Part shown: piece after piece, positions 1-64,000 of the stretch
How the letters are laid out: each line of letters begins with the position of its first letter
Numbering within the stretch: the first letter of the stretch is position 1
Assembly (NCBI RefSeq): GCF_003201935.1
Contig: NZ_QJJL01000003.1
Location: forward strand, 496,001-560,000
Direction: 5' to 3'
DNA from: Loktanella sp. PT4BL
GTDB lineage: Bacteria > Pseudomonadota > Alphaproteobacteria > Rhodobacterales > Rhodobacteraceae
DNA length: 64,000 nt
The notes under the pieces: model-generated
What the model was told of the DNA's origin: nothing
Database searches by the model: none
Seen by the model: only the letters and a program-made list of their open reading frames with translations
Position numbers and translations under genes: made by a program

Positions 1-25
1 CGGCCAAGTGCCAGACGTTCTGCGC

Positions 26-1243
26 CTAGCGGTCGCGGTTACGCCCCAAAAGCCGCCCGATGCTGAACGTCGTGCGCGGCGCGTAGATATAGGGAGTGCG
101 TTGCTTCGGGATGCGGCGCACGCGCATCCGGGCCAGACCGAAGATGATCAACAGAATATGTCCGGCGGAGATAAAGTAAAAAAGCGCACCCGGCCCATAA
201 AGCCCGATCAGGACTGACGTCGTATAGGGCGCGGCAATGGCGCCCACGGCATAAAAGAACATCAGTGCCGCAGAAAGCTCGACCCGCTGATCCGCTGTGG
301 CAAAGTCATGGGCGTGTGCGGTGGCCACCGAATAGATCGGAAAGGTCGTCAGGCCGAAGAGAAAGGCGGCGGTCATGATAATCGTGGTGCCCTGGCCTGA
401 TGTGGTGACCGTGAAAGCGCAGGCGATGACAGCAGCCACCGAAAGCCAGATCATCACCCAGCGGCGGTCAAACTTATCCGCGAGCCAGCCCACCGGATAT
501 TGTGCAATCGCCCCGCCTGCGACGAATGCCGCCAGAAAGGACCCGATCTGGTTGGGGTTGAGGCCCACTTGCTGCCCGTAAAGTGGCCCGACCATGCGGA
601 AAGAGGCACTCGAGAGGGCCGCCACCAGAACAGCCGCCACGCCCAAAGGCGAACAGGCCCATGCGAGGGACGGGCGCAGGCGCGTGGCCCGGGGCGTTTC
701 AGGCTGTGCAAGACGGGTCAGCGCCAAGGGCAGCAAGGATGCACAGCACAGGATCGTCAGGATGTTGTAGGCGATATAGGTCTCGACATCGGCCAGCGCG
801 CCGATCATGAACTGCGCCACAAAGGACGCCCCCGTATCGGCCACACGGTAGCTCGCAATCGCGCGGCCGCGGGTTTCGTTGTTGACCTTGGCCTGCAACC
901 ACGCCTCGATGATCGTATAGCAGCCAGCGACGCAAATGCCTGATCCGACGCGGAAGAGAGCCCAGAAATAAGGGTCTGCGACAATCACGTGGGCGGCAAG
1001 ACCGATCGCGCCCATCGCGGTAAAGGTCGCAAAGGCGCGGCTGTGCCCTACGCTGCCCATCAGGCGCGGCGCCCACCAGCAGCCGATGAAAAACCCCACA
1101 AAATGTGCCGACCCGAGAAAGCCGACTTCGGCCTGCGAAAACCCCAGTTCGATCCCCGTCAGCGCATCCAGTGGCCCCACGCCGCCCGAAGACAGCTGCA
1201 AAAGCACTACCGAAAAAAACAAAGCCGCAAAGGAGATAAACAT
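26..1243 (-). CDS. MFS transporter (YcaD/CsbX-like)
   Basis: A 405-residue, very hydrophobic protein with about 12 predicted membrane segments, beginning with a membrane helix straight after the initiator Met. Motifs of major facilitator transporters are visible: a basic cytoplasmic loop after helix 2 (APRLMGSVGHSRAF) and the central DKFDRRWVM loop that begins the second half. It is therefore probably an inner-membrane secondary transporter of the YcaD-like group. The substrate cannot be read from sequence. It is divergent from the aldo-keto reductase gene, with a 135-bp promoter gap, and is complete at the left edge of the window. An AGGAGATAAAC-like stretch lies beside the divergent start region on the other strand, so it is not its own ribosome site. 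Confidence 0.85.
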   Translation of the reverse strand: MFISFAALFFSVVLLQLSSGGVGPLDALTGIELGFSQAEVGFLGSAHFVGFFIGCWWAPRLMGSVGHSRAFATFTAMGAIGLAAHVIVADPYFWALFRVGSGICVAGCYTIIEAWLQAKVNNETRGRAIASYRVADTGASFVAQFMIGALADVETYIAYNILTILCCASLLPLALTRLAQPETPRATRLRPSLAWACSPLGVAAVLVAALSSASFRMVGPLYGQQVGLNPNQIGSFLAAFVAGGAIAQYPVGWLADKFDRRWVMIWLSVAAVIACAFTVTTSGQGTTIIMTAAFLFGLTTFPIYSVATAHAHDFATADQRVELSAALMFFYAVGAIAAPYTTSVLIGLYGPGALFYFISAGHILLIIFGLARMRVRRIPKQRTPYIYAPRTTFSIGRLLGRNRDR

Positions 1244-1378
1244 CGCATGGTCGAGCTATGACGGCACCGCCGCTACCGGGCTTGGCCATAATCGACAGTC
1301 TATGTCGTCTTTCTACCCTTGCTCTTGCCGGTCGGGGCTTTAGGGTCCGGCACGAAACCAAGAACAAGGCGAACAGTC

Positions 1379-2422
1379 ATGAAACAACTCCCCCTTGGCC
1401 GCACCGATATTATGGTCAGCGAATGGTGTCTGGGCACCATGACCTATGGCAACCAGACACCGGAAGATGACGCGCACAAGCAGATCGACATGGCGCTGGA
1501 TGCCGGTATCAACTTTCTCGATACCGCAGAGATGTATCCTGTGAACCCGATCCGCGCCGAAACCGTCGGCCTGTCAGAACAGATCATCGGGAACTGGATC
1601 GCCAAGACCGGCCGCCGCGACGAGATTGTGGTGGCGACCAAAGTGTCGGGCAATAACCCCGGTTGGGTGCGCGAAGGGCGCGGTTATGACGGGGCAGTGA
1701 TCCGCGAGGCGGTGGATACATCGCTCAAGCGGCTGCAGACGGATGTAATTGATCTCTACCAGATGCACTGGCCGATCCGGGGCTCTTACATGTTCCGCCA
1801 GAACTGGACCTATGATCCGTCGGGCCAGAACCGCCAGCAGACAATGGACCATATGATGGACGTGCTTGAGGCGCTGGGCGATATGGTAAAAGCGGGCAAA
1901 ATCCGCAGCATCGGCATGTCGAACGAAAGCGCCTGGGGGATGACCAAGTGGATCGATCAGGCCAAGGCTGCGGGACTGCCGCGCATGGCCTCTGTCCAGA
2001 ACGAATATTCGCTGCTGTGCCGCCTCTATGACACCGACATGGCCGAGATGGCCGTGAACGAGGATGTGACCTTGCTGTCGTTCTCTCCGCTCGCCTGCGG
2101 TGTACTGACCGGCAAATACCAGAATGGCGCTGTGCCGGGAGGAAGCCGTCTGTCGATCAACGGTGATCTGGGTGGGCGCGTGACCGAACGGTTGTGGCCA
2201 GCCGCGCAGGCCTATCTTGATCTGGCGGCGAAACACGGGCTCGATCCGGTGCATATGGCGATGGCGTGGCAGCGCACGCGGCCCTTTGCGGTCTCAGCGA
2301 TTTTTGGGGCGACGACCTCGGCGCAGTTGCAGCAAATTCTTGATGGGAAGGGTGTGGTTCTCTCGGATGAGGTGATTGCCGCGATTGACGCGGTGCATAA
2401 GGAACACCCGATGCCCTATTAG
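1379..2422 (+). CDS. NADP-dependent aldo-keto reductase (Tas-like)
   Basis: This 347-residue protein has the aldo-keto reductase barrel. The catalytic tetrad is visible as D-x4-Y (LDTAEMYP), Lys in VVATKVSG and His in YQMHWP. The length and the N-terminal MKQLPLGRTDIMVSEWCLGTM motif match the Tas-type group, which are soluble NADPH-dependent carbonyl reductases. The start at 1379 is chosen because this motif is the family N-terminus; an upstream in-frame start adds 20 unrelated residues. The gene is monocistronic on its strand, with a 26-bp palindrome immediately after its stop. The physiological substrate is unknown. Confidence 0.9.
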   Translation: MKQLPLGRTDIMVSEWCLGTMTYGNQTPEDDAHKQIDMALDAGINFLDTAEMYPVNPIRAETVGLSEQIIGNWIAKTGRRDEIVVATKVSGNNPGWVREGRGYDGAVIREAVDTSLKRLQTDVIDLYQMHWPIRGSYMFRQNWTYDPSGQNRQQTMDHMMDVLEALGDMVKAGKIRSIGMSNESAWGMTKWIDQAKAAGLPRMASVQNEYSLLCRLYDTDMAEMAVNEDVTLLSFSPLACGVLTGKYQNGAVPGGSRLSINGDLGGRVTERLWPAAQAYLDLAAKHGLDPVHMAMAWQRTRPFAVSAIFGATTSAQLQQILDGKGVVLSDEVIAAIDAVHKEHPMPY

Positions 2423-2448
2423 GTAAGTTGGATTTCAATCCACCTTAC
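2423..2448. repeat. 26-bp dispersed palindrome, copy 1 (terminator-like)
   Basis: An imperfect palindrome begins on the base after the aldo-keto reductase stop codon. Its arms are GTAAGTTGGATT and AATCCACCTTAC, with one mismatch and a 2-nt centre. A second 26-bp element with the same outer arms (GTAAG...CTTAC) lies at 15611-15636, also at gene ends. It lacks a clear T-run, so it may be an mRNA-end hairpin or a REP-like dispersed element rather than a classical terminator. Confidence 0.6.
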
Positions 2449-2565
2449 GCAGACTTCCGTTGCACAGTTTGATCGGCAGAGTGACACCCCTGTCGTCGGG
2501 AATTCTGCCTTGTGCGGTGCTCTGATATGGGCAAATGTCACGCAAACACCCAAAGGAGACCGCAT

Positions 2566-3480
2566 ATGCCGCTGCAAATGAACAAAGAGGTGTTTATCAC
2601 CTGCGCTGTCACGGGCTCTGGATCGACCCAGGATCGTAGCCCCCATGTGCCGCGCTCGCCCCGCCAGATTGCCGAAAGTGCGATTGATGCGGCAAGGGCG
2701 GGTGCTGCGGTGGTGCATTGCCACGTGCGTGATCCTGAGACCGGCGCGCCGTCGCGCGATCTTGCGCTTTACCGCGAGGTAACCGACCGCATTCGCGAGG
2801 CGGAGGTCGATGTTGTCCTCAATCTGACCGCTGGCATGGGCGGGGATATGGTGTTTGGCGGAGTGGAGACGCCCCTGCCGACGATTGCGGGCACGGATAT
2901 GGTGGGTGCGACCGAACGGGTTGCCCATGTGGCCGAATGCCTGCCCGAGATTTGCACGCTCGATTGCGGCACGATGAATTTTGCCGAAGCCGATTACGTC
3001 ATGACCAACACCCCCGGCATGTTGATTGCCATGGGGCGGATGATGACCGAACTGGGGGTAAAGCCCGAAATCGAGGCCTTTGATACGGGCCATCTTTGGT
3101 ACGCCAAGCAGTTGGTCAAAGATGGTGTGCTGGACAGCCCTGCGCTGGTGCAGCTTTGCATGGGGGTGCCGTGGGGCGCGCCGGATGATCTCAACACCTT
3201 CATGGCGATGGTCAATAACGTGCCGGATGACTGGACATTTTCCGCTTTTGGCCTTGGCCGCAGCCAGATGCCTTACGTGGCGGCCTCGGTTCTTGCAGGC
3301 GGAAATGTGCGGGTCGGGCTGGAAGACAATCTGATGCTCGATCGCGGCGTTTTGGCCACCAATGCCCAACTGGTCGAACGCGCGGCCGGGATCATTGAAA
3401 ACCTTGGCGCAAAGGTGATCGGCCCCGCCGAGGTCCGCGCCAAACTGGGCCTGACCAAACGCGCGCCGGTCGCGCGATGA
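2566..3480 (+). CDS. Beta-keto acid cleavage enzyme (BKACE), probably 3-dehydrocarnitine-cleaving
   Basis: A 304-residue TIM-barrel protein of the BKACE (DUF849) family, which condense a beta-keto acid with acetyl-CoA to give acetoacetate and a new acyl-CoA. Zinc-ligand motifs are visible: H51-x-H53 in VVHCHVRDP and the Glu of RVGLEDN near residue 253. The start at 2566 follows an AAAGGAG ribosome site at 2551-2557. It overlaps the lipocalin gene by 4 bp, and two genes further on lies a carnitine dehydrogenase-thioesterase fusion. That context makes 3-dehydrocarnitine (giving glycine betainyl-CoA) the likely substrate. The family is certain; the substrate is inferred from neighbours. Confidence 0.85.
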
Positions 3481-4004
3481 GGGTTTTGGCCGTCATCCTG
3501 CTTTTGGCGGGGTGCAGCACGCAGGGCAGTGGCGGTCTCTTTTCTGTCTACCGCGATACCGACGTGCCGATTGCATCGAAGGCGGTTTTTGAGCCGGAGC
3601 GGTATCTTGGCTTCTGGTATGAGGTGTCACGCTATCCCGTCCCATTTCAGGCGGGCTGTGTCGGCGTGACGGCGGAATACGGTTTGCGCGATGATGGCTT
3701 GCTCTCCGTTCTCAACATCTGCCGCGACGCGGCGGGCCAGGAGACTGCGCGCATCGCAGGCACGGCGGAAATTGTCGGGCCGGGCCGGTTGAAGGTGCGC
3801 TTCCCCTCGGTGCCTTTCGTCGCCGCCGATTACTGGGTGCTCTGGACGGATGAGGATTACCGCACCGCCGTTGTTGGTGCCCCCAACGGGCGGTCGGGCT
3901 GGATTTTGAACCGCACCCCCGACATTCGCGCTGACCGTCTGGAAGCGGCGCGTGATGTTTTGCAATTCAACGGATATGATTTGAGCCGACTAGAGGAGTT
4001 TTAA
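3477..4004 (+). CDS. Lipocalin-family lipoprotein (Blc-like)
   Basis: A 175-residue protein with a short lipoprotein signal (lipobox LLAGC, Cys near residue 13). It has the lipocalin hallmark G-x-W in [11 protein letters not shown] and later barrel strands such as [15 protein letters not shown] and a C-terminal [14 protein letters not shown] helix. It resembles bacterial lipocalin Blc, an outer-membrane-anchored binder of lipids or hydrophobic ligands. ATG overlaps the BKACE stop (ATGA), so it is translationally coupled into the carnitine operon. That is an unexpected place for a lipocalin, and any role in carnitine or acyl-carnitine handling is speculative. Confidence 0.85.
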
Positions 4005-4006
4005 CG

Positions 4007-4264
4007 ATGAAACGGTTGATTTTGGGCAGTGTGATCGCCTTGGCCGCTTGCGAGGGCGGCGGCATGACCAGCAGTGGCGGCGGCGGGGGGATGCGCGAAT
4101 TCATGGTTATTGGCGGGCGTATGACCTTTGAGGACTGCCGCGCGCGCGGTGGCCTGATCATCCGTGACAGCGAAACGGCAATGGTGGCCTGCGACCCAAG
4201 TATTCGCCGCGAACCTGTGCCTGCGGATGAATTCGATCACCCTGATGACAAACCGGCAGGCTAG
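4007..4264 (+). CDS. Small putative lipoprotein, unknown function
   Basis: An 85-residue protein with an N-terminal signal ending in a lipobox (LAAC, Cys about residue 15), followed by a Gly/Ser-rich linker. A compact C-terminal part contains two more cysteines (EDCRARGG and MVACDP), which could form a disulfide. A GAGGAG ribosome site at about 3993 precedes the ATG. It starts 2 bp after the lipocalin stop and ends 3 bp before the carnitine dehydrogenase gene, so it is certainly co-transcribed. I do not recognise the domain. It probably sits in the periplasm, anchored to a membrane. Confidence 0.7.
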   Translation: MKRLILGSVIALAACEGGGMTSSGGGGGMREFMVIGGRMTFEDCRARGGLIIRDSETAMVACDPSIRREPVPADEFDHPDDKPAG

Positions 4265-4267
4265 ACA

Positions 4268-5728
4268 ATGACACAAAAGACAGCAGCGATTATCGGCGGT
4301 GGCGTTATTGGTGGTGGCTGGGCTGCGCGGTTCCTGCTGATGGGCTGGGATGTCCGCGTCTTTGACCCCGATCCAGAGGCCGGGCGCAAGATCACCGAAG
4401 TGCTGAACAACGCGCGCCGGTCCTTGCCGGGGCTGTCGGATGTGGCTTTGCCTGCCGAGGGGCAACTGAGTTTTCATGACACCATGTCCGCTGCTGTGAC
4501 AGGCGTGGACTGGGTGCAGGAAAGCGTGCCCGAGCGGCTGGAATTGAAGCGCAAGGTCTATCAAACCTTGCAGGAACATTGCCCCCATGATGCGGTGATC
4601 GGGTCCTCGACCAGCGGGTTCAAGCCGTCCGAATTACAAGGCTGCGCCACACGCCCTGAACAGATCGTCGTCGCCCATCCGTTCAATCCGGTCTACCTTT
4701 TGCCACTGGTCGAACTGGTCCCGAGCGACAAGACCGCACCGCAGATTGTCGCGCGTGCCAAAGAGATTTTGACCGAAATCGGCATGTACCCCCTGCATGT
4801 CCGCGCCGAAATTGACGCCCATATCGCTGACCGTTTCCTTGAGGCTGTCTGGCGCGAAGCGCTCTGGCTGATCAAGGACGGCATTGCCACGACCGAGGAA
4901 ATCGACAACGCGATCCGCTATGGCTTTGGCCTGCGCTGGGCGCAGATGGGCCTGTTTGAAACCTACCGCATTGCCGGTGGTGAAGCGGGGATGCGGCATT
5001 TCATCGAACAATTCGGGCCATGTCTTGAATGGCCGTGGACCAAGTTGATGGATGTGCCCGAACTGACCGATGAACTGATTGATGCCGTGGCGGATCAATC
5101 CGATGCGCAATCGGGCATGTACACGATCCGTGAACTGGAGCGCGCGCGCGACAATAACCTCGTCACAATCCTGCGCGGTCTGAAGGCGCAGAACTGGGGC
5201 GCGGGCAAGCTCTTGAACGCACAGGACCGCCGTGTGGAAGGGGCCATTGGTCTGCCCGATGATCTTGGTCAGCCGATCGTGACCGTGGAACGCGCGGTGC
5301 CGCTCGATTGGACCGACTACAACGGGCACATGAACGAGGCGCGCTATTTGCAGGCCTTTGGCGATGCGACCGACCGGATGATGGCGCTTGTCGGCTGTGA
5401 TGCAGAGTACATCGCAACCGGCGGCAGCTACTTTACTGCGGAAACCCATATCCGGCATCTGGATGAGGTCCATGCAGGTGCTGTGATCCGGATCGAAACG
5501 CAAGTCCTGAACGGGGCGGGAAAAAAGATGCATGTGTTTCACCGGATGTATGAAGGCGCGCGTGAACTGGCCACGGGCGAGCACATGCTGATCCACGTCA
5601 GCCTTGAGACGCGCCGCGCGTCTGATCCTGCGCCCGCGCAGGCGGCGACTTTGGCGAAAGTGGCTGCTGCCCATGCAGCCTTGCCGATGCCCGAGGGTGC
5701 AGGCAAAGCGGTGGGGGTCAAGGGCTAG
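4268..5728 (+). CDS. L-carnitine 3-dehydrogenase / betainyl-CoA thioesterase fusion
   Basis: A 486-residue two-domain protein. Residues 1 to about 320 form a 3-hydroxyacyl-CoA dehydrogenase-type NAD enzyme: a glycine-rich loop GGGVIGGGW, then D33, S/T-rich VIGSSTSGF, and HPFNP near residue 140. From about residue 335 there is a hot-dog thioesterase with WTDYNGHMNEARY. Rhizobial-type carnitine dehydrogenases carry this same thioesterase tail. The reactions expected are L-carnitine to 3-dehydrocarnitine, and, after BKACE has acted, hydrolysis of glycine betainyl-CoA to glycine betaine. It is the last gene of the operon. Confidence in the fold is high and in the substrate good. Confidence 0.88.
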   Translation: MTQKTAAIIGGGVIGGGWAARFLLMGWDVRVFDPDPEAGRKITEVLNNARRSLPGLSDVALPAEGQLSFHDTMSAAVTGVDWVQESVPERLELKRKVYQTLQEHCPHDAVIGSSTSGFKPSELQGCATRPEQIVVAHPFNPVYLLPLVELVPSDKTAPQIVARAKEILTEIGMYPLHVRAEIDAHIADRFLEAVWREALWLIKDGIATTEEIDNAIRYGFGLRWAQMGLFETYRIAGGEAGMRHFIEQFGPCLEWPWTKLMDVPELTDELIDAVADQSDAQSGMYTIRELERARDNNLVTILRGLKAQNWGAGKLLNAQDRRVEGAIGLPDDLGQPIVTVERAVPLDWTDYNGHMNEARYLQAFGDATDRMMALVGCDAEYIATGGSYFTAETHIRHLDEVHAGAVIRIETQVLNGAGKKMHVFHRMYEGARELATGEHMLIHVSLETRRASDPAPAQAATLAKVAAAHAALPMPEGAGKAVGVKG

Positions 5729-5770
5729 TCCGCGCTGGTGAGGGGCAGAGATTGCTGGCATAGGGCCTAA

Positions 5771-6673
5771 ATGGAACTCTGGATCCCCATCACCATTGGC
5801 GCGGCCACAGCGCAGACCCTGCGGTTTATGCTGCAAAAGCGCCTCAAAAGCATGGCGCTTTCGACCGCTGGCGCGACCTTTGCACGGTTCATCTATTCCG
5901 CGCCACTCGTTGCGGTGATCGCCCTTGTCTATGCGACAGCCTCGGGTCAAGGCACACCGCAAATACCGCCCGCATTCTGGCCCTATGCGCTGGCGGGTGG
6001 CACCTCGCAGATATTGGCGACAATGTGTGTCGTCGCACTTTTCAGCCATCGCAATTTTGCCGTCGGCATTACGTTCAAGAAGTCCGAAGTGCTGCTGAGT
6101 GCACTTTTCGGCTTCCTCATTCTGGGGGATACGTTCACGCCTTTGACGATCACGGCGATGATGATCGGCCTTGCAGGCGTGCTTTTGCTCTCCGATCCGC
6201 CAGGCGGCATCGGTCCGTGGCGCAAACGTATTTTCAACCGCGCCACGGCCTTGGGCCTTGGTGCGGGTGTGCTCTTTGGCATCTCGGGCAACGGCGTGCG
6301 CGGCGCGGCGCTGTCATTGGCCGAGGGAGATGTGTTTTACCGTGCGATTGTCACGCTGGCGCTGGTCACCGCCTTTCAGACCATTTCCATGGCGCTCTGG
6401 CTTGCGTGGCGGGAACGGGGCGAGATCATGCGTGTGCTCTCGGCGTGGCGGGTCGCGGGGCTGGTCGGGGTTACCAGCATGATCGGGTCAATCTGCTGGT
6501 TTACCGCCTACACCTTGCAAAACGCAGCCTATGTGAACGCGGTGGGGCAGATCGAGCTTTTGTTCTCGCTCATGATCGGAGCGTTTGTTTTTGGTGAGAA
6601 AGTCAGCCTGCGTGAATGGCAGGGTCTGGCATTGCTGACCCTTAGCATCATCATGCTGGTCTTATTGCTCTAG
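5771..6673 (+). CDS. EamA/DMT-family transporter
   Basis: A 300-residue protein with about ten membrane helices in the two-fold EamA arrangement: a first half to about residue 145, the PPGGIGPWRKR loop, then a second half. The charged motif FVFGEKVSLREWQGLALL near the C-terminus is typical of drug/metabolite transporters. It starts 42 bp after the carnitine operon on the same strand and could be co-transcribed, perhaps as an exporter or importer for a related compound, but no substrate can be assigned. Its last 12 bases overlap the converging NUDIX gene. Confidence 0.8.
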   Translation: MELWIPITIGAATAQTLRFMLQKRLKSMALSTAGATFARFIYSAPLVAVIALVYATASGQGTPQIPPAFWPYALAGGTSQILATMCVVALFSHRNFAVGITFKKSEVLLSALFGFLILGDTFTPLTITAMMIGLAGVLLLSDPPGGIGPWRKRIFNRATALGLGAGVLFGISGNGVRGAALSLAEGDVFYRAIVTLALVTAFQTISMALWLAWRERGEIMRVLSAWRVAGLVGVTSMIGSICWFTAYTLQNAAYVNAVGQIELLFSLMIGAFVFGEKVSLREWQGLALLTLSIIMLVLLL

Positions 6674-7372
6674 CGGGCTTTGGCCGGCAAGGCGGCTGAC
6701 CAGATGTGCTTCATCATCATTGCGAAAGAAGGGCACGCTGGCCGGCGTGCCGCCACGTGCGATATGGCTGGCCAACTCGGCCAGAACAACCTGTGTGATG
6801 AAAGGCAGATTGAACTTGCGCGCATCGGCCAAAGGCACCCATTGCAGATGCGCCAGTTCATCCTCGGCGTTCGAGAAATCATCGGGGTCCGTCTTCAAAT
6901 GGTCCACATCCGCCAGAAAGAACCGCGCATCGAACCGGCGCGGGCGCCCCGCCGGTGTGACAGCACGGAAAAAGAATTGCAGGGCTGCGGCGTGAGGGAC
7001 ATGCCCGGTGGCGGCAAAACCGCGCCATCCCTGTGGTGGCTCGGACCAATGGCCCGGGTGGCCCAGAACCTGACCGGTTTCTTCCCAGAGCTCGCGGATG
7101 GCAGCGGCAGCAAGGGCCACGGGCGCACGGGTGCTTTCATTTGCAAGGCGCGCTTCATCCAGCGGGGACAGTGATGTGACGGGGACGGCTGCGTCGTTGT
7201 CATCAACAGCACCGCCGGGGAAGACAAATTTGCCGGGCATGAAGGCTGCACCGGCGCCGCGTTGCCCCATCAAAACCGATGGCCGGGTGTTCGCATCCCG
7301 AAGAACGATGATCGTTGCGGCATCTCTGATCGCGGATTTGTCGATGGGATGCCCCTTATCCGTTGTGGCCAA
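6662..7372 (-). CDS. NUDIX hydrolase
   Basis: The NUDIX signature is visible as AAAIRELWEETGQVL (REx2EExG), preceded by KFVFPGGAVDD. These soluble enzymes cleave nucleoside-diphosphate-linked compounds; this longer type (about 236 residues) resembles the CoA/ADP-ribose pyrophosphatase-like NUDT7/8/19 group. No ATG is in frame near the N-terminus. I chose the TTG at 7372 (ATTDKGHPIDK after the initiator); a TTG at 7408 would add 12 residues. It overlaps the upstream DUF983 gene by about 17 bp, implying coupled translation. The exact substrate is unknown. Confidence 0.82.
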   Translation of the reverse strand: MATTDKGHPIDKSAIRDAATIIVLRDANTRPSVLMGQRGAGAAFMPGKFVFPGGAVDDNDAAVPVTSLSPLDEARLANESTRAPVALAAAAIRELWEETGQVLGHPGHWSEPPQGWRGFAATGHVPHAAALQFFFRAVTPAGRPRRFDARFFLADVDHLKTDPDDFSNAEDELAHLQWVPLADARKFNLPFITQVVLAELASHIARGGTPASVPFFRNDDEAHLVSRLAGQSPLEQ

Positions 7373-7745
7373 ACCCGTGCATCCGGCGCGACCATTGAAT
7401 GGCGACAATCATGCCTTTCATACGCGGCAAAAGCGCCAGCGACAGCGCGACAGACCCGATAGTCAGTCCGGTCGCCATGACCCAGGGTTCAGGCCGATAA
7501 TAGACCCACCAGAAGTGGATCACAAAACCAATGATATGAGCCACCAGCAGAATAGTCAGATAGGCGGGGCCGTCATCGGCACGGTGGTGCGACAGTTCCT
7601 CGTGGCAGACAGGGCAGGTATCAGCGACCCTGAGATAGCGCGCGAACAGTTTCCCTTCGCCGCAGTTCGGGCATTTGCACCGCAGTCCGTTGAGAATGGC
7701 AGGTTTGGTTGGGCGATCATCAAGGATCGTTTCTGCGTTCGACAT
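7356..7745 (-). CDS. DUF983 family membrane protein
   Basis: A 129-residue protein: two zinc-ribbon-like CxxC knuckles (CPNC and CPVC, residues about 25 to 50) followed by two membrane helices (YLTILLVAHIIGFVIHFWWV and the C-terminal hydrophobic stretch). This is the standard DUF983 layout, common in Alphaproteobacteria. Its function is not established. The ATG at 7745 begins MSNAETILDD, a sensible family N-terminus. It is the first gene of a two-gene unit with the NUDIX hydrolase, which overlaps its 3' end. Confidence 0.85.
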   Translation of the reverse strand: MSNAETILDDRPTKPAILNGLRCKCPNCGEGKLFARYLRVADTCPVCHEELSHHRADDGPAYLTILLVAHIIGFVIHFWWVYYRPEPWVMATGLTIGSVALSLALLPRMKGMIVAIQWSRRMHGFGHNG

Positions 7746-7924
7746 AAGAAAACTCCGTCTTGCCCTTTTCACATGGACTATTGCGATTGGTTTGAAAAGG
7801 GGGTGCGCCGATTTGTGACGTGCCAAAAATTCTTCAGGAAACTGCGCCGGAGTTAGTGCGCCCCCGCGTTCAAGGAGCATCAGCAGCACAGATAGGCTGC
7901 AAGGATGCAAAAAAGGACAACACA

Positions 7925-8404
7925 ATGAAAACGAAGATTTTGACAGCAGCGCTTCTCTCGGGTCTGGTTTTGACAGCGGGGGCAGCACAGGCAGAGAACC
8001 ACCGCGAACGGCCGGATTTTGCCACACTTGATATCAATGGTGACGGTGCGCTGACTTTGGAGGAAATGCAGGCGCGCGGTGAAGCCCGCTTTGCCGAAAT
8101 CGACACCGATGGTGACGGCGCCTTGTCTGTTGCCGAACTGGCTGCGTCTGGCGCGGAACGGGCCACAGAACGCGCCACCCGCATGATTGCGCGTTTTGAC
8201 GACAACGAAGATGGTCTGCTGCAGCAGGACGAAATGCCATCGCGGGGCGAACGTCGTGCGGCACAGATGTTTGACCGCGTCGATGCCGATAGTGACGGTG
8301 TGATTTCCGCAGAAGAGTTTGAGGCCGCCAAGGCGCGGATGGGTGAACGGCGCGGCGAAGGTCGCGGTGATCATCGTGGCGACGGCCCACGCGATCGCGG
8401 CTAG
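7925..8404 (+). CDS. Secreted EF-hand protein (calmodulin-like)
   Basis: A 159-residue protein with a Sec signal peptide ending near AQA (residues 1 to about 22) and four complete 12-residue EF-hand loops: DINGDGALTLEE, DTDGDGALSVAE, DDNEDGLLQQDE and DADSDGVISAEE. Each keeps D1, D/N3, D5 and E12, so calcium binding is likely. The tail is Arg/Gly/His-rich. It should act in the periplasm. An AAGGA ribosome site precedes the ATG at 7925. It lies 74 bp upstream of an ECF sigma operon and may be linked to it in function, for example as a metal- or calcium-responsive partner. Confidence 0.88.
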   Translation: MKTKILTAALLSGLVLTAGAAQAENHRERPDFATLDINGDGALTLEEMQARGEARFAEIDTDGDGALSVAELAASGAERATERATRMIARFDDNEDGLLQQDEMPSRGERRAAQMFDRVDADSDGVISAEEFEAAKARMGERRGEGRGDHRGDGPRDRG

Positions 8405-8478
8405 GACGTGGCTGGCAGAGGGCGTTTTGGCCTTCTGCCAATTGCCACCCGGCATGAAGTTGGCTAGCAAACTGACAG

Positions 8479-9075
8479 ATGAACGCATCGCCAGACCCCT
8501 TTGCGGGCGCCGAAGACGCGGCGCTCTTGGTAGCCTACGCCAATGGCGACGGGCAGGCTGCGCGGTATCTGACGGCGCGGCTGTTGCCACGCGTGCTGGC
8601 GCAGGCCACGCGTATGTTGGGCAATGGCTCCGAGGCCGAGGACGTGGCGCAGGACGCGATGATGCGGCTGTGGAAGATCGCCCCCGAATGGCGGCAGGGC
8701 GAAGCGCAGGTGAGTACTTGGCTTTACCGCGTCGTGGCGAACCTCTGCACCGACCGGTTGCGTAAAAGGCGGGGTGGTGTGCCGCTGGATCAGGTGGCCG
8801 AACCGCCCGATCCAAGCCCCAGCGCAGTCGCGCAAATGCAGACGCAGGCGCGTATGATGGCGCTGTCTGATGCGCTGGCACAATTGCCGGAGCGACAGGC
8901 GCAGGCGGTATCGCTGCGCCATCTCGAGGGGCTTGCGAACCCTGAAATTGCGCAAATCATGGACATCAGCGTGCGGTCCGTGGAAAGTCTGACAGCACGC
9001 GGGAAACGGGCCCTTGCCGATATCATGGCAGGGCGGAAGGCAGAACTGGGGTATGACGATGACGAACCCGAATGA
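8479..9075 (+). CDS. ECF-type RNA polymerase sigma factor
   Basis: A 198-residue group IV sigma factor. Region 2 is recognisable in the AEDVAQDAMMRLWKIAPEW stretch (about residues 53 to 75) and YRVVANLCTDRLRKR. Region 4 is in LPERQAQAVSLRHLEGLANPEIAQIMDISVRSVESLTARGKRAL, with a helix-turn-helix. No anti-sigma-interaction extension is present. The next gene overlaps its 3' end and encodes a single-pass membrane protein that is a plausible anti-sigma factor. The target regulon is unknown; the downstream metal-sensor-like gene hints at envelope or metal stress. Confidence 0.9.
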   Translation: MNASPDPFAGAEDAALLVAYANGDGQAARYLTARLLPRVLAQATRMLGNGSEAEDVAQDAMMRLWKIAPEWRQGEAQVSTWLYRVVANLCTDRLRKRRGGVPLDQVAEPPDPSPSAVAQMQTQARMMALSDALAQLPERQAQAVSLRHLEGLANPEIAQIMDISVRSVESLTARGKRALADIMAGRKAELGYDDDEPE

Positions 9076-9415
9076 CGACATGCTGGACGATCTTTTCGCG
9101 CAGGCGCGCGGCACATCCCCTGTGCCCGGCGATGCCCTGATGGCGCGTGTCATTGCCGATGCCGACGCCGTACAGCCGCGCGCGGTCGCAGCCCCCGTGG
9201 CCCGGCCCGGTTTGATGATGCGCATGCTGGATGCGATTGGTGGCTGGCCTGCGGTCAGCGGGCTTGCCATGGCGACAGTTGCCGGCATTTGGGTCGGGGT
9301 GGCGCCACCTGCATCGGTGCAGGATGTGACCGCCGCGATGATGGGGGATGAGGTAAGTATCAACCTCTTTACAACAGATTTGATTCTCGACGCAGGAGCA
9401 TTGGGTGATGGCTGA
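9053..9415 (+). CDS. Putative anti-sigma factor, single-pass membrane protein
   Basis: A 120-residue protein overlapping the sigma gene by 23 bp. A cytoplasmic N-terminus of about 65 residues (MTMTNPNDDMLDDLFAQA...) is followed by one membrane segment (SGLAMATVAGIWVGVAP) and a short periplasmic tail. This is the size and topology of small anti-sigma factors, but I see no zinc-binding HxxxCxxC motif. The assignment rests on position and topology. ATG at 9059 is an alternative start. The next gene overlaps its end by 8 bp. Confidence 0.6.
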   Translation: MTMTNPNDDMLDDLFAQARGTSPVPGDALMARVIADADAVQPRAVAAPVARPGLMMRMLDAIGGWPAVSGLAMATVAGIWVGVAPPASVQDVTAAMMGDEVSINLFTTDLILDAGALGDG

Positions 9416-9899
9416 CGATAAAACACCACAAGCGCGCCCGAGCCGCCTTTGGCGGATCGTGCTTGTGCTCTCGCTTGCGCTCAACCTTGCGGTGATCGGG
9501 GTTGTCGTGGGGTCTGCGGCTTCGGGGCGTTGGGGTGACGGACCACCGCGCAGTTTCGATCTCGGGCTTGGGCCGATTGCACGGGCGCTTGAACCGCAGG
9601 AACGCCGTGCCATCGGACGCAAACTGCGCGAAGACCGGTCTTTGCGTGATTTCGATCTGCGTGATCGCGTCAATCGTGTGGTTGCAGCCTTGCAGGCCGA
9701 TCCTTTTGAACCTGATGTCTTGCGGGCGTTGCTTGCCGAGCAAAGCGAACGGATCACTGCGGTTCAGGCCACGGCACAAGAGGTTGTGGTGGAACAGATT
9801 ACCGCAATGACGCCCGAGCGCCGCCGCGCCTTTGCAGATCAAGTATTGGAAGAGATGTCGCGTGCCCGCAGCCTGCGCGACCGATCCTCAGGCGGCTGA
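9408..9899 (+). CDS. Periplasmic heavy-metal-sensor-like protein (CnrX/ZraP family)
   Basis: A 163-residue protein with an N-terminal membrane anchor (IVLVLSLALNLAVIGVVVGSA) and a helical periplasmic domain rich in Arg and Glu: QERRAIGRKLREDR, then a segment of RVNRVVAALQADPFEPDVLRALL, then MTPERRRAFADQVLEEM. This helical hairpin with paired LxxxLxxxR repeats is the Spy/CnrX/ZraP-like fold. Such proteins sense metal or envelope stress and can control an ECF sigma factor through an anti-sigma factor, as CnrX does. Here the gene order sigma, anti-sigma, sensor fits that model. No His/Met-rich metal site stands out. Confidence 0.72.
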   Translation: MADDKTPQARPSRLWRIVLVLSLALNLAVIGVVVGSAASGRWGDGPPRSFDLGLGPIARALEPQERRAIGRKLREDRSLRDFDLRDRVNRVVAALQADPFEPDVLRALLAEQSERITAVQATAQEVVVEQITAMTPERRRAFADQVLEEMSRARSLRDRSSGG

Positions 9900-11279
9900 T
9901 TTGCTGAACGCCACCTGATCACGGCCTGCGGATTTGGCCGCATAGAGCGCCTTGTCTGCCCGATCACAGATTTTGGTGATCGCGTTGCTCTCTGCATTCA
10001 TCTGCCCGCTGACCGCGACACCGACCGACACGGTCACCTTCAACATCGGAAGCCCTTCGCCCAGATTGAACGGTGTCGCATTGACCAGTTCGCATAGCCG
10101 TGCGGCGGCCATCCGTGCATCTGAAACAGATGTCCCCGGCATGGCGACCAGAAATTCTTCGCCGCCCATTCGCGCCACCAGATCAATCGCGCGCAGGTTT
10201 TCACGCAGGCGGTTGGCAAGCTCGACCAGTACTTTGTCGCCCGCTGCATGCCCGTGGGTGTCATTCACGGATTTAAAGTGATCAATGTCGATCATCATCA
10301 CGGCCAGTTCCCGCCCTGATTTGCGCGACTGATCGGCAAGGCGCGCCAGATGCGGCTCAACATAGCGCCGGTTAAACAGCCCGGTCAGCGGATCAGTCAC
10401 AGCAGCGTTCAATCCGTTGCGGACTGTATCGCGCAATTTGTCGTGTTGCCGTTTGCGCGCGATCAGGCGCGTTGCGCGCATGCTGATTTCATCGGCATCG
10501 CTGGTGGCGGGCACCACGTCATCTGCGCCAAGATCAAGGAACATCGCGGCCACCTCTGGCGCGTCAGCCGGAACCACGACAAGCTGCATTGCAAGCCGCG
10601 TCTGGGTGCGCGCGCGCAGGTCGGACACCAACCCGAAAAGCCGGCTTCCGCCATCCCCGACCGCCGCGGCATTGATCACAAAGAGATCATGCGCAGCACT
10701 GCTTTCATCGCCAAGCAGGGCGTCATTGGGATGCAGCACCGGAATCGCACTGCGCAGCCCCGCGCACAGGCCGGCCTTGAGGCCGGTGACAGCCTGCGCA
10801 TCCTGGCTCAGGATGGCGATGCGCACGGCACCGTCAAAGGCCGCTTTGCTTTCTTCAAAACCCAAGGCACGGCTTGTGCTTTCGCGCAGCATCAGTTCGT
10901 GACTGGTGCTGCGGACCCGCAAAAGACTGCGGATGCGTGCCAGCAGAAGTGCATCATTCACAGGATGGGGCAGCACATCATCTGCGCCTGCATCAAGGGC
11001 TGCAAACCGCGCCCTTGAGGTATCGGCGACACCAACGGCAATGATTGCGATAGATGTCGTCACTGTGGAACGGCGCAGATCACGGCAGAGGCTATGCTGG
11101 TCATGCGCTGCATCAGAGAGGTTGAGCAAAATTAGATCGGGCCGGTTCCGCTCGATCATCTGGATTGCCTCAGCCTTGCTCGCGCAGGCGTCGACTGCAA
11201 ATTGTGCTGCCAGCATCTTGACTTTCAACACGATTCTATTCGTTGCTACGGTATCTATGATCAATATGCGGCCAGGCAT
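9888..11279 (-). CDS. PleD-like diguanylate cyclase with degenerate receiver
   Basis: A 463-residue protein: receiver 1 (residues 4 to about 120), a second receiver-like domain (about 150 to 280) and a C-terminal GGDEF domain (about 295 to 460). The GGEEF active site is at about residues 372-376 and an RxxD inhibitory site (RAID) lies five residues before it, so c-di-GMP synthesis with product inhibition is expected. Receiver 1 has lost the acidic pair (DT instead of DD), the phosphoacceptor Asp (N53) and the switch Lys (H105). It is therefore unlikely to be switched on by phosphorylation like Caulobacter PleD. The ATG at 11279 is preferred to the GTG at 11288. Confidence 0.88.
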   Translation of the reverse strand: MPGRILIIDTVATNRIVLKVKMLAAQFAVDACASKAEAIQMIERNRPDLILLNLSDAAHDQHSLCRDLRRSTVTTSIAIIAVGVADTSRARFAALDAGADDVLPHPVNDALLLARIRSLLRVRSTSHELMLRESTSRALGFEESKAAFDGAVRIAILSQDAQAVTGLKAGLCAGLRSAIPVLHPNDALLGDESSAAHDLFVINAAAVGDGGSRLFGLVSDLRARTQTRLAMQLVVVPADAPEVAAMFLDLGADDVVPATSDADEISMRATRLIARKRQHDKLRDTVRNGLNAAVTDPLTGLFNRRYVEPHLARLADQSRKSGRELAVMMIDIDHFKSVNDTHGHAAGDKVLVELANRLRENLRAIDLVARMGGEEFLVAMPGTSVSDARMAAARLCELVNATPFNLGEGLPMLKVTVSVGVAVSGQMNAESNAITKICDRADKALYAAKSAGRDQVAFSKSAA

Positions 11280-11374
11280 TTCTTGCACCTATCAAGAGCG
11301 TTCTGCTCGGTTCTGTGACGACAGATTGGGTGCGAATAGTTAAGAAAATGTTTCTGCAAAACGAAGGGCACGGG

Positions 11375-11653
11375 ATGCAACACGAACAAGCCGAAGTGAT
11401 TGCGTTGAAGGGGCTGGCGTGGCTGGCCGGCAATGACGAACTCTGCCCGGTTTTTCTGGGTGCTTCAGGCGGAACGGTCGATGATCTGCGCGACCGCGCG
11501 ACAGATCCTGCTTTTCTGGCCGCTGTGCTGGAGTTCATTACCATGGATGACACATGGGTCATCGAATTTTGTGATAGCACCGGATTGGGATATGATCAGC
11601 CGCTGCGCGCGCGCTACGCGCTCCCTGGCGCTGAAAGCGTGCATTGGACCTAA
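11375..11653 (+). CDS. DUF3572 family protein
   Basis: A 92-residue soluble protein starting MQHEQAEVIALKGLAWLAGNDEL and ending in LPGAESVHWT, the characteristic beginning and end of the DUF3572 family of Alphaproteobacteria. No catalytic motif is apparent and no function is known. An AAGGG ribosome site at about 11363 supports the ATG at 11375 over upstream in-frame starts. It is divergent from the PleD-like gene, an arrangement I recall as conserved in Alphaproteobacteria. It converges with, and overlaps by 4 bp, the reductive dehalogenase gene. Confidence 0.85.
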   Translation: MQHEQAEVIALKGLAWLAGNDELCPVFLGASGGTVDDLRDRATDPAFLAAVLEFITMDDTWVIEFCDSTGLGYDQPLRARYALPGAESVHWT

Positions 11654-14600
11654 AGGTCGATTCTGAGCGTTCCGCCCGCCACTGACGCACGGCTCTGGCA
11701 CAGGATGATCTCGGTCTCGCGCTGGGTTTTGGAAAGCACAAAGTCGCGATGCTCGACAGCCCCTTCAAGCACGCGGCATTTGCACACACCGCAGAGACCA
11801 TCAGAACATTTCACATCCACATGCACCCCCGCGGCAATCAGCGCATCAGATGCCGACTGGTCAGCAGCAACATCCACGGTGCGTCCGTCTTTCAGGACCA
11901 GCATAAACGGGTGATTTTCATAATCGGGCTGTTCCGGCACAGCGAAATATTCAAGATGCCGCGCCTCTTCGGGAAAGCCGTTTTTCGCCGCGGCATCCAT
12001 GACTGCGGCCATATAGGCATCAGGTCCGCAGGTGTAGATATGCGCTCCTGCAACATAGCGGGTGAGCGCCGCAAGATCGGCACGTGTGCCTTCATCCGAG
12101 ACATGTAATGCCACGTTATCCGCCCAAGGTACCGTTGCCAGATCATGCAGAAATCCAGCTTCTGCACGGCTCGGAATACTGTAGTGCAGCATGAACGCGG
12201 CACCGATCGCATGGAGCCTGTGGGCCATCGCGATCATTGGCGTCACACCGATCCCGCCGCCCATCAACAGGGTCTCAGAGGCGTCCTCGACCAGCGGGAA
12301 ATGGTTGATCGGGGGCGAGATGAAGACGCGCCGGCCTTCCGTGAATATGCGGTGCATGAGTTTCGAACCGCCACGGCCCGCATCTTCACGCAGCACGGCA
12401 ATCTGATACTTGCCATGATCGGCCGGATCACCACTGAGCGAGTACTGGCGGAAGAATTCAGGGGCCACGACCACATCAATATGCGCTCCTGCGGTTGCGG
12501 GTGGTAACGGGCCTCCGTCAGCGCGGGTGAATTCATATTTCGTCACCTTGTCCGTCATCCGTTCGGCCTTGCTGACGATCGCTGCGATGACAGGTGTCTC
12601 GCCCTGAACGGGCGCGTAGATATGCTCGGGCGGCAGACCTGCGGCACGGCGCGCGCGGTGTTCATCGGCGGTGATCATGGCCTGATAGGCGGCGATCCCT
12701 GCCTCGCGGTCCATGGGCGCGGGCCAAGGGTAGGGGGGTGGTGCCAAAGGGGCGGGATAGACAGCCAGCGTCTGGTCGCTGAATTTCAGGTCCAGCTCTG
12801 GCTGAAGATTGCGGGCGTTGACCGGATGGCGCGCAGGGCGGTAGGCGCCGTCGTCCTCCATCTCCAGGTCCCACCACCATTTCTTGACGGGGTTGATCGC
12901 ACCTTTCCCGAGGCGGTCATCAAGGGCAGCCAGCGTCTTGGCCGCCTGTGGCACGGTCATCGCCAGCTTGCGAAACGGCGCTTCGGCGAAAAGCCCTTCA
13001 AGGTTCCACGGGCAGGTTTTCATACAGCGCCCGCACATCGCCCCGTTCTTCTGGCTGACGCGGTAGGTCGTGCATTTCTGGCTATCGGACTTCCAGATCT
13101 CGTAGCCGTTGAACATCAGCTTCGGCCCTGCGGTGATCGCACCAGAGGGGCATTCGCGGGCGCATTTGTTACAGGCGTCACAGAATTTTTGCAGACCAAA
13201 GTCGATGGGTTTGTCATGCGTCATCGGCATGTTGGTGGTGACAACGCCGGATTTCAGGCGCGGCCCAAGGAAGGGGTTCAGGATCACCTCGCCAATGCGG
13301 CTGACCTCACCCAGTCCCGACAGCAACAAGAGTGGCGGATGCAGCACCTCTTCGTCCATCACCGAATGAACGCGCGCTGTATAGCCCAGATTGCGCAAAT
13401 GCTGGGCCAGCACACCGCCCAAAAGCGAGAACCGCAAATAGGCGCGCATGGATTGCGCACAGGCGATCCAGTCGTCGCCGGATGCCCCTTCCATGGTTTC
13501 ATGGCCCTGATCGATGATCATGGAAATCGCGTGATCGTGGTAGGGGGTGATCGGCGCGCCGGTGGTGTCGTGGCTGTAATAGGTCCAGTCGGGGCAGGCC
13601 GACAGGCCCACGGCATCGACACCCAAAAAGTAAAGCGCGGCCTTGATGTTGGCGGCGTTGTTTTCAGGCGTGTCCACGACGGGTTCGCCCACGGCCTCGC
13701 CGTCCTGCAGAAGCACAAAGGCTCCCAGCGACGGCCGGAACGCAAAGGCGGCTGCGGATTTGCGGACGTAGTTGCCGTTCTTGGTGGCCTCTTGCACCTG
13801 CTTGCCCATATCACCGAAGAGCCCGCGTACGAACATATTTGCGCGTTTGGGCACCCGCGCGACGTTTGCGCGGTCGATGTAGGTCGTGGGGTCATCCACC
13901 CGTTTCAGCGTCTCGAAAGGATGCGGGCCGAGGGCGAAATCGCGCTTGGCAAAGGGATCGCGGGTGCGGGCAGTCCTGGCATGGGTGCCGAGCCCCGTGT
14001 GATAGCTGCGCGGTGCCTGCTGTCCTGGCGCAAGAGGTTTGTCCGGTGTCATCGCCAGCGTCGTTGTGATCGCTGCCAGTCCGTAGCGGTCACCGGTGAA
14101 TGGGTTCATGAGTGCGCCGTCCTCCAGCGCGACAAGGCCCGCAAGGGCCGCAAGAGCGCCCAGATGCACATCGGTGGCGGCCATTGAATGGGCGCGCGCC
14201 TCATGGCCCAGCGTGCGGATATAGCTGGCCAGTGTGACGGCTGTTTCCATTCCGCGCAGGCAGGCGCGTTGGGGCAGCGCGTCCTTGATCCAGCGGGTCC
14301 CCTGTTCGCTCTCCTCGGGCGCGCGGGGGTGGTCGTAGAGAAACACCAGCGCATGGGTATGATGGCGGCAATCGGCGGGTGGCAAAGACATGCTTTCCCG
14401 CAAGCCCGCCATAATCACGTCAATCCCGGCGGCAAGCGACTTTGGCTGCATTGTGCGCAGTTTATCTGCAAGCCTGTCCACATCCGGATTGATGATCGGG
14501 GTTTGCAGCCAAGCAGCTTTGGGCACTGCGCAGACGCCCACCATGCTGGCGTCACAGTAATATCCGAAGGCTTTGAGATGATTGGCTCTTTCCGTCAGGT

Positions 14601-14835
14601 CTTCAGGGATTTCGGCCATCTCGCGCTTGACCATGCCGTCGCGGGTGGCGTCCAGCATCGCCTGATAATGCTGCATCGCGCCAATAATGCTTTTGCGATC
14701 GTCCGGTCTGCGAAAAGACACCGGATCCATCGGCGGAAGCGCTGACAGATCAACATGATCCACACGCCGCAGGCTCTCGAGCGGGAAGCCACCCAGATGC
14801 ATTGGCCGTGTGCGGTAGGATCGGAGTTTCAACAT
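11650..14835 (-). CDS. Reductive dehalogenase fused to FMN/NAD/2Fe-2S reductase
   Basis: A 1061-residue multidomain protein. Residues about 1-545 resemble the corrinoid-dependent reductive dehalogenase core. Two 4Fe-4S clusters follow: C552-x2-C555-x2-C558-x3-C562-P, and C588 with C601-x2-C604-x3-C608-P. From about residue 745 there is a phthalate-dioxygenase-reductase-like module: flavin motif RQYSL (796-800), nicotinamide motif GGGIGVTP (859-866), CGP (936-938) and a plant-type 2Fe-2S centre C1010-x4-C1015-x2-C1018-x27-C1046. There is no Tat signal, so it should be cytosolic and aerobic-tolerant, like the catabolic enzymes BhbA and NpRdhA. NAD(P)H would feed electrons internally to cobalamin. 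No anchor gene rdhB is nearby. The substrate is unknown. Confidence 0.88.
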   Translation of the reverse strand: MLKLRSYRTRPMHLGGFPLESLRRVDHVDLSALPPMDPVSFRRPDDRKSIIGAMQHYQAMLDATRDGMVKREMAEIPEDLTERANHLKAFGYYCDASMVGVCAVPKAAWLQTPIINPDVDRLADKLRTMQPKSLAAGIDVIMAGLRESMSLPPADCRHHTHALVFLYDHPRAPEESEQGTRWIKDALPQRACLRGMETAVTLASYIRTLGHEARAHSMAATDVHLGALAALAGLVALEDGALMNPFTGDRYGLAAITTTLAMTPDKPLAPGQQAPRSYHTGLGTHARTARTRDPFAKRDFALGPHPFETLKRVDDPTTYIDRANVARVPKRANMFVRGLFGDMGKQVQEATKNGNYVRKSAAAFAFRPSLGAFVLLQDGEAVGEPVVDTPENNAANIKAALYFLGVDAVGLSACPDWTYYSHDTTGAPITPYHDHAISMIIDQGHETMEGASGDDWIACAQSMRAYLRFSLLGGVLAQHLRNLGYTARVHSVMDEEVLHPPLLLLSGLGEVSRIGEVILNPFLGPRLKSGVVTTNMPMTHDKPIDFGLQKFCDACNKCARECPSGAITAGPKLMFNGYEIWKSDSQKCTTYRVSQKNGAMCGRCMKTCPWNLEGLFAEAPFRKLAMTVPQAAKTLAALDDRLGKGAINPVKKWWWDLEMEDDGAYRPARHPVNARNLQPELDLKFSDQTLAVYPAPLAPPPYPWPAPMDREAGIAAYQAMITADEHRARRAAGLPPEHIYAPVQGETPVIAAIVSKAERMTDKVTKYEFTRADGGPLPPATAGAHIDVVVAPEFFRQYSLSGDPADHGKYQIAVLREDAGRGGSKLMHRIFTEGRRVFISPPINHFPLVEDASETLLMGGGIGVTPMIAMAHRLHAIGAAFMLHYSIPSRAEAGFLHDLATVPWADNVALHVSDEGTRADLAALTRYVAGAHIYTCGPDAYMAAVMDAAAKNGFPEEARHLEYFAVPEQPDYENHPFMLVLKDGRTVDVAADQSASDALIAAGVHVDVKCSDGLCGVCKCRVLEGAVEHRDFVLSKTQRETEIILCQSRASVAGGTLRIDL

Positions 14836-14875
14836 AGGTTGACACCGTCGGGCGGGCAGGGTCCGCTGTCAATGG

Positions 14876-15598
14876 ATGATGAAAGGGCGCGCGGTGATCA
14901 AAGGTATCATTTTTGACAAGGACGGGACGTTGTTTGACTTCAACGCCACGTGGGGGGCGTGGACGCGTGGGATGCTCGACGCCGAAGCGGGCCATGATCC
15001 GGTGCTTTTTGCACGTCTGGCGGATGTGTTGGGATATGATGTCCCCGCAGCTACGTTCCGTCCCGAGAGCATCGTCATCGCGTCCACGGCAGGCGAGGTG
15101 GCGGAGATCATCAGATCGGTCTTGCCCGATCTGGATGCCGACGCGCTTTTGTCACGGATGAATGCGGCGGCAGCGGCTGTGACGCAGGTCGAGGCGGTGC
15201 CGTTGCAAAGCTACTTTGCAGGTTTGCGTGAATTAGGTTTGCGTCTGGGCATCGCCACAAATGATGCCGAAGCCCCCGCGCGGGCGCATCTGGCGCGCGC
15301 AGGTGTGACGCAGCATTTCGATTTTATCGCAGGTTATGACAGCGGCCACGGTGGGAAACCCGCGCCGGGACAGCTTTTGGCTTTTTGTGCCGAAACAGGG
15401 CTGGGAGCAGAAAATTGCCTCATGGTCGGCGATAGTACCCATGATCTGCACGCGGGCCGTGCTGCAGGGATGCGCACGATTGGCGTGCTGACCGGCCCTG
15501 CGCCGCGGGAAGAATTGTCACCGCTGGCCGACGTGGTTTTGTCGTCCATCGGTGACATTCCGGGATGGCTGCAATCCGAGAAGCTATTGGCCGAGTAA
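14876..15598 (+). CDS. HAD-family phosphatase (phosphoglycolate phosphatase-like)
   Basis: A 240-residue HAD hydrolase. Motif I is FDKDGTLFDF (the nucleophile and general acid Asp pair), motif II the Thr of GIATND, motif III the Lys of GGKPAPG, and motif IV MVGDSTHDLHAG. The cap insertion lies between motifs I and II. These enzymes remove phosphate from small metabolites; phosphoglycolate is the usual annotation, but substrates vary. The gene is divergent from the dehalogenase fusion with only 40 bp between starts, so the two may share a promoter region. It converges on znuA, with a 26-bp palindrome between. Confidence 0.85.
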   Translation: MMKGRAVIKGIIFDKDGTLFDFNATWGAWTRGMLDAEAGHDPVLFARLADVLGYDVPAATFRPESIVIASTAGEVAEIIRSVLPDLDADALLSRMNAAAAAVTQVEAVPLQSYFAGLRELGLRLGIATNDAEAPARAHLARAGVTQHFDFIAGYDSGHGGKPAPGQLLAFCAETGLGAENCLMVGDSTHDLHAGRAAGMRTIGVLTGPAPREELSPLADVVLSSIGDIPGWLQSEKLLAE

Positions 15599-15610
15599 GG
15601 TTGCGTTGAG

Positions 15611-15636
15611 GTAAGGTAGATCAAGACCCACCTTAC
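15611..15636. repeat. 26-bp dispersed palindrome, copy 2 (terminator-like)
   Basis: The arms are GTAAGGTAGATC and GACCCACCTTAC (two mismatches, 2-nt centre). It shares outer arms and length with the copy at 2423-2448. It lies between the converging phosphatase and znuA genes, and the znuA stop codon is inside it. That position suits a bidirectional transcript end, and the second copy suggests a dispersed family. Confidence 0.6.
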
Positions 15637-16595
15637 GTGTTGGGCCCAAGGCAGCCTGCAAACTGCGCGGCAAGCCGCTCCAGCATTTGCCCGTAAAGCG
15701 CAGGTCCCGCCGCGAGGCCGGCCCCGACACCGTCGATCGCGGCCGTCTTGGCAGAGGTTCCCTCGATGATCACGGTTGCCCAACGATCACCGATTTCCGC
15801 ATCACTAAAGACACAGACCACATTCTGCGCGGCCATCTCCTCGCGCAATGCGGCGATTTGTGCAGGCCCGGGTGTGCGCGCATCAATGCCGGAAATCGCG
15901 GCCTGTGCTGTCAGCCCGAAACGCGCCTCGAAATACTGATAGCCATCATGCGGCAGGATATACGCGCGGTCCGAGAGGCCTGCCAATTGTGCGGCCAGCT
16001 CCGCCTCAAGTGCAGCGAGGGCGGCAATCGTGGCTTTCGCATTGGCGGCATAGGTTGCGGCATTGTCCGGGTCCAGCGCGCTCAACTCGCCCGCAATCGC
16101 GGAAACCCAACTTTGGGCGACAACCGGATCAAGCCATGCGTGCGGATCATAGTCGCCGTGATCATGGGCATGATTGTGTCCGTGGTCATGATCATCGTGC
16201 CCGTGGTCATCGTGCCCATGATCGTCGTGTCCATGATCCTCATGCCCGTGATCATCTTTCCCGCGCGCTTCCAGCTTTTCCCAGCCGTCGACCTCGAGCA
16301 ATTCAAAGCGGGGGGCTTGCGGGGCGAGCGTTTCAAGCGGCTCTTCAAGCCAAGGTGTCAAACTTTCGCCGACCCAGATCACCAGATCGGCAGTGCTCAA
16401 CCGCTCTGCATCGCTTGGCCGCAGCGCATAGTCATGCGGGTCCGCACCGGGTGGCAACAGAACATCGGGCTGGCCAAGATCACCCATGACTTGTGCTGTC
16501 AGGCTGTGAATAGGGGCAATATCCGTCATCACACGCGGTACTTCGGCCAGCGCGACGGAAGGAAGAAGGGAAAATGCGGCAAGAAAACGAATCAT
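15633..16595 (-). CDS. znuA: Zinc ABC transporter, periplasmic binding protein
   Basis: A 320-residue cluster A-I solute-binding protein. It has a Sec signal peptide (to about residue 17), metal ligands in ADPHDY (H54), DPHAW (H152) and LPHDGYQYF, and a large His/Asp-rich flexible loop at about residues 114-148, typical of zinc rather than manganese binders. It captures Zn2+ in the periplasm for ZnuBC. The start at 16595 is the ATG before the signal peptide; the frame stays open far upstream but runs through zur. It is divergent from zur-znuCB across a Zur box and so should be induced in zinc shortage. Confidence 0.95.
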   Translation of the reverse strand: MIRFLAAFSLLPSVALAEVPRVMTDIAPIHSLTAQVMGDLGQPDVLLPPGADPHDYALRPSDAERLSTADLVIWVGESLTPWLEEPLETLAPQAPRFELLEVDGWEKLEARGKDDHGHEDHGHDDHGHDDHGHDDHDHGHNHAHDHGDYDPHAWLDPVVAQSWVSAIAGELSALDPDNAATYAANAKATIAALAALEAELAAQLAGLSDRAYILPHDGYQYFEARFGLTAQAAISGIDARTPGPAQIAALREEMAAQNVVCVFSDAEIGDRWATVIIEGTSAKTAAIDGVGAGLAAGPALYGQMLERLAAQFAGCLGPNT

Positions 16596-16637
16596 CGTGC
16601 GGTCCTTGTTCTTTGAAATCGCCATCGCTATAATGTG

Positions 16638-16651
16638 TATGTTATAACATA
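16638..16651. promoter_or_regulatory. Zur operator
   Basis: The sequence TATGTTATAACATA is a perfect 14-bp palindrome in the 69-bp gap between the divergent znuA and zur genes. It matches the known alphaproteobacterial Zur-box core (ATGTTATAACAT). Binding of Zn-loaded Zur here would repress both transcripts. Confidence 0.8.
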
Positions 16652-16664
16652 ACAAGGGGCGATC

Positions 16665-17144
16665 ATGCCACAGGAGACGCTGGGCTTTGCCAGTCACGAT
16701 CATAGTGCTTGTGTTAGTTCCGCTTTGGCGGCTGCCGAGGCCGCCTGCAAAGAACGCGCGGTGCAACTGACGCCTGTGCGTCGACGCGTGCTTGAGATCC
16801 TGTTGGAAAGCCATGCCGCGATGGGGGCCTATGATGTGTTGGCGCGTCTGGATGCCGAAGGGCTCGGGTCCAAGCCGCCGGTCGCCTATCGTGCGCTGGC
16901 GTTTCTGGTGGAGCAGGGGTTTGTGCATCGCGTCGAACGGCTGAATGCCTTTATTGCCTGTACCCACCCCGGGGCGGCCCATGATCCGGCTTTCATGATT
17001 TGCCGCAGTTGCGGCAAGGTTGCCGAGGCGCAGGCCAACGCCGCTATGAATCAGACAGCAGCCTTGAGTGGGTTTCAGGTTGAACAGACCGTTTTTGAGG
17101 CCGAAGGGCTGTGCCCTAGCTGCCAGAAAAAGGATGCAGCATGA
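16665..17144 (+). CDS. zur: Zinc uptake regulator (Fur family)
   Basis: A 159-residue Fur-family repressor. A winged-helix N-terminal domain (LTPVRRRVLEILLESHAAMGAYDVLARL) is followed by the dimer domain with metal ligands H in ACTHPG and two CxxC pairs, CRSC and CPSC, which hold the structural zinc. With zinc bound it represses zinc uptake genes. An unusual His/Cys-containing N-terminal extension (FASHDHSAC) is present. It is first in the zur-znuC-znuB operon, overlapping znuC by 4 bp, and is thus probably autoregulated through the palindrome upstream. Confidence 0.93.
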   Translation: MPQETLGFASHDHSACVSSALAAAEAACKERAVQLTPVRRRVLEILLESHAAMGAYDVLARLDAEGLGSKPPVAYRALAFLVEQGFVHRVERLNAFIACTHPGAAHDPAFMICRSCGKVAEAQANAAMNQTAALSGFQVEQTVFEAEGLCPSCQKKDAA

Positions 17145-17884
17145 GCCTGATTGATGCGCGCCACATTGAATTCTCACACGGTGGCCAGAAGGTTTTGCAA
17201 GGGGTGAGCCTTGCGCTTGAACCCGGCGAGATCGTCACCATTGTCGGACCAAACGGATCGGGTAAATCAACGCTGCTGCGTGTCCTGATCGGCGCCCTGA
17301 ACCCGCAGAAAGGCTCTGTGAAACGCCAAGAGGGTTTGCGCATCGGCTATGTGCCACAAAAGCTGCATATTGATCCGACACTGCCGATCACTGTGAACCG
17401 GTTCCTGAATCTGCCGCACCCGGTGGACCCTGACGATGCGAAAGAGGCGTTGCGCACGGCGGGTGTTGCGGGCCTTGGTACACGGCAGATGTCGCAGTTA
17501 TCGGGGGGACAGTTCCAGCGGGTGATGCTCGCGCGTGCGATCTTGGGGAAACCCGATATCCTGATGCTGGATGAGGCGACACAGGGCCTCGACCAGCCGG
17601 GATCGGCGGCGTTCTACCGACAGATCGAGGCGGTGCGCCGCGATATCGGTTGCGCTGTGTTGATGGTCAGCCATGAATTGCACGTCGTGATGAGCGCGTC
17701 CGATAGGGTAATTTGTCTCAACGGGCATATCTGCTGCGAAGGCACGCCCGAAGTGGTCTCTGCCGCGCCCGCATATCGCGAGTTGTTCGGGACAGGCACG
17801 GGCGGTGCGCTTGCGCTTTATCGCCACGACCATGATCACGGGCACGACCATGATCACCACCATCATCATGAGGCGGCGGAATAG
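17141..17884 (+). CDS. znuC: Zinc ABC transporter, ATP-binding protein
   Basis: A 247-residue ABC ATPase: Walker A GPNGSGKST (about 35-43), signature LSGGQFQRV, Walker B ILMLDEAT and the switch His in VSHELH. It powers zinc import through ZnuB. The C-terminus carries a His/Asp-rich tail (about 15 residues, HDHDHGHDHDHHHHHE) that could buffer zinc at the cytoplasmic face. It overlaps zur by 4 bp and abuts znuB directly. Confidence 0.95.
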   Translation: MSLIDARHIEFSHGGQKVLQGVSLALEPGEIVTIVGPNGSGKSTLLRVLIGALNPQKGSVKRQEGLRIGYVPQKLHIDPTLPITVNRFLNLPHPVDPDDAKEALRTAGVAGLGTRQMSQLSGGQFQRVMLARAILGKPDILMLDEATQGLDQPGSAAFYRQIEAVRRDIGCAVLMVSHELHVVMSASDRVICLNGHICCEGTPEVVSAAPAYRELFGTGTGGALALYRHDHDHGHDHDHHHHHEAAE

Positions 17885-18682
17885 ATGCTGGATGATTTTC
17901 TGGTGCGCGCGGCACTTGCCGGTGTCGGGACTGCAATCGCGGCTGGCGTGCTGGGCTGTTTTGTCGTCTGGCGGCGCATGGCCTATTTCGGTGACGCGAC
18001 AGCCCATGCCGCCGTTCTGGGCGTGGCGCTGGCACTGCTTTTCGGCACCTCGATTACCTTGGGGGTGGGCGTCGTTGCCTTGGCGATGGCTGTCTTGATC
18101 CACGGGCTCAGCAGTCAGGGTGCCGCCGTCGATACGATGCTGGGCGTCCTTGCGCATGCCGCTCTGGCCATAGGTTTGGTGGCTGTCACGCTGATCCCCG
18201 GCCAAAGGGTTGATCTGGATGCCTATCTCTTCGGTGATGTCCTGAGCGTGACGCGCGGCGATCTGGCGGTGATCTGGGGCGGCGGGGCGCTGGTTGTCGC
18301 CGCACTCTGGTGGCATTGGTCCGCGATGCTGACAGCAACGCTCAGCCCAGACCTTGCCTATGCGGCAGGCATCAATCCGCGCCGTGAACAGCTGGTGCTC
18401 ACGCTCTTGCTGGCGGCGGTTGTGGCTGTGGCGATCAAGGTTGTCGGCGCATTGCTGATCACAGCACTTCTGATCATTCCGGCAGCCGCTGCGCGCAACT
18501 ATGCCAGCACACCAGAACGCATGGCATTTCTGTCGATGGGAATCGGCGTGCTCTCGGCTGTGGCCGGATTGCGGCTTGCCGTGATCTTTGACACGTCGGT
18601 CGGTCCGATGATTATCTGCGTTGCGGCGACAATCTTTGCCATAAGCGCGATTAGTTTCCAATTGCGTCGAGTCGGCACGTAA
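17885..18682 (+). CDS. znuB: Zinc ABC transporter, permease
   Basis: A 265-residue membrane protein of the ABC-3 permease family with about eight to nine helices. It has the typical early GCFVVWRRMAYFGDATAHAAVLG segment, which includes the coupling region, and a C-terminal LLIIPAAAARNYAS motif. It forms the zinc channel with ZnuC. It starts on the base after the znuC stop and is the last gene of the operon; a CAP-domain gene follows after 91 bp. Confidence 0.94.
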   Translation: MLDDFLVRAALAGVGTAIAAGVLGCFVVWRRMAYFGDATAHAAVLGVALALLFGTSITLGVGVVALAMAVLIHGLSSQGAAVDTMLGVLAHAALAIGLVAVTLIPGQRVDLDAYLFGDVLSVTRGDLAVIWGGGALVVAALWWHWSAMLTATLSPDLAYAAGINPRREQLVLTLLLAAVVAVAIKVVGALLITALLIIPAAAARNYASTPERMAFLSMGIGVLSAVAGLRLAVIFDTSVGPMIICVAATIFAISAISFQLRRVGT

Positions 18683-18773
18683 TCGCCGCTTCTGTGCCTT
18701 AGAGTCGCCTTCGCGTTGCCGCGTTGGACGGTGATCCTTACGGTGGTTTTATTCAATCGACGGGATCGCAATT

Positions 18774-19250
18774 ATGACTCGCATTGCTCGCATTATGGCC
18801 GTGTTGGCACTCTCTTTTGTTGGTACTTCAGCGGCTGCCGCCGATTGTGTTGCCCCCCCGAACGTCAACGAACTGGCCACGCAGATCGCGGCTGGCCTGA
18901 ACCAGAGCCGCCGCGCCAACGGTGAGGCGCCGCTGCGTTTCAACCGCCAGTTGGGACAGGCCGCGATGGTCCATGCCTGTGACATGCTGGTCAACAACTT
19001 CTTCGATCACCGTGGGTCGGATGGCACCAACTCGCAGGCGCGGGTAAAGCAGGCAGGCTATAATGACTGCATCGTCGCCGAGAATATCGCCTGGGGCTAT
19101 CCCCGCTCAGAGCAGATTGTGGATGGCTGGCTGAACTCGCCCGGTCACCGTCGCAACATGCTGCACCCCCGGATCGAGGAATTCGGCGTTGGCATCACAC
19201 AAGGTCCGCGCGGCCCTTATTGGGTGCTGGTGGTCGGCAAGCAGTGCTAG
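18774..19250 (+). CDS. Secreted CAP/SCP-domain protein
   Basis: A 158-residue protein with a Sec signal peptide ending at AAA-D (about residue 23) and one CAP domain. The family motifs are visible: NQSRRANGEAPLRFNRQLGQAA, FFDHRGSDGTNSQARV, AENIAWGYP and WLNSPGHRRNML. The CAP cavity residues (two His and Glu) appear conserved. Four cysteines suggest disulfides. It should act in the periplasm or outside the cell; bacterial CAP proteins mostly lack a known role. A lipoprotein paralog is at 40623. Confidence 0.87.
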   Translation: MTRIARIMAVLALSFVGTSAAAADCVAPPNVNELATQIAAGLNQSRRANGEAPLRFNRQLGQAAMVHACDMLVNNFFDHRGSDGTNSQARVKQAGYNDCIVAENIAWGYPRSEQIVDGWLNSPGHRRNMLHPRIEEFGVGITQGPRGPYWVLVVGKQC

Positions 19251-19251
19251 G

Positions 19252-19689
19252 CTAAACGTCCAGCCAGATTGTCACAGGCCCGTCATTTGTGAGGCTGACA
19301 GCCATATCAGCTCCGAATGATCCTGTCGCGGTCGCGATACCTAGCGCTGCCATATCTTCAATAAATTGCTCATAGAGCGCGCGCCCGACATCGGGCTTTG
19401 CCGCCGCGGAAAATCCGGGGCGGTTGCCGCGTGATGTATCAGCGGCCAGCGTAAACTGGCTGACGATCAATGCCGCCCCGCCTGTATCCAGCAAGGACTT
19501 GTTCATCTTTCCCGCATCGTCGGTGAAGATGCGCAACTTGCTGATTTTTGCAGCCAGTGCTTGTGATTTCGCGGCGTCATCGCCTTCCATTGCACAGATC
19601 AGGATAAGCAGTCCCGGTCCGATCGCCCCGATCTCGGCTCCATCGACATGAACCGCCGCCTGGGTGACGCGCTGGATCAGAGCCCTCAC
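19252..19689 (-). CDS. dtd: D-aminoacyl-tRNA deacylase
   Basis: A 145-residue protein of standard Dtd length. It has N-terminal [17 protein letters not shown], the SQFTLAAD active-site motif and the C-terminal [11 protein letters not shown] (the Gly-Pro motif; most homologues have NxGPVT). It hydrolyses D-amino acids, and glycine on tRNA-Ala, from mischarged tRNA in the cytosol. The start is GTG and overlaps the stop of the upstream kinase gene by 4 bp (GTGA), so the two are translationally coupled. Confidence 0.93.
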
Positions 19690-20591
19690 AGCTCGGACGT
19701 CCAGGGTGGGTTTGCGCCTGCGCGGCTGACGGTGATCGCGGCCACTTTGGCCCCGAAAGCGGCGGCTGCGCGCAGATCATCTTCGCTGGCGGTTTTGATC
19801 CCTGCTTTGGTCAGATGGCCGCTTTTGTGCAGCTGTGCCATAAAGCCCGCGCTGAATGTATCGCCAGCGCCCACAGTATCGACCACCGTTGCTTTCTCGG
19901 CAGGCACATCAAACGTGCCATGTCTGGTCACGATGCTGACGCCTTCGCCGCCACGTGTCAGCAGAATGACCTGCGCGCCGGTCTGTGCCAGAAAGCCGTC
20001 TGCATCGGCCGCCTCCATGATCCATGCCAGATCCTCGTCCGAGGTCTTGATGATGTCTGCCACCCCCATCATCCGCGAAAGACGTGCGCGATAGGCGGCC
20101 TCATCCGTGATGAACGAAGGCCGGATATTGGGGTCGATCATCGTCAGCTTCGTTGGTGCCTCGCGCAGCATCAGGGCTTCATAGGCGGCGCCGCAGGGTT
20201 CGACCACAAGGCTGATCCCGCCAAAGAACAAAGCATCTGCCGTCACCTCGGGCAAATCGTCATTGGTCAACATCCGGCCAGCGGTGTTTTCGTCATAAAA
20301 GGCGTAGGAGGCATGGCCATCGGTCAGTTTGACAAAAGCAAGGGTGGTGGGGCGGTCCGAGACGGCAGCGGGGCTGGCATCAACCTGTGAGGCGGCAAGT
20401 CCCGACCGGAGGACATCGCCAAAAAGGTCGGACGAGAGCCCGGAAAAGAACTGCACAGGGGCATCCAGACGCCCCAGCGCTATAGCGGTGTTGAAGACCG
20501 AACCGCCCGCGTGGGGGGCAAAGGCGCTTTCGCCTTCCGCAGTTTCGCGCGGCAACATGTCAATAAGCGCTTCTCCACAGCACAGGATCAT
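19686..20591 (-). CDS. PfkB-family sugar kinase (fructokinase-like)
   Basis: A 301-residue ribokinase-fold kinase: N-terminal [12 protein letters not shown], a [14 protein letters not shown] substrate-binding glycine pair, and the PfkB signature [13 protein letters not shown] near residue 240 with the catalytic Asp. Annotation as fructokinase is reasonable for this N-terminal type, but the sugar is not certain. The ATG at 20591 is preferred over a GTG one codon earlier because the AGAGGGAG ribosome site sits about 8 bases upstream of it. It precedes dtd and follows the zinc-ribbon gene after 17 bp. Confidence 0.85.
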
Positions 20592-20608
20592 CACGGAGGC
20601 TCCCTCTT

Positions 20609-21712
20609 TTATTGACTGTTAGCGATAACAAATCCTGCGATAAGCGCAAGGAAAAGTCCCACGACAACAGCAAAGCCGATCTTCCATGCGGAATAGGGTC
20701 GCTCACCCTGTACGCGCCCTGTGCGGCCATTCACGACAAATCGGTAGGTTTGCCCGCGGTATTTATAGGCCGCAAGCCAGACCGGCAGCAGGATGTGTTT
20801 AAATGTCACGTCGTCAACGACCGTGTTCACGCTCGTGACACGCTGGGCATCGCCGCCGATATCATATTTCACATCGCGGTGGATCATCCGGTCCATATAG
20901 GCGCGGGCCTCGGTAAAACCGTCTGTCAGTTCCACCTGATAGCCCTCGGCGCGGAAACCGGCCAGATATTCGGGGTTATAGGGTTCCAAGGCCGAAAGGT
21001 CCCAAGGCTCCAACCCGTCGGTGTATTTCTTGGGGAGCGACCGGGATGCCAGCACCAGAACATCATCAAAGAACCGCGCCACGCGCCCCGAGGCAGGCCG
21101 CCAGCGTGTTTTGCGCACGCGCACCTGACGCCGCTTGCCATCGCGCATCACGGTGCGGGTTTCATAATAATGGGTGCCGCGCTGGCCTGTGTACTGGCTC
21201 TTGGTATCGGCATCAAAGGTCCAGTAGGGAACATAGATGCCGTTCATCTTCCGGCCCTTACGTGCGTAGTCCGTCAGGCCGTTTGGTGCAAACCAGAGGC
21301 TGCCAAGCCAGGTTATCAGGGCCTCGCGCGCGGCCCCCTCATCAAGTGCGAAAGGCAGCAGGCCGCGTGGTTTGATATGTCTGTGGGTGCCGGTGTCAGT
21401 GACCACAGGAGTGGCGCAGAACGGGCACTCGGCGGCGTGGATATCTGGGTCAAACTCGGTCTGGGCGCCGCAGTTGGGGCATTCATTGACACGGGTTTCC
21501 TCGATATCGGCATCGTCGAGCCGATGCTGCACCGCGCGCTGGAAATCCAGCTCGACAATCGCGCCGGCCCAAGGCCCCGCGCTCTCGATCGGTTGCACAT
21601 TGCCGCAGTGATCGCATTTGAGTTGATGATCGGCAGGATCGAACCGCAGGTCCGACCCGCAGGTTTCGCAGGGAAAGCGGTGATCATCTACAGGTGCCTG
21701 TCCGTCAGTCAT
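20609..21712 (-). CDS. Zinc-ribbon membrane-anchored protein
   Basis: A 367-residue protein. The N-terminus holds zinc-ribbon knuckles: CETC and CDHC at about residues 15-37, CPNC and CPFC at about 78-100. The middle part is unannotated, with aromatic-rich KMNGIYVPYWTFDADTKSQY, and a single membrane helix ends the chain (IGFAVVVGLFLALIAGFVIANSQ). Homologues are often misnamed primosomal protein N'-like or TFIIB-type zinc ribbons; there is no helicase motif here. The ATG overlaps the upstream gene's stop (TGATG). It belongs to the cluster that runs down from 27105. Function unknown. Confidence 0.75.
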   Translation of the reverse strand: MTDGQAPVDDHRFPCETCGSDLRFDPADHQLKCDHCGNVQPIESAGPWAGAIVELDFQRAVQHRLDDADIEETRVNECPNCGAQTEFDPDIHAAECPFCATPVVTDTGTHRHIKPRGLLPFALDEGAAREALITWLGSLWFAPNGLTDYARKGRKMNGIYVPYWTFDADTKSQYTGQRGTHYYETRTVMRDGKRRQVRVRKTRWRPASGRVARFFDDVLVLASRSLPKKYTDGLEPWDLSALEPYNPEYLAGFRAEGYQVELTDGFTEARAYMDRMIHRDVKYDIGGDAQRVTSVNTVVDDVTFKHILLPVWLAAYKYRGQTYRFVVNGRTGRVQGERPYSAWKIGFAVVVGLFLALIAGFVIANSQ

Positions 21713-22134
21713 CACAGTATCTTATGCATAAAGCGTGGTGTCATCACGCGCAGCGCACCATCGAAGAGCACGTTGTGCCGCCAGAAGTGGAACAGCCCGT
21801 GCAGGGCCCCAGCGCCAAGTAAAACGAGAAGCGCCACCCAGCCCGTATCATGGGGCATCCAGCCCAGAAGGGCGGCTGCGTTCAGGGAGACAGTCACCGC
21901 CAGTACCGCATACATACCGCGATGCATCCACGGGTAGGCCGCGCGCAGCGGCCCTTGCAGTTTGGGCCCGGGTTTGCACATCATGCCTTTGACCAGTGCC
22001 ATGCCAACCCAGAGTCCGCCGCCGATGACAAAGGCCCAGCGGACCCAAGGTTCAGACGTGCCGCCTTTGACCATGACAAGCACCAGCATCAGGATGCTCC
22101 AGTGCAGGATAATTGTGAGTCTGCGTCGCGTCAT
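21712..22134 (-). CDS. Cytochrome b561-like membrane protein 1
   Basis: A 140-residue protein with four membrane helices and histidines placed as in cytochrome b561/b-type domains: LHW in helix 1, MHRGMY in the middle, and LHGLFHFWRH near the end. Two b hemes could be held by these His pairs, suggesting transmembrane electron transfer, but only the pattern supports this. It overlaps the second b561-like gene by 4 bp (ATGA) and the zinc-ribbon gene by 3 bases, so all three are translationally coupled. Confidence 0.72.
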   Translation of the reverse strand: MTRRRLTIILHWSILMLVLVMVKGGTSEPWVRWAFVIGGGLWVGMALVKGMMCKPGPKLQGPLRAAYPWMHRGMYAVLAVTVSLNAAALLGWMPHDTGWVALLVLLGAGALHGLFHFWRHNVLFDGALRVMTPRFMHKIL

Positions 22135-22631
22135 AGGAACCTGTGCAGCGCTTTGGGCGCCATGATCCGCAGTGCGTTGTCACGCAAGCGATAGTGGCGC
22201 CAGAGGTGGAACAGCACGTGAAACCCCGCGATGACAGCCAGAGTGTAGAACTGCACTTCATGAACCATGCCGATGAAATCATTCGCCTGCGGCATGTTCA
22301 GGGGCGGCGCGATGGGCACAATTCCCCCCGCCCAAAGCAGGACGGCCGATGTCAGCCCCAGACCAAAACCTGTGAGTGCCACACAAAACACACCCCAGAT
22401 CAGCACTTTATGGAGAAGCTGGTGAAGCGGGCGCGCCTTGGCGGGCAGTTTCGGGCCGGGGCGGCTGGCAAGGCCCTTGCGCATATAATCGACGGTCCAG
22501 AACAACGCCAAGCTGACAAAGAGCAGCCCCATCACTGAATGGAACTGCACAGCGGCAGGGCCGATACGTTGCACATCAATCGGTTGCACGACCACGAACC
22601 AGACAAACAACGGCACCATCAGCCAGTGCAT
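22131..22631 (-). CDS. Cytochrome b561-like membrane protein 2
   Basis: A protein of at least 166 residues, with four to five helices and conserved His in MHWLMV, QFHSVMG, LHQLLHKVL and HEVQFYTLAVIAGFHVLFHLWRH. It is related to the neighbour at 21712. The ATG at 22631 would leave no residues before the first heme His, whereas the preceding in-frame codons encode RRVYLKWMHW, which looks like family sequence. The true start may be non-ATG, for example ATT at 22691, just after the SPFH gene stop at 22696. The listed start is the shortest safe choice. Confidence 0.7.
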   Translation of the reverse strand: MHWLMVPLFVWFVVVQPIDVQRIGPAAVQFHSVMGLLFVSLALFWTVDYMRKGLASRPGPKLPAKARPLHQLLHKVLIWGVFCVALTGFGLGLTSAVLLWAGGIVPIAPPLNMPQANDFIGMVHEVQFYTLAVIAGFHVLFHLWRHYRLRDNALRIMAPKALHRFL

Positions 22632-22695
22632 CCACTTGAGGTAGACGCGCCGGTGCGGCAGCCTGGCCTTTATGGTCGCGAAAGCAGAAATCGCC

Positions 22696-23799
22696 TCAGG
22701 TCCCCGGCGGTGGTGGTGGCATGATGGTGAAGAGCTGGGCCAGTTCCATGACCTCGCCCGCTTCCATCCAGCCGTCCTGACCTTGGGTCCAGACCATACT
22801 GTCACGGTCAAGCGTACCTTCGGTGACCATGCGGCCCATCGCGGCCTTGGAGAAGGGACCGGTCACCTCGCCGCCCTTGGCGATGTGCCAGACATGCTCG
22901 ACCGGTGGTGGTGGGGGCGGCGCGGCCGCAGGGCTTGCCCCCCATGGGCCACCTTGGGCCATCTGGCCTGCCATCGCCATGCCCATGCCGGCACCAAGAC
23001 CTGCGGCCATGCCACCCCCTGCGGGGTTACTGGCGGCGGATGTCATCGCCTCGGCCGCGGAATATTGGGTGAATTTACCCAGATCACCGGCCAGCCCGAG
23101 CGAGGTCCGCTTGTCCAGCGCCTCTTCGACGGCGGCAGGCAGGCTGATGTTCTCGATGTAAAGTTCGGGGATCGTCAGGCCGTATTGCTTCATCGTGGGA
23201 TCAATGGCCGATGCGATCAGCTTGCCCAGATCGGCGGTATTGGCAGCCATATCCAGCACCGGAATACCCGATTGCGCGATCACGCGGGAAAATTCCTGCA
23301 CGATGATATTGCGGATCTGATAGCTGATCTCGTCCATGGTGAATTCGCCATCGGTCCCGACGATTTCACGCAGGAAGAGGGCCGGATCGGCAACCTTGAC
23401 AGTGTAGGTCCCAAAGGCGCGCAGGCGGGTCGGGCCGAACTCGGGGTCGCGCACCATGATCGGGTTCTTCGTGCCCCATTTGAGGTTCGAGAAACGGGTG
23501 GTGTTGACGTAGTAAATCTCGGACTTGAAGGGGCTTTTGAAACCATGGTCCCAATGTTGCAGGGTCGTCATGATCGGCATGTTGTTGGTTTCCAACATGT
23601 AAAGACCGGGGGTGAACACATCGGCCAGTTGCCCCTCATGGACAAAGACCGCCGCCTGCCCCTCGCGCACTGTCAGCTTGGCACCGTACTTGATCTCATG
23701 CCCCTCACGCTCGAACCGCCAGACCATGGTGTCACGGGTGTTGTCGGTCCAATGGATGACGTCGATGAATTCACCAGTCAGAAAATCGAAAATGCCCAT
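22696..23799 (-). CDS. SPFH-domain protein with C-terminal GYF_2 domain
   Basis: A 367-residue protein: an SPFH (stomatin/prohibitin-like) domain at about residues 30-260, containing MVWRFEREGHEIKYGAKL and DMAANTADLGKLI. A Gly/Met/Ala-rich linker (GMAAGLGAGMGMAMAGQMAQ) and a proline run (PPPPPP) come next, and a GYF_2-type domain (HVWHIAKGGEVTGPFS) ends the protein. Similar proteins are annotated virion-core-like SPFH proteins. SPFH proteins form membrane-associated rings. No membrane helix is obvious, so attachment is probably peripheral or via partners. It lies between the b561-like genes and the DUF2927 lipoprotein gene. Confidence 0.85.
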   Translation of the reverse strand: MGIFDFLTGEFIDVIHWTDNTRDTMVWRFEREGHEIKYGAKLTVREGQAAVFVHEGQLADVFTPGLYMLETNNMPIMTTLQHWDHGFKSPFKSEIYYVNTTRFSNLKWGTKNPIMVRDPEFGPTRLRAFGTYTVKVADPALFLREIVGTDGEFTMDEISYQIRNIIVQEFSRVIAQSGIPVLDMAANTADLGKLIASAIDPTMKQYGLTIPELYIENISLPAAVEEALDKRTSLGLAGDLGKFTQYSAAEAMTSAASNPAGGGMAAGLGAGMGMAMAGQMAQGGPWGASPAAAPPPPPPVEHVWHIAKGGEVTGPFSKAAMGRMVTEGTLDRDSMVWTQGQDGWMEAGEVMELAQLFTIMPPPPPGT

Positions 23800-23843
23800 G
23801 GTATGGTCTCCGTCGTTAATAAGCTGGGACGCGGCGTATCCGT

Positions 23844-24809
23844 TTAGCTTTGTCCAGGTGAGAGGTATTCACGCGCAATCATGCGCGCAAGTGGGGCGGC
23901 GGTCGCAGGGTCCATGCCGGTTTGCAGGCGCGGGTCGTAGAGCATCCGCAGCAGCAGTTCATCATGCGCGGTCAATAGCGCGAATTCTTCGTCGTCATTA
24001 AAAATCGAGGGGCGCGCTTGCGGGCTGTCGTTGGCAAGGCCCATGCCCTGGGCCAGTTCCTCATGGATACAGGCACTGCGCATCAGGCTGGGGTGTTCGG
24101 CGCGGATCATCGCGACGGCTTTGGTATAGTTGGACCGGCCGGGCGCGAAAGTGCCGATCACAACGCAAAGCTGGTCGCGCGGCAGGTTCACGAAGGTGCG
24201 TACAGTCGCGTCCGAAATATTGGGGATCAGCGCGCGCAGGCGCGGCCCGTAGGCGCGGCGGTCATCCTCACCCAGAAAAAGGACGCGGAAATTGGGGTTC
24301 CGGTCGGTGATCTCGATCGGTACGCCTGTGACACGCGAAAGGCGCGCGGCATAGGCGCTGACACTGGCCAGATCGGTATCACGCTGGGCAAGGGGGACGG
24401 TATTACCGAATTCCACCGACATGCGGATCGGGGTCGTCCAGCGGCGCAGTTTGGAAATCGTGGCCTGTGGCGTCTGGAAATCACTGTCGTCGCGGTATTC
24501 GTTGAACAGCGCGATGCGCACAAAATTGCGCGCGAGTTGCGTATCTGTAAACGGCGTATCCGGCCCGCCACCATCGCCCCGCATCAGGCCCTGGGCCAGA
24601 AGGTCGTTTTGCAAACGACCGTAATAGACCGCCAGGTCCTTGCTGGCCTGACTGGGGGGTATGACCACGGGGGTCGGGTCCGGCACAGGGGCCGTCACCG
24701 GAGGCGGGGGTAGGGGCGATGAGACCGGAGGCGTCATCAACTGGCACCCCATGACACCCGTCGCAAGGACGAGCATCGCAAGACGCCGTGTGATACCCCC
24801 GATCATCAT
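23844..24809 (-). CDS. DUF2927 lipoprotein
   Basis: A 321-residue protein with a lipoprotein signal (lipobox VMGC, Cys about residue 22), a proline-rich linker and the DUF2927 domain. A conserved block CIHEELAQGMGLANDS followed by PSIFNDDEEFALLTAHDELLLRMLYDPRL is seen. HEELAQ resembles an incomplete HExxH zinc-protease motif, so a metallopeptidase-like fold is possible, but the third ligand is not evident. It should be tethered to an envelope membrane on the periplasmic side. It lies between TelA and the SPFH gene in one transcription unit. Confidence 0.82.
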   Translation of the reverse strand: MMIGGITRRLAMLVLATGVMGCQLMTPPVSSPLPPPPVTAPVPDPTPVVIPPSQASKDLAVYYGRLQNDLLAQGLMRGDGGGPDTPFTDTQLARNFVRIALFNEYRDDSDFQTPQATISKLRRWTTPIRMSVEFGNTVPLAQRDTDLASVSAYAARLSRVTGVPIEITDRNPNFRVLFLGEDDRRAYGPRLRALIPNISDATVRTFVNLPRDQLCVVIGTFAPGRSNYTKAVAMIRAEHPSLMRSACIHEELAQGMGLANDSPQARPSIFNDDEEFALLTAHDELLLRMLYDPRLQTGMDPATAAPLARMIAREYLSPGQS

Positions 24810-24815
24810 AGCCTT

Positions 24816-26006
24816 TTAACTGCCTGTCGCTGTGCCGATGGTGTCGCCCGTGCCGGTTTTGCGCGCTTTGGCAGAGGCAAGTGTCTCTTTCAACTCCTGC
24901 TCCATCTTCTGCAACTCGACCTCGGCCTCGGCGCGCTTGCGCTTGCCTTCGTCGGCAATCTCGAGGCTTTCGTTGATCGTGGCAATCAGGTTGGCGTTGG
25001 CCTCTTTCACCGCGTTGATGTCAAAGACACCCCGTTCCATTTCCTCGCGGATGGTGCGGTTGGCCTGACGCAGGTTCTCGGCGTTGGCTTTGAGCAATTC
25101 ATTGGTCAGATCATTGGCGTCACGCACCGCCTCTGCCGCTTCTGAAGAGCGTTGGATCGTCACCGCCTGCGCAAGCTGTGTTTCCCACAGTGGCACCGTG
25201 TTCACCAAGGTCGAGTTGATCTTGGTCACCAGCGATTTGTCATTTTCCTGCACCAAGCGGATGGAGGGCAAGGACTGCATCGTCACCTGACGGGTGAGTT
25301 TCAGGTCATGGACACGGCGTTCCAGATCATCGCGGGCGGAACGCAGGTCGCGCAATTCCTGCGCTTTCATCACGGCCTGTTCTTCTGCGGCGGCCTGCAC
25401 CTCGGCCTCTTTGGCGGGGATCGTTGTGGCGTCAAGATCGGCGATTTTCGCTTCACCGGCGGCGATATAAAGGCCCAGTTCATCATAGAACTGCAGGGTC
25501 TTGTCATAGAGCACATCGAGGCTCTCGATATCTTTCAGAAGCACATGCTCATGCTTGAGAAGATCATCGGTGATGTGGTCGATCTGGCCTTGCACCTCTT
25601 CAAAACGTGCGGCGAATTTCGCCATCGGTGCGGCACGCCCCAAGAGCTTTTCCCACCAGCTGCGCTTGCGGCGCACGTCAAGTTCCGAGATTGAAAAGCC
25701 GCGGATCGTGGTGACGATATTGCGCAGGCTGTCACCTGCGGGCCCCACGTCCTTGTTGCGCACGCCTGCCAGCATGGATTGGCTGATGACCTGCAATTCG
25801 GCCTGCGCCGAGGAGCCGAAGGACACGATGGAATTTGTGTCTGCGATATTGATCTCGGCCACACGTTTTTGAATTTCAGCGCTGGTGGGCGCGTCTGCGG
25901 CCTCAAGCGTGATGAGTTCACTCTTGGGTTCAGGCAGAACCACGGCGGTGACTTTTTCAACTTCGGCAAGCGTCGCTTCAGCCTTCTGACGGATCGTTTC
26001 AGACAT
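24816..26006 (-). CDS. telA: TelA-family (toxic anion resistance) protein
   Basis: A 396-residue, strongly helical protein that matches TelA: the NSIVSFGSSAQAELQVISQSMLAGVRNKDVG opening and the KRSWWEKLLGR motif are visible, followed by long coiled coils with the E-x-x-Q-rich MKAQELRDLRSARDDLERRVHDL segment. TelA proteins are linked to tellurite resistance and Ter-type stress systems, but the biochemical function is not settled. ATG overlaps the upstream gene stop (TAATG). The C-terminus is rich in Lys/Glu. It probably acts at the inner membrane with the XpaC-like partner. Confidence 0.88.
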   Translation of the reverse strand: MSETIRQKAEATLAEVEKVTAVVLPEPKSELITLEAADAPTSAEIQKRVAEINIADTNSIVSFGSSAQAELQVISQSMLAGVRNKDVGPAGDSLRNIVTTIRGFSISELDVRRKRSWWEKLLGRAAPMAKFAARFEEVQGQIDHITDDLLKHEHVLLKDIESLDVLYDKTLQFYDELGLYIAAGEAKIADLDATTIPAKEAEVQAAAEEQAVMKAQELRDLRSARDDLERRVHDLKLTRQVTMQSLPSIRLVQENDKSLVTKINSTLVNTVPLWETQLAQAVTIQRSSEAAEAVRDANDLTNELLKANAENLRQANRTIREEMERGVFDINAVKEANANLIATINESLEIADEGKRKRAEAEVELQKMEQELKETLASAKARKTGTGDTIGTATGS

Positions 26007-26902
26007 TAGTCGTTCCCTTTCGTTTTCAAATTGACGCCCTCACGCTGGAGGCGGTCACGCAGTACATTAATTTCAATATCCATATCGCTGCGGTCATCGA
26101 GCATCATCTTGTCGGTGCGTGCAGCAAAATTCTGTTCAAGATCGTCGAGCAGCGCCTCATAGGCGGCGCGGGCATCGGCGTCTTTGTTGCGGTTGTAAAG
26201 ATCGACGAACTTGAGTGTCGCATCCCGTGCGCCCATCAGATAAACGCCCAGGAATTTGCGCGCACCGGTCAGGTCACGCGGGTCTTCCTCGACGGTGCGG
26301 ATCATCCGGCGGGCGATCTCCTGAAAATCCTCGACGCGTTCTGTCAGGCGGCGGTCGGAGACAGTCTCGATCTGGCGTTTCATAACATCCAGATGCGCCT
26401 CGGCCTGATCGACGACGCGGGCGACACGGTCTTGCTGAAAGCTGTCGACCCCTTCCATGCGTTTGTCCGTCATCGGGTCGATCCCGAAGGTCGCGGTATG
26501 CAGACCAGCCGCGGCGATCCCGTAGAGGACGGCACCAACCGTGCCGCTGTCACCTGTGTAAGCCGCAATTGCCACGCCCACGCCTGTCAGTGCCGTGGCG
26601 AGCATTTTGCGTGGCAGGGCAGGACGCCGCGCCACTTTGCGGGCGTTATAGGCCGCTTCGGCCGCAAGCCCCTCTTGCAAGAGCCAAGCCGCAAGCGTCA
26701 GAACGGCCGCGCCGACAAGTGCAGTCACCAGCGTGACCGGACCGTCATTCAGCGATGTTGCAGCCAAGACAATGGCAGGCACATAGAGCAGTTTGACCCG
26801 CCCGTCCGCTGGCTTTGCGACAGCCCCCCGTGGGGCATCGCCGCGCTTGCCTGTCCCCTGCTGCCCGTCGGGGCTGAATTTGCCTCCAAAACGTTTTGCC
26901 AT
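26006..26902 (-). CDS. XpaC-like (5-bromo-4-chloroindolyl phosphate hydrolysis) protein
   Basis: A 298-residue protein: a basic N-terminus (MAKRFGGKFSPDG), two to four hydrophobic segments up to about residue 150, and a helical cytoplasmic domain including HLDVMKRQIETVSDRRLTERVEDFQEIARRMIRTVEEDPRDL, typical of the XpaC family. This family co-occurs with TelA. The name comes from a Bacillus phenotype; enzymatic activity is not demonstrated by the sequence. The start at 26902 shares its A with the previous stop (TGATG), so translation is coupled. Confidence 0.8.
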   Translation of the reverse strand: MAKRFGGKFSPDGQQGTGKRGDAPRGAVAKPADGRVKLLYVPAIVLAATSLNDGPVTLVTALVGAAVLTLAAWLLQEGLAAEAAYNARKVARRPALPRKMLATALTGVGVAIAAYTGDSGTVGAVLYGIAAAGLHTATFGIDPMTDKRMEGVDSFQQDRVARVVDQAEAHLDVMKRQIETVSDRRLTERVEDFQEIARRMIRTVEEDPRDLTGARKFLGVYLMGARDATLKFVDLYNRNKDADARAAYEALLDDLEQNFAARTDKMMLDDRSDMDIEINVLRDRLQREGVNLKTKGND

Positions 26903-27105
26903 CAGGCCGCCCCCAACCAACCGGTTGTGACCCCAAATAGCAGGACAACCAGCAAGGCATAGGTGATGCGTCGGAATTTCGCGGGCATGTCGTCAGGTTC
27001 CTTTGTGGCGCTCGTGCGGGCGACGGCTGTCATTGTTCCTATTAGGGCCGTGATTGCAATCGCAACCACCGCCACAAAGGCAACAATGAAGATCAATCGC
27101 AACAT
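26902..27105 (-). CDS. Small two-helix membrane protein
   Basis: A 67-residue protein with two membrane segments (LIFIVAFVAVVAIAITALI and ITYALLVVLLFGVTTGWLGA) joined by a short polar loop. It is the first gene of the TelA/XpaC/SPFH unit, and its stop overlaps the ATG of the XpaC-like gene (TGATG), which argues that it is real. No family is recognised. The upstream 250 bp (27106-27356) separate it from rluB and must contain the promoter for the whole unit. Confidence 0.65.
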   Translation of the reverse strand: MLRLIFIVAFVAVVAIAITALIGTMTAVARTSATKEPDDMPAKFRRITYALLVVLLFGVTTGWLGAA

Positions 27106-27356
27106 TTTCGCGTAACTCCGCCGGTTTATTCATCTTCCAGATAGGATGCGTGCGATATGTTTGCGAGAGCCTCGGAAACTCCGCGCATCTGCCACCCGGT
27201 TGGGGCAGACTGCTTGCTGGCAGCAGGCCAGCAGTCATGACCGCCCTCAAAAAAACAGGCGGCCATGCTTTCGGTCGCAAACAAATCAGCCAAAGCAATC
27301 GTTCCTAAAATACTCTCAAGGTACAGAATGCATAAGGGCGTTCATTGCGACAAGGT

Positions 27357-28163
27357 TCAACTTGACCGCTTTTTCCCCCTTGTGGGGCGATTGACGGTTC
27401 TGCGGACAGGTTTTTTCTGTGCCGGTTGTTCGGCAAGTCCAAGCTGGTCGCGCAGAACGCGCTGTTTGACCTCTTCGACGTCACCCTGCTTGAGCGCGCC
27501 TAACTGGAACGGCCCGTAACTCACACGGATCAGGCGGTTCACTGTTACGCCGATCTCGCCCATCGCGCGGCGGATTTCGCGGTTCTTGCCTTCACGCAGG
27601 CTGACGGTCAGCCATGCGTTTGCCCCTTGCTGGCGGTCAAAGGTCACGACCATGGGTTGGTAATTCACGCCGTCCACGGTGATGCCTGCGCGCAATTCAT
27701 CAAGCTTGGCTTCGGAGACGGATCCGTTGATCCGCACACGGTAGCGCCGCAGCCATCCGGTCGCGGGCAGTTCGAGCTTGCGCTTGATCTCGCCGTCGTT
27801 GGTCAGCAGCAAGAGACCTTCGGAATTCAGATCAAGCCGCCCCACCGACATCACACGCGGCATCGTGTCGGGCAGCGATGCAAAGACCGTCGGGCGGTCT
27901 TTTTCATCACGTTCGGTTGTCACCAGGCCTGCAGGTTTGTGATAGAGCCAGAGGCGTGCGGGCTCGGGTGCGCCCACCTGCTTGCCATCCACGACGATCC
28001 GGTCGGATGCGGTGATATTCAGCGCGGGGCTGGTGATGGTTTTGCCATTCACGCTGACGCGGCCGTCTTCGATCATGCGCTCGGCTTCGCGGCGGCTGGC
28101 GACACCTGCGCGCGAGAGGACTTTGGCGATCCGGTCGCCTGGGGGAGGGGTATCTGTGCTCAT
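27357..28163 (-). CDS. rluB: 23S rRNA pseudouridine synthase (RluB/RsuA family)
   Basis: A 268-residue protein with an N-terminal S4 RNA-binding domain (RIAKVLSRAGVASRREAERMIEDGRVSVNG) and the pseudouridine synthase domain with catalytic Asp in VGRLDLNSEGLLLLTNDG. The conserved REGKNREIRRAM motif and a basic tail (KKPVRRTVNRPTRGKKRSS) are present. RluB modifies helix 89 of 23S rRNA (position 2605 in E. coli); close paralogs modify other sites, so the exact target is probable rather than certain. The ATG at 28163 begins MSTDTPPPGDRIAK. It is divergent from tadA. Confidence 0.9.
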   Translation of the reverse strand: MSTDTPPPGDRIAKVLSRAGVASRREAERMIEDGRVSVNGKTITSPALNITASDRIVVDGKQVGAPEPARLWLYHKPAGLVTTERDEKDRPTVFASLPDTMPRVMSVGRLDLNSEGLLLLTNDGEIKRKLELPATGWLRRYRVRINGSVSEAKLDELRAGITVDGVNYQPMVVTFDRQQGANAWLTVSLREGKNREIRRAMGEIGVTVNRLIRVSYGPFQLGALKQGDVEEVKQRVLRDQLGLAEQPAQKKPVRRTVNRPTRGKKRSS

Positions 28164-28227
28164 ATGGCTCCCATATCCGCTTTGATCGCCCCTTGCCAGA
28201 GATAGCCGCGTCAGTGCATCACAAGAC

Positions 28228-28674
28228 ATGGATTTTCGCTCATACATGGATGTAGCCTTGCAAGAGGCCCGCGCCGCAGGTGCGCGCGGTGAGGTGCCCG
28301 TGGGCGCTGTGATCGCAGGGCCCGCGGGCGTGATCGCACAAGCAGGCAACCGGACACGGGAATTGCACGATCCCACCGCCCACGCCGAGATACTGGCCAT
28401 CCGCGCGGCCTGTGCTGCCTTGGGGCAGGAACGGCTGACGGGCTATGATCTCTATGTCACGCTGGAGCCGTGCCCGATGTGCGCGGCTGCGATCAGCAAC
28501 GCGCGGATTGCGCGGCTTTATTACGGGGCGGCTGACCCGAAATCAGGCGGCGTCGCCCAAGGGCCGCGTATCTTCCAGCATGCGCAATGCCACCATGCCC
28601 CCGAAGTCTATGATGGCATTGCCGCGCAGCCCTCGGAAGCATTGCTCAAGGATTTCTTTGCTGCAAAGCGCTAG
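28228..28674 (+). CDS. tadA: tRNA adenosine(34) deaminase
   Basis: A 148-residue cytidine deaminase-fold enzyme with HAE (H52-A-E54) and PCPMC (C82, C85), the zinc ligands and general-base Glu. The N-terminal GEVPVGAVIAGPAGVIAQAGNRTREL block is characteristic of TadA. It converts adenosine to inosine at tRNA-Arg(ACG) wobble position 34. The gene converges with the metal-dependent hydrolase, sharing a CTAG between the stops (28671-28674). Confidence 0.95.
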   Translation: MDFRSYMDVALQEARAAGARGEVPVGAVIAGPAGVIAQAGNRTRELHDPTAHAEILAIRAACAALGQERLTGYDLYVTLEPCPMCAAAISNARIARLYYGAADPKSGGVAQGPRIFQHAQCHHAPEVYDGIAAQPSEALLKDFFAAKR

Positions 28675-29342
28675 ATTTCCACGGTTTCCATTACGGCCGG
28701 TGTGCGCACGTCCACGTCCGGCAAAGCATCGACCAGCGGCTGGGCGCTTTGTGCCAGCAAGGGGAATGTCGCGTAGTGGGCGGGGATCACGGTCTTGAAG
28801 TTGAAATAGCGTTTGGCCGCATATGCGGCACCTTCCATACCCATCGTATAATGACCCCCACAACACAGGATACCGATATCGGGGTTATAGAAATCCCCCA
28901 TCCAGTCCATATCGGCCATGATATCGGTGTCACCCGAGACATAGATCGTATGGCCTTCGCCCTTGATCATATAGCCCGCTTCGGTTCCGGCGTAGGCCGC
29001 CCCGACCGAGGAGGAATGCGTCGCCTGCACCATCGACACCAGCGCGCCGCCCAGATCAACCGTGCCGCCTTTGTTGAATTCCACCGTCTCATGGGCGTCA
29101 AAGATCGCGCAAAGCTCGGGGATGCCGACGACGAAAGCACCGGTTTCCTTGGCAATCGCGTCCACCTCGGAGGTGTGGTCGAAATGGCCGTGGGTCAACA
29201 GGATATGGGTGGCACCGGAAAGGGCCGCAGCGCGGTGTTCATTGGGAAATGAGGGGTTTCCCTCAAGCCACGGGTCAATCAGCAGAACCGCGCCTTCGAT
29301 TTCAATGCGGAAACTTGCGTGTCCCAACCAAGTGATTTTCAT
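28671..29342 (-). CDS. UPF0173 metal-dependent hydrolase (metallo-beta-lactamase fold)
   Basis: A 223-residue enzyme. The metal-binding HGHFDH motif lies at residues 51-56, with later ligands H in QATHSSS, D in VSGDTDI and H in IPAHYATF. Length and opening MKITWLGHASFRIE match the UPF0173 (YtkL-like) group, putative hydrolases with unknown substrate. The cytosolic location follows from the lack of a signal. The ATG at 29342 is the family start. It is divergent from the ceramidase-like gene, with a 54-bp gap. Confidence 0.87.
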   Translation of the reverse strand: MKITWLGHASFRIEIEGAVLLIDPWLEGNPSFPNEHRAAALSGATHILLTHGHFDHTSEVDAIAKETGAFVVGIPELCAIFDAHETVEFNKGGTVDLGGALVSMVQATHSSSVGAAYAGTEAGYMIKGEGHTIYVSGDTDIMADMDWMGDFYNPDIGILCCGGHYTMGMEGAAYAAKRYFNFKTVIPAHYATFPLLAQSAQPLVDALPDVDVRTPAVMETVEI

Positions 29343-29396
29343 ATTGCTCTCCCTCGCTTTGGCGTCAGGATAGGGGCAAAGAACGGAGGGGCCAAG

Positions 29397-30050
29397 GTGA
29401 ATTGGTTTGAACAGATTGATGGTTACTGCGAGCGCACGGATTTCACCTATTGGTCCGAACCGCTGAACGCGCTGACCAATCTGGCATTCATTATTGCGGC
29501 CCTGATCCTGTGGCGACGCAGCGCGGGCGTGCCGATGGCACGGGTGCTTTGCGGCATTCTCTTTGCCATTGGCGTGGGCAGTTTCCTGTTTCACACCCAT
29601 GCCACGATCTGGGCCATGCTGTTGGATGTGCTGCCGATTGGCGTTTTCATCCTGATCTATCTTTTCGTCGTGAACCGCGACATGGTGCCAATGGGGCATT
29701 GGTATGCGGTTTTCGCAACGGCCCTGTTCATTCCCTATGCCGCCGTGCTGGTGCCTGTACTGAACCAGTTTCCCTTTATCCGCATTTCCAACTTCTACTG
29801 GACCGTGCCGATCCTCTTGGCCATCTACGCCCTGATCCTGCGGCACAAACCGGGAATCGCCCGTGGTTTTTTACAGGGGGCGGCACTTTTGTGCCTGTCG
29901 ATCACCATCCGTTCGCTTGATGAAATCCTGTGCGATGCGATCCCGATTGGCACGCATTTCATGTGGCATGTCCTGAACGGGATCATGCTGGGCTTTATGA
30001 TCCATGTTTACACACGCCATATGCTTGCGACTGGCCGCACGGGGCGGTAA
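29397..30050 (+). CDS. Ceramidase-like (CREST) membrane hydrolase
   Basis: A 217-residue protein with about seven membrane helices and the CREST superfamily zinc-hydrolase motifs: FHTHATIWAMLLDVLP in the first half and HFMWHVLNG near the C-terminus, plus N-terminal CERTDFTYWSEPLNALTN. Eukaryotic relatives are alkaline ceramidases; in this bacterium a lipid-amide or other membrane substrate is possible, but it is unproven. The start is GTG at 29397 with a strong GGAGGGG ribosome site (29384-29391); an upstream alternative lacks one. It is followed after 33 bp by gatC. Confidence 0.78.
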   Translation: MNWFEQIDGYCERTDFTYWSEPLNALTNLAFIIAALILWRRSAGVPMARVLCGILFAIGVGSFLFHTHATIWAMLLDVLPIGVFILIYLFVVNRDMVPMGHWYAVFATALFIPYAAVLVPVLNQFPFIRISNFYWTVPILLAIYALILRHKPGIARGFLQGAALLCLSITIRSLDEILCDAIPIGTHFMWHVLNGIMLGFMIHVYTRHMLATGRTGR

Positions 30051-30083
30051 ACGCAGCGGATAGATTTACCGGAGATTTTCCCC

Positions 30084-30371
30084 ATGTCGATTGACACCGA
30101 AACCGCCCGCCGTGTGGCCAAGCTTGCCCGCATCAAGGTGGAAGACGACGCCCTGCCAGCGCTGGCATCCGAATTCAGCGCGATTTTGGGGTTTATTGAG
30201 CAACTCAACGAAGTGGATGTGGAAGGTGTCGAGCCGATGACATCCGTGACCCCCCAGCGCCTGAAGCGCCGCGCGGATGTCGTCACCGACGGCAACCAGC
30301 AAGCGGCGGTGTTGAAGAACGCCCCCGACGCGCGTGAAGGCTTTTTTGCTGTGCCAAAGGTGGTGGAATAA
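30084..30371 (+). CDS. gatC: Asp/Glu-tRNA amidotransferase subunit C
   Basis: A 95-residue GatC of normal length. It begins [22 protein letters not shown] and continues [30 protein letters not shown], both diagnostic. It is the small assembly subunit of GatCAB, which converts Glu-tRNA-Gln and Asp-tRNA-Asn to Gln- and Asn-tRNA. The stop overlaps the gatA start (TAATG), coupling the two subunits. gatB is not in this window. Confidence 0.94.
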
Positions 30372-31858
30372 TGTCCGATCTGACCAAACTGACCATCGCG
30401 CAGGCCCGTGACGCCATGCGCAAAGGCGAGACCACCAGTGCCGAGATCACATCCGCCTGTCTGACCGCCATTGAGGGTGCAGACGCGCTGGGCGCTTTCG
30501 TGCACCACACACCCGAAATCGCGACGGCACAGGCCGCCGCCGCCGATACCCGTATCAAGGCCGGTGATGCGCCCGATATGTGCGGCATTCCGCTGGGGAT
30601 CAAAGACCTGTTTTGCACCAAAGGTGTGCCCTCACAGGCCGCGTCTCGCATTCTTGAAGGGTTCAAGCCCGAGTATGAGAGCACGATCACAAGCCAGCTT
30701 TTTGATGCAGGTGCGGTCATGTTGGGCAAGCTCAACATGGACGAATTCGCGATGGGCTCGTCAAACGAGACCTCGGTTTACGGCAATGCGGTCAATCCGT
30801 GGAAGCGCGCGGGCGACGATACAGCCCTGACGCCCGGTGGCTCATCTGGCGGGTCGGCCAGCGCTGTTGCCGCCGACCTTTGTCTTGCTGCCACGGGTAC
30901 CGACACGGGCGGCTCCATCCGCCAGCCTGCGGCCTTTACCGGTATCACCGGTCTGAAGCCTACCTACGGCCGCGTGTCGCGCTGGGGGATTGTGGCCTTT
31001 GCCTCGTCACTGGATCAGGCGGGGCCGATGACCAAGGACGTGCGCGACGCGGCCATCATGCTGACCGCCATGGCGGGCCATGACCCGCTGGACAGCACCA
31101 GTGCCGATATTCCGGTGCCGGATTTTGAAGCTGCCCTGACAGGCGACATTCGCGGCAAAACGATTGGTATCCCCAAAGAATACCGGATGGAGGGCATGCC
31201 CGCCGAGATCGAGAAGCTGTGGGAAGATGGCACCGCGATGCTGAAAGACGCAGGCGCGAAGATTGTCGATATCTCGCTGCCGCATACGAAATATGCGCTG
31301 CCCGCTTACTATGTGATTGCGCCCGCCGAGGCTTCTTCGAACCTTGCCCGCTATGACGGTGTGCGCTTTGGCCACCGTGCCAAGCTTGCGCATGGGGACG
31401 GCATCACCGAGATGTATGAAAAGACCCGCGCCGAGGGCTTTGGCCCCGAAGTGCAGCGCCGTGTAATGGTTGGCACCTATGTGCTGTCAGCGGGTTTCTA
31501 TGATGCCTACTACAACCGTGCGCGCCGTGTGCGGGCGCTGATCAAGCAGGACTTTGACCGTGTCTTTGCGGACGGCGTCGATGCGATCCTGACGCCGGCC
31601 ACGCCGTCGGCGGCCTTCGGACTGGGCGAGATGACCAATGCCGACCCGATCCAGATGTACCTCAATGACGTCTTTACCGTGACGGTGAACCTTGCAGGTC
31701 TGCCGGGCATTGCGGTGCCTACCGGACAGAACGCGCAAGGTCTGCCGATGGGCCTGCAATTGATCGGACGGCCCTGGGAAGAGGGTGATTTGCTGAATGT
31801 GGCTTACAGCCTCGAGCAATCGGCAGGTTTTGTAGCCAAGCCCGCCAAGTGGTGGTAA
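30371..31858 (+). CDS. gatA: Asp/Glu-tRNA amidotransferase subunit A
   Basis: A 495-residue amidase-signature enzyme. The catalytic Lys lies in [10 protein letters not shown] (about residue 77), the Ser-cis-Ser motif in GGSSGGSAS and [11 protein letters not shown], and the C-terminal [11 protein letters not shown] is typical. It hydrolyses glutamine to supply ammonia for GatB in the cytosol. Its length is standard. It follows gatC directly; the downstream gene starts 37 bp later and may be in the same transcript. Confidence 0.96.
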
Positions 31859-31895
31859 GCTTTTTCAAAACAAAGCGAAGTCTGACAGGTAGAAC

Positions 31896-32717
31896 ATGAT
31901 GAAACCGGGCATTATCATCGCACTGACATTGATCGGGCTGGGTGCCTGCGCGCCGCGAGAGGTGCCAACCGAGCGTGGGATTGGCTTTGGCGATTATGCC
32001 CAGTTCGAGCTTGAACGCGCGCGTCGCGAAGCCCAGCTCAGTGCACCGCGCGAGACCATTGTTCCCCCTGCACAGGTGAACACGATTGCATCGCAGCAAC
32101 CTGTCAATCAGACCCAAGCGATTCCGTCGAGCGCACTTGCGCAGGCCGGAATCGGCACCTCGGCGACACCAGCGCCGGCACCGGCACCGGCTCCATCTGT
32201 AGCGGCCGCAAGCCCGGCACCCGTTGCAGCCGTGCAAACCCCTAATCTTGGCGCTGATCCCTTGCGGACCCAAGGCGTGCAGGCATCGCCCAGCAATCCG
32301 GCTCCTGCATTGATCACGGGCGGTACGGGGCTTTCTGATGAGCAGAGCTTTGACGCTGTCGCAGGTCGTGAAACGATTGAAAGTGATGCGCAACGGCGTG
32401 CGGCCCAAGCTGCGGCGCGTGAACAGATCGCACCGACCGCTTTGCCCGAGCGTCCAGCGAACACTGGCCCGAATATCGTCGAATACGCGCTGAATGCGCC
32501 CAACGTGAAGGGACAGGAATGGTACAGCCGGTCACTGCTTTCGGGCGAAGGACGCTTCCGCCGTAACTGTGCGACCTATGCGACCCCTGATGACGCGCAG
32601 CGCGATTTCCTTGCGCGTGGCGGGCCCGAGCGGGACAGACGCGGTATTGACCCTGATGGTGACGGCTTTGCCTGTGGTTGGGATCCGGCACCCTTTATCC
32701 AGGCGGTGCGGAACTGA
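31896..32717 (+). CDS. Lipoprotein with C-terminal Excalibur-like motif
   Basis: A 273-residue protein with a lipoprotein signal (lipobox GLGAC, Cys about residue 19). A long disordered Ala/Pro/Gln-rich linker follows, with an APAPAPAPAP repeat around residue 90. A C-terminal compact domain (RFRRNCATYATPDDAQRDFLARGG) ends in the Excalibur-type D-x-D-x-D-G-x-x-C loop, DPDGDGFACGWDPAPF, expected to bind calcium. Such domains are found on secreted cell-surface proteins. It overlaps the following amidase gene by about 40 bp. The next gene is cell-wall related, so a wall-binding role is plausible. Confidence 0.75.
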   Translation: MMKPGIIIALTLIGLGACAPREVPTERGIGFGDYAQFELERARREAQLSAPRETIVPPAQVNTIASQQPVNQTQAIPSSALAQAGIGTSATPAPAPAPAPSVAAASPAPVAAVQTPNLGADPLRTQGVQASPSNPAPALITGGTGLSDEQSFDAVAGRETIESDAQRRAAQAAAREQIAPTALPERPANTGPNIVEYALNAPNVKGQEWYSRSLLSGEGRFRRNCATYATPDDAQRDFLARGGPERDRRGIDPDGDGFACGWDPAPFIQAVRN

Positions 32718-33427
32718 GGCTGACAACGCAGGCATCGCCCAATTGCGGGCCGCGGCGTGACGGGGCGACACCTGATATCGTGGTGATCCATTATACGGCG
32801 ATGACGTCGGCGCAGGCGGCGGCCGATACTTTGTGCAATCCCGAAACCGAAGTCTCCGCCCATTACCTGATTGCGGAAGACGGTGAGGTGATCTCACTTG
32901 TTCCCGAGGCGATGCGCGCGTGGCACGCTGGTGCTGGCGCTTGGGGATGCGTGACAGACGTCAATAGCCGTTCCATCGGGCTTGAACTGGCCAATACGGG
33001 GTTTGCCCCTTTTGCGGTAGCACAGATGGATGCGCTGACGGAACTCTTGCGCGGGATCAAGGCGCGCTGGGATATTCGGCCGGAACGGGTGATCGGCCAT
33101 TCGGATATGGCGCCGGGACGCAAGATAGATCCGGGCGTGCGTTTTGACTGGCGCAGACTGGCTGTCGAAGGGCTGTCCGTCTGGCCCTCATCAAGCGCTG
33201 GCGCGCATTCTTCGGAAGAGGGCCCGCAAGGGGCCGATGACGCGCGGTTTGCGGCTTTGATGGCCGCATTCGGTTATACAGCGACAACGGATCATGCGCT
33301 GCTCCTCAAAAGCTTCCGCATGCGCTTTCGTCCGCGCTACATAGGCCCTCTGGATACCGTTGACCTTACCATGATCACCGATCTGGCAAACCGCTTTCCC
33401 GTTGACGTGAACGCGGCTGTCGCCTAA
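32678..33427 (+). CDS. N-acetylmuramoyl-L-alanine amidase (AmiD-like)
   Basis: A protein of up to 249 residues with an amidase_2 domain: DIVVIHYTAMTSAQ (zinc His), HAGAGAWG, and HSDMAPGRKIDPGVRFDW (zinc His and catalytic region). It cleaves the amide between muramic acid and peptide and acts on cell-wall fragments; no signal peptide is visible, so it may be cytosolic like anhydro-muramyl-specific amidases. The C-terminal ALMAAFGYTATTDHALLLKSFRMRFRP resembles a peptidoglycan-binding helix bundle. The only non-rare in-frame start is TTG at 32678, inside the upstream gene; a CTG at about 32719 is another possibility. Confidence 0.82.
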   Translation: MGSGTLYPGGAELRLTTQASPNCGPRRDGATPDIVVIHYTAMTSAQAAADTLCNPETEVSAHYLIAEDGEVISLVPEAMRAWHAGAGAWGCVTDVNSRSIGLELANTGFAPFAVAQMDALTELLRGIKARWDIRPERVIGHSDMAPGRKIDPGVRFDWRRLAVEGLSVWPSSSAGAHSSEEGPQGADDARFAALMAAFGYTATTDHALLLKSFRMRFRPRYIGPLDTVDLTMITDLANRFPVDVNAAVA

Positions 33428-33437
33428 CTGCCATTTT

Positions 33438-33820
33438 GCGCGGATGGCTGGATGGCTGCGGTCCCGGAGTTGATCCGGGGTCGAGGAAAGTCCGGACTCC
33501 AAAAAGCACGGTGCCGGGTAACGCCCGGCGGGGGTAACCCTAGGGAAAGCGCCACAGAGAACAGACTACCTGACCCCGGTCAGGAAAAGGTGAAACGGTG
33601 GGGTAAGAGCCCACCGCGCGAGCGGTAACGCAAGCGGCACGGCAAGCCCCACCGGGAGCAATGCCAAATAGGGACCTCGCGCCGAAAGGCGGGGATGCTT
33701 GAGCCCCAGACGGTCCGGGTTGGCAGCTAGAGGGTGTCTGGTAACAGGCACTCCAGATGAATGGTCATCCATCCGCGGGCAACTGCGGGGGACAGAATCC
33801 GGCTTATAGGCCATCCGCGC
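33438..33820 (+). ncRNA. rnpB: RNase P RNA (class A)
   Basis: The transcript has GAGGAAAGTCCGGACTCC near its 5' end (about 33483-33500), the conserved CR-I/P4 block, and ACAGAATCCGGCTTATAG near its 3' end (about 33792-33809), which forms the other half of P4. The terminal P1 helix closes exactly: GCGCGGATGGC at 33438-33448 pairs with GCCATCCGCGC at 33810-33820. Class A bacterial architecture and a length of about 383 nt are normal for Alphaproteobacteria. It is the catalytic RNA that matures tRNA 5' ends. It starts 10 bp after the amidase gene. Confidence 0.97.
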
Positions 33821-33941
33821 ATAAACAAACCATCAGGACACCTGTTTGCTGTTGACTCGGGCCAAGGCGCGGGTAAAAGGCACCTTCTATGAGATACACG
33901 CGATGTGCCGCGCGTCGGCCCGCAATCAGAGGATATGAGAT

Positions 33942-34109
33942 ATGGCGAAGCCTACCACAATCAAAATCCGCCTGAACTCCACTGCGGGGACCGGGCACTT
34001 CTACGTCACGAAAAAGAATGCACGTACGATGACCGAAAAAATGGTCATCAAAAAGTACGATCCCGTTGTGCGCAAGCACGTCGAGTACAAGGAAGGCAAG
34101 ATCAAGTAA
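33942..34109 (+). CDS. rpmG: 50S ribosomal protein L33
   Basis: A 55-residue protein, [18 protein letters not shown] followed by [15 protein letters not shown] and a [19 protein letters not shown] end, of the cysteine-free L33 type seen in Alphaproteobacteria. It binds the 50S subunit near the E site. The ATG lies at 33942, with AGAGGA upstream. A candidate promoter TTGACT (33852-33857) with TAAAAG (33874-33879) precedes it, and a strong hairpin with a T-run follows it. It is monocistronic. Confidence 0.95.
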
Positions 34110-34135
34110 TTGATCCCCTGACCTGAGAATAATCT

Positions 34136-34161
34136 GGCCGCGCATCTTGCGCGGCCTTTTT
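34136..34161 (+). terminator. Rho-independent terminator of rpmG
   Basis: GGCCGCGC at 34136-34143 pairs perfectly with GCGCGGCC at 34149-34156 around a 5-nt loop, followed by TTTTT. It lies 27 bp after the rpmG stop, in the gap before the converging MAPEG gene. Confidence 0.9.
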
Positions 34162-34166
34162 GTTTG

Positions 34167-34562
34167 TCAAAACCCCAGAAGCGTCAGGGCAAGGATCAGG
34201 ATCAACCCGATCTGTGCGGCCAGCGTCAGCCACATGCCGATAAACCGGAACCGCCAGTGGGTGCCGTGGACAGCAAAGTAGATGCCATGTAGGGCGCGCC
34301 CGACGATAAGCGCCATGGCAGCGAGGATCAGGAGGGCTTGCGATGCTCCCTGAGTCTCGGCCAATCCCATCAGAATAAGAGCAATGGGCAGCTGTTCGAC
34401 CGCATTCGCATGGCCCCGGATAGCTTTGGCCAGAATGCGGTCATCATTATCCCCCAAGACCACGCCGCCGCGTCTGCGCAACTGGATAACCTTGATCGTC
34501 AGCAAAAGGATCAGAAGCCCCGCCAAAATGGCGGTGACCGATGTAATGGGCAAGGAAGTCAT
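34167..34562 (-). CDS. MAPEG-family membrane protein
   Basis: A 131-residue protein with four membrane helices. The MAPEG motif is visible as AKAIRGHANAVEQLPIALILMGLAE (R-x-H-x-N-x-E-x-x-P) and the later GRALHGIYFA. Bacterial members are glutathione-linked or of unknown activity; no particular substrate can be named. It converges on rpmG and lies downstream of the BI-1 gene, separated from it by a terminator hairpin, so it is probably transcribed on its own. Confidence 0.88.
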   Translation of the reverse strand: MTSLPITSVTAILAGLLILLLTIKVIQLRRRGGVVLGDNDDRILAKAIRGHANAVEQLPIALILMGLAETQGASQALLILAAMALIVGRALHGIYFAVHGTHWRFRFIGMWLTLAAQIGLILILALTLLGF

Positions 34563-34581
34563 GGGTGGCTTTCGGGCAAAG

Positions 34582-34609
34582 AAAAAGGGCTGATGTTGCC
34601 ATCAGCCCT
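34582..34609 (-). terminator. Rho-independent terminator of the BI-1 gene
   Basis: On the minus strand, AGGGCTGATG and CATCAGCCCT form a 10-bp perfect stem with a 4-nt loop (34586-34609), followed by five T residues (34582-34586 read as A on the plus strand). It lies 24 bp after the stop of the BI-1 gene (34633). Confidence 0.88.
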
Positions 34610-34632
34610 CAAATCATCTTCTAGCGCAATGC

Positions 34633-35370
34633 TTATTCGCGGTTACCGAACAGCTGCAGCAGGAACATGAACATGTTGATGAAGTCCAGATACAGGTTCA
34701 GAGCACCCATGATCGCAGATTTCGCCAGCCATTCCTGATCGCCATGTGCGGCATGTGCGATGTAGTCGTTCTTGATCTTCTGTGTGTCATAAGCTGTGAG
34801 GCCCGCGAAGATCAGCACACCGAGGATCGAGATCGCAAACATAATCGCAGGTGACTGCAGGAAGATGTTGACGATCATCGCCACGACCAGACCGATCACA
34901 CCCATGATGAGGAATGCGCCCCAGCCGGAGATGTCTTTCTTCGTGGTATAGCCGTAGAGGCTCAGACCCGCGAAGGCGATCGACGTGATCAAAAAGACGT
35001 TTGCGATCGACAGGCCGGTGAAGGCCACGAAAATCCATGCCATCGACAGGCCCATGACTGCCGCAAACGCATAGAAGAACGTTTGCGCAGCGGCCGCAGA
35101 GAAACGGTTGATCATGGCACCAAAGCCGAAGACCATCGCAAGCGGTGCGAACATCACGATCCAGCCAAGAATGTTTGGCGACAGTGTGATCGGATCACGG
35201 AAGATGCTGAGCAGGGCAGGCGATGTGCCAACGGCCCAAGCAACAGCAAATGTGATCAACATACCCACGGACATTGTGCCGTAGACTTTGTTCATGTGGG
35301 CGCGAAGACCCTCATCAATAGCAGCCGTGCGTACTCCGCCGGCCGTTCTAATTGTATCGTACTGAGCCAT
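34633..35370 (-). CDS. Bax inhibitor-1 (YccA/BI-1) family membrane protein
   Basis: A 245-residue protein with seven predicted helices. The family sequence LMVFGFGAMINRFSAAAAQTFFYAFAAVMGLSMAWIF and the C-terminal ILGVLIFAGLTAYDTQKIK with two aspartates are recognisable. BI-1 proteins form pH-sensitive calcium-leak channels; the role in bacteria is often protease regulation or ion homeostasis, and is not shown here. It is followed by its own terminator, and precedes nothing else in the unit. The start ATG is at 35370. Confidence 0.9.
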   Translation of the reverse strand: MAQYDTIRTAGGVRTAAIDEGLRAHMNKVYGTMSVGMLITFAVAWAVGTSPALLSIFRDPITLSPNILGWIVMFAPLAMVFGFGAMINRFSAAAAQTFFYAFAAVMGLSMAWIFVAFTGLSIANVFLITSIAFAGLSLYGYTTKKDISGWGAFLIMGVIGLVVAMIVNIFLQSPAIMFAISILGVLIFAGLTAYDTQKIKNDYIAHAAHGDQEWLAKSAIMGALNLYLDFINMFMFLLQLFGNRE

Positions 35371-35522
35371 TTAGACCTCCAAATTAAACAGCGGCGCCGC
35401 AAAACGGCATCCTTGCTGTCGATATTGGCAGAGGCCCTTGCATTTTCAAGGCTTCGCGGGGGCGTTTTGCGTATTTCTGACCAATTTGGGCGAGAATGTC
35501 GCAGGTCAGGTTCGCACGCCTG

Positions 35523-35744
35523 CTAGTTGCGCCAGTGCAGCGGTGCATTCCAGACGGGTTTTTGAGCTTCTGCAACGGCCTCTGTGCGTGAAATCCCGAT
35601 GTCAGCAAGCATATGGTCATCCAATGCGCGCAACTGCCGGCGCTGGCGTGACAGCGCAATCATGTCGCGCAGGCTGTTCAGAATAGAACGTGTCTTGGGT
35701 CGTGTATTGATGCTCAGGGCGCTTGTGCGGATTGACAGTGTCAT
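35523..35744 (-). CDS. DUF1127 protein
   Basis: A 73-residue protein whose C-terminal DUF1127 motif is clear: RQRRQLRALDDHMLADIGISRTEAVAEAQKPVW. Such short, Arg-rich proteins are common in Alphaproteobacteria; several bind RNA and act in phosphate, stress or virulence regulation. No target can be deduced. It is divergent from a LysR-type regulator across 114 bp; that regulator could control it. Confidence 0.9.
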   Translation of the reverse strand: MTLSIRTSALSINTRPKTRSILNSLRDMIALSRQRRQLRALDDHMLADIGISRTEAVAEAQKPVWNAPLHWRN

Positions 35745-35858
35745 AACATTCTCTCTCGTGATGCTTTGTCTCGTTTGTATTCTACTGCTTGATATATGGG
35801 GGAGGTATGGTCATAATGAAAATGAATACTTTTGAAGTGATGCATCAAGGATTGTGAT

Positions 35859-36737
35859 ATGGCGCGAAACCTCGACCTGACAGCTCTGCGCTCTTTCGTG
35901 GCGGTCTCGGACGCAGGCGGTGTGACACGCGCTGCGGGTATGCTGAACCTGACCCAATCCGCCGTTTCGATGCAGCTCAAGCGATTGGAAGAATCGCTGA
36001 ATGTCGCATTACTTGACCGGACTGCGCGGACGATCGCGCTTACACCAGCGGGCGAGCAGCTTTTGGGTTACGCGCGGTCGATGCTGGAAACCAATGACGA
36101 GATTTTGAACCGCCTGACTGCGACTGAATTTGAGGGCGAACTCAAACTAGGGGTGCCGCATGACATCATCTACCCTGTCATCCCCGCCGTGCTGAAACGC
36201 TTTGCCGCAGAATTTCCGCGCATGCAGGTGCGTCTGATTTCCGCGCCGACCCGCAAACTCTTGGCAATGCACGGGCGCGGTGAGGTTGATCTGATCCTCA
36301 CGACCGAGGAAACCTGTGGTCCGGGAGGGCAGGTTCTGATCGAACTGCCGCTGATCTGGATCGGTGCAGAAGATGGGGTGGCTTGGCGCCGCCGCCCCTT
36401 GCCGGTCGCCTTTTGCAAGAACTGTATCTTCTGCAGTGGTGTTTTGCAGGCGCTGAACGCGGGTGGAATCGATTGGAACATGGCGGTTGATTCCGATCAC
36501 GACAGTGCCATCGAGGCCGCAGTCAGTGCCGATCTCGCCGTGCATGTGTCGCTGAAGGGGTGCTTGCCGCCACATACCGTGCCGGTTGAACATGGTGGCC
36601 TATTGCCCGCGCTGAAGCCTCAGAACATCAATCTGTACGTTCTCAAGCCCGAAGATCAGCCCAGTCAGGCGATGGCCCGGATTATCCAGCACTGCTATGA
36701 TGCACCGCGCCTCGCGCCGCAATTGCTTACGGCGTAA
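35859..36737 (+). CDS. LysR-type transcriptional regulator
   Basis: A 292-residue regulator with N-terminal helix-turn-helix (TALRSFVAVSDAGGVTRAAGMLNLTQSAVSMQLKRLEESL) and a periplasmic-binding-like effector domain (about residues 90-285). It is expected to be a tetramer that senses a small molecule. It faces the DUF1127 gene and converges on, with an 11-bp overlap, the quinone-oxidoreductase gene. No inducer is evident. One Cys-containing ligand-domain segment (FCKNCIFCSG) is unusual and could be redox-sensitive. Confidence 0.88.
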   Translation: MARNLDLTALRSFVAVSDAGGVTRAAGMLNLTQSAVSMQLKRLEESLNVALLDRTARTIALTPAGEQLLGYARSMLETNDEILNRLTATEFEGELKLGVPHDIIYPVIPAVLKRFAAEFPRMQVRLISAPTRKLLAMHGRGEVDLILTTEETCGPGGQVLIELPLIWIGAEDGVAWRRRPLPVAFCKNCIFCSGVLQALNAGGIDWNMAVDSDHDSAIEAAVSADLAVHVSLKGCLPPHTVPVEHGGLLPALKPQNINLYVLKPEDQPSQAMARIIQHCYDAPRLAPQLLTA

Positions 36738-37686
36738 CGACGACTTTGCCGGTGGATTTACGGCTACGCATCAACTCCAGCGCGTCGGCAGCCTGAGAAA
36801 GCGGCAGCGTATGGCTGATGTGGGGTTTGAGTTTGCCTGCAGCGTGCCAGTCCATCAGTTCTGACAGGCTCTCGGTCAGGGCCTCAGGGTTGAAGGCCAG
36901 ATAACCGCCCCAGTAGAACCCGATGACCGAGATATTCTTCACCAGAATGATATTCGCGGGAATCTGCGGCACCTCGCCGCTGGCGAAACCGATGATGATC
37001 ACCCGTGCTTCCCGGTTGCATGCGCCAAGGGCGGCCTTGAACGCGGCCCCGCCAACCGGATCGTAAACGACATCTGCGCCACCGAGTGCTTTGACCGCAG
37101 CCTTGATGTCGTCGGTGTCGCTGTCAATCAGGTGGTCTGCACCGGCCGCCTTGGCAACCGCCAGTTTATCCGCACCGCGGGCAACAGCGATCACCGTCGC
37201 GCCCATAGCCTTGCCGATCTCGACCGCCGTCAACCCGACACCACCCGCAGCGCCCAAGACAAGAAGTGTTTCACCTTCTTGCAGGCGGGCGCGGCGGGAA
37301 AGTGCGAGATGTGAAGTGCCATAGGCCACCATAAAACCTGCCGCGATGACATCGGGCATCGTGTCCGGCACCGGTCTGCAGAGGGCGGCGGGAAAAAGCC
37401 CCTTCTCGGCCAATCCGCCTTGCCCTCCAAAGACAGCGACCCGCGTGCCGATGGCGGGTGACGTTACATCGTCACCGGTCGCGATGACGGTACCACAAAC
37501 CTCCATACCCAAGGTGAAGGGTGTGGCGGGCGTGTCCTGATAGGTGCCTTTCGCCATCAGCAGATCAGCGAAATTCAAACCGCACGCCGCAATGTCGAGC
37601 AAAACCTCGCCTGGCCCGGGAGCGGGGACGTCCACATCCCGCAACGCAGGCGGGGCTTCAAACGAAGTCACTTGAAATGCGCGCAT
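36727..37686 (-). CDS. NADPH:quinone oxidoreductase-type MDR enzyme
   Basis: A 319-residue medium-chain dehydrogenase/reductase. The GroES-like part has the ACGLNFADLLMAKGTYQD motif without zinc ligands, and the coenzyme domain has LVLGAAGGVGLTAVEIGKAMGATVIAVARGADKL, with an Arg near the strand-2 end that favours NADPH. It is quinone reductase-like and may reduce quinones or conjugated carbonyls. It converges with the LysR gene. The ATG at 37686 begins MRAFQVTSFEAP, as in the family. Confidence 0.88.
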   Translation of the reverse strand: MRAFQVTSFEAPPALRDVDVPAPGPGEVLLDIAACGLNFADLLMAKGTYQDTPATPFTLGMEVCGTVIATGDDVTSPAIGTRVAVFGGQGGLAEKGLFPAALCRPVPDTMPDVIAAGFMVAYGTSHLALSRRARLQEGETLLVLGAAGGVGLTAVEIGKAMGATVIAVARGADKLAVAKAAGADHLIDSDTDDIKAAVKALGGADVVYDPVGGAAFKAALGACNREARVIIIGFASGEVPQIPANIILVKNISVIGFYWGGYLAFNPEALTESLSELMDWHAAGKLKPHISHTLPLSQAADALELMRSRKSTGKVVVTP

Positions 37687-37961
37687 GAGGTGTGATTCCT
37701 TCCAAATTCCATTTTACCGTCACTTATCGGTGCCGCGCCTGCATTTGTAAAACAGCTGTGAAATGTAGCCGAATGTCTAAAAGTGATCCCGCGAACCTGT
37801 CTTTAAGGTCAGGACAGGCCGTGCAACCGTTGCGTGTTCTATGGGAATGCTATTTTCCCGTTGATTAGAAACCCGTTGCAGTGAGAAGATCAAAACTGCG
37901 GCGCGCAAACAAGGTTTGTGGTACAGTGTTGCCATGTTCCTTTGAAAAAGAGGTAGACAGC

Positions 37962-38333
37962 ATGAAGCACCCCGTTGACGTTCATGTCGGAAAACGGATT
38001 CGCCATCGGCGCTGGATGAATGGCACGACACAACAGCAGCTTGCAGAAGCAGTTGGCATCAAGTTCCAGCAAATCCAGAAATACGAAACAGGTATGAACC
38101 GCGTCAGCGCGTCCCGCCTTTGGGATATTTCTAAGGTATTGGGTGTCAATGTTTCTTTCTTCTTTGAAGGTCTCGAAGTTGATCATGATGCCGTGCCGAA
38201 TACATCGGATATGCCTGCCGACATCCTGACCGATAAAGAAGCACTTGAATTGCTGCGCTCCTACTACGCGATCCCCGAGAACCAGCGCCGTCGCCTGTTT
38301 GATCTCGCACGCGTGCTGAGTGAAGCGGCCTAG
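37962..38333 (+). CDS. XRE-family transcriptional regulator
   Basis: A 123-residue protein with an HTH_3 domain at residues 8-65 (VGKRIRHRRWMNGTTQQQLAEAVGIKFQQIQKYETGMNRVS) and an acidic C-terminal part with LELLRSYYAIPENQRRRLFDLARVLSE. This is the common alphaproteobacterial SinR-like layout. Target genes are unknown. The ATG at 37962 begins the domain; an upstream frame start lacks support. The 275-bp upstream gap contains an inverted repeat CAAAC-aag-GTTTG at 37906-37918, a possible own operator, that overlaps the probable promoter. Confidence 0.85.
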   Translation: MKHPVDVHVGKRIRHRRWMNGTTQQQLAEAVGIKFQQIQKYETGMNRVSASRLWDISKVLGVNVSFFFEGLEVDHDAVPNTSDMPADILTDKEALELLRSYYAIPENQRRRLFDLARVLSEAA

Positions 38334-38407
38334 ACCACGACTTGACCTGCTATACTGCGCCGCGATACCGCCAATGGGACAGCGGCGCAGATGAAGGGTC
38401 CATCCTG

Positions 38408-39217
38408 ATGACAGTCTCAAAAACAACCCAAACGGAACTGATCCGTGTGGCCCACGCGCTTGCTGATGCGGCAAGGCCGGTCACATTGGTGCATTTCCGC
38501 GCAACGGGTCTGGCGGCGGACAACAAGGGTGACACAGGCTTTGATCCGGTCACGATCGCTGACCGCGGCGCGGAAGAGGCGATGCGCGCGGTCCTGGCCC
38601 ACGCGCGCCCTGATGACGCGGTCCTTGGCGAAGAGCATGGCTACAAGGCGGGCACCTCTGGATTGACGTGGGTTCTTGATCCTATTGACGGAACACGCGG
38701 TTACATCAGCGGGACACCGACATGGGGTGTGCTCATCTCGGTCAGGGACGAAAGCGGGCCGCTTTTCGGATTGATCGACCAGCCTTATATCACAGAACGC
38801 TTTGCAGGCGGTTTCGGTATTGCCGAGGTGCATGGCCCGCAGGGCCGGGCCGCGCTGCAATGCCGCGCGCCACGGCCGTTGGCACAGGCCACTTTGCTGA
38901 CAACATTTCCCGAAGTTGGCACCCCCGAAGAAGGGGCCGCCTTTCACGCTGTCTCGCGGCGCGCGCAACTGACCCGCTATGGCATGGATTGCTATGCTTA
39001 TGCGCTTTTGGCGGCGGGCCAGGTTGATCTAGTGATTGAAGCGGGCTTGAACGCCTACGACATTCAGGCCCCCATCGCTGTCATTCAGGCCGCAGGCGGG
39101 ATCGTCACAGACTGGTCCGGCGCGCCCGCGCATGAGGGCGGACAGGTGATCGCCGCCGCAAACCCCGCGATCCATGCCGAGGCTTTGGCGATTTTACGGC
39201 AGACCCTGCATGGCTGA
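38408..39217 (+). CDS. hisN: Inositol-monophosphatase-family phosphatase (HisN-like)
   Basis: A 269-residue Mg-dependent phosphatase: acidic DPVTIADRGAEEA, EEHG, WVLDPIDGTRGYISG, and the C-terminal YDIQAPIAVIQAAGG. The replacement of the usual WD motif by YDIQAP is typical of the HisN (histidinol-phosphate phosphatase) group, so a role in histidine synthesis is likely, though substrate tests would be needed. The ATG at 38408 is preferred. It overlaps the next gene by 8 bp, so 8-oxoguanine deaminase is in the same transcript. Confidence 0.83.
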   Translation: MTVSKTTQTELIRVAHALADAARPVTLVHFRATGLAADNKGDTGFDPVTIADRGAEEAMRAVLAHARPDDAVLGEEHGYKAGTSGLTWVLDPIDGTRGYISGTPTWGVLISVRDESGPLFGLIDQPYITERFAGGFGIAEVHGPQGRAALQCRAPRPLAQATLLTTFPEVGTPEEGAAFHAVSRRAQLTRYGMDCYAYALLAAGQVDLVIEAGLNAYDIQAPIAVIQAAGGIVTDWSGAPAHEGGQVIAAANPAIHAEALAILRQTLHG

Positions 39218-40550
39218 AACCCTGATCAAAGATGCCGATCACATCATCACGATGGATGACCAACGGCATGAGTTGCAGGGTGCCGATATTCTTTTGCGCG
39301 GTGGCGTCGTGGCTGCGATTGGCCAGAATCTCAAGGCAGACGGGGCGACTGTTTTCCACGCCAAGGGCAAGATCATCACCCCCGGCCTGGTGAATACACA
39401 CCACCACCTTTACCAAACGCTGACACGTGCCGTCCCCGGCGCACAGGATGCGTTGCTCTTTGGCTGGCTCCAGCGGCTGTACCCGATCTGGGCGCGCTTT
39501 GGGCCTGAAGAGATGTTCGTTTCGGCCCAAGTGGGCCTTGCCGAGCTGGCACTGTCGGGCTGTACACTGACATCCGATCATCTTTACCTTTACCCCAACG
39601 GGGCGCGTCTGGATGACACAATCGCCGCCGCACAAGATGTCGGCCTGCGCTTTCACGCCACGCGCGGCGCGATGAGCATTGGCGAAAGCGACGGTGGGCT
39701 GCCCCCCGATGCGCTGGTCGAGAACGAGGACCATATCCTTGAGGACAGCATCCGGGTGATTGACGCGTTCCACGACGCAAAACCGGGTGCCATGGTGCGT
39801 GTCGGCGTCGCCCCTTGCAGCCCGTTTTCGGTGACGCGTGATCTGATGCGCAACGCGGCCATTCTGGCCCGCGACAAGGGCGTGATGATGCACACCCATT
39901 TGGCCGAAAACGACGAAGATATCGCCTATTCGCTGGAAAAATTCGGCTGCCGTCCGGGGCAATATGCCGAAGACCTTGGCTGGACGGGTGACGATGTCTG
40001 GCATGCACATTGCGTCAAGCTGGACGGGCGCGAGATTGATCTTTTTGCACGCAGCCGCACGGGTGTCGCCCATTGTCCGTGCTCGAACTGCCGCCTTGGA
40101 TCAGGCATTGCCCCGGTGCGCCAGATGCGGGACGCAGGCGTGCCTGTGGGCTTGGGGGTGGATGGCTCTGCGAGCAATGACATCGGGAACCTCGTCGCAG
40201 AGGCCCGACAGGCCATGCTTTTGCAGCGGGTGCAGAACGGGGCCGATGCGATGTCGGCACGTGAGGCGCTTGAGATTGCCACCCGTGGCGGCGCGCAGGT
40301 TCTTGGGCGCGATGATTGCGGGCAGATTGCTGTCGGTAAACGTGCTGATATTGCCATCTGGGATGGCAAGGTGATCGAGAATGCCGGATCATGGGATCCG
40401 GTGGCCTTGCTTTTGGCAGGGCCGATGAAGGTGGATGCGCTGTTTGTGGAGGGACAGCAGATCGTGTCGGAGGGACAGATGACGTCAGTTGACCTGCCAA
40501 AGATCATCGCACGGCAAAACGCGCTCGCGCGAAAACTCGCCGGGTTGTAA
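39210..40550 (+). CDS. 8-oxoguanine deaminase (ATZ/TRZ amidohydrolase)
   Basis: A 446-residue amidohydrolase: metal site NTHHHLYQTLTR (H-x-H), HTHLAEN and HAHCVKL, and the catalytic Asp in GVDGSASND. The pattern HCPCSNCRLGSGIAP and NTHHHLYQTLTRAVP are those of the 8-oxoguanine deaminase/atrazine-chlorohydrolase-like group. It hydrolyses the exocyclic amino group of a purine-like ring; 8-oxoguanine to urate is the usual assignment. ATG at 39210 overlaps hisN by 8 bp. A guanine deaminase gene lies 550 bp further on. Confidence 0.85.
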   Translation: MAETLIKDADHIITMDDQRHELQGADILLRGGVVAAIGQNLKADGATVFHAKGKIITPGLVNTHHHLYQTLTRAVPGAQDALLFGWLQRLYPIWARFGPEEMFVSAQVGLAELALSGCTLTSDHLYLYPNGARLDDTIAAAQDVGLRFHATRGAMSIGESDGGLPPDALVENEDHILEDSIRVIDAFHDAKPGAMVRVGVAPCSPFSVTRDLMRNAAILARDKGVMMHTHLAENDEDIAYSLEKFGCRPGQYAEDLGWTGDDVWHAHCVKLDGREIDLFARSRTGVAHCPCSNCRLGSGIAPVRQMRDAGVPVGLGVDGSASNDIGNLVAEARQAMLLQRVQNGADAMSAREALEIATRGGAQVLGRDDCGQIAVGKRADIAIWDGKVIENAGSWDPVALLLAGPMKVDALFVEGQQIVSEGQMTSVDLPKIIARQNALARKLAGL

Positions 40551-40622
40551 ATGGCGCCCCAATTTGGCCATATTCAGAAGCGACCAATCAGGTCTCTGCT
40601 CACACGCTCGCTCTGGATGGTC

Positions 40623-41102
40623 ATGAAGATATTAGCCCTTTGTTGCGCTCTTGCTGTCATGGCTGCTTGCAATACTTCCTCAATGTCACAATCGACGACC
40701 ATTCAGGTCTCTTCGTCTTCGTCGAGCTTTGGCGCAGGGTTCGCTGCAGACCTGAACTTGTTCCGTGCGCGGCAGGGGCTTGCTCCCTTGCAGGCAAATC
40801 CGGCATTGACCCGCGCCGCCCAAGCGCATGCCGAAGACATGGCGCGACGCGGTTATTTCTCGCATCAGGCCCCGAACGGGCCCAACGGGCGTAGCTTTGT
40901 GCAGCGGGCGCGTGCGGGTGGCTGTGCGATGCGCAGCGGCGCCGAGAATATCGCCAGTGGACAGCGGTCACAGGCAGAGGTTCTTACCGATTGGCAAAAC
41001 TCGCGCGGCCATCGACGCAACTTGCTGGGGCGCAACTATACGCAATACGGGCTGGGCCGGTCCGGCAATGTCTGGGTGCTGAAACTGGCCGCAAGCTGCT
41101 AG
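40623..41102 (+). CDS. CAP/SCP-domain lipoprotein
   Basis: A 159-residue protein with a lipoprotein signal (lipobox VMAAC, Cys about residue 17), a Ser-rich linker (SSSSSSFG) and a CAP domain: LFRARQGLAPLQANPALTRAAQAHAEDMARRGYFSHQAPNG, GAENIASG and WQNSRGHRRNLL. It resembles the secreted protein at 18774. The ATG at 40623 begins directly with the signal. Its end overlaps the converging guanine deaminase by 4 bp (CTAG). Function unknown; envelope location expected. Confidence 0.83.
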   Translation: MKILALCCALAVMAACNTSSMSQSTTIQVSSSSSSFGAGFAADLNLFRARQGLAPLQANPALTRAAQAHAEDMARRGYFSHQAPNGPNGRSFVQRARAGGCAMRSGAENIASGQRSQAEVLTDWQNSRGHRRNLLGRNYTQYGLGRSGNVWVLKLAASC

Positions 41103-42391
41103 CGCGCCTGCCTGACACCTGCGATCCACACGTCCCGCACCGCGCGGTCGTCGCCCATCATGATGGTCGGAAAAAGAGCATCCCAAATGTCGGCGGCACG
41201 GTCCGCACGTTGGCAAATGGCTGGCGTTGATTGCAGATTGAGGATCGTCAGATCGGCGGCAGCACCCGCGGCCAGATGCCCGATCTCGCCCGTCATTTTC
41301 AGCGCGCCTGCTGATCCTTCTGTGGCCAACCACATCAATTGCGCCGGATGCAGTGCCGTGCCCCTCAACTGCCCGATCTCATAGGCCGCCGCCATTGTGC
41401 GCAGCATCGAAAACGATGATCCGCCACCTGTATCTGTCGCAAGTCCCATGGACAGCGATGCTTTGGCAAGCCCCATCAGATCAAAAAGACCCGATCCGAT
41501 GAAGGTGTTCGATGTGGGGCAATGCACAACCGCCGCGCCGACCTCTCTCAGGCGGTCGATTTCACGCGCCTCAAGATGGATCGCATGGCCATAAAGTCCG
41601 TTTTCGCCCAAGAGCCCATATGCCTCATAGGTATCCAGATAGTCGCGCGCCTGCGGGAAAAGATCGCGGACCCACGCAATCTCGGGCAGTTGTTCGCTCA
41701 GGTGTGTTTGCATCAGGCAGGTGGGGTGCTCAGCCCAAAGTGCGCCCAAGGCGGATAGTTGCGCGGGCGTGGATGTGGGTGAAAACCGCGGCGTGATCGC
41801 GTAATGCGCGCGCCCTTTGCCGTGCCATTTTTCCAAAAGCTTTTTGCTGTCGTCATAGGCGCTCTGGGCGGTGTCACGTAGGCTATCGGGGGCGTTCCGG
41901 TCCATGCAGGTCTTGCCTGCAATCACCGCCATATTGCGCGCGGCCGCTGCTTCAAAAAACGCATCCACGCTTTCGGGGTGAATGGTGCAGAAGCTTGTCA
42001 GCGTGGTTGTGCCATGGGCAATCGCCAGATCCAGCGTCTCGCCCGCCACCTGATCGGCATAGGCGCGATTCCCGAACCGCGATTCCTCGGGGAAGGTATA
42101 GGTGTTCAGCCAGTCAATCAGCTGCTTGCCCCAACTCGCGATGATGCCGGTTTGTGGATAGTGCATATGCGCATCAACAAAGCCCGCGCTGATCAGGTCA
42201 TGGCCGTAATCTGTCACCGCCGCATCAGGGTGGGCGCTCCGCAGAGCGGGGCCATTGCCTGTCGCAATAATCCGACCGTGTTCGATCAGCACGCCGCCCG
42301 CGCTGTCAAATTGGACAGCATCCCGCCAGTTACCCGTCAACGGATTGCCAGAAAAACCGAGGGTCTGCCCCAAAAGTAAGTGCTTTGTCAT
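41099..42391 (-). CDS. guaD: Guanine deaminase
   Basis: A 430-residue amidohydrolase: FVDAHMHYPQT (zinc H-x-H), MQTHLSEQ, GHAIHLE, CPTSNTFIGSGLFD and ATDTGGGSSFSML, all diagnostic of guanine deaminase. It converts guanine to xanthine in the cytosol for purine salvage or degradation. The start is ATG at 42391 (MTKHLLLGQTLGF); the frame stays open further upstream but overlaps mgtE on the other strand with unrelated sequence. With the 8-oxoguanine deaminase it suggests a purine-catabolism patch. Confidence 0.93.
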   Translation of the reverse strand: MTKHLLLGQTLGFSGNPLTGNWRDAVQFDSAGGVLIEHGRIIATGNGPALRSAHPDAAVTDYGHDLISAGFVDAHMHYPQTGIIASWGKQLIDWLNTYTFPEESRFGNRAYADQVAGETLDLAIAHGTTTLTSFCTIHPESVDAFFEAAAARNMAVIAGKTCMDRNAPDSLRDTAQSAYDDSKKLLEKWHGKGRAHYAITPRFSPTSTPAQLSALGALWAEHPTCLMQTHLSEQLPEIAWVRDLFPQARDYLDTYEAYGLLGENGLYGHAIHLEAREIDRLREVGAAVVHCPTSNTFIGSGLFDLMGLAKASLSMGLATDTGGGSSFSMLRTMAAAYEIGQLRGTALHPAQLMWLATEGSAGALKMTGEIGHLAAGAAADLTILNLQSTPAICQRADRAADIWDALFPTIMMGDDRAVRDVWIAGVRQAR

Positions 42392-42491
42392 ATCGCGACC
42401 ATATGAGTCCCCAAGAACGGGGTAAATCGCGAAAACCGCGTTGTGCCCCCGCTGCGAACGATTATGTTCACTACGCAACAAAGGATGCATC

Positions 42492-43865
42492 ATGGCCGAA
42501 GCTGACCCCATCGACGACGAAGAAGCATTTGGTATCACCGACCGTCTGGTCAGTGAGGTCATGGAGGCTGTGGAGCGCGATGACGGGGCGTTCCTCACCG
42601 AAACGCTCGATAACATGCACCCTGCCGACGTGGCGCATTTGCTGGAACAGATCGACACCAAGGACAGGCGTGCGCTGCTGACGGCGTGGCCCGGAAACCT
42701 TGAGGGTGAGGTCCTCTCAGAGCTTGATGAGGAGCTGCGCGAAGAGGTGATCGGCCAGCTTGATCCGGAAGAGCTTGCCGATGCGGTGCGTGATCTGGAA
42801 AGCGACGATGTTGTCGATCTTGTCGAATACCTTGACGACACCCAGACAGAGGCGGTGCTGGATGCGCTGGATGCCAGCGACCGTGTGGTTGTCGAACAGG
42901 CGCTGTCCTATCCCGAAGAATCCGCTGGCCGTCACATGCAGTCGGAACTGGTGCGCGCGCCGGAACATTGGACCGTGGGCGAGATGATTGATTATCTGCG
43001 CTCGGATGTCGTGCTGCCCGACCAGTTCTATCACGTGATCCTGGTTGATCCCCGCCTAAAGGCGCTGGGCTATGTCACTTTGGGCCGTGTGCTGAGCCAT
43101 CCGCGCGACACGCTGCTGCGCGACCTCAAGGAAGATACTTTCCGCACATTCCACGTTGAACAGGACGTGGAAGAGGTGGCGCAGGCCATCAACCACTATC
43201 ACATGATCACTGCACCTGTGGTTGATGATGACGACCGGATCGTCGGTGTCATCACCATCGATGATGCGATGATGTTTCTTGAGGAGGAAGCCGAGGAAGA
43301 CATCCTGCGTCTGGCCGGTGTCGGCGAAGGCAGCCTGTCGGATCGCGTGATCGCCACCACCAAGTCGCGTTTTCCGTGGCTGGCGGTAAACCTGTTGACC
43401 GCTATTTTTGCCTCGCTGGTGATTTCGCTCTTTGAAGAAACCATCGCGGGACTTGTGGCACTTGCGGTCCTGATGCCTATTGTCGCCTCTATGGGCGGCA
43501 ATGCCGGCACCCAATCGCTGACGGTGGCTGTGCGTGCGCTTGCCACGCGCGATCTGACCACCGCCAACGTCTGGCGCGTGATCAAGCGCGAAGTCCTTGT
43601 GGGTCTGATCAACGGCCTGATTTTCGCGGTGGTGATGGGCGCAGTGGGGGTCGTCTGGTTCGGCTCGCCGATGCTGGGCGTCGTGATTGCTGTGGCGATG
43701 GTTATCAACATGGTTGTGGCGGGGCTGGCGGGAACCGTGATCCCTGTGCTTTTGGAAAAGATCGGTATCGACCCCGCCCTTGCCTCGGGTGCTTTCGTGA
43801 CGACCGTGACCGATGTGGTGGGCTTTTTCGCCTTCCTCGGCCTTGCTGCGATGTGGTTGCTCTGA
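42492..43865 (+). CDS. mgtE: Magnesium transporter MgtE
   Basis: A 457-residue protein: acidic MgtE_N domain (about 30-130), two CBS domains (about 135-260) that bind Mg2+ and gate the channel, and a five-helix membrane domain with the PIVASMGGNAGTQSLTVAVRAL pore motif. It is a Mg2+-gated Mg2+ channel in the inner membrane. The ATG at 42492 (MAEADPIDDEE) is preferred. The stop overlaps the next gene's ATG (TGATG), so they are translationally coupled. Confidence 0.95.
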   Translation: MAEADPIDDEEAFGITDRLVSEVMEAVERDDGAFLTETLDNMHPADVAHLLEQIDTKDRRALLTAWPGNLEGEVLSELDEELREEVIGQLDPEELADAVRDLESDDVVDLVEYLDDTQTEAVLDALDASDRVVVEQALSYPEESAGRHMQSELVRAPEHWTVGEMIDYLRSDVVLPDQFYHVILVDPRLKALGYVTLGRVLSHPRDTLLRDLKEDTFRTFHVEQDVEEVAQAINHYHMITAPVVDDDDRIVGVITIDDAMMFLEEEAEEDILRLAGVGEGSLSDRVIATTKSRFPWLAVNLLTAIFASLVISLFEETIAGLVALAVLMPIVASMGGNAGTQSLTVAVRALATRDLTTANVWRVIKREVLVGLINGLIFAVVMGAVGVVWFGSPMLGVVIAVAMVINMVVAGLAGTVIPVLLEKIGIDPALASGAFVTTVTDVVGFFAFLGLAAMWLL

Positions 43866-44404
43866 TGGACAAATCCGCCGCCCGGACCGCTGCTTTTGCG
43901 CGACGCCAAGCGGCCCATAAGCCGCATATTGCTGCGGCCGGATATCTGAGCGAAGTGCTTGCCGGTTATCGCGGCGTGCCGCTGGCGGGCTATATGGCGA
44001 TGCGCACCGAGATTGACCCGACCCCCGCCATGGAAGAGGCCGCAGCCCATGGGCCCGTCGGTGTGCCTGTCATTATCGGGGCAGGGCAGCCGTTGCAGTT
44101 TCGTCTGTGGGAGCCTGACTGCGCCATGATCAAGGGTGAATTCGGCGCAATGATCCCCGAGGCAGGGGATTGGATGATCCCGCAAATCCTGATTGTGCCG
44201 CTGGTTGCCTTCGACCGCAGGGGCGGGCGTCTGGGCTATGGGGGCGGGTTCTATGACCGGACGCTTGAAAAACTGCGCGCGGCGCAACCGACCATGGCGA
44301 TTGGCTTTGCTTATGGCGCGCAGGAAGATGATGGTCTGCCGCTGGAACCGACAGACCAACCGCTTGATCTGATAGTAACGGAAACGGGCGTGATCACGCC
44401 CTAG
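43865..44404 (+). CDS. 5-formyltetrahydrofolate cyclo-ligase
   Basis: A 179-residue protein of the YgfA/MTHFS family: the early RRQAAHKPHIAAAGYL part, YMAMRTEIDPTPAM and the signature GGRLGYGGGFYDRTL. It converts 5-formyl-THF to 5,10-methenyl-THF with ATP. The ATG at 43865 overlaps the mgtE stop. It ends 3 bp before the converging yebC gene. Confidence 0.92.
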   Translation: MDKSAARTAAFARRQAAHKPHIAAAGYLSEVLAGYRGVPLAGYMAMRTEIDPTPAMEEAAAHGPVGVPVIIGAGQPLQFRLWEPDCAMIKGEFGAMIPEAGDWMIPQILIVPLVAFDRRGGRLGYGGGFYDRTLEKLRAAQPTMAIGFAYGAQEDDGLPLEPTDQPLDLIVTETGVITP

Positions 44405-44407
44405 CAG

Positions 44408-45157
44408 TCAGCTTTCCGAAAACGCCGCCATCACTTCATCCGAGGCTTCGAAATTGGCGGTCACGCGCTGCACGTCATCGTCTTCTTCCAGCGTATCAAG
44501 AAGCTTCATCAGCTTGGTCAGACCTTCAAGGTCCACTTCCGTGGTGATGTTGGGCTGCCAGATCAGCTTGGTGCTTTCGCTCTCGCCAAGCGCGGCTTCC
44601 AGTGCGTTCGCCACCTCGTTAAGGTCTGTGTCGGCGCAGATGATGACGTGGTTTTCGTCATCGCTTTGCACGTCCTCGGCACCTGCCTCGATCGCGGCCA
44701 TCATCACGGTGTCGGCGTCACCCACAGAGGCAGGGTAAACAACCTGACCCTTGCGGTCGAACATGAACCCGACAGACCCTGTTTCACCAAGGTTACCGCC
44801 GTTTTTGGAGAAGGTCGACCGCACGGTGGAGGCCGTCCGGTTGCGGTTGTCGGTCATCGCTTCGACGATCACAGCCACACCGTTGGGGCCATAGCCCTCG
44901 TAGCGGATTTCATCATAGTTTTCCGCGTCGCCACCTTGCGATTTCTTGATCGCGCGGTCGATTACGTCCTTGGGGACAGAGCTTGATTTGGCTTCTTTGA
45001 CAGCCAGACGCAGACGCGGGTTTTTATCAGGGTCCGGATCGCCCATTTTGGCGGCTACTGTGATTTCCTTGGCAAGCTTGGAAAACAGCTTGGAGCGCAG
45101 TTTATCCTGCCGTCCTTTGCGGTGCTGAATATTCGCCCATTTGGAGTGGCCAGCCAT
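44408..45157 (-). CDS. yebC: YebC/PmpR-family DNA-binding protein
   Basis: A 249-residue protein of standard length, beginning [28 protein letters not shown], the strongly conserved YebC start, and with the [26 protein letters not shown] block. Family members act as transcriptional regulators or as factors relieving ribosome stalling at polyproline stretches. The ATG at 45157 is chosen for the family start. It is in the same orientation as, but 72 bp downstream of, the SLC13 carrier. Confidence 0.95.
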
Positions 45158-45229
45158 CGGAAAACCTCGTGTGATAAAGCCTTGATCTGCGCCTCTATAC
45201 GGCAAGCACCACGGCCCCCGCAACCCCGT

Positions 45230-47011
45230 CTAGAGCGGCCAGATAAAGGGGATCACAAAAGAAACAATCGGCGCCAGCGACAGGTTCAGCGGGATGCCGA
45301 ATTTCAGAAAGTCCGAGAATTTATACCCGCCCGGGCCGTAAACCAAAGTATTGGTCTGATAGCCGATGGGCGTGGCAAAGCTCGCACTGGCGGCAATCAT
45401 GACAGCCACGACCAAGGGGCGTGGATCAACGCCAAGAGCGCTGGCCAGCCCGATGGCAATCGGTGTCATGACGACGGCGACGGCATTGTTTGACACAAGT
45501 TCGGTCAGGACACTGGAGAGCAGGTAGACAGACAGCACCACAAGGAAGGGCGGCATCACGAGCATGACAGGCGACAAGGTGTCGGCAATCATCTCTACGG
45601 CACCCGAGGATTGCAACGCCGAACCCACGCCCAGCATAGCGAAAATCAGCGCGAGCAGGCGGCCGTCCACATGGGAAAACGCCTCATCCGCGTCAATGCA
45701 GCCGGTCATCAGCACCACCGTGACACCCAGCATCGCGAGCATCAGGATCGGGGCCACGCCAAGGGCTGCAAGCGTGACAACGGCCAAAAGAACGCCAATC
45801 GCAACCGGCGCATGGCCACGGCGATAGGCGCGCTGGGATGCTTCGGACACATCGCCAAGGTTCATGTCCTCGGCCAGACGCTGGATATCTTCAGGCGCAC
45901 CTTCCAGCAGGATTGTATCACCGACGCGAATGACAATATCGTCGATCTGCGCGCTGATGTTGGCGTTCCGCCGGTGCAAGGCCAGCGGATAAACCGCGTA
46001 ACGCCGCCGCAGGCGCATTGATCCAAGCCGGCGATTCACCATCTTGCAGTTCGGCGTAATAAGGACCTCGACGGTCTTTGTCTCCACGGCGGACAGCTGG
46101 TCGACGCGCCGCAACTCCTTGTTGTTTTGCAGCGACAGAAGCTCGGTCATCTCGGTGCGCAACACGACGCGGTCGCCGACCTGGAGGGTCACATTCTTCA
46201 GATTGCGGCGCAGCGATTGATCCCCGCGCACGACGTCGATCAGGCGCACGCCATCCCGCTTGAACAGCTGCACACCCATGACTTCGCGACCGATCAGGTT
46301 GCTGTCGGGCGGGATGACGGCCTCGGAAAAGAATTTCTTCTTGGACCGGTCCGAGAGCATTGTCGCCATGCTCTGCCGTTCGGGCAGCAGGCGAGGGGCC
46401 ATGAAATAGAGATATGTAAAGGTCCAGAGCACCACCACGACACCGATCGGGAAGATCTCGAGGATGCCAAATGGCGCAAGCCCCGACGCCCGCGCGACAC
46501 CATCCACCAAGAGGTTTGTCGATGTCCCCAAAAGCGTCATGGTGCCGCCCACAATCGCGGCATAGCTGAGCGGGATCAGCAATTTCGATGCAGAGGTGCC
46601 CAACGACCGCGCGAGTTGGACAAAGACGGGGATCATCACAACAACCAGCGGTGTGTTGTTCATAATCGCACTTGCGACAGCGACAAAGACCAGCCCCCCG
46701 CCAATTGCACCTGCAGGGCTGACCTTGGCCTGCCGTTCTGCCAGTTGGGTCAGCGCATTCAGGGCACCGGTGCGCACCAAAGCGCCGACGATGATGAACA
46801 TCGCAGCAATCGTCCAGGGGGCAGGGTTGGCAAGGGCGGCCACCGCCGCCTCATAGGGCAGCACACCCGTGGCCAAGAGGATCGACACCCCGATCATGGC
46901 GACCACTTCGGTGGGATAGATCTCGCGCAGGAACATGACAAACATGCCCAGCACAACGGCCATCGTCAGGATGGCGCTTTGCGTCTGCGTGAGGGACAGA
47001 AAATTATCCAT
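45230..47011 (-). CDS. SLC13/DASS-family anion transporter with RCK_C domains
   Basis: A 593-residue membrane protein of about 11-12 helices in two halves joined by a central soluble region with two TrkA_C/RCK_C-like domains (about residues 215-385). The DASS ion-binding motifs are seen as IMNNTPLVVV in the first half and VSNNAVAVVMTP in the second. Related proteins carry sulfate, dicarboxylates or other anions with sodium; SLC13 with TrkA_C domains often are sulfate carriers, but the substrate is inferred only weakly. The EamA gene upstream overlaps its start by 8 bp. Confidence 0.87.
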   Translation of the reverse strand: MDNFLSLTQTQSAILTMAVVLGMFVMFLREIYPTEVVAMIGVSILLATGVLPYEAAVAALANPAPWTIAAMFIIVGALVRTGALNALTQLAERQAKVSPAGAIGGGLVFVAVASAIMNNTPLVVVMIPVFVQLARSLGTSASKLLIPLSYAAIVGGTMTLLGTSTNLLVDGVARASGLAPFGILEIFPIGVVVVLWTFTYLYFMAPRLLPERQSMATMLSDRSKKKFFSEAVIPPDSNLIGREVMGVQLFKRDGVRLIDVVRGDQSLRRNLKNVTLQVGDRVVLRTEMTELLSLQNNKELRRVDQLSAVETKTVEVLITPNCKMVNRRLGSMRLRRRYAVYPLALHRRNANISAQIDDIVIRVGDTILLEGAPEDIQRLAEDMNLGDVSEASQRAYRRGHAPVAIGVLLAVVTLAALGVAPILMLAMLGVTVVLMTGCIDADEAFSHVDGRLLALIFAMLGVGSALQSSGAVEMIADTLSPVMLVMPPFLVVLSVYLLSSVLTELVSNNAVAVVMTPIAIGLASALGVDPRPLVVAVMIAASASFATPIGYQTNTLVYGPGGYKFSDFLKFGIPLNLSLAPIVSFVIPFIWPL

Positions 47012-47924
47012 GAACTTCAGTTTCGCCCAGTGGCTTTGGTTCAGCAAGCCGTGGCTGCACAAGGCTCAGCCCGATGGCCATGCACAAGAGCGCCAGCCAG
47101 ACCCAGATACTATAGGTTTCGCCCAAGAGCACCATCGCCCAGAAGACCCCCGATCCGGTGACAACATAGCTGACTTGGCCAGCAAAGACCGATCCCGCGC
47201 GTGCAATGAGCCAGACGTAGCCTGCATAAACCAGCACATGCACAATTGAACCAACCAATAGCGCGAAATCCGCCATGATAAAGGGGGACGCCGGCACAAA
47301 GATCTGTCCCGACCCAACGGCTAGGGGCAGTGCGATCACTGTGCCAATGGCCGACGCCCCGAACAGGGCCTGAAACGGATCAAGACCCGCTGTGCCCCAG
47401 CGCGCGACGATGTTGCCTTCACAGGCGTAACAAAAGGGTGCGACAAGCGCCAAAGGCAGAAAGGCGATCATCGCCCGTTCCGGCAGGCTTGCCTCGGGCA
47501 GGGCGATCAGGCCGACACCGATCAGGCCAAGGCAAAGCCCCGCCAAACGGCGCAACGAGAAGTGGTCGTTGCCCAAAGCCAAAGCAATCGGAAAGGCCAT
47601 CATCGGGATGGTGGCAATCACAATCGACATGATACCAGAGGGCAGATGAAAGGCCGCGCGATAGCTCGCTGTACCCGGAATAAGTGTGCCGATGGTTGCG
47701 ATCATCAGCCACACTGCCACTGTTCTTGCTGAAACAGGCATCCGTCCGATCTGACGCCAACGGACAGCACCCAAGAGCATCGCACCAATCAGCATTTGCC
47801 AGAAGATGATGCCAAAGGGCTGATACCCTGCGGTCACCGTGATCTTGATCAACGGCGTCGTCAGCCCCCAACCACACCCCAGCAGCAACAGGAACCCTGT
47901 CAGCCGCGCCCGTTCAGACATCAT
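47004..47924 (-). CDS. EamA/DMT-family transporter
   Basis: A 306-residue protein with ten membrane helices and the internal EamA duplication: GCGWGLTTPLIKI opens the first half and LVGSIVHVLVYAGYVWLIAR lies in the second, followed by the LGETYSIWVWLALLCMAIGL ending typical of the family. The substrate is unknown. It overlaps the ymdB gene by 4 bp (ATGA) and the carrier gene by 8 bp, suggesting a three-gene transcript. Confidence 0.85.
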   Translation of the reverse strand: MMSERARLTGFLLLLGCGWGLTTPLIKITVTAGYQPFGIIFWQMLIGAMLLGAVRWRQIGRMPVSARTVAVWLMIATIGTLIPGTASYRAAFHLPSGIMSIVIATIPMMAFPIALALGNDHFSLRRLAGLCLGLIGVGLIALPEASLPERAMIAFLPLALVAPFCYACEGNIVARWGTAGLDPFQALFGASAIGTVIALPLAVGSGQIFVPASPFIMADFALLVGSIVHVLVYAGYVWLIARAGSVFAGQVSYVVTGSGVFWAMVLLGETYSIWVWLALLCMAIGLSLVQPRLAEPKPLGETEVHG

Positions 47925-48736
47925 GCAGGGCCCGCCTGTGACAGTCGCCCGCCCTGGCGTACCATTTCCACTCTGGTCGCCTTGCCTGTCATGTTGTCGG
48001 TCTCGACATAAAGGCCAGAGAGCGTCGCCTCTTCCGCCGCAGGGGTGAAGCGTGATTTCGGCATGCCAGTGATGAATCGGCGCAGGGGTTCGGTTTTTTC
48101 CATGCCGATAACAGAGTTGTAGTCACCGCACATGCCCGCGTCGGTCATATAGGCGGTGCCACCGGACAGGATCATCGCGTCGCCTGTGGGCACATGGGTG
48201 TGAGTGCCGACAACAATGCTCGCACGCCCGTCGCAGAAATGACCAACGGCCATTTTTTCGGAGGTCGCTTCGCAGTGAATGTCAATCAGGCTGGCCGCCA
48301 CCTGACCGCCCATCGGGTACTGGCGCAAGACAGCGTCCAGCGCTGAAAACGGATCATCGAAGGGGCGTTTCATAAAGACCTGCCCCAGCACCTGCGCCAC
48401 CAGCACCTTGCGCCCGCCGGGCGCGTTAAACACACGCGCACCGACGCCAGGGGCTGCTTTGGAATAGTTGATCGGACGGATAACCCGCTGTTCTTTTTCA
48501 ATAAAGCCCAGCATGTCCTTTTGGTCGAACGCATGATCACCCAAGGTCACAACATCCGCGCCCGCATCCAGCAGCAGGTTCGCATGATCGCCCGAAAGCC
48601 CCATGCCGGAAGTGGCGTTTTCGCCATTCACTACCACAAAATCCAGCTTCCACGCGTCCCGTAAGCGGGGCAGGTGGGTGGTAATTGCAGCACGGCCCGC
48701 GCGGCCCATCACATCGCCAAGAAAGAGTATCTTCAT
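47921..48736 (-). CDS. ymdB: YmdB-type metallophosphoesterase (TIGR00282)
   Basis: A 271-residue enzyme of the YmdB family: MKILFLGDVMGRAGR (D), NGENATSG (metal-binding N-G-E-N), LGDHAFDQ and THTHVPTGD. The D-H-N-H set marks a di-iron phosphodiesterase active on 2',3'-cyclic nucleotides in Bacillus, where YmdB influences biofilm formation. The ATG at 48736 is the family start. It is divergent from the EamA gene at 48823, with 86 bp between. Confidence 0.88.
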   Translation of the reverse strand: MKILFLGDVMGRAGRAAITTHLPRLRDAWKLDFVVVNGENATSGMGLSGDHANLLLDAGADVVTLGDHAFDQKDMLGFIEKEQRVIRPINYSKAAPGVGARVFNAPGGRKVLVAQVLGQVFMKRPFDDPFSALDAVLRQYPMGGQVAASLIDIHCEATSEKMAVGHFCDGRASIVVGTHTHVPTGDAMILSGGTAYMTDAGMCGDYNSVIGMEKTEPLRRFITGMPKSRFTPAAEEATLSGLYVETDNMTGKATRVEMVRQGGRLSQAGPA

Positions 48737-48822
48737 GGAACCGTTGTTACGGGCCTTCCGCGTCTTCATCCAGCGGTTTTTGCGCGCTTGCCTTTGGTGC
48801 GCTCTGGTGCCACGGATAGCGC

Positions 48823-49725
48823 ATGGCATCCCAAGCACAATCGCGCCCCGTTGTGGGCATCTTCTGGATGGTCTTTACCGGCCTGATGTTCGTGGCCGTC
48901 ACAGCCGTGGTCAAACACGTGGGCGATGACGTGCCCGCCGCACAGGCGGCGTTTCTGCGCTATATTCTGGGGCTGGTGTTTCTGTTGCCGATGATCCGGC
49001 CCATTCTGGCGGCCCATCTGACGGGCCGGCAGAAAAAGCTGTTCTGGGCGCGGGGGGCTGTGCATACGCTGGCGGTGATCCTGTGGTTTTTTGCCATGGC
49101 GCGCATCCCCATCGCAGAAGTCACGGCGATGAATTATCTTTCGCCAGTTTATGTCTCTTTGGGGGCTGCGTTGTTCTTAGGTGAACGTCTGCCACCACGC
49201 CGATTGGCGGCCGTCATCATGGCGCTGATTGGTGCGATCATTATCCTGCGTCCCGGTGTGCGCGAGGTCGAAATCGGCCATATCGCGATGCTGGGCACGG
49301 CCGTGTTTTTTGCAATCGGCTATCTGATCGCCAAGCAGTTGTCAGGCGAAGTATCGGCCCCTGTCGTTGTCGGCATGCTGTCGATCACAGTGACCGTGGG
49401 CTTGGCCCCTTTTGCTTGGGCCGTCTGGGTGACGCCGACGCTGTCGCAAATGGGATGGCTGTTTCTGGTGGCCTGCTTTGCCACGGCGGGGCACTATTCC
49501 ATGACGCTGGCTTTTGCCGCCGCGCCGCTGACCGTGACGCAACCGGTGACGTTCCTGCAACTGGTCTGGGCGGTTTTGCTCGGGGCTGTTGTTTTCGGTG
49601 AGGCCGTGGATGGCTGGGTCATCTTCGGTGGGGCCGTGATTATGGCCTCGGTCAGTTTCATCACGTGGCGCGAGGCTGTTGCGCGGCGCAACATCACGCC
49701 CGCTGTGCCTGCGACGAAGGTTTGA
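48823..49725 (+). CDS. EamA/DMT-family transporter
   Basis: A 300-residue protein with ten membrane helices: VKHVGDDVPAAQAAFLRYILGL in the first half, AMNYLSPVYVSLGAALFLGERLPPRRLAAV at the end of it, and HYSMTLAFAAAPLTVTQPVTFLQLVWAVLLG in the second. These lines place it among drug/metabolite exporters of the YdcZ/RhaT-like EamA type. The substrate cannot be assigned. Its stop is 1 bp before the 32-bp repeat arm. Confidence 0.85.
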   Translation: MASQAQSRPVVGIFWMVFTGLMFVAVTAVVKHVGDDVPAAQAAFLRYILGLVFLLPMIRPILAAHLTGRQKKLFWARGAVHTLAVILWFFAMARIPIAEVTAMNYLSPVYVSLGAALFLGERLPPRRLAAVIMALIGAIIILRPGVREVEIGHIAMLGTAVFFAIGYLIAKQLSGEVSAPVVVGMLSITVTVGLAPFAWAVWVTPTLSQMGWLFLVACFATAGHYSMTLAFAAAPLTVTQPVTFLQLVWAVLLGAVVFGEAVDGWVIFGGAVIMASVSFITWREAVARRNITPAVPATKV

Positions 49726-49726
49726 T

Positions 49727-49758
49727 GCCTCCGGCGGAAGTTTGAAGGGACATGGAAA
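49727..49758 (+). repeat. 32-bp inverted repeat, left arm
   Basis: A 32-bp sequence starting GCCTCCGGCGGAAG and ending GACATGGAAA occurs here in plus orientation, 2 bp after the eamA stop codon. It recurs exactly, base for base, as its reverse complement at 54770-54801. Together the arms bracket choV-choW-choX-betI-betC. The GCCTCCGGCGG core resembles a family of intergenic elements I recall as common in Rhodobacteraceae. Confidence 0.85.
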
Positions 49759-49766
49759 ATGGGGGC

Positions 49767-50780
49767 CTAGTCCGTCTGCGGGCTGAGCCTTGCAAGCAGA
49801 GACGCCTGGGTGACGACGCCGATAGGCGCGCCATTTTCCGTGACCTGAAGACCGGTGCTGTCAATCCTGTCAATGATCTCCTGCACCGGTGTTTCCACAT
49901 CAATCGCGGGCCCTTCTGCGGTGCCGTTTGTCATCACATCACGTGCGGTCAGCACGCCCAGCGGGTTCATATGGGCCACAAATTCCGCGACATAGCCATT
50001 GGCGGGGTTGGTGAAAATATCACGCGGGGTGCCACATTGGACAATCCGACCGCCTTCCATGATGGCGATGCGATTGCCGATCTTGAAGGCTTCATCCAGA
50101 TCGTGGCTGACAAAGATGATTGTGCGCCCGCGTTGTTTTTGCAGTTCCAGCAGCTCGTCTTGCAGCCGCGTGCGGATCAGCGGATCTAGCGCCGAAAACG
50201 GTTCGTCCATCAGCAGGATCGGTGCATCGGTCGCAAAGGCACGTGCAAGGCCAACGCGCTGTTGCATCCCGCCCGAGAGTTCCCCCACCAGCGCATCTGC
50301 GCGGTCGGCCAGCCCCACCATCTCGAGTTCCTGATCGACGCGTGCGCGCCTTGCGGCGGGCTCCATCCCCGCCAGTTCAAGCCCGAGGCCCACGTTATCG
50401 CGCACGGTCCGCCATGGCAGCAGGCCGAATTGCTGGAAGACCATCGATACGCATTCCCGCCGCACCCGCCGCAGATCGTTGGGCGCACAGTTCACGACAT
50501 CACAGGTCCAGTTGCCGTCAAAAATACGCACCGCGCCGCGGATCACGGGGTTCAGGCCGTTAACGGCGCGCAGCAAGGTTGATTTCCCCGAGCCCGACAG
50601 GCCCATCAGCACCAGAATTTCGCCCGCTTCGACATTCAGCGAACAATTGTGCACGCCCAGGATCTGATCTGTTTTTTCCCGAATTTCGGGGCGCTCAAGC
50701 CCTTCGTCCATGAGGGGCAGCGCGGTTTCCGGCCGTGCGCCAAAGACGATCGAGACGTTATCAAATTCAACAGCATTCAT
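49767..50780 (-). CDS. choV: Choline/betaine ABC transporter, ATP-binding protein
   Basis: A 337-residue ProV-like ATPase: Walker A GLSGSGKST (about residue 60), signature LSGGMQQRVGLARAFA, Walker B ILLMDEPFSALD, and a C-terminal CBS-like region (about 270-335) with HMNPLGVLTARDVM. It powers uptake of a quaternary amine. ATG overlaps choW by 4 bp (ATGA). The order choX-choW-choV downstream of a BetI site, divergent from betI-betC, makes choline the likely substrate. Confidence 0.9.
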   Translation of the reverse strand: MNAVEFDNVSIVFGARPETALPLMDEGLERPEIREKTDQILGVHNCSLNVEAGEILVLMGLSGSGKSTLLRAVNGLNPVIRGAVRIFDGNWTCDVVNCAPNDLRRVRRECVSMVFQQFGLLPWRTVRDNVGLGLELAGMEPAARRARVDQELEMVGLADRADALVGELSGGMQQRVGLARAFATDAPILLMDEPFSALDPLIRTRLQDELLELQKQRGRTIIFVSHDLDEAFKIGNRIAIMEGGRIVQCGTPRDIFTNPANGYVAEFVAHMNPLGVLTARDVMTNGTAEGPAIDVETPVQEIIDRIDSTGLQVTENGAPIGVVTQASLLARLSPQTD

Positions 50781-51610
50781 TTCGATTTCACCCGCAGCAT
50801 CCGGTCCAGCATGATGGCGACAACGACGATAACAAAGCCGCTTTCAAACCCTAGTGAGGTATTCACCGTGTTCAGTGCGCGGATCACCGGCACGCCAAGT
50901 CCGCTGGCCCCGACAAGGGCAGCGATGACCACCATGGACAGCGACAGCATAATTGTCTGGTTGAGCCCTGCCATGATTTGCGGCATGGCCGAGGGCAGTT
51001 CGACCTTGAAGAGCACCTGGCGTTTGGTGGCACCAAAGGCCTGGGCCGCTTCCAAGAGTGGCGTGGGGGTCGAAGCAACGCCCAGATAGGTCAGGCGGAT
51101 CGGTGCTGGCAGCACAAAGATGACAGTTGCGATCAGGCCGGGGACCATGCCGATGCCGAAAAAGACAATCGCCGGGATCAGATAAACAAAGGTCGGTAGC
51201 GTCTGCATCAGGTCCAGCACCGGCACCATCGCGCGATAGAGGCGCGGGCGATGCGCGGCGGCAATCCCCACAGGTACCCCGATTCCCATGCAGACGACGC
51301 AGGCCGAGAGCACAAGTGTCAGCGACTGCATGGTCTCTTCCCAGTAGTCCTGGTTCAGGATGAACAGAAATCCGACCACGATGAAGAGCGGTGTTTTCCA
51401 GTTGCGTTGCAACAGCCAAGTGAGGGCTGCAAAAGCGGCGATAATGAAGAAAGGATGTGGCGTTTCGAGCACCCAGAGGATCGCGTCGATCAGCGCTTCC
51501 ATCGTGTCGGACAGCCAGTCAAAAAAGAAGCTTAGATTGTTGTTCATCCAATCAAATATGGATTTCGCCCATGCTCCAATCGGGATCTTGTTCTCCGTCA
51601 GCCAGTCCAT
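50777..51610 (-). CDS. choW: Choline/betaine ABC transporter, permease
   Basis: A 277-residue ProW-like permease with about six membrane helices and the EAA motif EAAQAFGATKRQVLFKVELPSAMPQIMAGL, which contacts the ATPase. It forms the transmembrane path for the quaternary amine. It follows choX after a 57-bp gap that contains a strong hairpin and overlaps choV by 4 bp. The start is ATG at 51610. Confidence 0.92.
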   Translation of the reverse strand: MDWLTENKIPIGAWAKSIFDWMNNNLSFFFDWLSDTMEALIDAILWVLETPHPFFIIAAFAALTWLLQRNWKTPLFIVVGFLFILNQDYWEETMQSLTLVLSACVVCMGIGVPVGIAAAHRPRLYRAMVPVLDLMQTLPTFVYLIPAIVFFGIGMVPGLIATVIFVLPAPIRLTYLGVASTPTPLLEAAQAFGATKRQVLFKVELPSAMPQIMAGLNQTIMLSLSMVVIAALVGASGLGVPVIRALNTVNTSLGFESGFVIVVVAIMLDRMLRVKSK

Positions 51611-51633
51611 GCCGCACCTTCCGTCTTAAATGC

Positions 51634-51658
51634 GACAGGCCCCGCGTGGGGGCCTGTC
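51634..51658 (-). promoter_or_regulatory. Intercistronic hairpin between choX and choW
   Basis: A perfect 10-bp stem (GACAGGCCCC / GGGGCCTGTC, 5-nt loop) lies 10 bp after the choX stop and 24 bp before the choW start. It has no T-run, so it more likely blocks 3' exonucleases or partly attenuates transcription, keeping binding-protein mRNA more abundant than permease mRNA. That is a common arrangement in ABC operons. Confidence 0.75.
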
Positions 51659-51667
51659 AAAGTCGTC

Positions 51668-52591
51668 TTACATGCCCAAGGCGGCGTTCACGGCTGTGAC
51701 CGCGTCACCACCGTCTTTGGTGGTCACACCGTCGAGCCAGGCCACATAGGCACTAGGGTTGGCTTTCAACCATGCGGTCGCGGCATCCGCAGGGTCCGCA
51801 CCGTCATTCAGGATCGCACCCATAATCTCGTTCTCCATGGCGAGCGAGAATTCAAGGTTGGTCAGCAGCGTGCCGACATTGGGGCAGCTTTCAACGTAAC
51901 CTGCCGAGGTGTTGGTGAAGACGGTCGCGCCACCAAGGTTGGGGCCGAACCAGTCATCGCCGCCTTCCAGATAGGACATATCGAAGTTGGCGTTCATCGG
52001 GTGGGGTTCCCAGCCCAGAAACACAATCGGCTCATCACGGCCAGAGGCACGGTCGACCTGTGCGAGCATGCCCTGTTCAGAGCTTTCGACGACTTCAAAA
52101 TCGCTCAGGCCGAATGCGTCAGCCGCGATCATATCCATGATCAGACGGTTGCCATCGTTGCCGGGCTCGATGCCATAGATCTTGCCCTCCAGCGCGTCCG
52201 CATTTGCCGCGATATCGGCAAAAGTGGCGATGCCCATGTCCGCGGCCGCGCGGTTCACAGCAAGCGTATATTTGGCACCTTCAAGGTTCGCGCGGACCGT
52301 ATCGACAGTGCCCGCTTCACGGTAAGGTGCGATATCAGCTTCCATTGTGGGCATCCAGTTGCCAAGGAACACATCCACATCGCCTTCGGCGAGCGAGATA
52401 TATGTTACAGGCACGGAAAGTACCTTGATGTCGGTGTCATAGCCGAGCGCTCCCAGTACGACAGTCGTCGCGGCTGTTGTCGCGGTAATATCGGTCCAGC
52501 CCACATCAGAGAAGGTGACGGTGTCACAGTCCGCCAAGGCCGGCGCGGCCGCGCAGATCGCCAGCACGGAAAGGGTTGATTTCAGTTTCAT
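51668..52591 (-). CDS. choX: Choline ABC transporter, substrate-binding protein
   Basis: A 307-residue periplasmic binding protein with a Sec signal (MKLKSTLSVLAICAAAPALA). Aromatic-cage positions known from the ChoX/ProX family are present as DVGWTDITA, FLGNWMPTM, KYTLAV, GNDGNRLI and LGWEPHPMN. These support quaternary ammonium binding, with choline favoured by the neighbouring genes. The ATG at 52591 gives a normal signal peptide. It shares an 81-bp promoter gap with betI containing a BetI-type palindrome. Confidence 0.9.
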   Translation of the reverse strand: MKLKSTLSVLAICAAAPALADCDTVTFSDVGWTDITATTAATTVVLGALGYDTDIKVLSVPVTYISLAEGDVDVFLGNWMPTMEADIAPYREAGTVDTVRANLEGAKYTLAVNRAAADMGIATFADIAANADALEGKIYGIEPGNDGNRLIMDMIAADAFGLSDFEVVESSEQGMLAQVDRASGRDEPIVFLGWEPHPMNANFDMSYLEGGDDWFGPNLGGATVFTNTSAGYVESCPNVGTLLTNLEFSLAMENEIMGAILNDGADPADAATAWLKANPSAYVAWLDGVTTKDGGDAVTAVNAALGM

Positions 52592-52614
52592 ATCGTTCTC
52601 CCAGTTTTTTCTTG

Positions 52615-52628
52615 ATTGACGAGTCAAT
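52615..52628. promoter_or_regulatory. BetI operator in the choX/betI divergent promoter
   Basis: ATTGAC-GA-GTCAAT is a perfect inverted repeat with a 2-bp centre in the 81-bp gap between the divergent choX and betI genes. The neighbouring TTGATTGAC matches the half-site style of BetI operators. One site can therefore control both transcripts, de-repressed when choline is present. Confidence 0.75.
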
Positions 52629-52672
52629 AAAGAACCAATTATCTGCTTGGACACACCCATGAAGAGGAAAAG

Positions 52673-53257
52673 ATGCCCAAGCTTGGAATGGAGCCTATCC
52701 GCCGCGCGGCCTTAGTGAAAGCCACGATTGACGAAATCGGTGCTGTCGGAAATCTGGACGTGACGGTAAGCAATATTGCCAAGCGTGCGGGCATGTCGTC
52801 AGCACTGGCGCATCACTATTTTGGCGGCAAGGAGCAGATCTTTCTGGCCGCCATGCGCCACACGCTCTCGGACTACAGACAGGAAGTATGCAGCGCGCTG
52901 AAGCGGGCCAAAGGCCATAAAGAGCGGCTTGAGGCGATTGTTCGCGCGGGGTTTACCGCAAGCAATTTCCAGCCCGAGGTGATTGCCGCATGGCTGAACT
53001 TCTATGTGCTGGCGCAGACATCCGCCAATGCCCATGCGCTGCTGCGCATTTATCAAAGACGGCTGCACAGTAACCTGCTGCACGATCTGCGCCCGCTTGT
53101 CGGTGATCGTGCTGAGGGGGCCGCGACACGAATCGCTGCACTGATCGACGGGCTCTACCTGCGGCAGGGACTGTCGCGGATGACGTCGGAACAGTCCGAT
53201 GCAACGCGGCAGGCGCTGGCCCTTTTACACATTGAACTGGCAGGACGGACCCAATGA
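52673..53257 (+). CDS. betI: Choline-responsive TetR-family repressor
   Basis: A 194-residue TetR-family protein of BetI length: N-terminal RRAALVKATIDEIGAVGNLDVTVSNIAKRAGMSSALAHHYFGGKEQIF holds the helix-turn-helix. The ligand domain matches BetI (ALLRIYQRRLHSNLLHDLRPLVGD, ALIDGLYLRQGLS). It represses choline uptake and oxidation genes until choline is bound. AAGAGGAAAAG provides a ribosome site. It overlaps betC by 4 bp. Confidence 0.93.
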   Translation: MPKLGMEPIRRAALVKATIDEIGAVGNLDVTVSNIAKRAGMSSALAHHYFGGKEQIFLAAMRHTLSDYRQEVCSALKRAKGHKERLEAIVRAGFTASNFQPEVIAAWLNFYVLAQTSANAHALLRIYQRRLHSNLLHDLRPLVGDRAEGAATRIAALIDGLYLRQGLSRMTSEQSDATRQALALLHIELAGRTQ

Positions 53258-54762
53258 CACACCCCAACATCCTGATCATCATGGTTGACCAGTTGAATGG
53301 CACGCTGTTTCCCGATGGGCCTGCCGATTGGCTGCATGCACCAAATCTCAAGGCACTGGCGGCACGGTCAACACGCTTTGCCAACGCCTACACGGCCTCT
53401 CCGCTCTGTGCGCCGGGACGGGCGTCGTTCATGTCGGGGCTGTTGCCGTCGCGGACGGGTGTCTACGACAATGCGGCCGAATTCACGTCATCCATTCCCA
53501 CCTATGCGCATCATTTGCGGCGTGCGGGCTATCAGACCTGCTTGTCGGGCAAGATGCATTTCGTGGGTCCCGATCAGATGCACGGATTCGAGGAACGTCT
53601 GACCACCGACATCTACCCTGCTGATTTCGGTTGGACCCCTGACTATCGCAAACCCGGAGAGCGGATCGACTGGTGGTATCACAATATGGGTTCGGTCACC
53701 GGCGCGGGTGTGGCCGAGATCACCAACCAGATGGAGTATGATGACGAGGTTTGCTACAATGCAACGCGCAAGCTTTATGACCTCTCACGCGGGCATGACG
53801 CACGGCCCTGGTGCCTGACCGTCAGCTTTACGCACCCGCACGATCCCTATGTGGCGCGCAAGAAATACTGGGACCTATACAAAGACTGCGCGCATTTGAT
53901 GCCACAAGTCGGACCAATCCCCTACGCCGATCAGGATGCGCATTCGCGGCGGATCCTTGATGCAAATGACCGCGATAATTTCAATATCACGGATGACGAT
54001 ATCAGGCGGGCGCGCCGCGCCTATTTCGCCAATATCTCCTATCTGGACGACAAGATCGGAGAGATACTGCAAACGCTTCAGGACACGCGGCAAGAGGCGA
54101 CAATCGTCTTCGTGTCGGATCACGGCGACATGCTGGGTGAGAGGGGGCTGTGGTTCAAAATGTCCTTCTTTGAAGGCTCTGCACGCGTCCCCTTGATGAT
54201 CGCGAGCCCTGATATGACACCGGGCCTGAACACGACCCCTGTCAGCACAATCGACGTGACACCGACGCTATGTGCACTGGCAGGCGTCGATATGTCCGAA
54301 GTCGCCCCCTGGACCACCGGCGAAAGCCTTCTCCCCCTCGGGCAAGGCGGTACCCGCGACGCGCCTGTCGCCTTGGAATACGCAGCCGAAGGCAGCGAAG
54401 CGCCCCTGGTCTGCCTGCGCTATGGCAAATGGAAATACACCCGCTGCGCGCTGGACCCTGATCAGTTGTTTGATCTGGAGGCAGATCCGCATGAACTGGT
54501 GAACCTCGCAGACGTCCCGGCCCATCAGGGCACGCTTGCACAGCTGCGCGCCAAATCCGAAACGCGCTGGGATCTTGCCACATTCGATGCAGCCGTGCGT
54601 CAATCCCAAGCCTGCCGCTGGGTGGTGTATGAAGCATTGCGCAACGGCAATTATTACCCGTGGGACTACCAGCCGCTGCAAAAAGCCTCCGAACGCTACA
54701 TGCGCAATCATATGGACCTGAATGTGCTCGAAGAGAGCCAGCGCTTCCCGCGTGGTGAATAA
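53254..54762 (+). CDS. betC: Choline-sulfatase
   Basis: A 502-residue arylsulfatase-family enzyme. The sulfatase signature CAPGR lies at residues 52-56 (SPLCAPGRASFMSGLLPSR), with C52 the residue converted to formylglycine. Metal-site residues are seen in IMVDQLN and in VSDHGDMLGERG. The C-terminal RYMRNHMDLNVLEESQRFPRG matches BetC. It releases choline and sulfate from choline-O-sulfate in the cytosol. It overlaps betI by 4 bp and is normally followed by betB or betA; here only betA follows, after 137 bp. Confidence 0.93.
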   Translation: MTHPNILIIMVDQLNGTLFPDGPADWLHAPNLKALAARSTRFANAYTASPLCAPGRASFMSGLLPSRTGVYDNAAEFTSSIPTYAHHLRRAGYQTCLSGKMHFVGPDQMHGFEERLTTDIYPADFGWTPDYRKPGERIDWWYHNMGSVTGAGVAEITNQMEYDDEVCYNATRKLYDLSRGHDARPWCLTVSFTHPHDPYVARKKYWDLYKDCAHLMPQVGPIPYADQDAHSRRILDANDRDNFNITDDDIRRARRAYFANISYLDDKIGEILQTLQDTRQEATIVFVSDHGDMLGERGLWFKMSFFEGSARVPLMIASPDMTPGLNTTPVSTIDVTPTLCALAGVDMSEVAPWTTGESLLPLGQGGTRDAPVALEYAAEGSEAPLVCLRYGKWKYTRCALDPDQLFDLEADPHELVNLADVPAHQGTLAQLRAKSETRWDLATFDAAVRQSQACRWVVYEALRNGNYYPWDYQPLQKASERYMRNHMDLNVLEESQRFPRGE

Positions 54763-54769
54763 CCGCGTC

Positions 54770-54801
54770 TTTCCATGTCCCTTCAAACTTCCGCCGGAGG
54801 C
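54770..54801 (-). repeat. 32-bp inverted repeat, right arm
   Basis: This is the exact reverse complement of 49727-49758, 7 bp after the betC stop. Reading the plus strand it begins TTTCCATGTCCCTTC and ends CCGCCGGAGGC. It lies in the 137-bp betC-betA gap. Confidence 0.85.
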
Positions 54802-54899
54802 TTCTGCCCTATGCTCCATGATACCAACACCCGCTCGTCACGCGCTTGCGCGCATTCTTCGTTCCGCGACGAGCGCCGTCAGGCGCAAGGAGCGCGCTG

Positions 54900-56558
54900 A
54901 TGCAGGCTGATTATGTTATCGTTGGCGCAGGTTCTGCTGGCTGCGCCATCGCCTACCGTCTTGCCGAGGCGGGCAAACAGGTCCTCATCATCGAATATGG
55001 CGGCTCCGATGCCGGCCCGTTCATCCAGATGCCTGCCGCCTTGTCCTATCCGATGAATATGTCGCGCTATGACTGGGGCATGAAATCCGAACCTGAACCG
55101 CATCTGGGTGGACGGCAACTCGTCACGCCGCGCGGCAAGGTGATCGGTGGATCTTCCTCGATCAACGGCATGATCTATGTGCGGGGCCATGCCTGCGATT
55201 ATGACTATTGGGCGGAAAGCGGTGCACACGGCTGGTCCTATGCCGATGTGCTGCCCTACTTCAAACGGATGGAGCACTGGCACGATGGTGGCCATGGCGG
55301 CGATCCGGAATGGCGCGGCAAAGACGGGCCGCTGCATGTCACCCGCGGCCCCCGCAAAAACCCCCTCACACGCGCTTTTGTCGAGGCGGGCCGCCAGGCG
55401 GGCTATCCTATCACCGATGACTATAACGGCGCGCAGCAAGAAGGGTTCGGACCGTTCGACGCCACAATCTACAAGGGCAAACGCTGGTCGGCGGCAACGG
55501 CCTACCTGCGCCTTGCGCTCAAGCGCCCCAACTGCAACATCACCCATGCCCTTGCGCGGCGCATCGTGATCGAGAACGGCCGCGCCGTCGGGGTTGAGGT
55601 CAGCCGTGGCAAGAAGATCGAGGTAATAAAAGCCAACAAAGAGGTCATCATCGCGGCCTCGTCACTGAACTCACCCAAACTTTTGATGCTTTCGGGCATT
55701 GGCCCCGCCGCACATCTTGCGGAGCACGGGATTGAGGTCATCGCCGACCGCCCCGGTGTCGGCCAGAACCTGCAGGACCATCTGGAACTTTACATCCAGC
55801 AGGCCGCGACAAAACCGGTCTCGCTTTTTGCGCATTGGAATATCCGCGGCAAAGCCAAAATCGGGCTGGAGTGGCTTTTGTGGAAAACCGGCCTTGGCAG
55901 TTCGAACCAATTCGAGAGCGCCGGTTTCATCCGCTCAAAAGCCGGCGTCAAATATCCCGATATCCAATACCATTTCCTGCCGATTGCCGTCAGCTATGAC
56001 GGCAAGGTTGCCCCCGAAGGCCACGGGTTTCAGGCGCATGTCGGCCCGATGCGCTCACAATCGCGCGGGCAGGTCACCTTGCGGTCGGCGGACCCGAATG
56101 ATCACCCGAAAATCGAATTCAACTACATGTCCCACCCGCAGGACTGGGAAGATTTCCGCACCTGCATCCGCCTGACCCGCGAGATTTTTGCGCAACCGGC
56201 ATTCGATGAATTCCGTGGCCATGAAATCCAGCCGGGTGATGCGGCCCAAACCGATGAAGAGCTTGACGCCGTGATCCGCGAGCATGCCGAAAGCGCCTAT
56301 CATCCCTGCGGGACCTGCAAGATGGGAGATGTGAATGACCCGATGGCGGTCGTTGATCCCGAAACCCGTGTGATCGGGGTCGCGGGCCTGCGGGTTGCGG
56401 ATAGTTCGATCTTTCCGCGTGTCACCAACGGGAACACCAACGGGCCTTCGATCATGGTTGGCGAGAAGGCGGCAGATCATATCCTGCAACGGCAACCTTT
56501 GGCGCCCGCAAATGATCAGCCGTGGATCCACCCGCATTGGGAAACGCAGCAGCGGTAA
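54900..56558 (+). CDS. betA: Choline dehydrogenase
   Basis: A 552-residue GMC-family flavoenzyme: ADP-binding [10 protein letters not shown] at residues 9-18, GMC signature [26 protein letters not shown], the catalytic His in [10 protein letters not shown] (about residue 467) and the Asn region [18 protein letters not shown]. It oxidises choline to betaine aldehyde and further to betaine, at the membrane with respiratory acceptors. AAGGAG at 54889 gives a good site for the ATG at 54900. betB, the aldehyde dehydrogenase gene, is not adjacent. Confidence 0.95.
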
Positions 56559-56573
56559 GAAACCTGTGACATG

Positions 56574-56589
56574 TTAACACTTTCTTAAC
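56574..56589 (+). promoter_or_regulatory. Candidate CtrA-binding site
   Basis: TTAACACTTTCTTAAC matches the alphaproteobacterial CtrA consensus TTAA-N7-TTAAC exactly. It is in the 84-bp gap before the thermonuclease gene, 54 bp from its ATG. The match is short and could occur by chance, but the position in a promoter gap is suitable. Confidence 0.5.
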
Positions 56590-56642
56590 CTTTATACCCA
56601 TTCGGGCTTGAAGCGGGGCTTAACTCTTCTCTAACTCAGAGA

Positions 56643-57287
56643 ATGTTTCGCATACTGACCCTTCTTATGGCGCTCATCGCCACTCCTGCGCTTGCGGCCC
56701 CCAACGGCACGGTCCGCGTCATTGATGCTGACACGATTGATGTGGGGGGCACACGGGTGCGGCTTTTCGGGATTGATGCGCCGGAAATGGGACAACCCTG
56801 TTCAGCGGACGGGCGGCAGTGGGATTGCGGGGCCTGGACCCGCGATGCGGTGCGCAACCGCTTTGAAGGCACCTACGCCCGCTGCCAACAGCGCGACATC
56901 GACCGTTATGGCCGCGTCGTGGCGCAATGTACGGTCGACGGGCAGGACATGGGCCAGTTGATTGTCTATTCCGGCATGGCCTGGGCATTCCGGCGCTATT
57001 CCGAAACCTATGATCTTGACGAAAAGGCCGCCGCGATTGCGGAACGCGGGCTTTGGGCTGTGGACGTGCAGATGCCGTCTGATTTTCGCGCGACGCAATT
57101 CGCAGATGATCCGGTGCCGAACCGGAATTGCGCGATCAAAGGTAATATCTCGTCCTCTGGCCGCATCTATCACATGCCCGGACAGGAACATTACGACCGC
57201 ACCCGTATTAATCCCGCCAATGGCGAGCGGTGGTTTTGTACGCAGGCCGAGGCCGAAGCCGCAGGTTGGCGCGCGGCCCGTCGGTAG
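56643..57287 (+). CDS. Secreted thermonuclease-family (SNase-like) nuclease
   Basis: A 214-residue protein: Sec signal to about residue 20 (ALA), then the SNase domain with VIDADTIDVGGTRVRLFGIDAPE (catalytic Arg and Glu) and RDIDRYGRVVAQC (second catalytic Arg). The C-terminus carries CAIKGNISSSGRIYHMPGQEHYDRT, a small module often following such nucleases. It probably degrades nucleic acid in the periplasm or medium, calcium-dependently. Monocistronic, with a possible CtrA box upstream. Confidence 0.88.
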   Translation: MFRILTLLMALIATPALAAPNGTVRVIDADTIDVGGTRVRLFGIDAPEMGQPCSADGRQWDCGAWTRDAVRNRFEGTYARCQQRDIDRYGRVVAQCTVDGQDMGQLIVYSGMAWAFRRYSETYDLDEKAAAIAERGLWAVDVQMPSDFRATQFADDPVPNRNCAIKGNISSSGRIYHMPGQEHYDRTRINPANGERWFCTQAEAEAAGWRAARR

Positions 57288-57360
57288 TTGATCCGGATCA
57301 ATGAAAGCGGCGCTCGGGGACACTAGGATCACAGTGACCAATCAACAAAGGACTATTGTG

Positions 57361-57600
57361 ATGTCGCATACCCCGCACGAGCTTATCGAAGAGTTTCCAG
57401 ACCAGATCGCAGCAATGCAATCGCTCAAGGAAAATGACGCTCATTTCGCCAGGATCTATGATGAATACCATGCGATTAATCGTGCAATCCATCGGGCCGA
57501 GACAGATGTCGAACCCACGGACGACCTGCATATGAGCGAGATGCGCAAACAGCGCATGATGCTGAAAGATCAGGTTGCGGCGGCTTTACGGGCGGCCTGA
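57361..57600 (+). CDS. DUF465 (YdcH-like) protein
   Basis: A 79-residue helical protein: MSHTPHELIEEFPDQIAAMQSLKENDAHFARIYDEYHAINRAIHRAET and the C-terminal KQRMMLKDQVAAALR. This is the DUF465 hairpin family, small coiled-coil proteins of unknown function. The ATG at 57361 starts the family sequence. It converges on the CoxG gene with the two stops directly abutting. Confidence 0.87.
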   Translation: MSHTPHELIEEFPDQIAAMQSLKENDAHFARIYDEYHAINRAIHRAETDVEPTDDLHMSEMRKQRMMLKDQVAAALRAA

Positions 57601-58053
57601 TCAGGCCGCCTCTCCGTCCTCGACGACCTTCTGGAAACGCTCAAAGAATTCGTCCGCCATCTTGCGGGCGAATCCACCGATAATCCGGCTGCCAAGCTGG
57701 GCCAGCTTGCCGCCCACTTTGGCCTCGACGTCATAGGTCAATTCGGTGCCGCCCTCGACTTCGGTCAGCACCACATCGGCCCCGCCTTTGGCAAAGCCCG
57801 CAACGCCACCTTTGCCTTCGCCGGTGATGGTATAGCTCTTGCCGGGCACGACGTTTTCCAGTGTCACTTCGCCTTTGAACGTGGCCTTCACCGGTCCGAC
57901 CTTCTGTTTGACGACTGCGGCAAAGCCCTCTTCGGGCGAGCCGGTCAACTCCTCACAGCCTGGAATGCAGGCCTTGAGTGTTTCGGGTGAGTTGAGATGT
58001 GTCCAGACCGTATCAATATCGGCGGCAATGACTTTTGAACCTTTCAGTTCCAT
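57601..58053 (-). CDS. CoxG-like SRPBCC-domain protein
   Basis: A 150-residue START/SRPBCC-fold protein beginning MELKGSKVIAADIDTVWTHLNSPETLKACIPGCEEL and ending FFERFQKVVEDGE, as in CO dehydrogenase subunit G (CoxG). In many genomes this family stands alone without CO dehydrogenase genes, and none are seen here, so a CO-specific role is doubtful. It may bind a hydrophobic ligand or assist molybdenum-enzyme membrane attachment. It precedes pccR on the opposite side of a 45-bp gap. Confidence 0.85.
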   Translation of the reverse strand: MELKGSKVIAADIDTVWTHLNSPETLKACIPGCEELTGSPEEGFAAVVKQKVGPVKATFKGEVTLENVVPGKSYTITGEGKGGVAGFAKGGADVVLTEVEGGTELTYDVEAKVGGKLAQLGSRIIGGFARKMADEFFERFQKVVEDGEAA

Positions 58054-58098
58054 GAGCGTTCCTCCCTGTATGTAAACATAGCAGCGGGAATGCGTCGT

Positions 58099-59499
58099 TT
58101 AGTCAAGCTGATAGGGCAAGATCCCGCGCCGGTCGGGATCAACGCGCAACTGCCTTTCCAGTGGTGGCACAGAGCGCTGGTGACAGTTCCGCCGCTCGCA
58201 AATCCGGCAGGAAATCCCGATGGGGGCATAGGTTTCGGCCGCGCCCAGATCCATGTGGTCGGCATAGACCAAAGCGGGCGCATGTTTCACCTCACAGCCC
58301 AGCCCGATGGCATAGCGGCGGGTCGGGACATTATAGGCGCCGCCTGATTTGCTTACATCCCGCGCAAGGCAGAAATAGCGCACGCCGTCGGGGGTTTCGG
58401 CTAGTTGGCGCAGGAATTGTCCGGGTAGTTCGAATGCCTGATGCACATTCCACAGCGGACACGCCCCGCCGTAGCGTGCAAATTGCAGAGTTGTGGCCGA
58501 GTGCCGTTTCGTGATCGTGCCGGCCTGATCGACGCGGACAAAGAAGAACGGGATGCCTTTGGCGCCGGGGCGTTGCAGCGTGGAGAGCCGGTGCGCGACC
58601 TGTTCGATGGAAGCGCCAAAGCGCGCGGAAAGAACCTCAAGGTCGTGCCGCGTGGCTTGGGCTGCGGACAGGAATGCGCCATAGGGCATCAGGGCGGCCC
58701 CTGCGAAATAATTGGCCAGTCCCACTTTGGCGATGCTGCGCGCCTCGTCCGACTGAAAGCGGGCAAGGTCAAGGGTGGCTTCCAGCAACGGTTCCTGTGC
58801 GATGAGCGCCAGTTGCAGCAAAAGCTGAAAGGTTTGTGTGGCATGATTGGCATATTGCGAGATCGTCAGGGTCTTGGTTGCCGGATCAAAGTGCCGCATG
58901 TCGGCGACATCCTTGAACACGGTGGTGATCCCGTGACTGTCCAGCATGCGCACGGCGGCATCGGCCATCGCTTCGCCGGGGTTTGTGCGGCTGGCAAACC
59001 GTTCGGCGGCACGATCCACCGCGTCGATATAGTTGTCGCAATAATGGAAGAAATCGCGCACCTCTTCCCATGGGCTCGGGCGCAGGCGGGCGTCTTCGCG
59101 GCCCAAAGCCTCGTCCAGTGAGGCCAGCCGTTCATGGGTCTGGCGGTAGGCCGCATGCAGATCAAGAAACGCGCGCGCAAGGGCAGGGGCGTTGGCCGCA
59201 GCAAGGCGCATGTCAGCGAGCGCAGGGGCAGGGCCTGTAAAGACCGGATCGGCCAGCGCCTCGCGCATATCGCTGACCAGGCGCGCCTCGTCACCCGATT
59301 GCAACTCGGTCACGTCAAAGCCGAACTCCTGCGCCAGCCCCAACACCACGGCGGTCGAGACCGGCCTGTTATTGTTTTCCATCTGGTTGAGATAGGGCAG
59401 CGACACGCCCAGTTTTTCGGCAAAGTTCTTTTGCGTGAGTGACAGCCTGCCGCGCAGTTCGCGCAGTTTCGCACCAGCATAGAGTTTCTGAACTGCCAT
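58099..59499 (-). CDS. pccR: Short-chain fatty acyl-CoA regulator (PccR/ScfR family)
   Basis: A 466-residue regulator in the layout of R. sphaeroides PccR: N-terminal XRE helix-turn-helix (LRELRGRLSLTQKNFAEKLGVSLPYLNQMENNNRPV), an IrrE/DUF955-like middle (about 150-300), and a C-terminal ScfR domain with GISCRICERRNCHQRSVPPL. In R. sphaeroides PccR activates propionyl-CoA carboxylase genes. Here pccB lies 1.5 kb away in opposite orientation with an MFS gene between. The ATG at 59499 is preferred to the GTG at 59502. A TTTGC tandem just upstream suggests autoregulation. Confidence 0.85.
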   Translation of the reverse strand: MAVQKLYAGAKLRELRGRLSLTQKNFAEKLGVSLPYLNQMENNNRPVSTAVVLGLAQEFGFDVTELQSGDEARLVSDMREALADPVFTGPAPALADMRLAAANAPALARAFLDLHAAYRQTHERLASLDEALGREDARLRPSPWEEVRDFFHYCDNYIDAVDRAAERFASRTNPGEAMADAAVRMLDSHGITTVFKDVADMRHFDPATKTLTISQYANHATQTFQLLLQLALIAQEPLLEATLDLARFQSDEARSIAKVGLANYFAGAALMPYGAFLSAAQATRHDLEVLSARFGASIEQVAHRLSTLQRPGAKGIPFFFVRVDQAGTITKRHSATTLQFARYGGACPLWNVHQAFELPGQFLRQLAETPDGVRYFCLARDVSKSGGAYNVPTRRYAIGLGCEVKHAPALVYADHMDLGAAETYAPIGISCRICERRNCHQRSVPPLERQLRVDPDRRGILPYQLD

Positions 59500-59507
59500 C
59501 ACGTACC

Positions 59508-59523
59508 TTTGCAGATTTGCTAA
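59508..59523. promoter_or_regulatory. PccR-type tandem site at pccR promoter
   Basis: TTTGCAGA directly followed by TTTGCTAA lies 9-24 bp upstream of the pccR ATG. Its first 13 bases are identical to those of the site at 60832-60847. The TTTGC half-sites recall the TTTGCAAA motif described for PccR in Rhodobacter sphaeroides. Negative or positive autoregulation is inferred, not shown. Confidence 0.6.
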
Positions 59524-59550
59524 CTCACATTAGCCGCTGCAAAGAGCGCG

Positions 59551-60762
59551 TCAAGCGATGCGGCGTTCCCGCCAGACCACGAACAGGACGGACAGCATTG
59601 CCAGCACCGACACCAGAAGCATCAGCAATTGCAAAGGCAATGTGCCGCTTTCCACGGTCAGGATGCCACCTGCGAATTGCGAAAGTGCAGCGCCGCCGCC
59701 AATCATGATGGCCCCGCCAAGTCCGCTTGCCGTGCCTGCCAGATGCGGGCGCACCGAGATTGATCCTGCCATGACGTTGGGCAGCGTCATGCCGTTGCCC
59801 AAGCCAAGGAAGACGCAAAAGCCGAAGAAGTTAAGCGGATGGATCACGCCCGCCAACGTCAGCAGGGCGGACGTTCCAAGGCCTGCAATCGTAATGGCCG
59901 TACCGATCAAGGCCATGCGGTTGATGCCAAACTGCACTGAATATCGCCCCGACAGGAAATTGCCGAAGGCGTAGCCAAGGGCGGGTGCGCCAATCGCGAT
60001 CCCGCTCCACACCGGTGAGAGACCGAAAATCTCGGATGCGACGAAGGACGCGCCGCCCAGCAGAGCAAAGAATGCGCCTGAGCCGAAGGCCGCGCAAAGC
60101 ACGTAGCCCCAAAACCGCGGCGAGCGCAGGAGTTCGGGATAGGAGGCGAGCTGGTCGCTGAAACTGGTGCCTTTGCCTGCAACGGTTTCACCCAGATCGA
60201 AGTAGCACAGCGCGAATGTTGCCATGCCTGCGAGAGCGAGAAAGACAAATGTTGCATGCCAGTCGAAGGCCTGTTCCAGCGCGCCACCCAGCATCGGGCC
60301 CAGCATCGGCACCAGCGCCATGCCCATCGTGACATAGCCGATCATCGATGCGGCTTGGTCCTGCGGGACGATATCGCGCACAATCGCACGTCCCAGCGCC
60401 ATGCAGGTCGCAACTGCGGCCTGAATGATGCGGAAGAACAGGAATGTTTCGACTGTGATGGCCATCAGCGCCCCGATGGTGGCGAGCACGAAAATAAACA
60501 GCGACCCCAACACCATCACCCGCCGCCCGAAGCGGTCAGAGATCGGGCCGACAAAAATCTGCAAGATGGCCGTCGCTGCCAGATAGCCGGAGAGGGCAAT
60601 CTGCATAATGGCATAATCGGTGTTAAAATAGGTCGTCATCGTTGCCAGCGACGGCAGGAAGATGGACATATTCAGCGCGGACATGCCGGTAATCAGCACA
60701 AGCGTGATGATATGCGGTGGTGTGGTGCGATCCAGAAAGCGGATCATCGGTAAGGAAGCCAT
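59551..60762 (-). CDS. Bcr/CflA-family MFS multidrug efflux transporter
   Basis: A 403-residue transporter of about 12 membrane helices with motif GPISDRFGRRVMVLGS (loop 2-3) and the Bcr/CflA-typical RIIQAAVATCMALGRAIVRD segment in helix 4. It likely exports drugs or small metabolites by proton antiport. It starts 191 bp from pccB on the opposite strand, so a TTTGC-type tandem in that gap may influence both. It lies in the pccR-pccB interval by position only; substrate unknown. Confidence 0.88.
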   Translation of the reverse strand: MASLPMIRFLDRTTPPHIITLVLITGMSALNMSIFLPSLATMTTYFNTDYAIMQIALSGYLAATAILQIFVGPISDRFGRRVMVLGSLFIFVLATIGALMAITVETFLFFRIIQAAVATCMALGRAIVRDIVPQDQAASMIGYVTMGMALVPMLGPMLGGALEQAFDWHATFVFLALAGMATFALCYFDLGETVAGKGTSFSDQLASYPELLRSPRFWGYVLCAAFGSGAFFALLGGASFVASEIFGLSPVWSGIAIGAPALGYAFGNFLSGRYSVQFGINRMALIGTAITIAGLGTSALLTLAGVIHPLNFFGFCVFLGLGNGMTLPNVMAGSISVRPHLAGTASGLGGAIMIGGGAALSQFAGGILTVESGTLPLQLLMLLVSVLAMLSVLFVVWRERRIA

Positions 60763-60831
60763 ACACTTGATCTATGCCTCTGATCGGGGCTTGTCCATCG
60801 CTGTGCGAAAAAGCGATCAGAATTTCTCTTA

Positions 60832-60847
60832 TTTGCAGATTTGCAAA
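60832..60847. promoter_or_regulatory. PccR-type tandem site in MFS/pccB gap
   Basis: TTTGCAGA directly followed by TTTGCAAA in the 190-bp gap between the divergent MFS and pccB genes. It shares the first 13 bases with 59508-59523. A further TTTGCAAA lies at 60872-60879, 73 bp before the pccB ATG. The published PccR motif, as I recall it, is two TTTGCAAA boxes four bases apart; here the boxes abut. Confidence 0.65.
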
Positions 60848-60871
60848 AAATTCATTTAGCTAACTGCATTA

Positions 60872-60879
60872 TTTGCAAA
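60872..60879. promoter_or_regulatory. Additional TTTGCAAA box upstream of pccB
   Basis: A perfect palindromic octamer TTTGCAAA, 73 bp before the pccB ATG, preceded by CTGCATTA. Its distance from the tandem site at 60832 is 24 bp between ends. It could be a third half-site for PccR at the pccB promoter. Confidence 0.45.
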
Positions 60880-60952
60880 TATGCCCGAAGTCGCTTCTCG
60901 CGCGCAGGGGGGCAGGCTATACAGACCCAACAATTGGCGGAGGTGTGATCTG

Positions 60953-62482
60953 ATGGATGTCTTGCAGGAACTGGAAACGCGGCGTGAAGCGGCCCGGATG
61001 GGTGGCGGCGCAAAACGGATTGCCGCGCAGCACAGCAAGGGCAAGCTGACCGCACGCGAGCGGATCGAGCTGCTTTTGGATGCGGATTCATTCGAAGAGT
61101 TTGATATGTTCGTGGCTCACCGCTGCACCGATTTCGGCATGGAAAAAGAGCGCCCTGCCGGTGATGGTGTGGTCACAGGCTGGGGTACGATCAACGGGCG
61201 GTTGGTCTATGTTTTCAGCCAGGACTTCACTGTCATGGGCGGGTCTGTGTCTGAAACGCACGGCCAGAAAATCTGCAAGATCATGGATATGGCGATCCAG
61301 AATGGCGCGCCGATCATCGGGATCAACGACAGTGGAGGCGCGCGTATTCAAGAGGGTGTCGCCAGCCTTGCCGCTTACGGAGAAGTCTTTCAGCGCAATA
61401 TCACGGCCTCGGGCGTTGTCCCGCAGATCAGCCTGATCATGGGGCCGACGGCGGGTGGCGCGGTTTATTCGCCTGCGATGACCGACTTTATCTTTATGGT
61501 CAAAGACAGTTCCTACATGTTCGTCACAGGTCCTGATGTGGTCAAGACCGTGACCAATGAACAGGTCACCGCCGAGGAACTGGGCGGGGCCGGGACCCAC
61601 ACCAAGAAATCATCCGTGGCCGATGCGGCCTTTGAAAACGATGTCGAGGCGATTGCCGAGGTACGCCGTCTGATTGATTTCCTGCCTTTGCATAACCGCG
61701 ACAAGCCGCCCGTGCGGCCTTTCTTTGACGATGTGAACCGGATCGAGGAAAGCCTTGATACGCTGGTGCCTGATAACCCCAACATGCCCTACGACATGAA
61801 AGAGCTGATCACGAAGCTGGCGGATGAGGGCGACTTTTACGAAATTCAGGAAGAGTTCGCCAAGAATATCCTGACCGGATTTATCCGCCTTGAGGGATCA
61901 ACCGTCGGTGTGGTTGCCAACCAGCCGATGGTGCTTGCGGGCTGTCTTGATATTGATGCCTCACGCAAAGCCGCGCGCTTTGTCCGTTTTTGTGATGCCT
62001 TCGACATTCCGATCCTGACCCTTGTCGACGTGCCCGGGTTCTTGCCCGGGACCAGTCAGGAATATGCTGGTGTGATCAAACACGGCGCCAAGCTCTTGTT
62101 TGCCTATGGCGAGGCGACGGTACCCAAAGTGACGGTGATCACGCGCAAAGCCTATGGCGGGGCCTATGTGGTGATGTCGTCCAAGCACCTGCGCGGTGAT
62201 TTCAACTACGCATGGCCCACATCAGAGATTGCCGTGATGGGTGCCAAAGGGGCGACCGAGATCATTCACCGTGCCGACCTGAACAATCCCGAGAAACTCG
62301 CCAAGCACACGCGGGATTACGAAGACCGCTTTGCCAACCCGTTTGTGGCTGCCGAAAAAGGTGTCATCGACGAGGTGATCATGCCGCAGTCTACGCGAAA
62401 GCGGGTCTGCCGTGCCTTTGCCTCACTCCGCACCAAGAAAGTCCAGACGCCTTGGAAGAAGCACGACAATATTCCGCTTTGA
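60953..62482 (+). CDS. pccB: Propionyl-CoA carboxylase beta subunit
   Basis: A 509-residue carboxyltransferase of exactly the usual length. It has the acyl-CoA carboxylase markers [43 protein letters not shown] and [32 protein letters not shown], with oxyanion Gly-Gly pairs. It transfers CO2 from biotin on PccA to propionyl-CoA to give methylmalonyl-CoA. The ATG at 60953 follows a GGAGG site at 60938; a longer frame from 60881 starts inside the operator region. pccA probably lies beyond the right end of the window. Confidence 0.95.
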
Positions 62483-62812
62483 CTTACCGGTGTGATCATA
62501 AATTCGCGCAGAACCTGTCGCCGTTTTCTGTTGATGGCGAAGAACTGCCGATGACTGCTGTGACGTATGCTGCGTCCGGATACCATATTTGGAGCCACTT
62601 TTGATGTCCGCCCAAAATCTAGACAGGTCAGCGGGGCGCTGCCGAAATTCTGAGACTTTGCCGCAACAATGGTTGCAGTTTGGCTCGGAGGTCTTTGAGA
62701 AAAAAGAATTTTTGCCTATTGTGGTGGAGCGCGAGACTCAGTTCGCGTGTCCGCAGGGCCAAGGTGACGCAGATCGCCAAACGCCTTGCACGCATAGAGG
62801 CAGGCAAAAACA
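62483..62812. other. 330-bp stretch without a supported gene
   Basis: No reading frame here has codon usage or motifs I trust. A weak promoter-like pair TTGAGA (62695-62700) and TATTGT (62717-62722, 16-bp spacing) lies 91 bp before the 46-residue peptide gene. Otherwise I see only AT-rich runs (AAAAAAGAATTTTT) and nothing recognisable. Confidence 0.5.
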
Positions 62813-62953
62813 ATGGTACAAGGACTTCTGGCTTTCACGGTGGCAGCGCTTATGGCGTTGGTTGCCGTTTCAGGCAGCCATGACCGCGCACCGCAGCAGA
62901 TCACTTCTGATGTGGCCGCACAGCAGCACGCCAATTACGACGGGCTCTTCTAA
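62813..62953 (+). CDS. Small secreted/membrane peptide, 46 residues
   Basis: ATG at 62813 opens a 46-codon frame: a hydrophobic N-terminal segment (MVQGLLAFTVAALMALVAVSG) followed by a polar tail (SHDRAPQQITSDVAAQQHANYDGLF). GGCAGG a few bases upstream may serve as ribosome site. It looks like a small membrane-anchored or secreted peptide. I recognise no family, and it is too short to judge by codon statistics. It lies between pccB and another unknown gene, all on the plus strand. Confidence 0.45.
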   Translation: MVQGLLAFTVAALMALVAVSGSHDRAPQQITSDVAAQQHANYDGLF

Positions 62954-63021
62954 CGAAGACCGCTTTCTTGGATGGGCCTACGGGCCCATCCGAACCACCT
63001 CTCTGAGAATGGGAGGCGCCA

Positions 63022-63390
63022 ATGGCTAACCTTCCATACATGGAGAAACACCGCGGGTTTCCGGGGCGTTTGCCCGGGACAGACTTTCAGTTCACCCTGC
63101 GGCGCGCCAACAAGGACGGGGCGACCGCGTTAAGCGAACGCATCCGCTATCCGGACCGTCGTCCGGCAGACCGCCGCGCTGATGCCGGTTTCATGCAGGC
63201 GCTTTGGGAAAATTTCGGCGAAGAACCATTTGTGCGCGGTAATCTGGACGCAGGCCGCCTGAGCTGGCTTTTCGGGCGTGAAGTGATCCCTGCCGAGGAC
63301 CCGTTTGATCCCGCCAGCTATGAGGCGATGTTGCAGATCGACGTCAAAGTTGCGCGCCAAAACTTCCCCGAAGTTTTCGGGGATGAATGA
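63022..63390 (+). CDS. Hypothetical protein, 122 residues
   Basis: A 122-residue, soluble, charged protein (MANLPYMEKHRGFPGRLPGTDFQFTLRRANKDG...). It is rich in Arg, Asp and Phe in the middle (SERIRYPDRRPADRRADAGFMQALWENFGEE) and ends AMLQIDVKVARQNFPEVFGDE. No signal, helix or known domain is evident. A GGGAGG ribosome site at 63010 supports the start. It is transcribed with the flow of pccB and the small peptide gene. Function unknown; coding judged by the ribosome site and reading-frame length only. Confidence 0.55.
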   Translation: MANLPYMEKHRGFPGRLPGTDFQFTLRRANKDGATALSERIRYPDRRPADRRADAGFMQALWENFGEEPFVRGNLDAGRLSWLFGREVIPAEDPFDPASYEAMLQIDVKVARQNFPEVFGDE

Positions 63391-63730
63391 TGATTTTTGC
63401 CAACGTGAACAGAATGTTAACGAAACAATCTAGGCGGGAAATCGCTCAATTTCCCGCCGTGTTTCAACAAGACTATCCAGGGTCCGGATATTGCGGCACG
63501 TTGGCAGATGAAGCAGGTCAAGCCAATGCGGGTTCTGCTGCAAATTCTCTATACCGTTACCCTTCCCCTCATCGGCCTGCTTACTCACCAAGCAGGTCGA
63601 TAACGGAAATCCGCTTGTCCGCACGAAAAAATAGGCGTGATATTGGATATCACGGGGAAATCGCTATTCATCGTGGCGCAGATTGCACCAATTGTGGGGC
63701 GGTCGACATAACAACGATAGGCTTAAGATT
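63391..63730. other. 340-bp stretch with two palindromes, no firm gene
   Basis: Two structures are visible. GGCGGGAAAT / ATTTCCCGCC (63433-63458) is a 10-bp perfect stem with a 6-nt loop but no T-run. CGTGATAT-TGG-ATATCACG (63636-63654) is a perfect operator-like palindrome 77 bp before the next gene. A 64-codon minus-strand frame with a GTG start (63430-63624) overlaps the first stem at its 3' end; I do not consider it supported. Confidence 0.5.
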
Positions 63731-63937
63731 ATGCAAAAGACATCAATCATCCTTGCGACAGTGGCAGTATTTGGTTTGGCAGGTTGCCTCGATAACGACG
63801 TTGAGCGCGGTGTCGCTGGCGCGGCAGGTGGTCTTGTGGCTGCCGAAGTGCTTGGCACAGACCGCACAGGAACAATGCTCGCTGGTGCTGCCGTTGGCGT
63901 GCTGTGCGACGACGCAGGCGTCCGCGCCTGCCGCTAA
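63731..63937 (+). CDS. Small glycine-rich lipoprotein
   Basis: A 68-residue protein with a lipoprotein signal (MQKTSIILATVAVFGLAGC, lipobox LAGC) and a short mature part with an AGAAGGLVAAEVLG segment, a glycine-zipper-like membrane-associating helix. Two more cysteines near the end (VLCDDAGVRACR) may form a disulfide. It resembles small YMGG/glycine-zipper lipoproteins of Rhodobacteraceae, but the family is not certain. The palindrome at 63636-63654 lies upstream. Confidence 0.7.
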   Translation: MQKTSIILATVAVFGLAGCLDNDVERGVAGAAGGLVAAEVLGTDRTGTMLAGAAVGVLCDDAGVRACR

Positions 63938-64000
63938 GGTAAATCACCGCGCCTGTCTGGGGCGTGCAATAAAAAGAAACCGTCGTCGGGGTGTGCCCCC

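Follow-up and report, generated by a model that had tools for sequence, protein, structure and literature searches.

Gene and domain architecture of the RdhA-PDOR fusion

The window, by which the whole analysed stretch of 64,000 nucleotides from Loktanella sp. PT4BL is meant, contains an open reading frame on the reverse strand that starts with ATG, runs without interruption and encodes 1061 aa. As read from its architecture and family membership, this gene is a self-sufficient catabolic fusion of a reductive dehalogenase (RdhA) with a reductase of the phthalate dioxygenase reductase (PDOR) type. The features of the locus are listed below with their coordinates in the window.

11315..11653, plus strand: flanking DUF3572 gene, convergent, 4 bp overlap with the 3′ end of RdhA-PDOR
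11650..14835, minus strand: RdhA-PDOR, the gene of the fused catabolic reductive dehalogenase of 1061 aa; exceeds the TIGR02486 cut-off, matches NpRdhA with E 8e-167, full-length identity to BhbA 49.4%
11677..12576, minus strand: PDOR-type reductase, residues 754-1053, with flavin and nicotinamide domains and plant-type 2Fe-2S (Fer2, 983-1050); 2pia match, Pfam
13012..13182, minus strand: two 4Fe-4S clusters (C552/555/558/562; C588/601/604/608) and the substrate-binding R592; Pfam, NpRdhA alignment
13195..13935, minus strand: residues 301-547, forming the catalytic RdhA core that includes Y466, K528 and C459; profile, structure-relative and row alignments
13459..13461, minus strand: codon for Cys459, which matches A419 in the second-halogen pocket of NpRdhA; row alignment, role of A419 as reported in PMC7565698
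14017..14364, minus strand: residues 158-273, a vestigial RdhA-fold copy on the N-terminal side; aligns to the core copy
14836..14875, no strand: 40-bp divergent gap between RdhA-PDOR and the HAD gene, without MarR; the site of a MarR gene in many relatives
14876..15598, plus strand: flanking HAD-superfamily hydrolase gene; Pfam HAD_2, syntenic

The reductive dehalogenase model TIGR02486 (NCBIfam) scored 202 bits on the protein against a cut-off of 160.35, and NpRdhA was the best solved relative. The ATG start is supported, because residue 3 of the protein pairs with residue 2 of NpRdhA. Residues 105-154 are unaligned between two NpRdhA matches; for JtRdhA-type fusions a common insert in the RdhA domain is reported (PMC10463259). 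The internal duplication is visible in 42 identical positions among 118 aligned columns (36%) between the N-terminal copy and the core copy (E 1e-14), and the vestigial copy carries Cys192 and Gly252 at the positions matching Tyr466 and Lys528 of the core. The Pfam models Fer4_7 and Fer4_16 were above their cut-offs. The C-terminal part matched PDOR (2pia) with an E-value of 5e-49, a GGGIGVTP motif is located at residue 859, and Pfam Fer2 reached 39.8 bits (cut-off 21). The ligands of the 2Fe-2S cluster are presumably C1010, C1015, C1018 and C1046, which were assigned by motif. All of this bears out the earlier note, in which a single gene had been described as joining a dehalogenase-like core, two 4Fe-4S clusters and its own reductase, the latter to be compared with phthalate dioxygenase reductase.

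No twin-arginine (Tat) leader was seen in the N-terminus, which was inspected by eye and aligned. Likewise, rdhB is missing from the two genes abutting RdhA-PDOR, since the HAD hydrolase gene (40 bp away) and the overlapping DUF3572 gene flank it directly; both absences had been claimed previously. The AlphaFold model of the protein was weak (pLDDT 67.8, pTM 0.55, with values below 50 in the cluster region 552-620). A Foldseek search with this model placed NpRdhA chains at ranks 1-14 (global rmsd near 12 Å), a ranking that supports an RdhA fold for the modelled protein and no finer detail.

Active site residues and enzyme identity

The NpRdhA residues F291, S422, M423, Y426, K488 and R552 correspond to F335, S462, M463, Y466, K528 and R592 of the window protein. 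All six are identical, and none of them varies across the 107 distinct rows in the alignment of relatives, the window included. The same invariance (107/107) was found for the eight 4Fe-4S cysteines, each of which pairs with a cysteine of NpRdhA. Absence of corrinoid-contacting residues had been named in the earlier note as a danger to its reading, and the note had also singled out the active-site Tyr and Lys/Arg for alignment; the substrate, proton-donor and cluster residues of NpRdhA are all present. NpRdhA Lys307, which is able to form a salt bridge with a carboxylate, is matched by Thr351, with an alignment gap close by and Lys352 adjacent.

Position 459, the counterpart of the second-halogen pocket position A419 described for NpRdhA (PMC7565698), differs between lineages. 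According to a quick tree of the relatives, in which 24 of 104 inner branches are open, it is Cys in all 22 rows of the window's clade and in 82 of the 85 rows of the large clade, and Val in all 19 rows of the sister clade, which includes the pobA-linked rows; BhbA has Ser. Because Cys459 stands against Val in the pobA-linked clade and Ser in BhbA, the substrate of the window enzyme may differ from theirs.

Two other identities were weighed against these data. QueG and RdhA are described as one class of cobalamin enzymes (PMC10463259), and residues 487-611 gave a weak match to the QueG model; a QueG-like (epoxyqueuosine reductase) corrinoid enzyme acting on a non-organohalide substrate is nevertheless highly improbable. 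TIGR00276 reached 22.6 bits, far under its cut-off of 200, as opposed to the 202 bits of TIGR02486; the host encodes a QueG of its own elsewhere, on contig C6, which scores 453.8 bits, and the checked dehalogenase active-site residues are all retained. A QueG identity was consequently rejected on score, and the better fit to QueG than to RdhA that the earlier note had named as a danger to its own reading is not found. A membrane-anchored respiratory reductive dehalogenase would share the RdhA core and the clusters, which are common to both types, and PceA matched residues 444-654, but this identity was rejected on architecture and its likelihood is close to nil: besides the missing Tat leader and rdhB neighbour, the protein has its own NAD(P)H reductase and the internal duplication.

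Distribution, gene neighbourhood and link to pobA

The fused RdhA-PDOR type was detected in 152 of 394 genomes of the host's family (best E <= 1e-94; among them are the genome of the window itself and three in which the match is partial), so that its supposed rarity, as put forward in the earlier note, does not apply to this family. Because it is so widespread, NADPH-driven debromination may be routine in these bacteria. The host group is largely marine. A fused homologue (L082) with 65% identity to the window protein is also present in Roseobacter sp. MED193.

In a tblastn comparison of 120 rows, the HAD gene was located within 1.5 kb of RdhA-PDOR in 78 rows and the DUF3572 gene in 64. A MarR gene lies beside RdhA-PDOR in 58 rows, in 57 cases upstream and in the same orientation; clustering of ORFs, in which the longer of overlapping frames was retained, undercounts and gave MarR in 28 loci. 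The neighbourhood is fixed, and a PleD/GGDEF-type gene is also found downstream. The presence of the HAD, DUF3572 and PleD-like genes was put down to ordinary synteny, and a functional connection with RdhA-PDOR was not adopted. Of the 22 rows of the window's clade, 21 have sufficient upstream DNA for a judgement, and all of these lack the upstream MarR (the 22nd, L009, has only 437 bp); no close copy occurs elsewhere in the host genome (best 29% identity). BhbR2, a MarR regulator, is reported as activator of a 3-bromo-4-hydroxybenzoate operon (PMC12016517). Scans for promoters (2, shuffle mean 1.3) and terminators (3, shuffle mean 2.8) were near the shuffled sequences, and at Rfam gathering scores the window contained no B12 riboswitch.

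With HAD and DUF3572 as flanking genes, no catabolic gene lies beside the window RdhA-PDOR, as had been observed before, and across its clade of 22 rows the flanks, which extend to at most 10 kb and to less in four rows, are all without pobA. Among the matches listed, and hence as a lower bound, pobA is located 16 bp and 344 bp from RdhA-PDOR in the genomes of two relatives and adjoins it across a short N run in a third. Additionally, pobA lies 3.4 kb from RdhA-PDOR in Nitratireductor OM-1, and a pobA-like match was found 2.3 kb upstream of BhbA on plasmid pBHB. The host genome carries cobN and, away from the dehalogenase gene, pobA, pcaC, pcaH and pcaG together, these four over curated cut-offs. 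With phylogeny uncontrolled, pobA exceeded its cut-off in 115 of 152 genomes with the dehalogenase gene and in 139 of 242 without (judged per genome by E-value, two borderline genomes being scored below).

Because the gene abuts pobA in some relatives and the host has pobA, pcaC, pcaH and pcaG, ortho-halogenated 4-hydroxybenzoates are the best-supported substrates, and the question is less open than in the earlier note. That the substrate is some ortho-halogenated phenolic can be expected with considerable assurance; the gene order of the relatives makes ortho-bromo and ortho-iodo 4-hydroxybenzoates and related phenolics the likeliest choice, and a reasonably probable one.

Predicted function and comparison with known dehalogenases

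The window enzyme is predicted, with a probability of roughly 0.9, to belong with BhbA and JtRdhA to the self-sufficient catabolic reductive dehalogenases of the cytosol. It very probably removes bromine or iodine from phenol-type molecules. The NAD(P)H-driven dehalogenation of bromo- or iodophenolics inferred for it agrees with purified JtRdhA, which is reported to be NADPH-driven, to work in air and to be specific for bromo- and iodophenolics (PMC10463259). Cofactors, electron path, oxygen tolerance and mechanism are taken over from characterised relatives. Accordingly modelled, NAD(P)H would reduce the FMN of the C-terminal PDOR module by hydride transfer, after which electrons would travel singly through the 2Fe-2S cluster of PDOR and both 4Fe-4S clusters until they reach the base-off cobalamin of the RdhA core. 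The halogen of the substrate would ligate the cobalt, with the phenol(ate) oxygen held by Lys528, Arg592 and Ser462; Tyr466 would supply the proton and the halide would depart. The product 4-hydroxybenzoate could feed the PobA and protocatechuate 3,4-dioxygenase route of the host. Oxygen tolerance is not guaranteed, because the shorter marine catabolic enzyme Ros_A3X954 is reported to be inactivated by oxygen (PMC13101508).

The same chemistry could instead serve to detoxify bromophenols or iodophenols, for example from algal or animal chemical defences, and not growth on halogenated 4-hydroxybenzoate. Such a role would fit the fixed neighbourhood without catabolic gene (HAD upstream, DUF3572 and PleD/GGDEF-type downstream), the lack of MarR in the 21 judgeable rows of the window's clade and of any close genomic copy, and the simple bromophenols reported as substrates of JtRdhA (PMC10463259) and Ros_A3X954 (PMC13101508); expression may then be without substrate control, because the linked MarR gene is missing. 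It is at odds with the joint presence of pobA, pcaC, pcaH and pcaG in the host and with the higher frequency of pobA in genomes with the gene (phylogeny uncontrolled), and is considered possible, though rather doubtful. More tentatively still, the Cys pocket, the fixed site without catabolic neighbours and the separate clade without MarR might mark the window lineage as a functionally distinct RdhA-PDOR branch, i.e. a vertically inherited, possibly constitutive enzyme of the family that clears organobromine or organoiodine compounds with its own halogen or substitution preference and is not a growth enzyme.

As a catabolic dehalogenase of the BhbA/JtRdhA kind, the window gene illustrates well an enzyme type that has already been purified from a relative and is common in the family, and not a new kind. 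New are the substrate pointer given by pobA adjacency in some relatives together with the host pobA and pca genes, the distribution of Cys (window lineage), Val (pobA-linked sister lineage) and Ser (BhbA) at position 459, and the absence from the window's clade of the upstream MarR gene of many relatives. An enzyme type known from biochemical work thereby gains a chromosomal member, and the clade split at position 459 and the pobA linkage provide two cheap handles on substrate choice.

Among the known systems, Ros_A3X954 of Roseobacter sp. MED193 is likewise a Roseobacter catabolic debrominase, described without a Tat signal, but it is of the short type with clusters at residues 283-345 and reported oxygen sensitivity (PMC13101508), whereas the window protein is fused and longer. 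NpRdhA of Nitratireductor pacificus (4RAS, 6ZXU, 6ZXX) shares the core and the duplication at about 40% identity (Foldseek alignment), and differs by Ala at the second-halogen pocket in place of Cys459 and by being described without a fused reductase (PMC10463259). The earlier note, which had cited BhbA and NpRdhA as fusions, was therefore right for BhbA and not for NpRdhA. BhbA of Comamonas sp. 7D-2 (plasmid pBHB; WP_015585978) is a fusion with 49.4% identity over the full length and retains all catalytic residues of the window protein; its gene lies on a plasmid, surrounded by genes for transport and for extradiol (protocatechuate 4,5-) dioxygenase, while the window gene is chromosomal. JtRdhA of the marine Jhaorihella thermophila (WP_104007082) resembles the window protein, by its description in PMC10463259, in the RdhA core with vestigial duplication, the two 4Fe-4S clusters, the fused PDOR, the lack of a Tat signal and the Y/K/R site.

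The fused dehalogenase and its active site

The gene under study occupies a single uninterrupted frame:

11650-14835, minus strand: fused reductive dehalogenase gene, intact ORF of 1061 aa

The earlier note had described a self-contained reductive dehalogenase (RdhA) with its own reductase, and both this observation and its core interpretation were borne out at the sequence level by the intact fusion ORF, the RdhA core, the clusters and the reductase module. The NCBIfam reductive dehalogenase model scored 202 bits (cut-off 160); the better QueG fit that the earlier note had named as a refuting outcome was not seen, the QueG model reaching 22.6 bits against a cut-off of 200. Among solved structures, NpRdhA (4ras) matched residues 3-104 and 155-733 (E 8e-167), and phthalate dioxygenase reductase (PDOR; 2pia) matched residues 754-1053 (E 5e-49), a stretch that is also similar to the reductase portions of a pair of P450 fusion proteins. 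Dicluster 4Fe-4S matches and a 2Fe-2S domain were located by Pfam at residues 552-611 and 983-1050, respectively. An internal repeat relates residues 158-273 to residues 432-549 (36% identity, 118 columns, E 1e-14); in the N-terminal copy Cys and Gly stand in place of the core Tyr466 and Lys528. It is the vestigial duplication that PMC10463259, in the part cited, attributes to catabolic RdhAs.

In NpRdhA, as described in the cited sections of PMC7565698, K488, R552 and S422 bind the hydroxyl group of the substrate, Y426 sits where it can donate the proton, and the halogen ligates cobalt. Alignment placed NpRdhA F291, S422, M423, Y426, K488 and R552 at F335, S462, M463, Y466, K528 and R592 of the window protein, all identical, so that the Tyr and the Lys and Arg singled out in the earlier note are kept; all eight cluster cysteines of NpRdhA are likewise present. 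These 14 positions were invariant in 107/107 distinct rows, window included (120 rows prior to merging of identical ones). An AlphaFold model of low confidence, built from a 28-sequence alignment, was searched with Foldseek. The first 14 places went to NpRdhA chains (best E 4.5e-44, with an rmsd of about 12 Å and a TM by target of 0.66-0.68), and P450-fusion and PDOR-type reductases came next. The predicted structure agrees with the sequence evidence and is too coarse for site geometry or electron path.

Distribution and descent

In a sample of 394 Rhodobacteraceae genomes, nearly one per genus, 323 had at least one match at E 0.001, though often a weak one, and 152 encoded a homologue at best E <=1e-94, a count that takes in the genome of the window itself and three partial matches. 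Relatives were encoded on 247 genome contig stretches, and among the best 80 of these the nearest belonged to Loktanella, Yoonia and Roseobacter sp. CCS2 (92% to about 82%). In the window's own genome one RdhA gene exceeded the cut-off; the weaker match, on contig C6, proved to be a true QueG (453.8 bits). In one family genome (G340, contig 29, 202387-205005) the frame that contains a match to residues 3-868 stays open for 2585 aa, which may reflect an additional fusion or an assembly error.

Neighbours were counted in 120 rows (the window plus 119 loci, some genomes being present in two collections). Within 1.5 kb of the homologue, an upstream HAD hydrolase gene was found in 78 rows (in the window at a gap of 40 bp) and a downstream DUF3572 gene in 64. 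A gene of PleD/GGDEF type, which passes the GGDEF cut-off but not that of the PleD model, occurred in 53 rows, and MarR in 58, 57 of these lying upstream on the same strand. No MarR gene stood beside the homologue in the 21 judgeable rows of the window's 22-row clade, the upstream sequence of one locus (L009) being too short, and the top MarR match elsewhere in the window's genome was 29% identical. Because MarR is present in 25 of the 30 rows of neighbouring clades on the tree, the pattern is most simply read as a single loss in the window's clade; further losses occurred in other parts of the tree, e.g. in Litoreibacter. That the gene has kept one site throughout a large clade suggests that it was inherited vertically. 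The replicon is marked as chromosomal by the sole Rfam match in the window at gathering score, and plasmid-borne homologues also exist:

33440-33822, plus strand: bacterial RNase P RNA, class A (Rfam, 299.9 bits)

Within the flanks searched, an MttB-family methyltransferase and a haem-NO-binding protein recur in 45/120 and 27/120 rows, in many relatives upstream of the homologue (for example at 7591-9195 of locus L005 and 4618-5208 of locus L018), which is probably synteny. The homologue and neighbourhood of a MAG labelled Pimelobacter (Actinomycetota; L056) adjoin those of Maritimibacter (L070) on the tree, so wrong labelling or contamination of this MAG is the probable explanation, not transfer.

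Linkage to pobA and the pocket residue

The gene pobA encodes 4-hydroxybenzoate 3-monooxygenase. In two family genomes the matches listed place pobA, over its curated cut-off, at distances of 16 and 344 bp from the homologue, and in two more at about 10 kb; in a further genome pobA stands directly next to the homologue, at a nominal distance of 90 bp, 78 of them N. In Nitratireductor sp. OM-1 it lies 3.4 kb away with ring-cleavage genes, and on the BhbA plasmid a pobA-like match lies 2.3 kb from the BhbA gene. The resulting 7/120 linked rows are not a frequency, as the five family loci were chosen for having both genes on one contig. Had placement been random, the chance of finding pobA within 1.5 kb in three or more of 115 genomes would be about 1e-4. 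pobA over cut-off was found in 115/152 genomes with the dehalogenase vs 139/242 without it (odds ratio 2.3, p 2e-4, relatedness uncontrolled).

Since contig C2 of the window's own genome carries pobA and, together with it, pcaC, pcaH and pcaG, and the genome also has the cobalamin gene cobN, the host could probably use dehalogenated 4-hydroxybenzoate. Against this counts that no pobA was found in the flanks of the window's clade (10 kb on both sides in 18 rows, less in L009, L034, L045 and L085).

According to the cited sections of PMC7565698, NpRdhA A419 lines the second-halogen pocket, and A419M moved preference toward mono-halogenated substrates. Its counterpart, residue 459, is Cys in the window protein, in 22/22 rows of its clade and in 60/63 rows of the remainder of the large clade; it is Val in the Aminobacter row and in 19/19 sister-clade rows, five of which are pobA-linked loci, and Ser in BhbA and OM-1. 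A description of this Cys/Val/Ser split was not found in the cited parts of the RdhA papers. The gene's modest interest lies in its substrate, a question opened to testing by the linkage to pobA and by residue 459.

Comparison with characterised enzymes

In the sequence-level membership tests run for self-sufficient catabolic RdhAs the window gene came out as a member, and, judged from its sequence, it is a good new representative of a known, biochemically characterised kind that is common in Rhodobacteraceae. Four RdhA subfamilies are defined in the cited part of PMC10463259, where JtRdhA is described as a fusion with the same domain order as the window protein. Purified JtRdhA contained about nine irons and was partly loaded with cobalamin and FMN. 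The enzyme is driven by NADPH, remains active in air, and converts ortho-bromo and ortho-iodo phenolics but not the chloro analogues tested (PMC10463259). BhbA, the first of its kind described, aligned over the full length at 49.4% identity. NpRdhA, listed as a fusion in the earlier note, lacks the reductase that the window protein carries. Roseobacter sp. MED193, source of the shorter debrominase Ros_A3X954 (PMC13101508, cited part), also has a fused RdhA-PDOR homologue (locus L082, 10001-13207), 65% identical to the window's. Ros_A3X954 itself lost activity in oxygen, according to the same source, which counts against an easy transfer of relatives' properties to the window protein.
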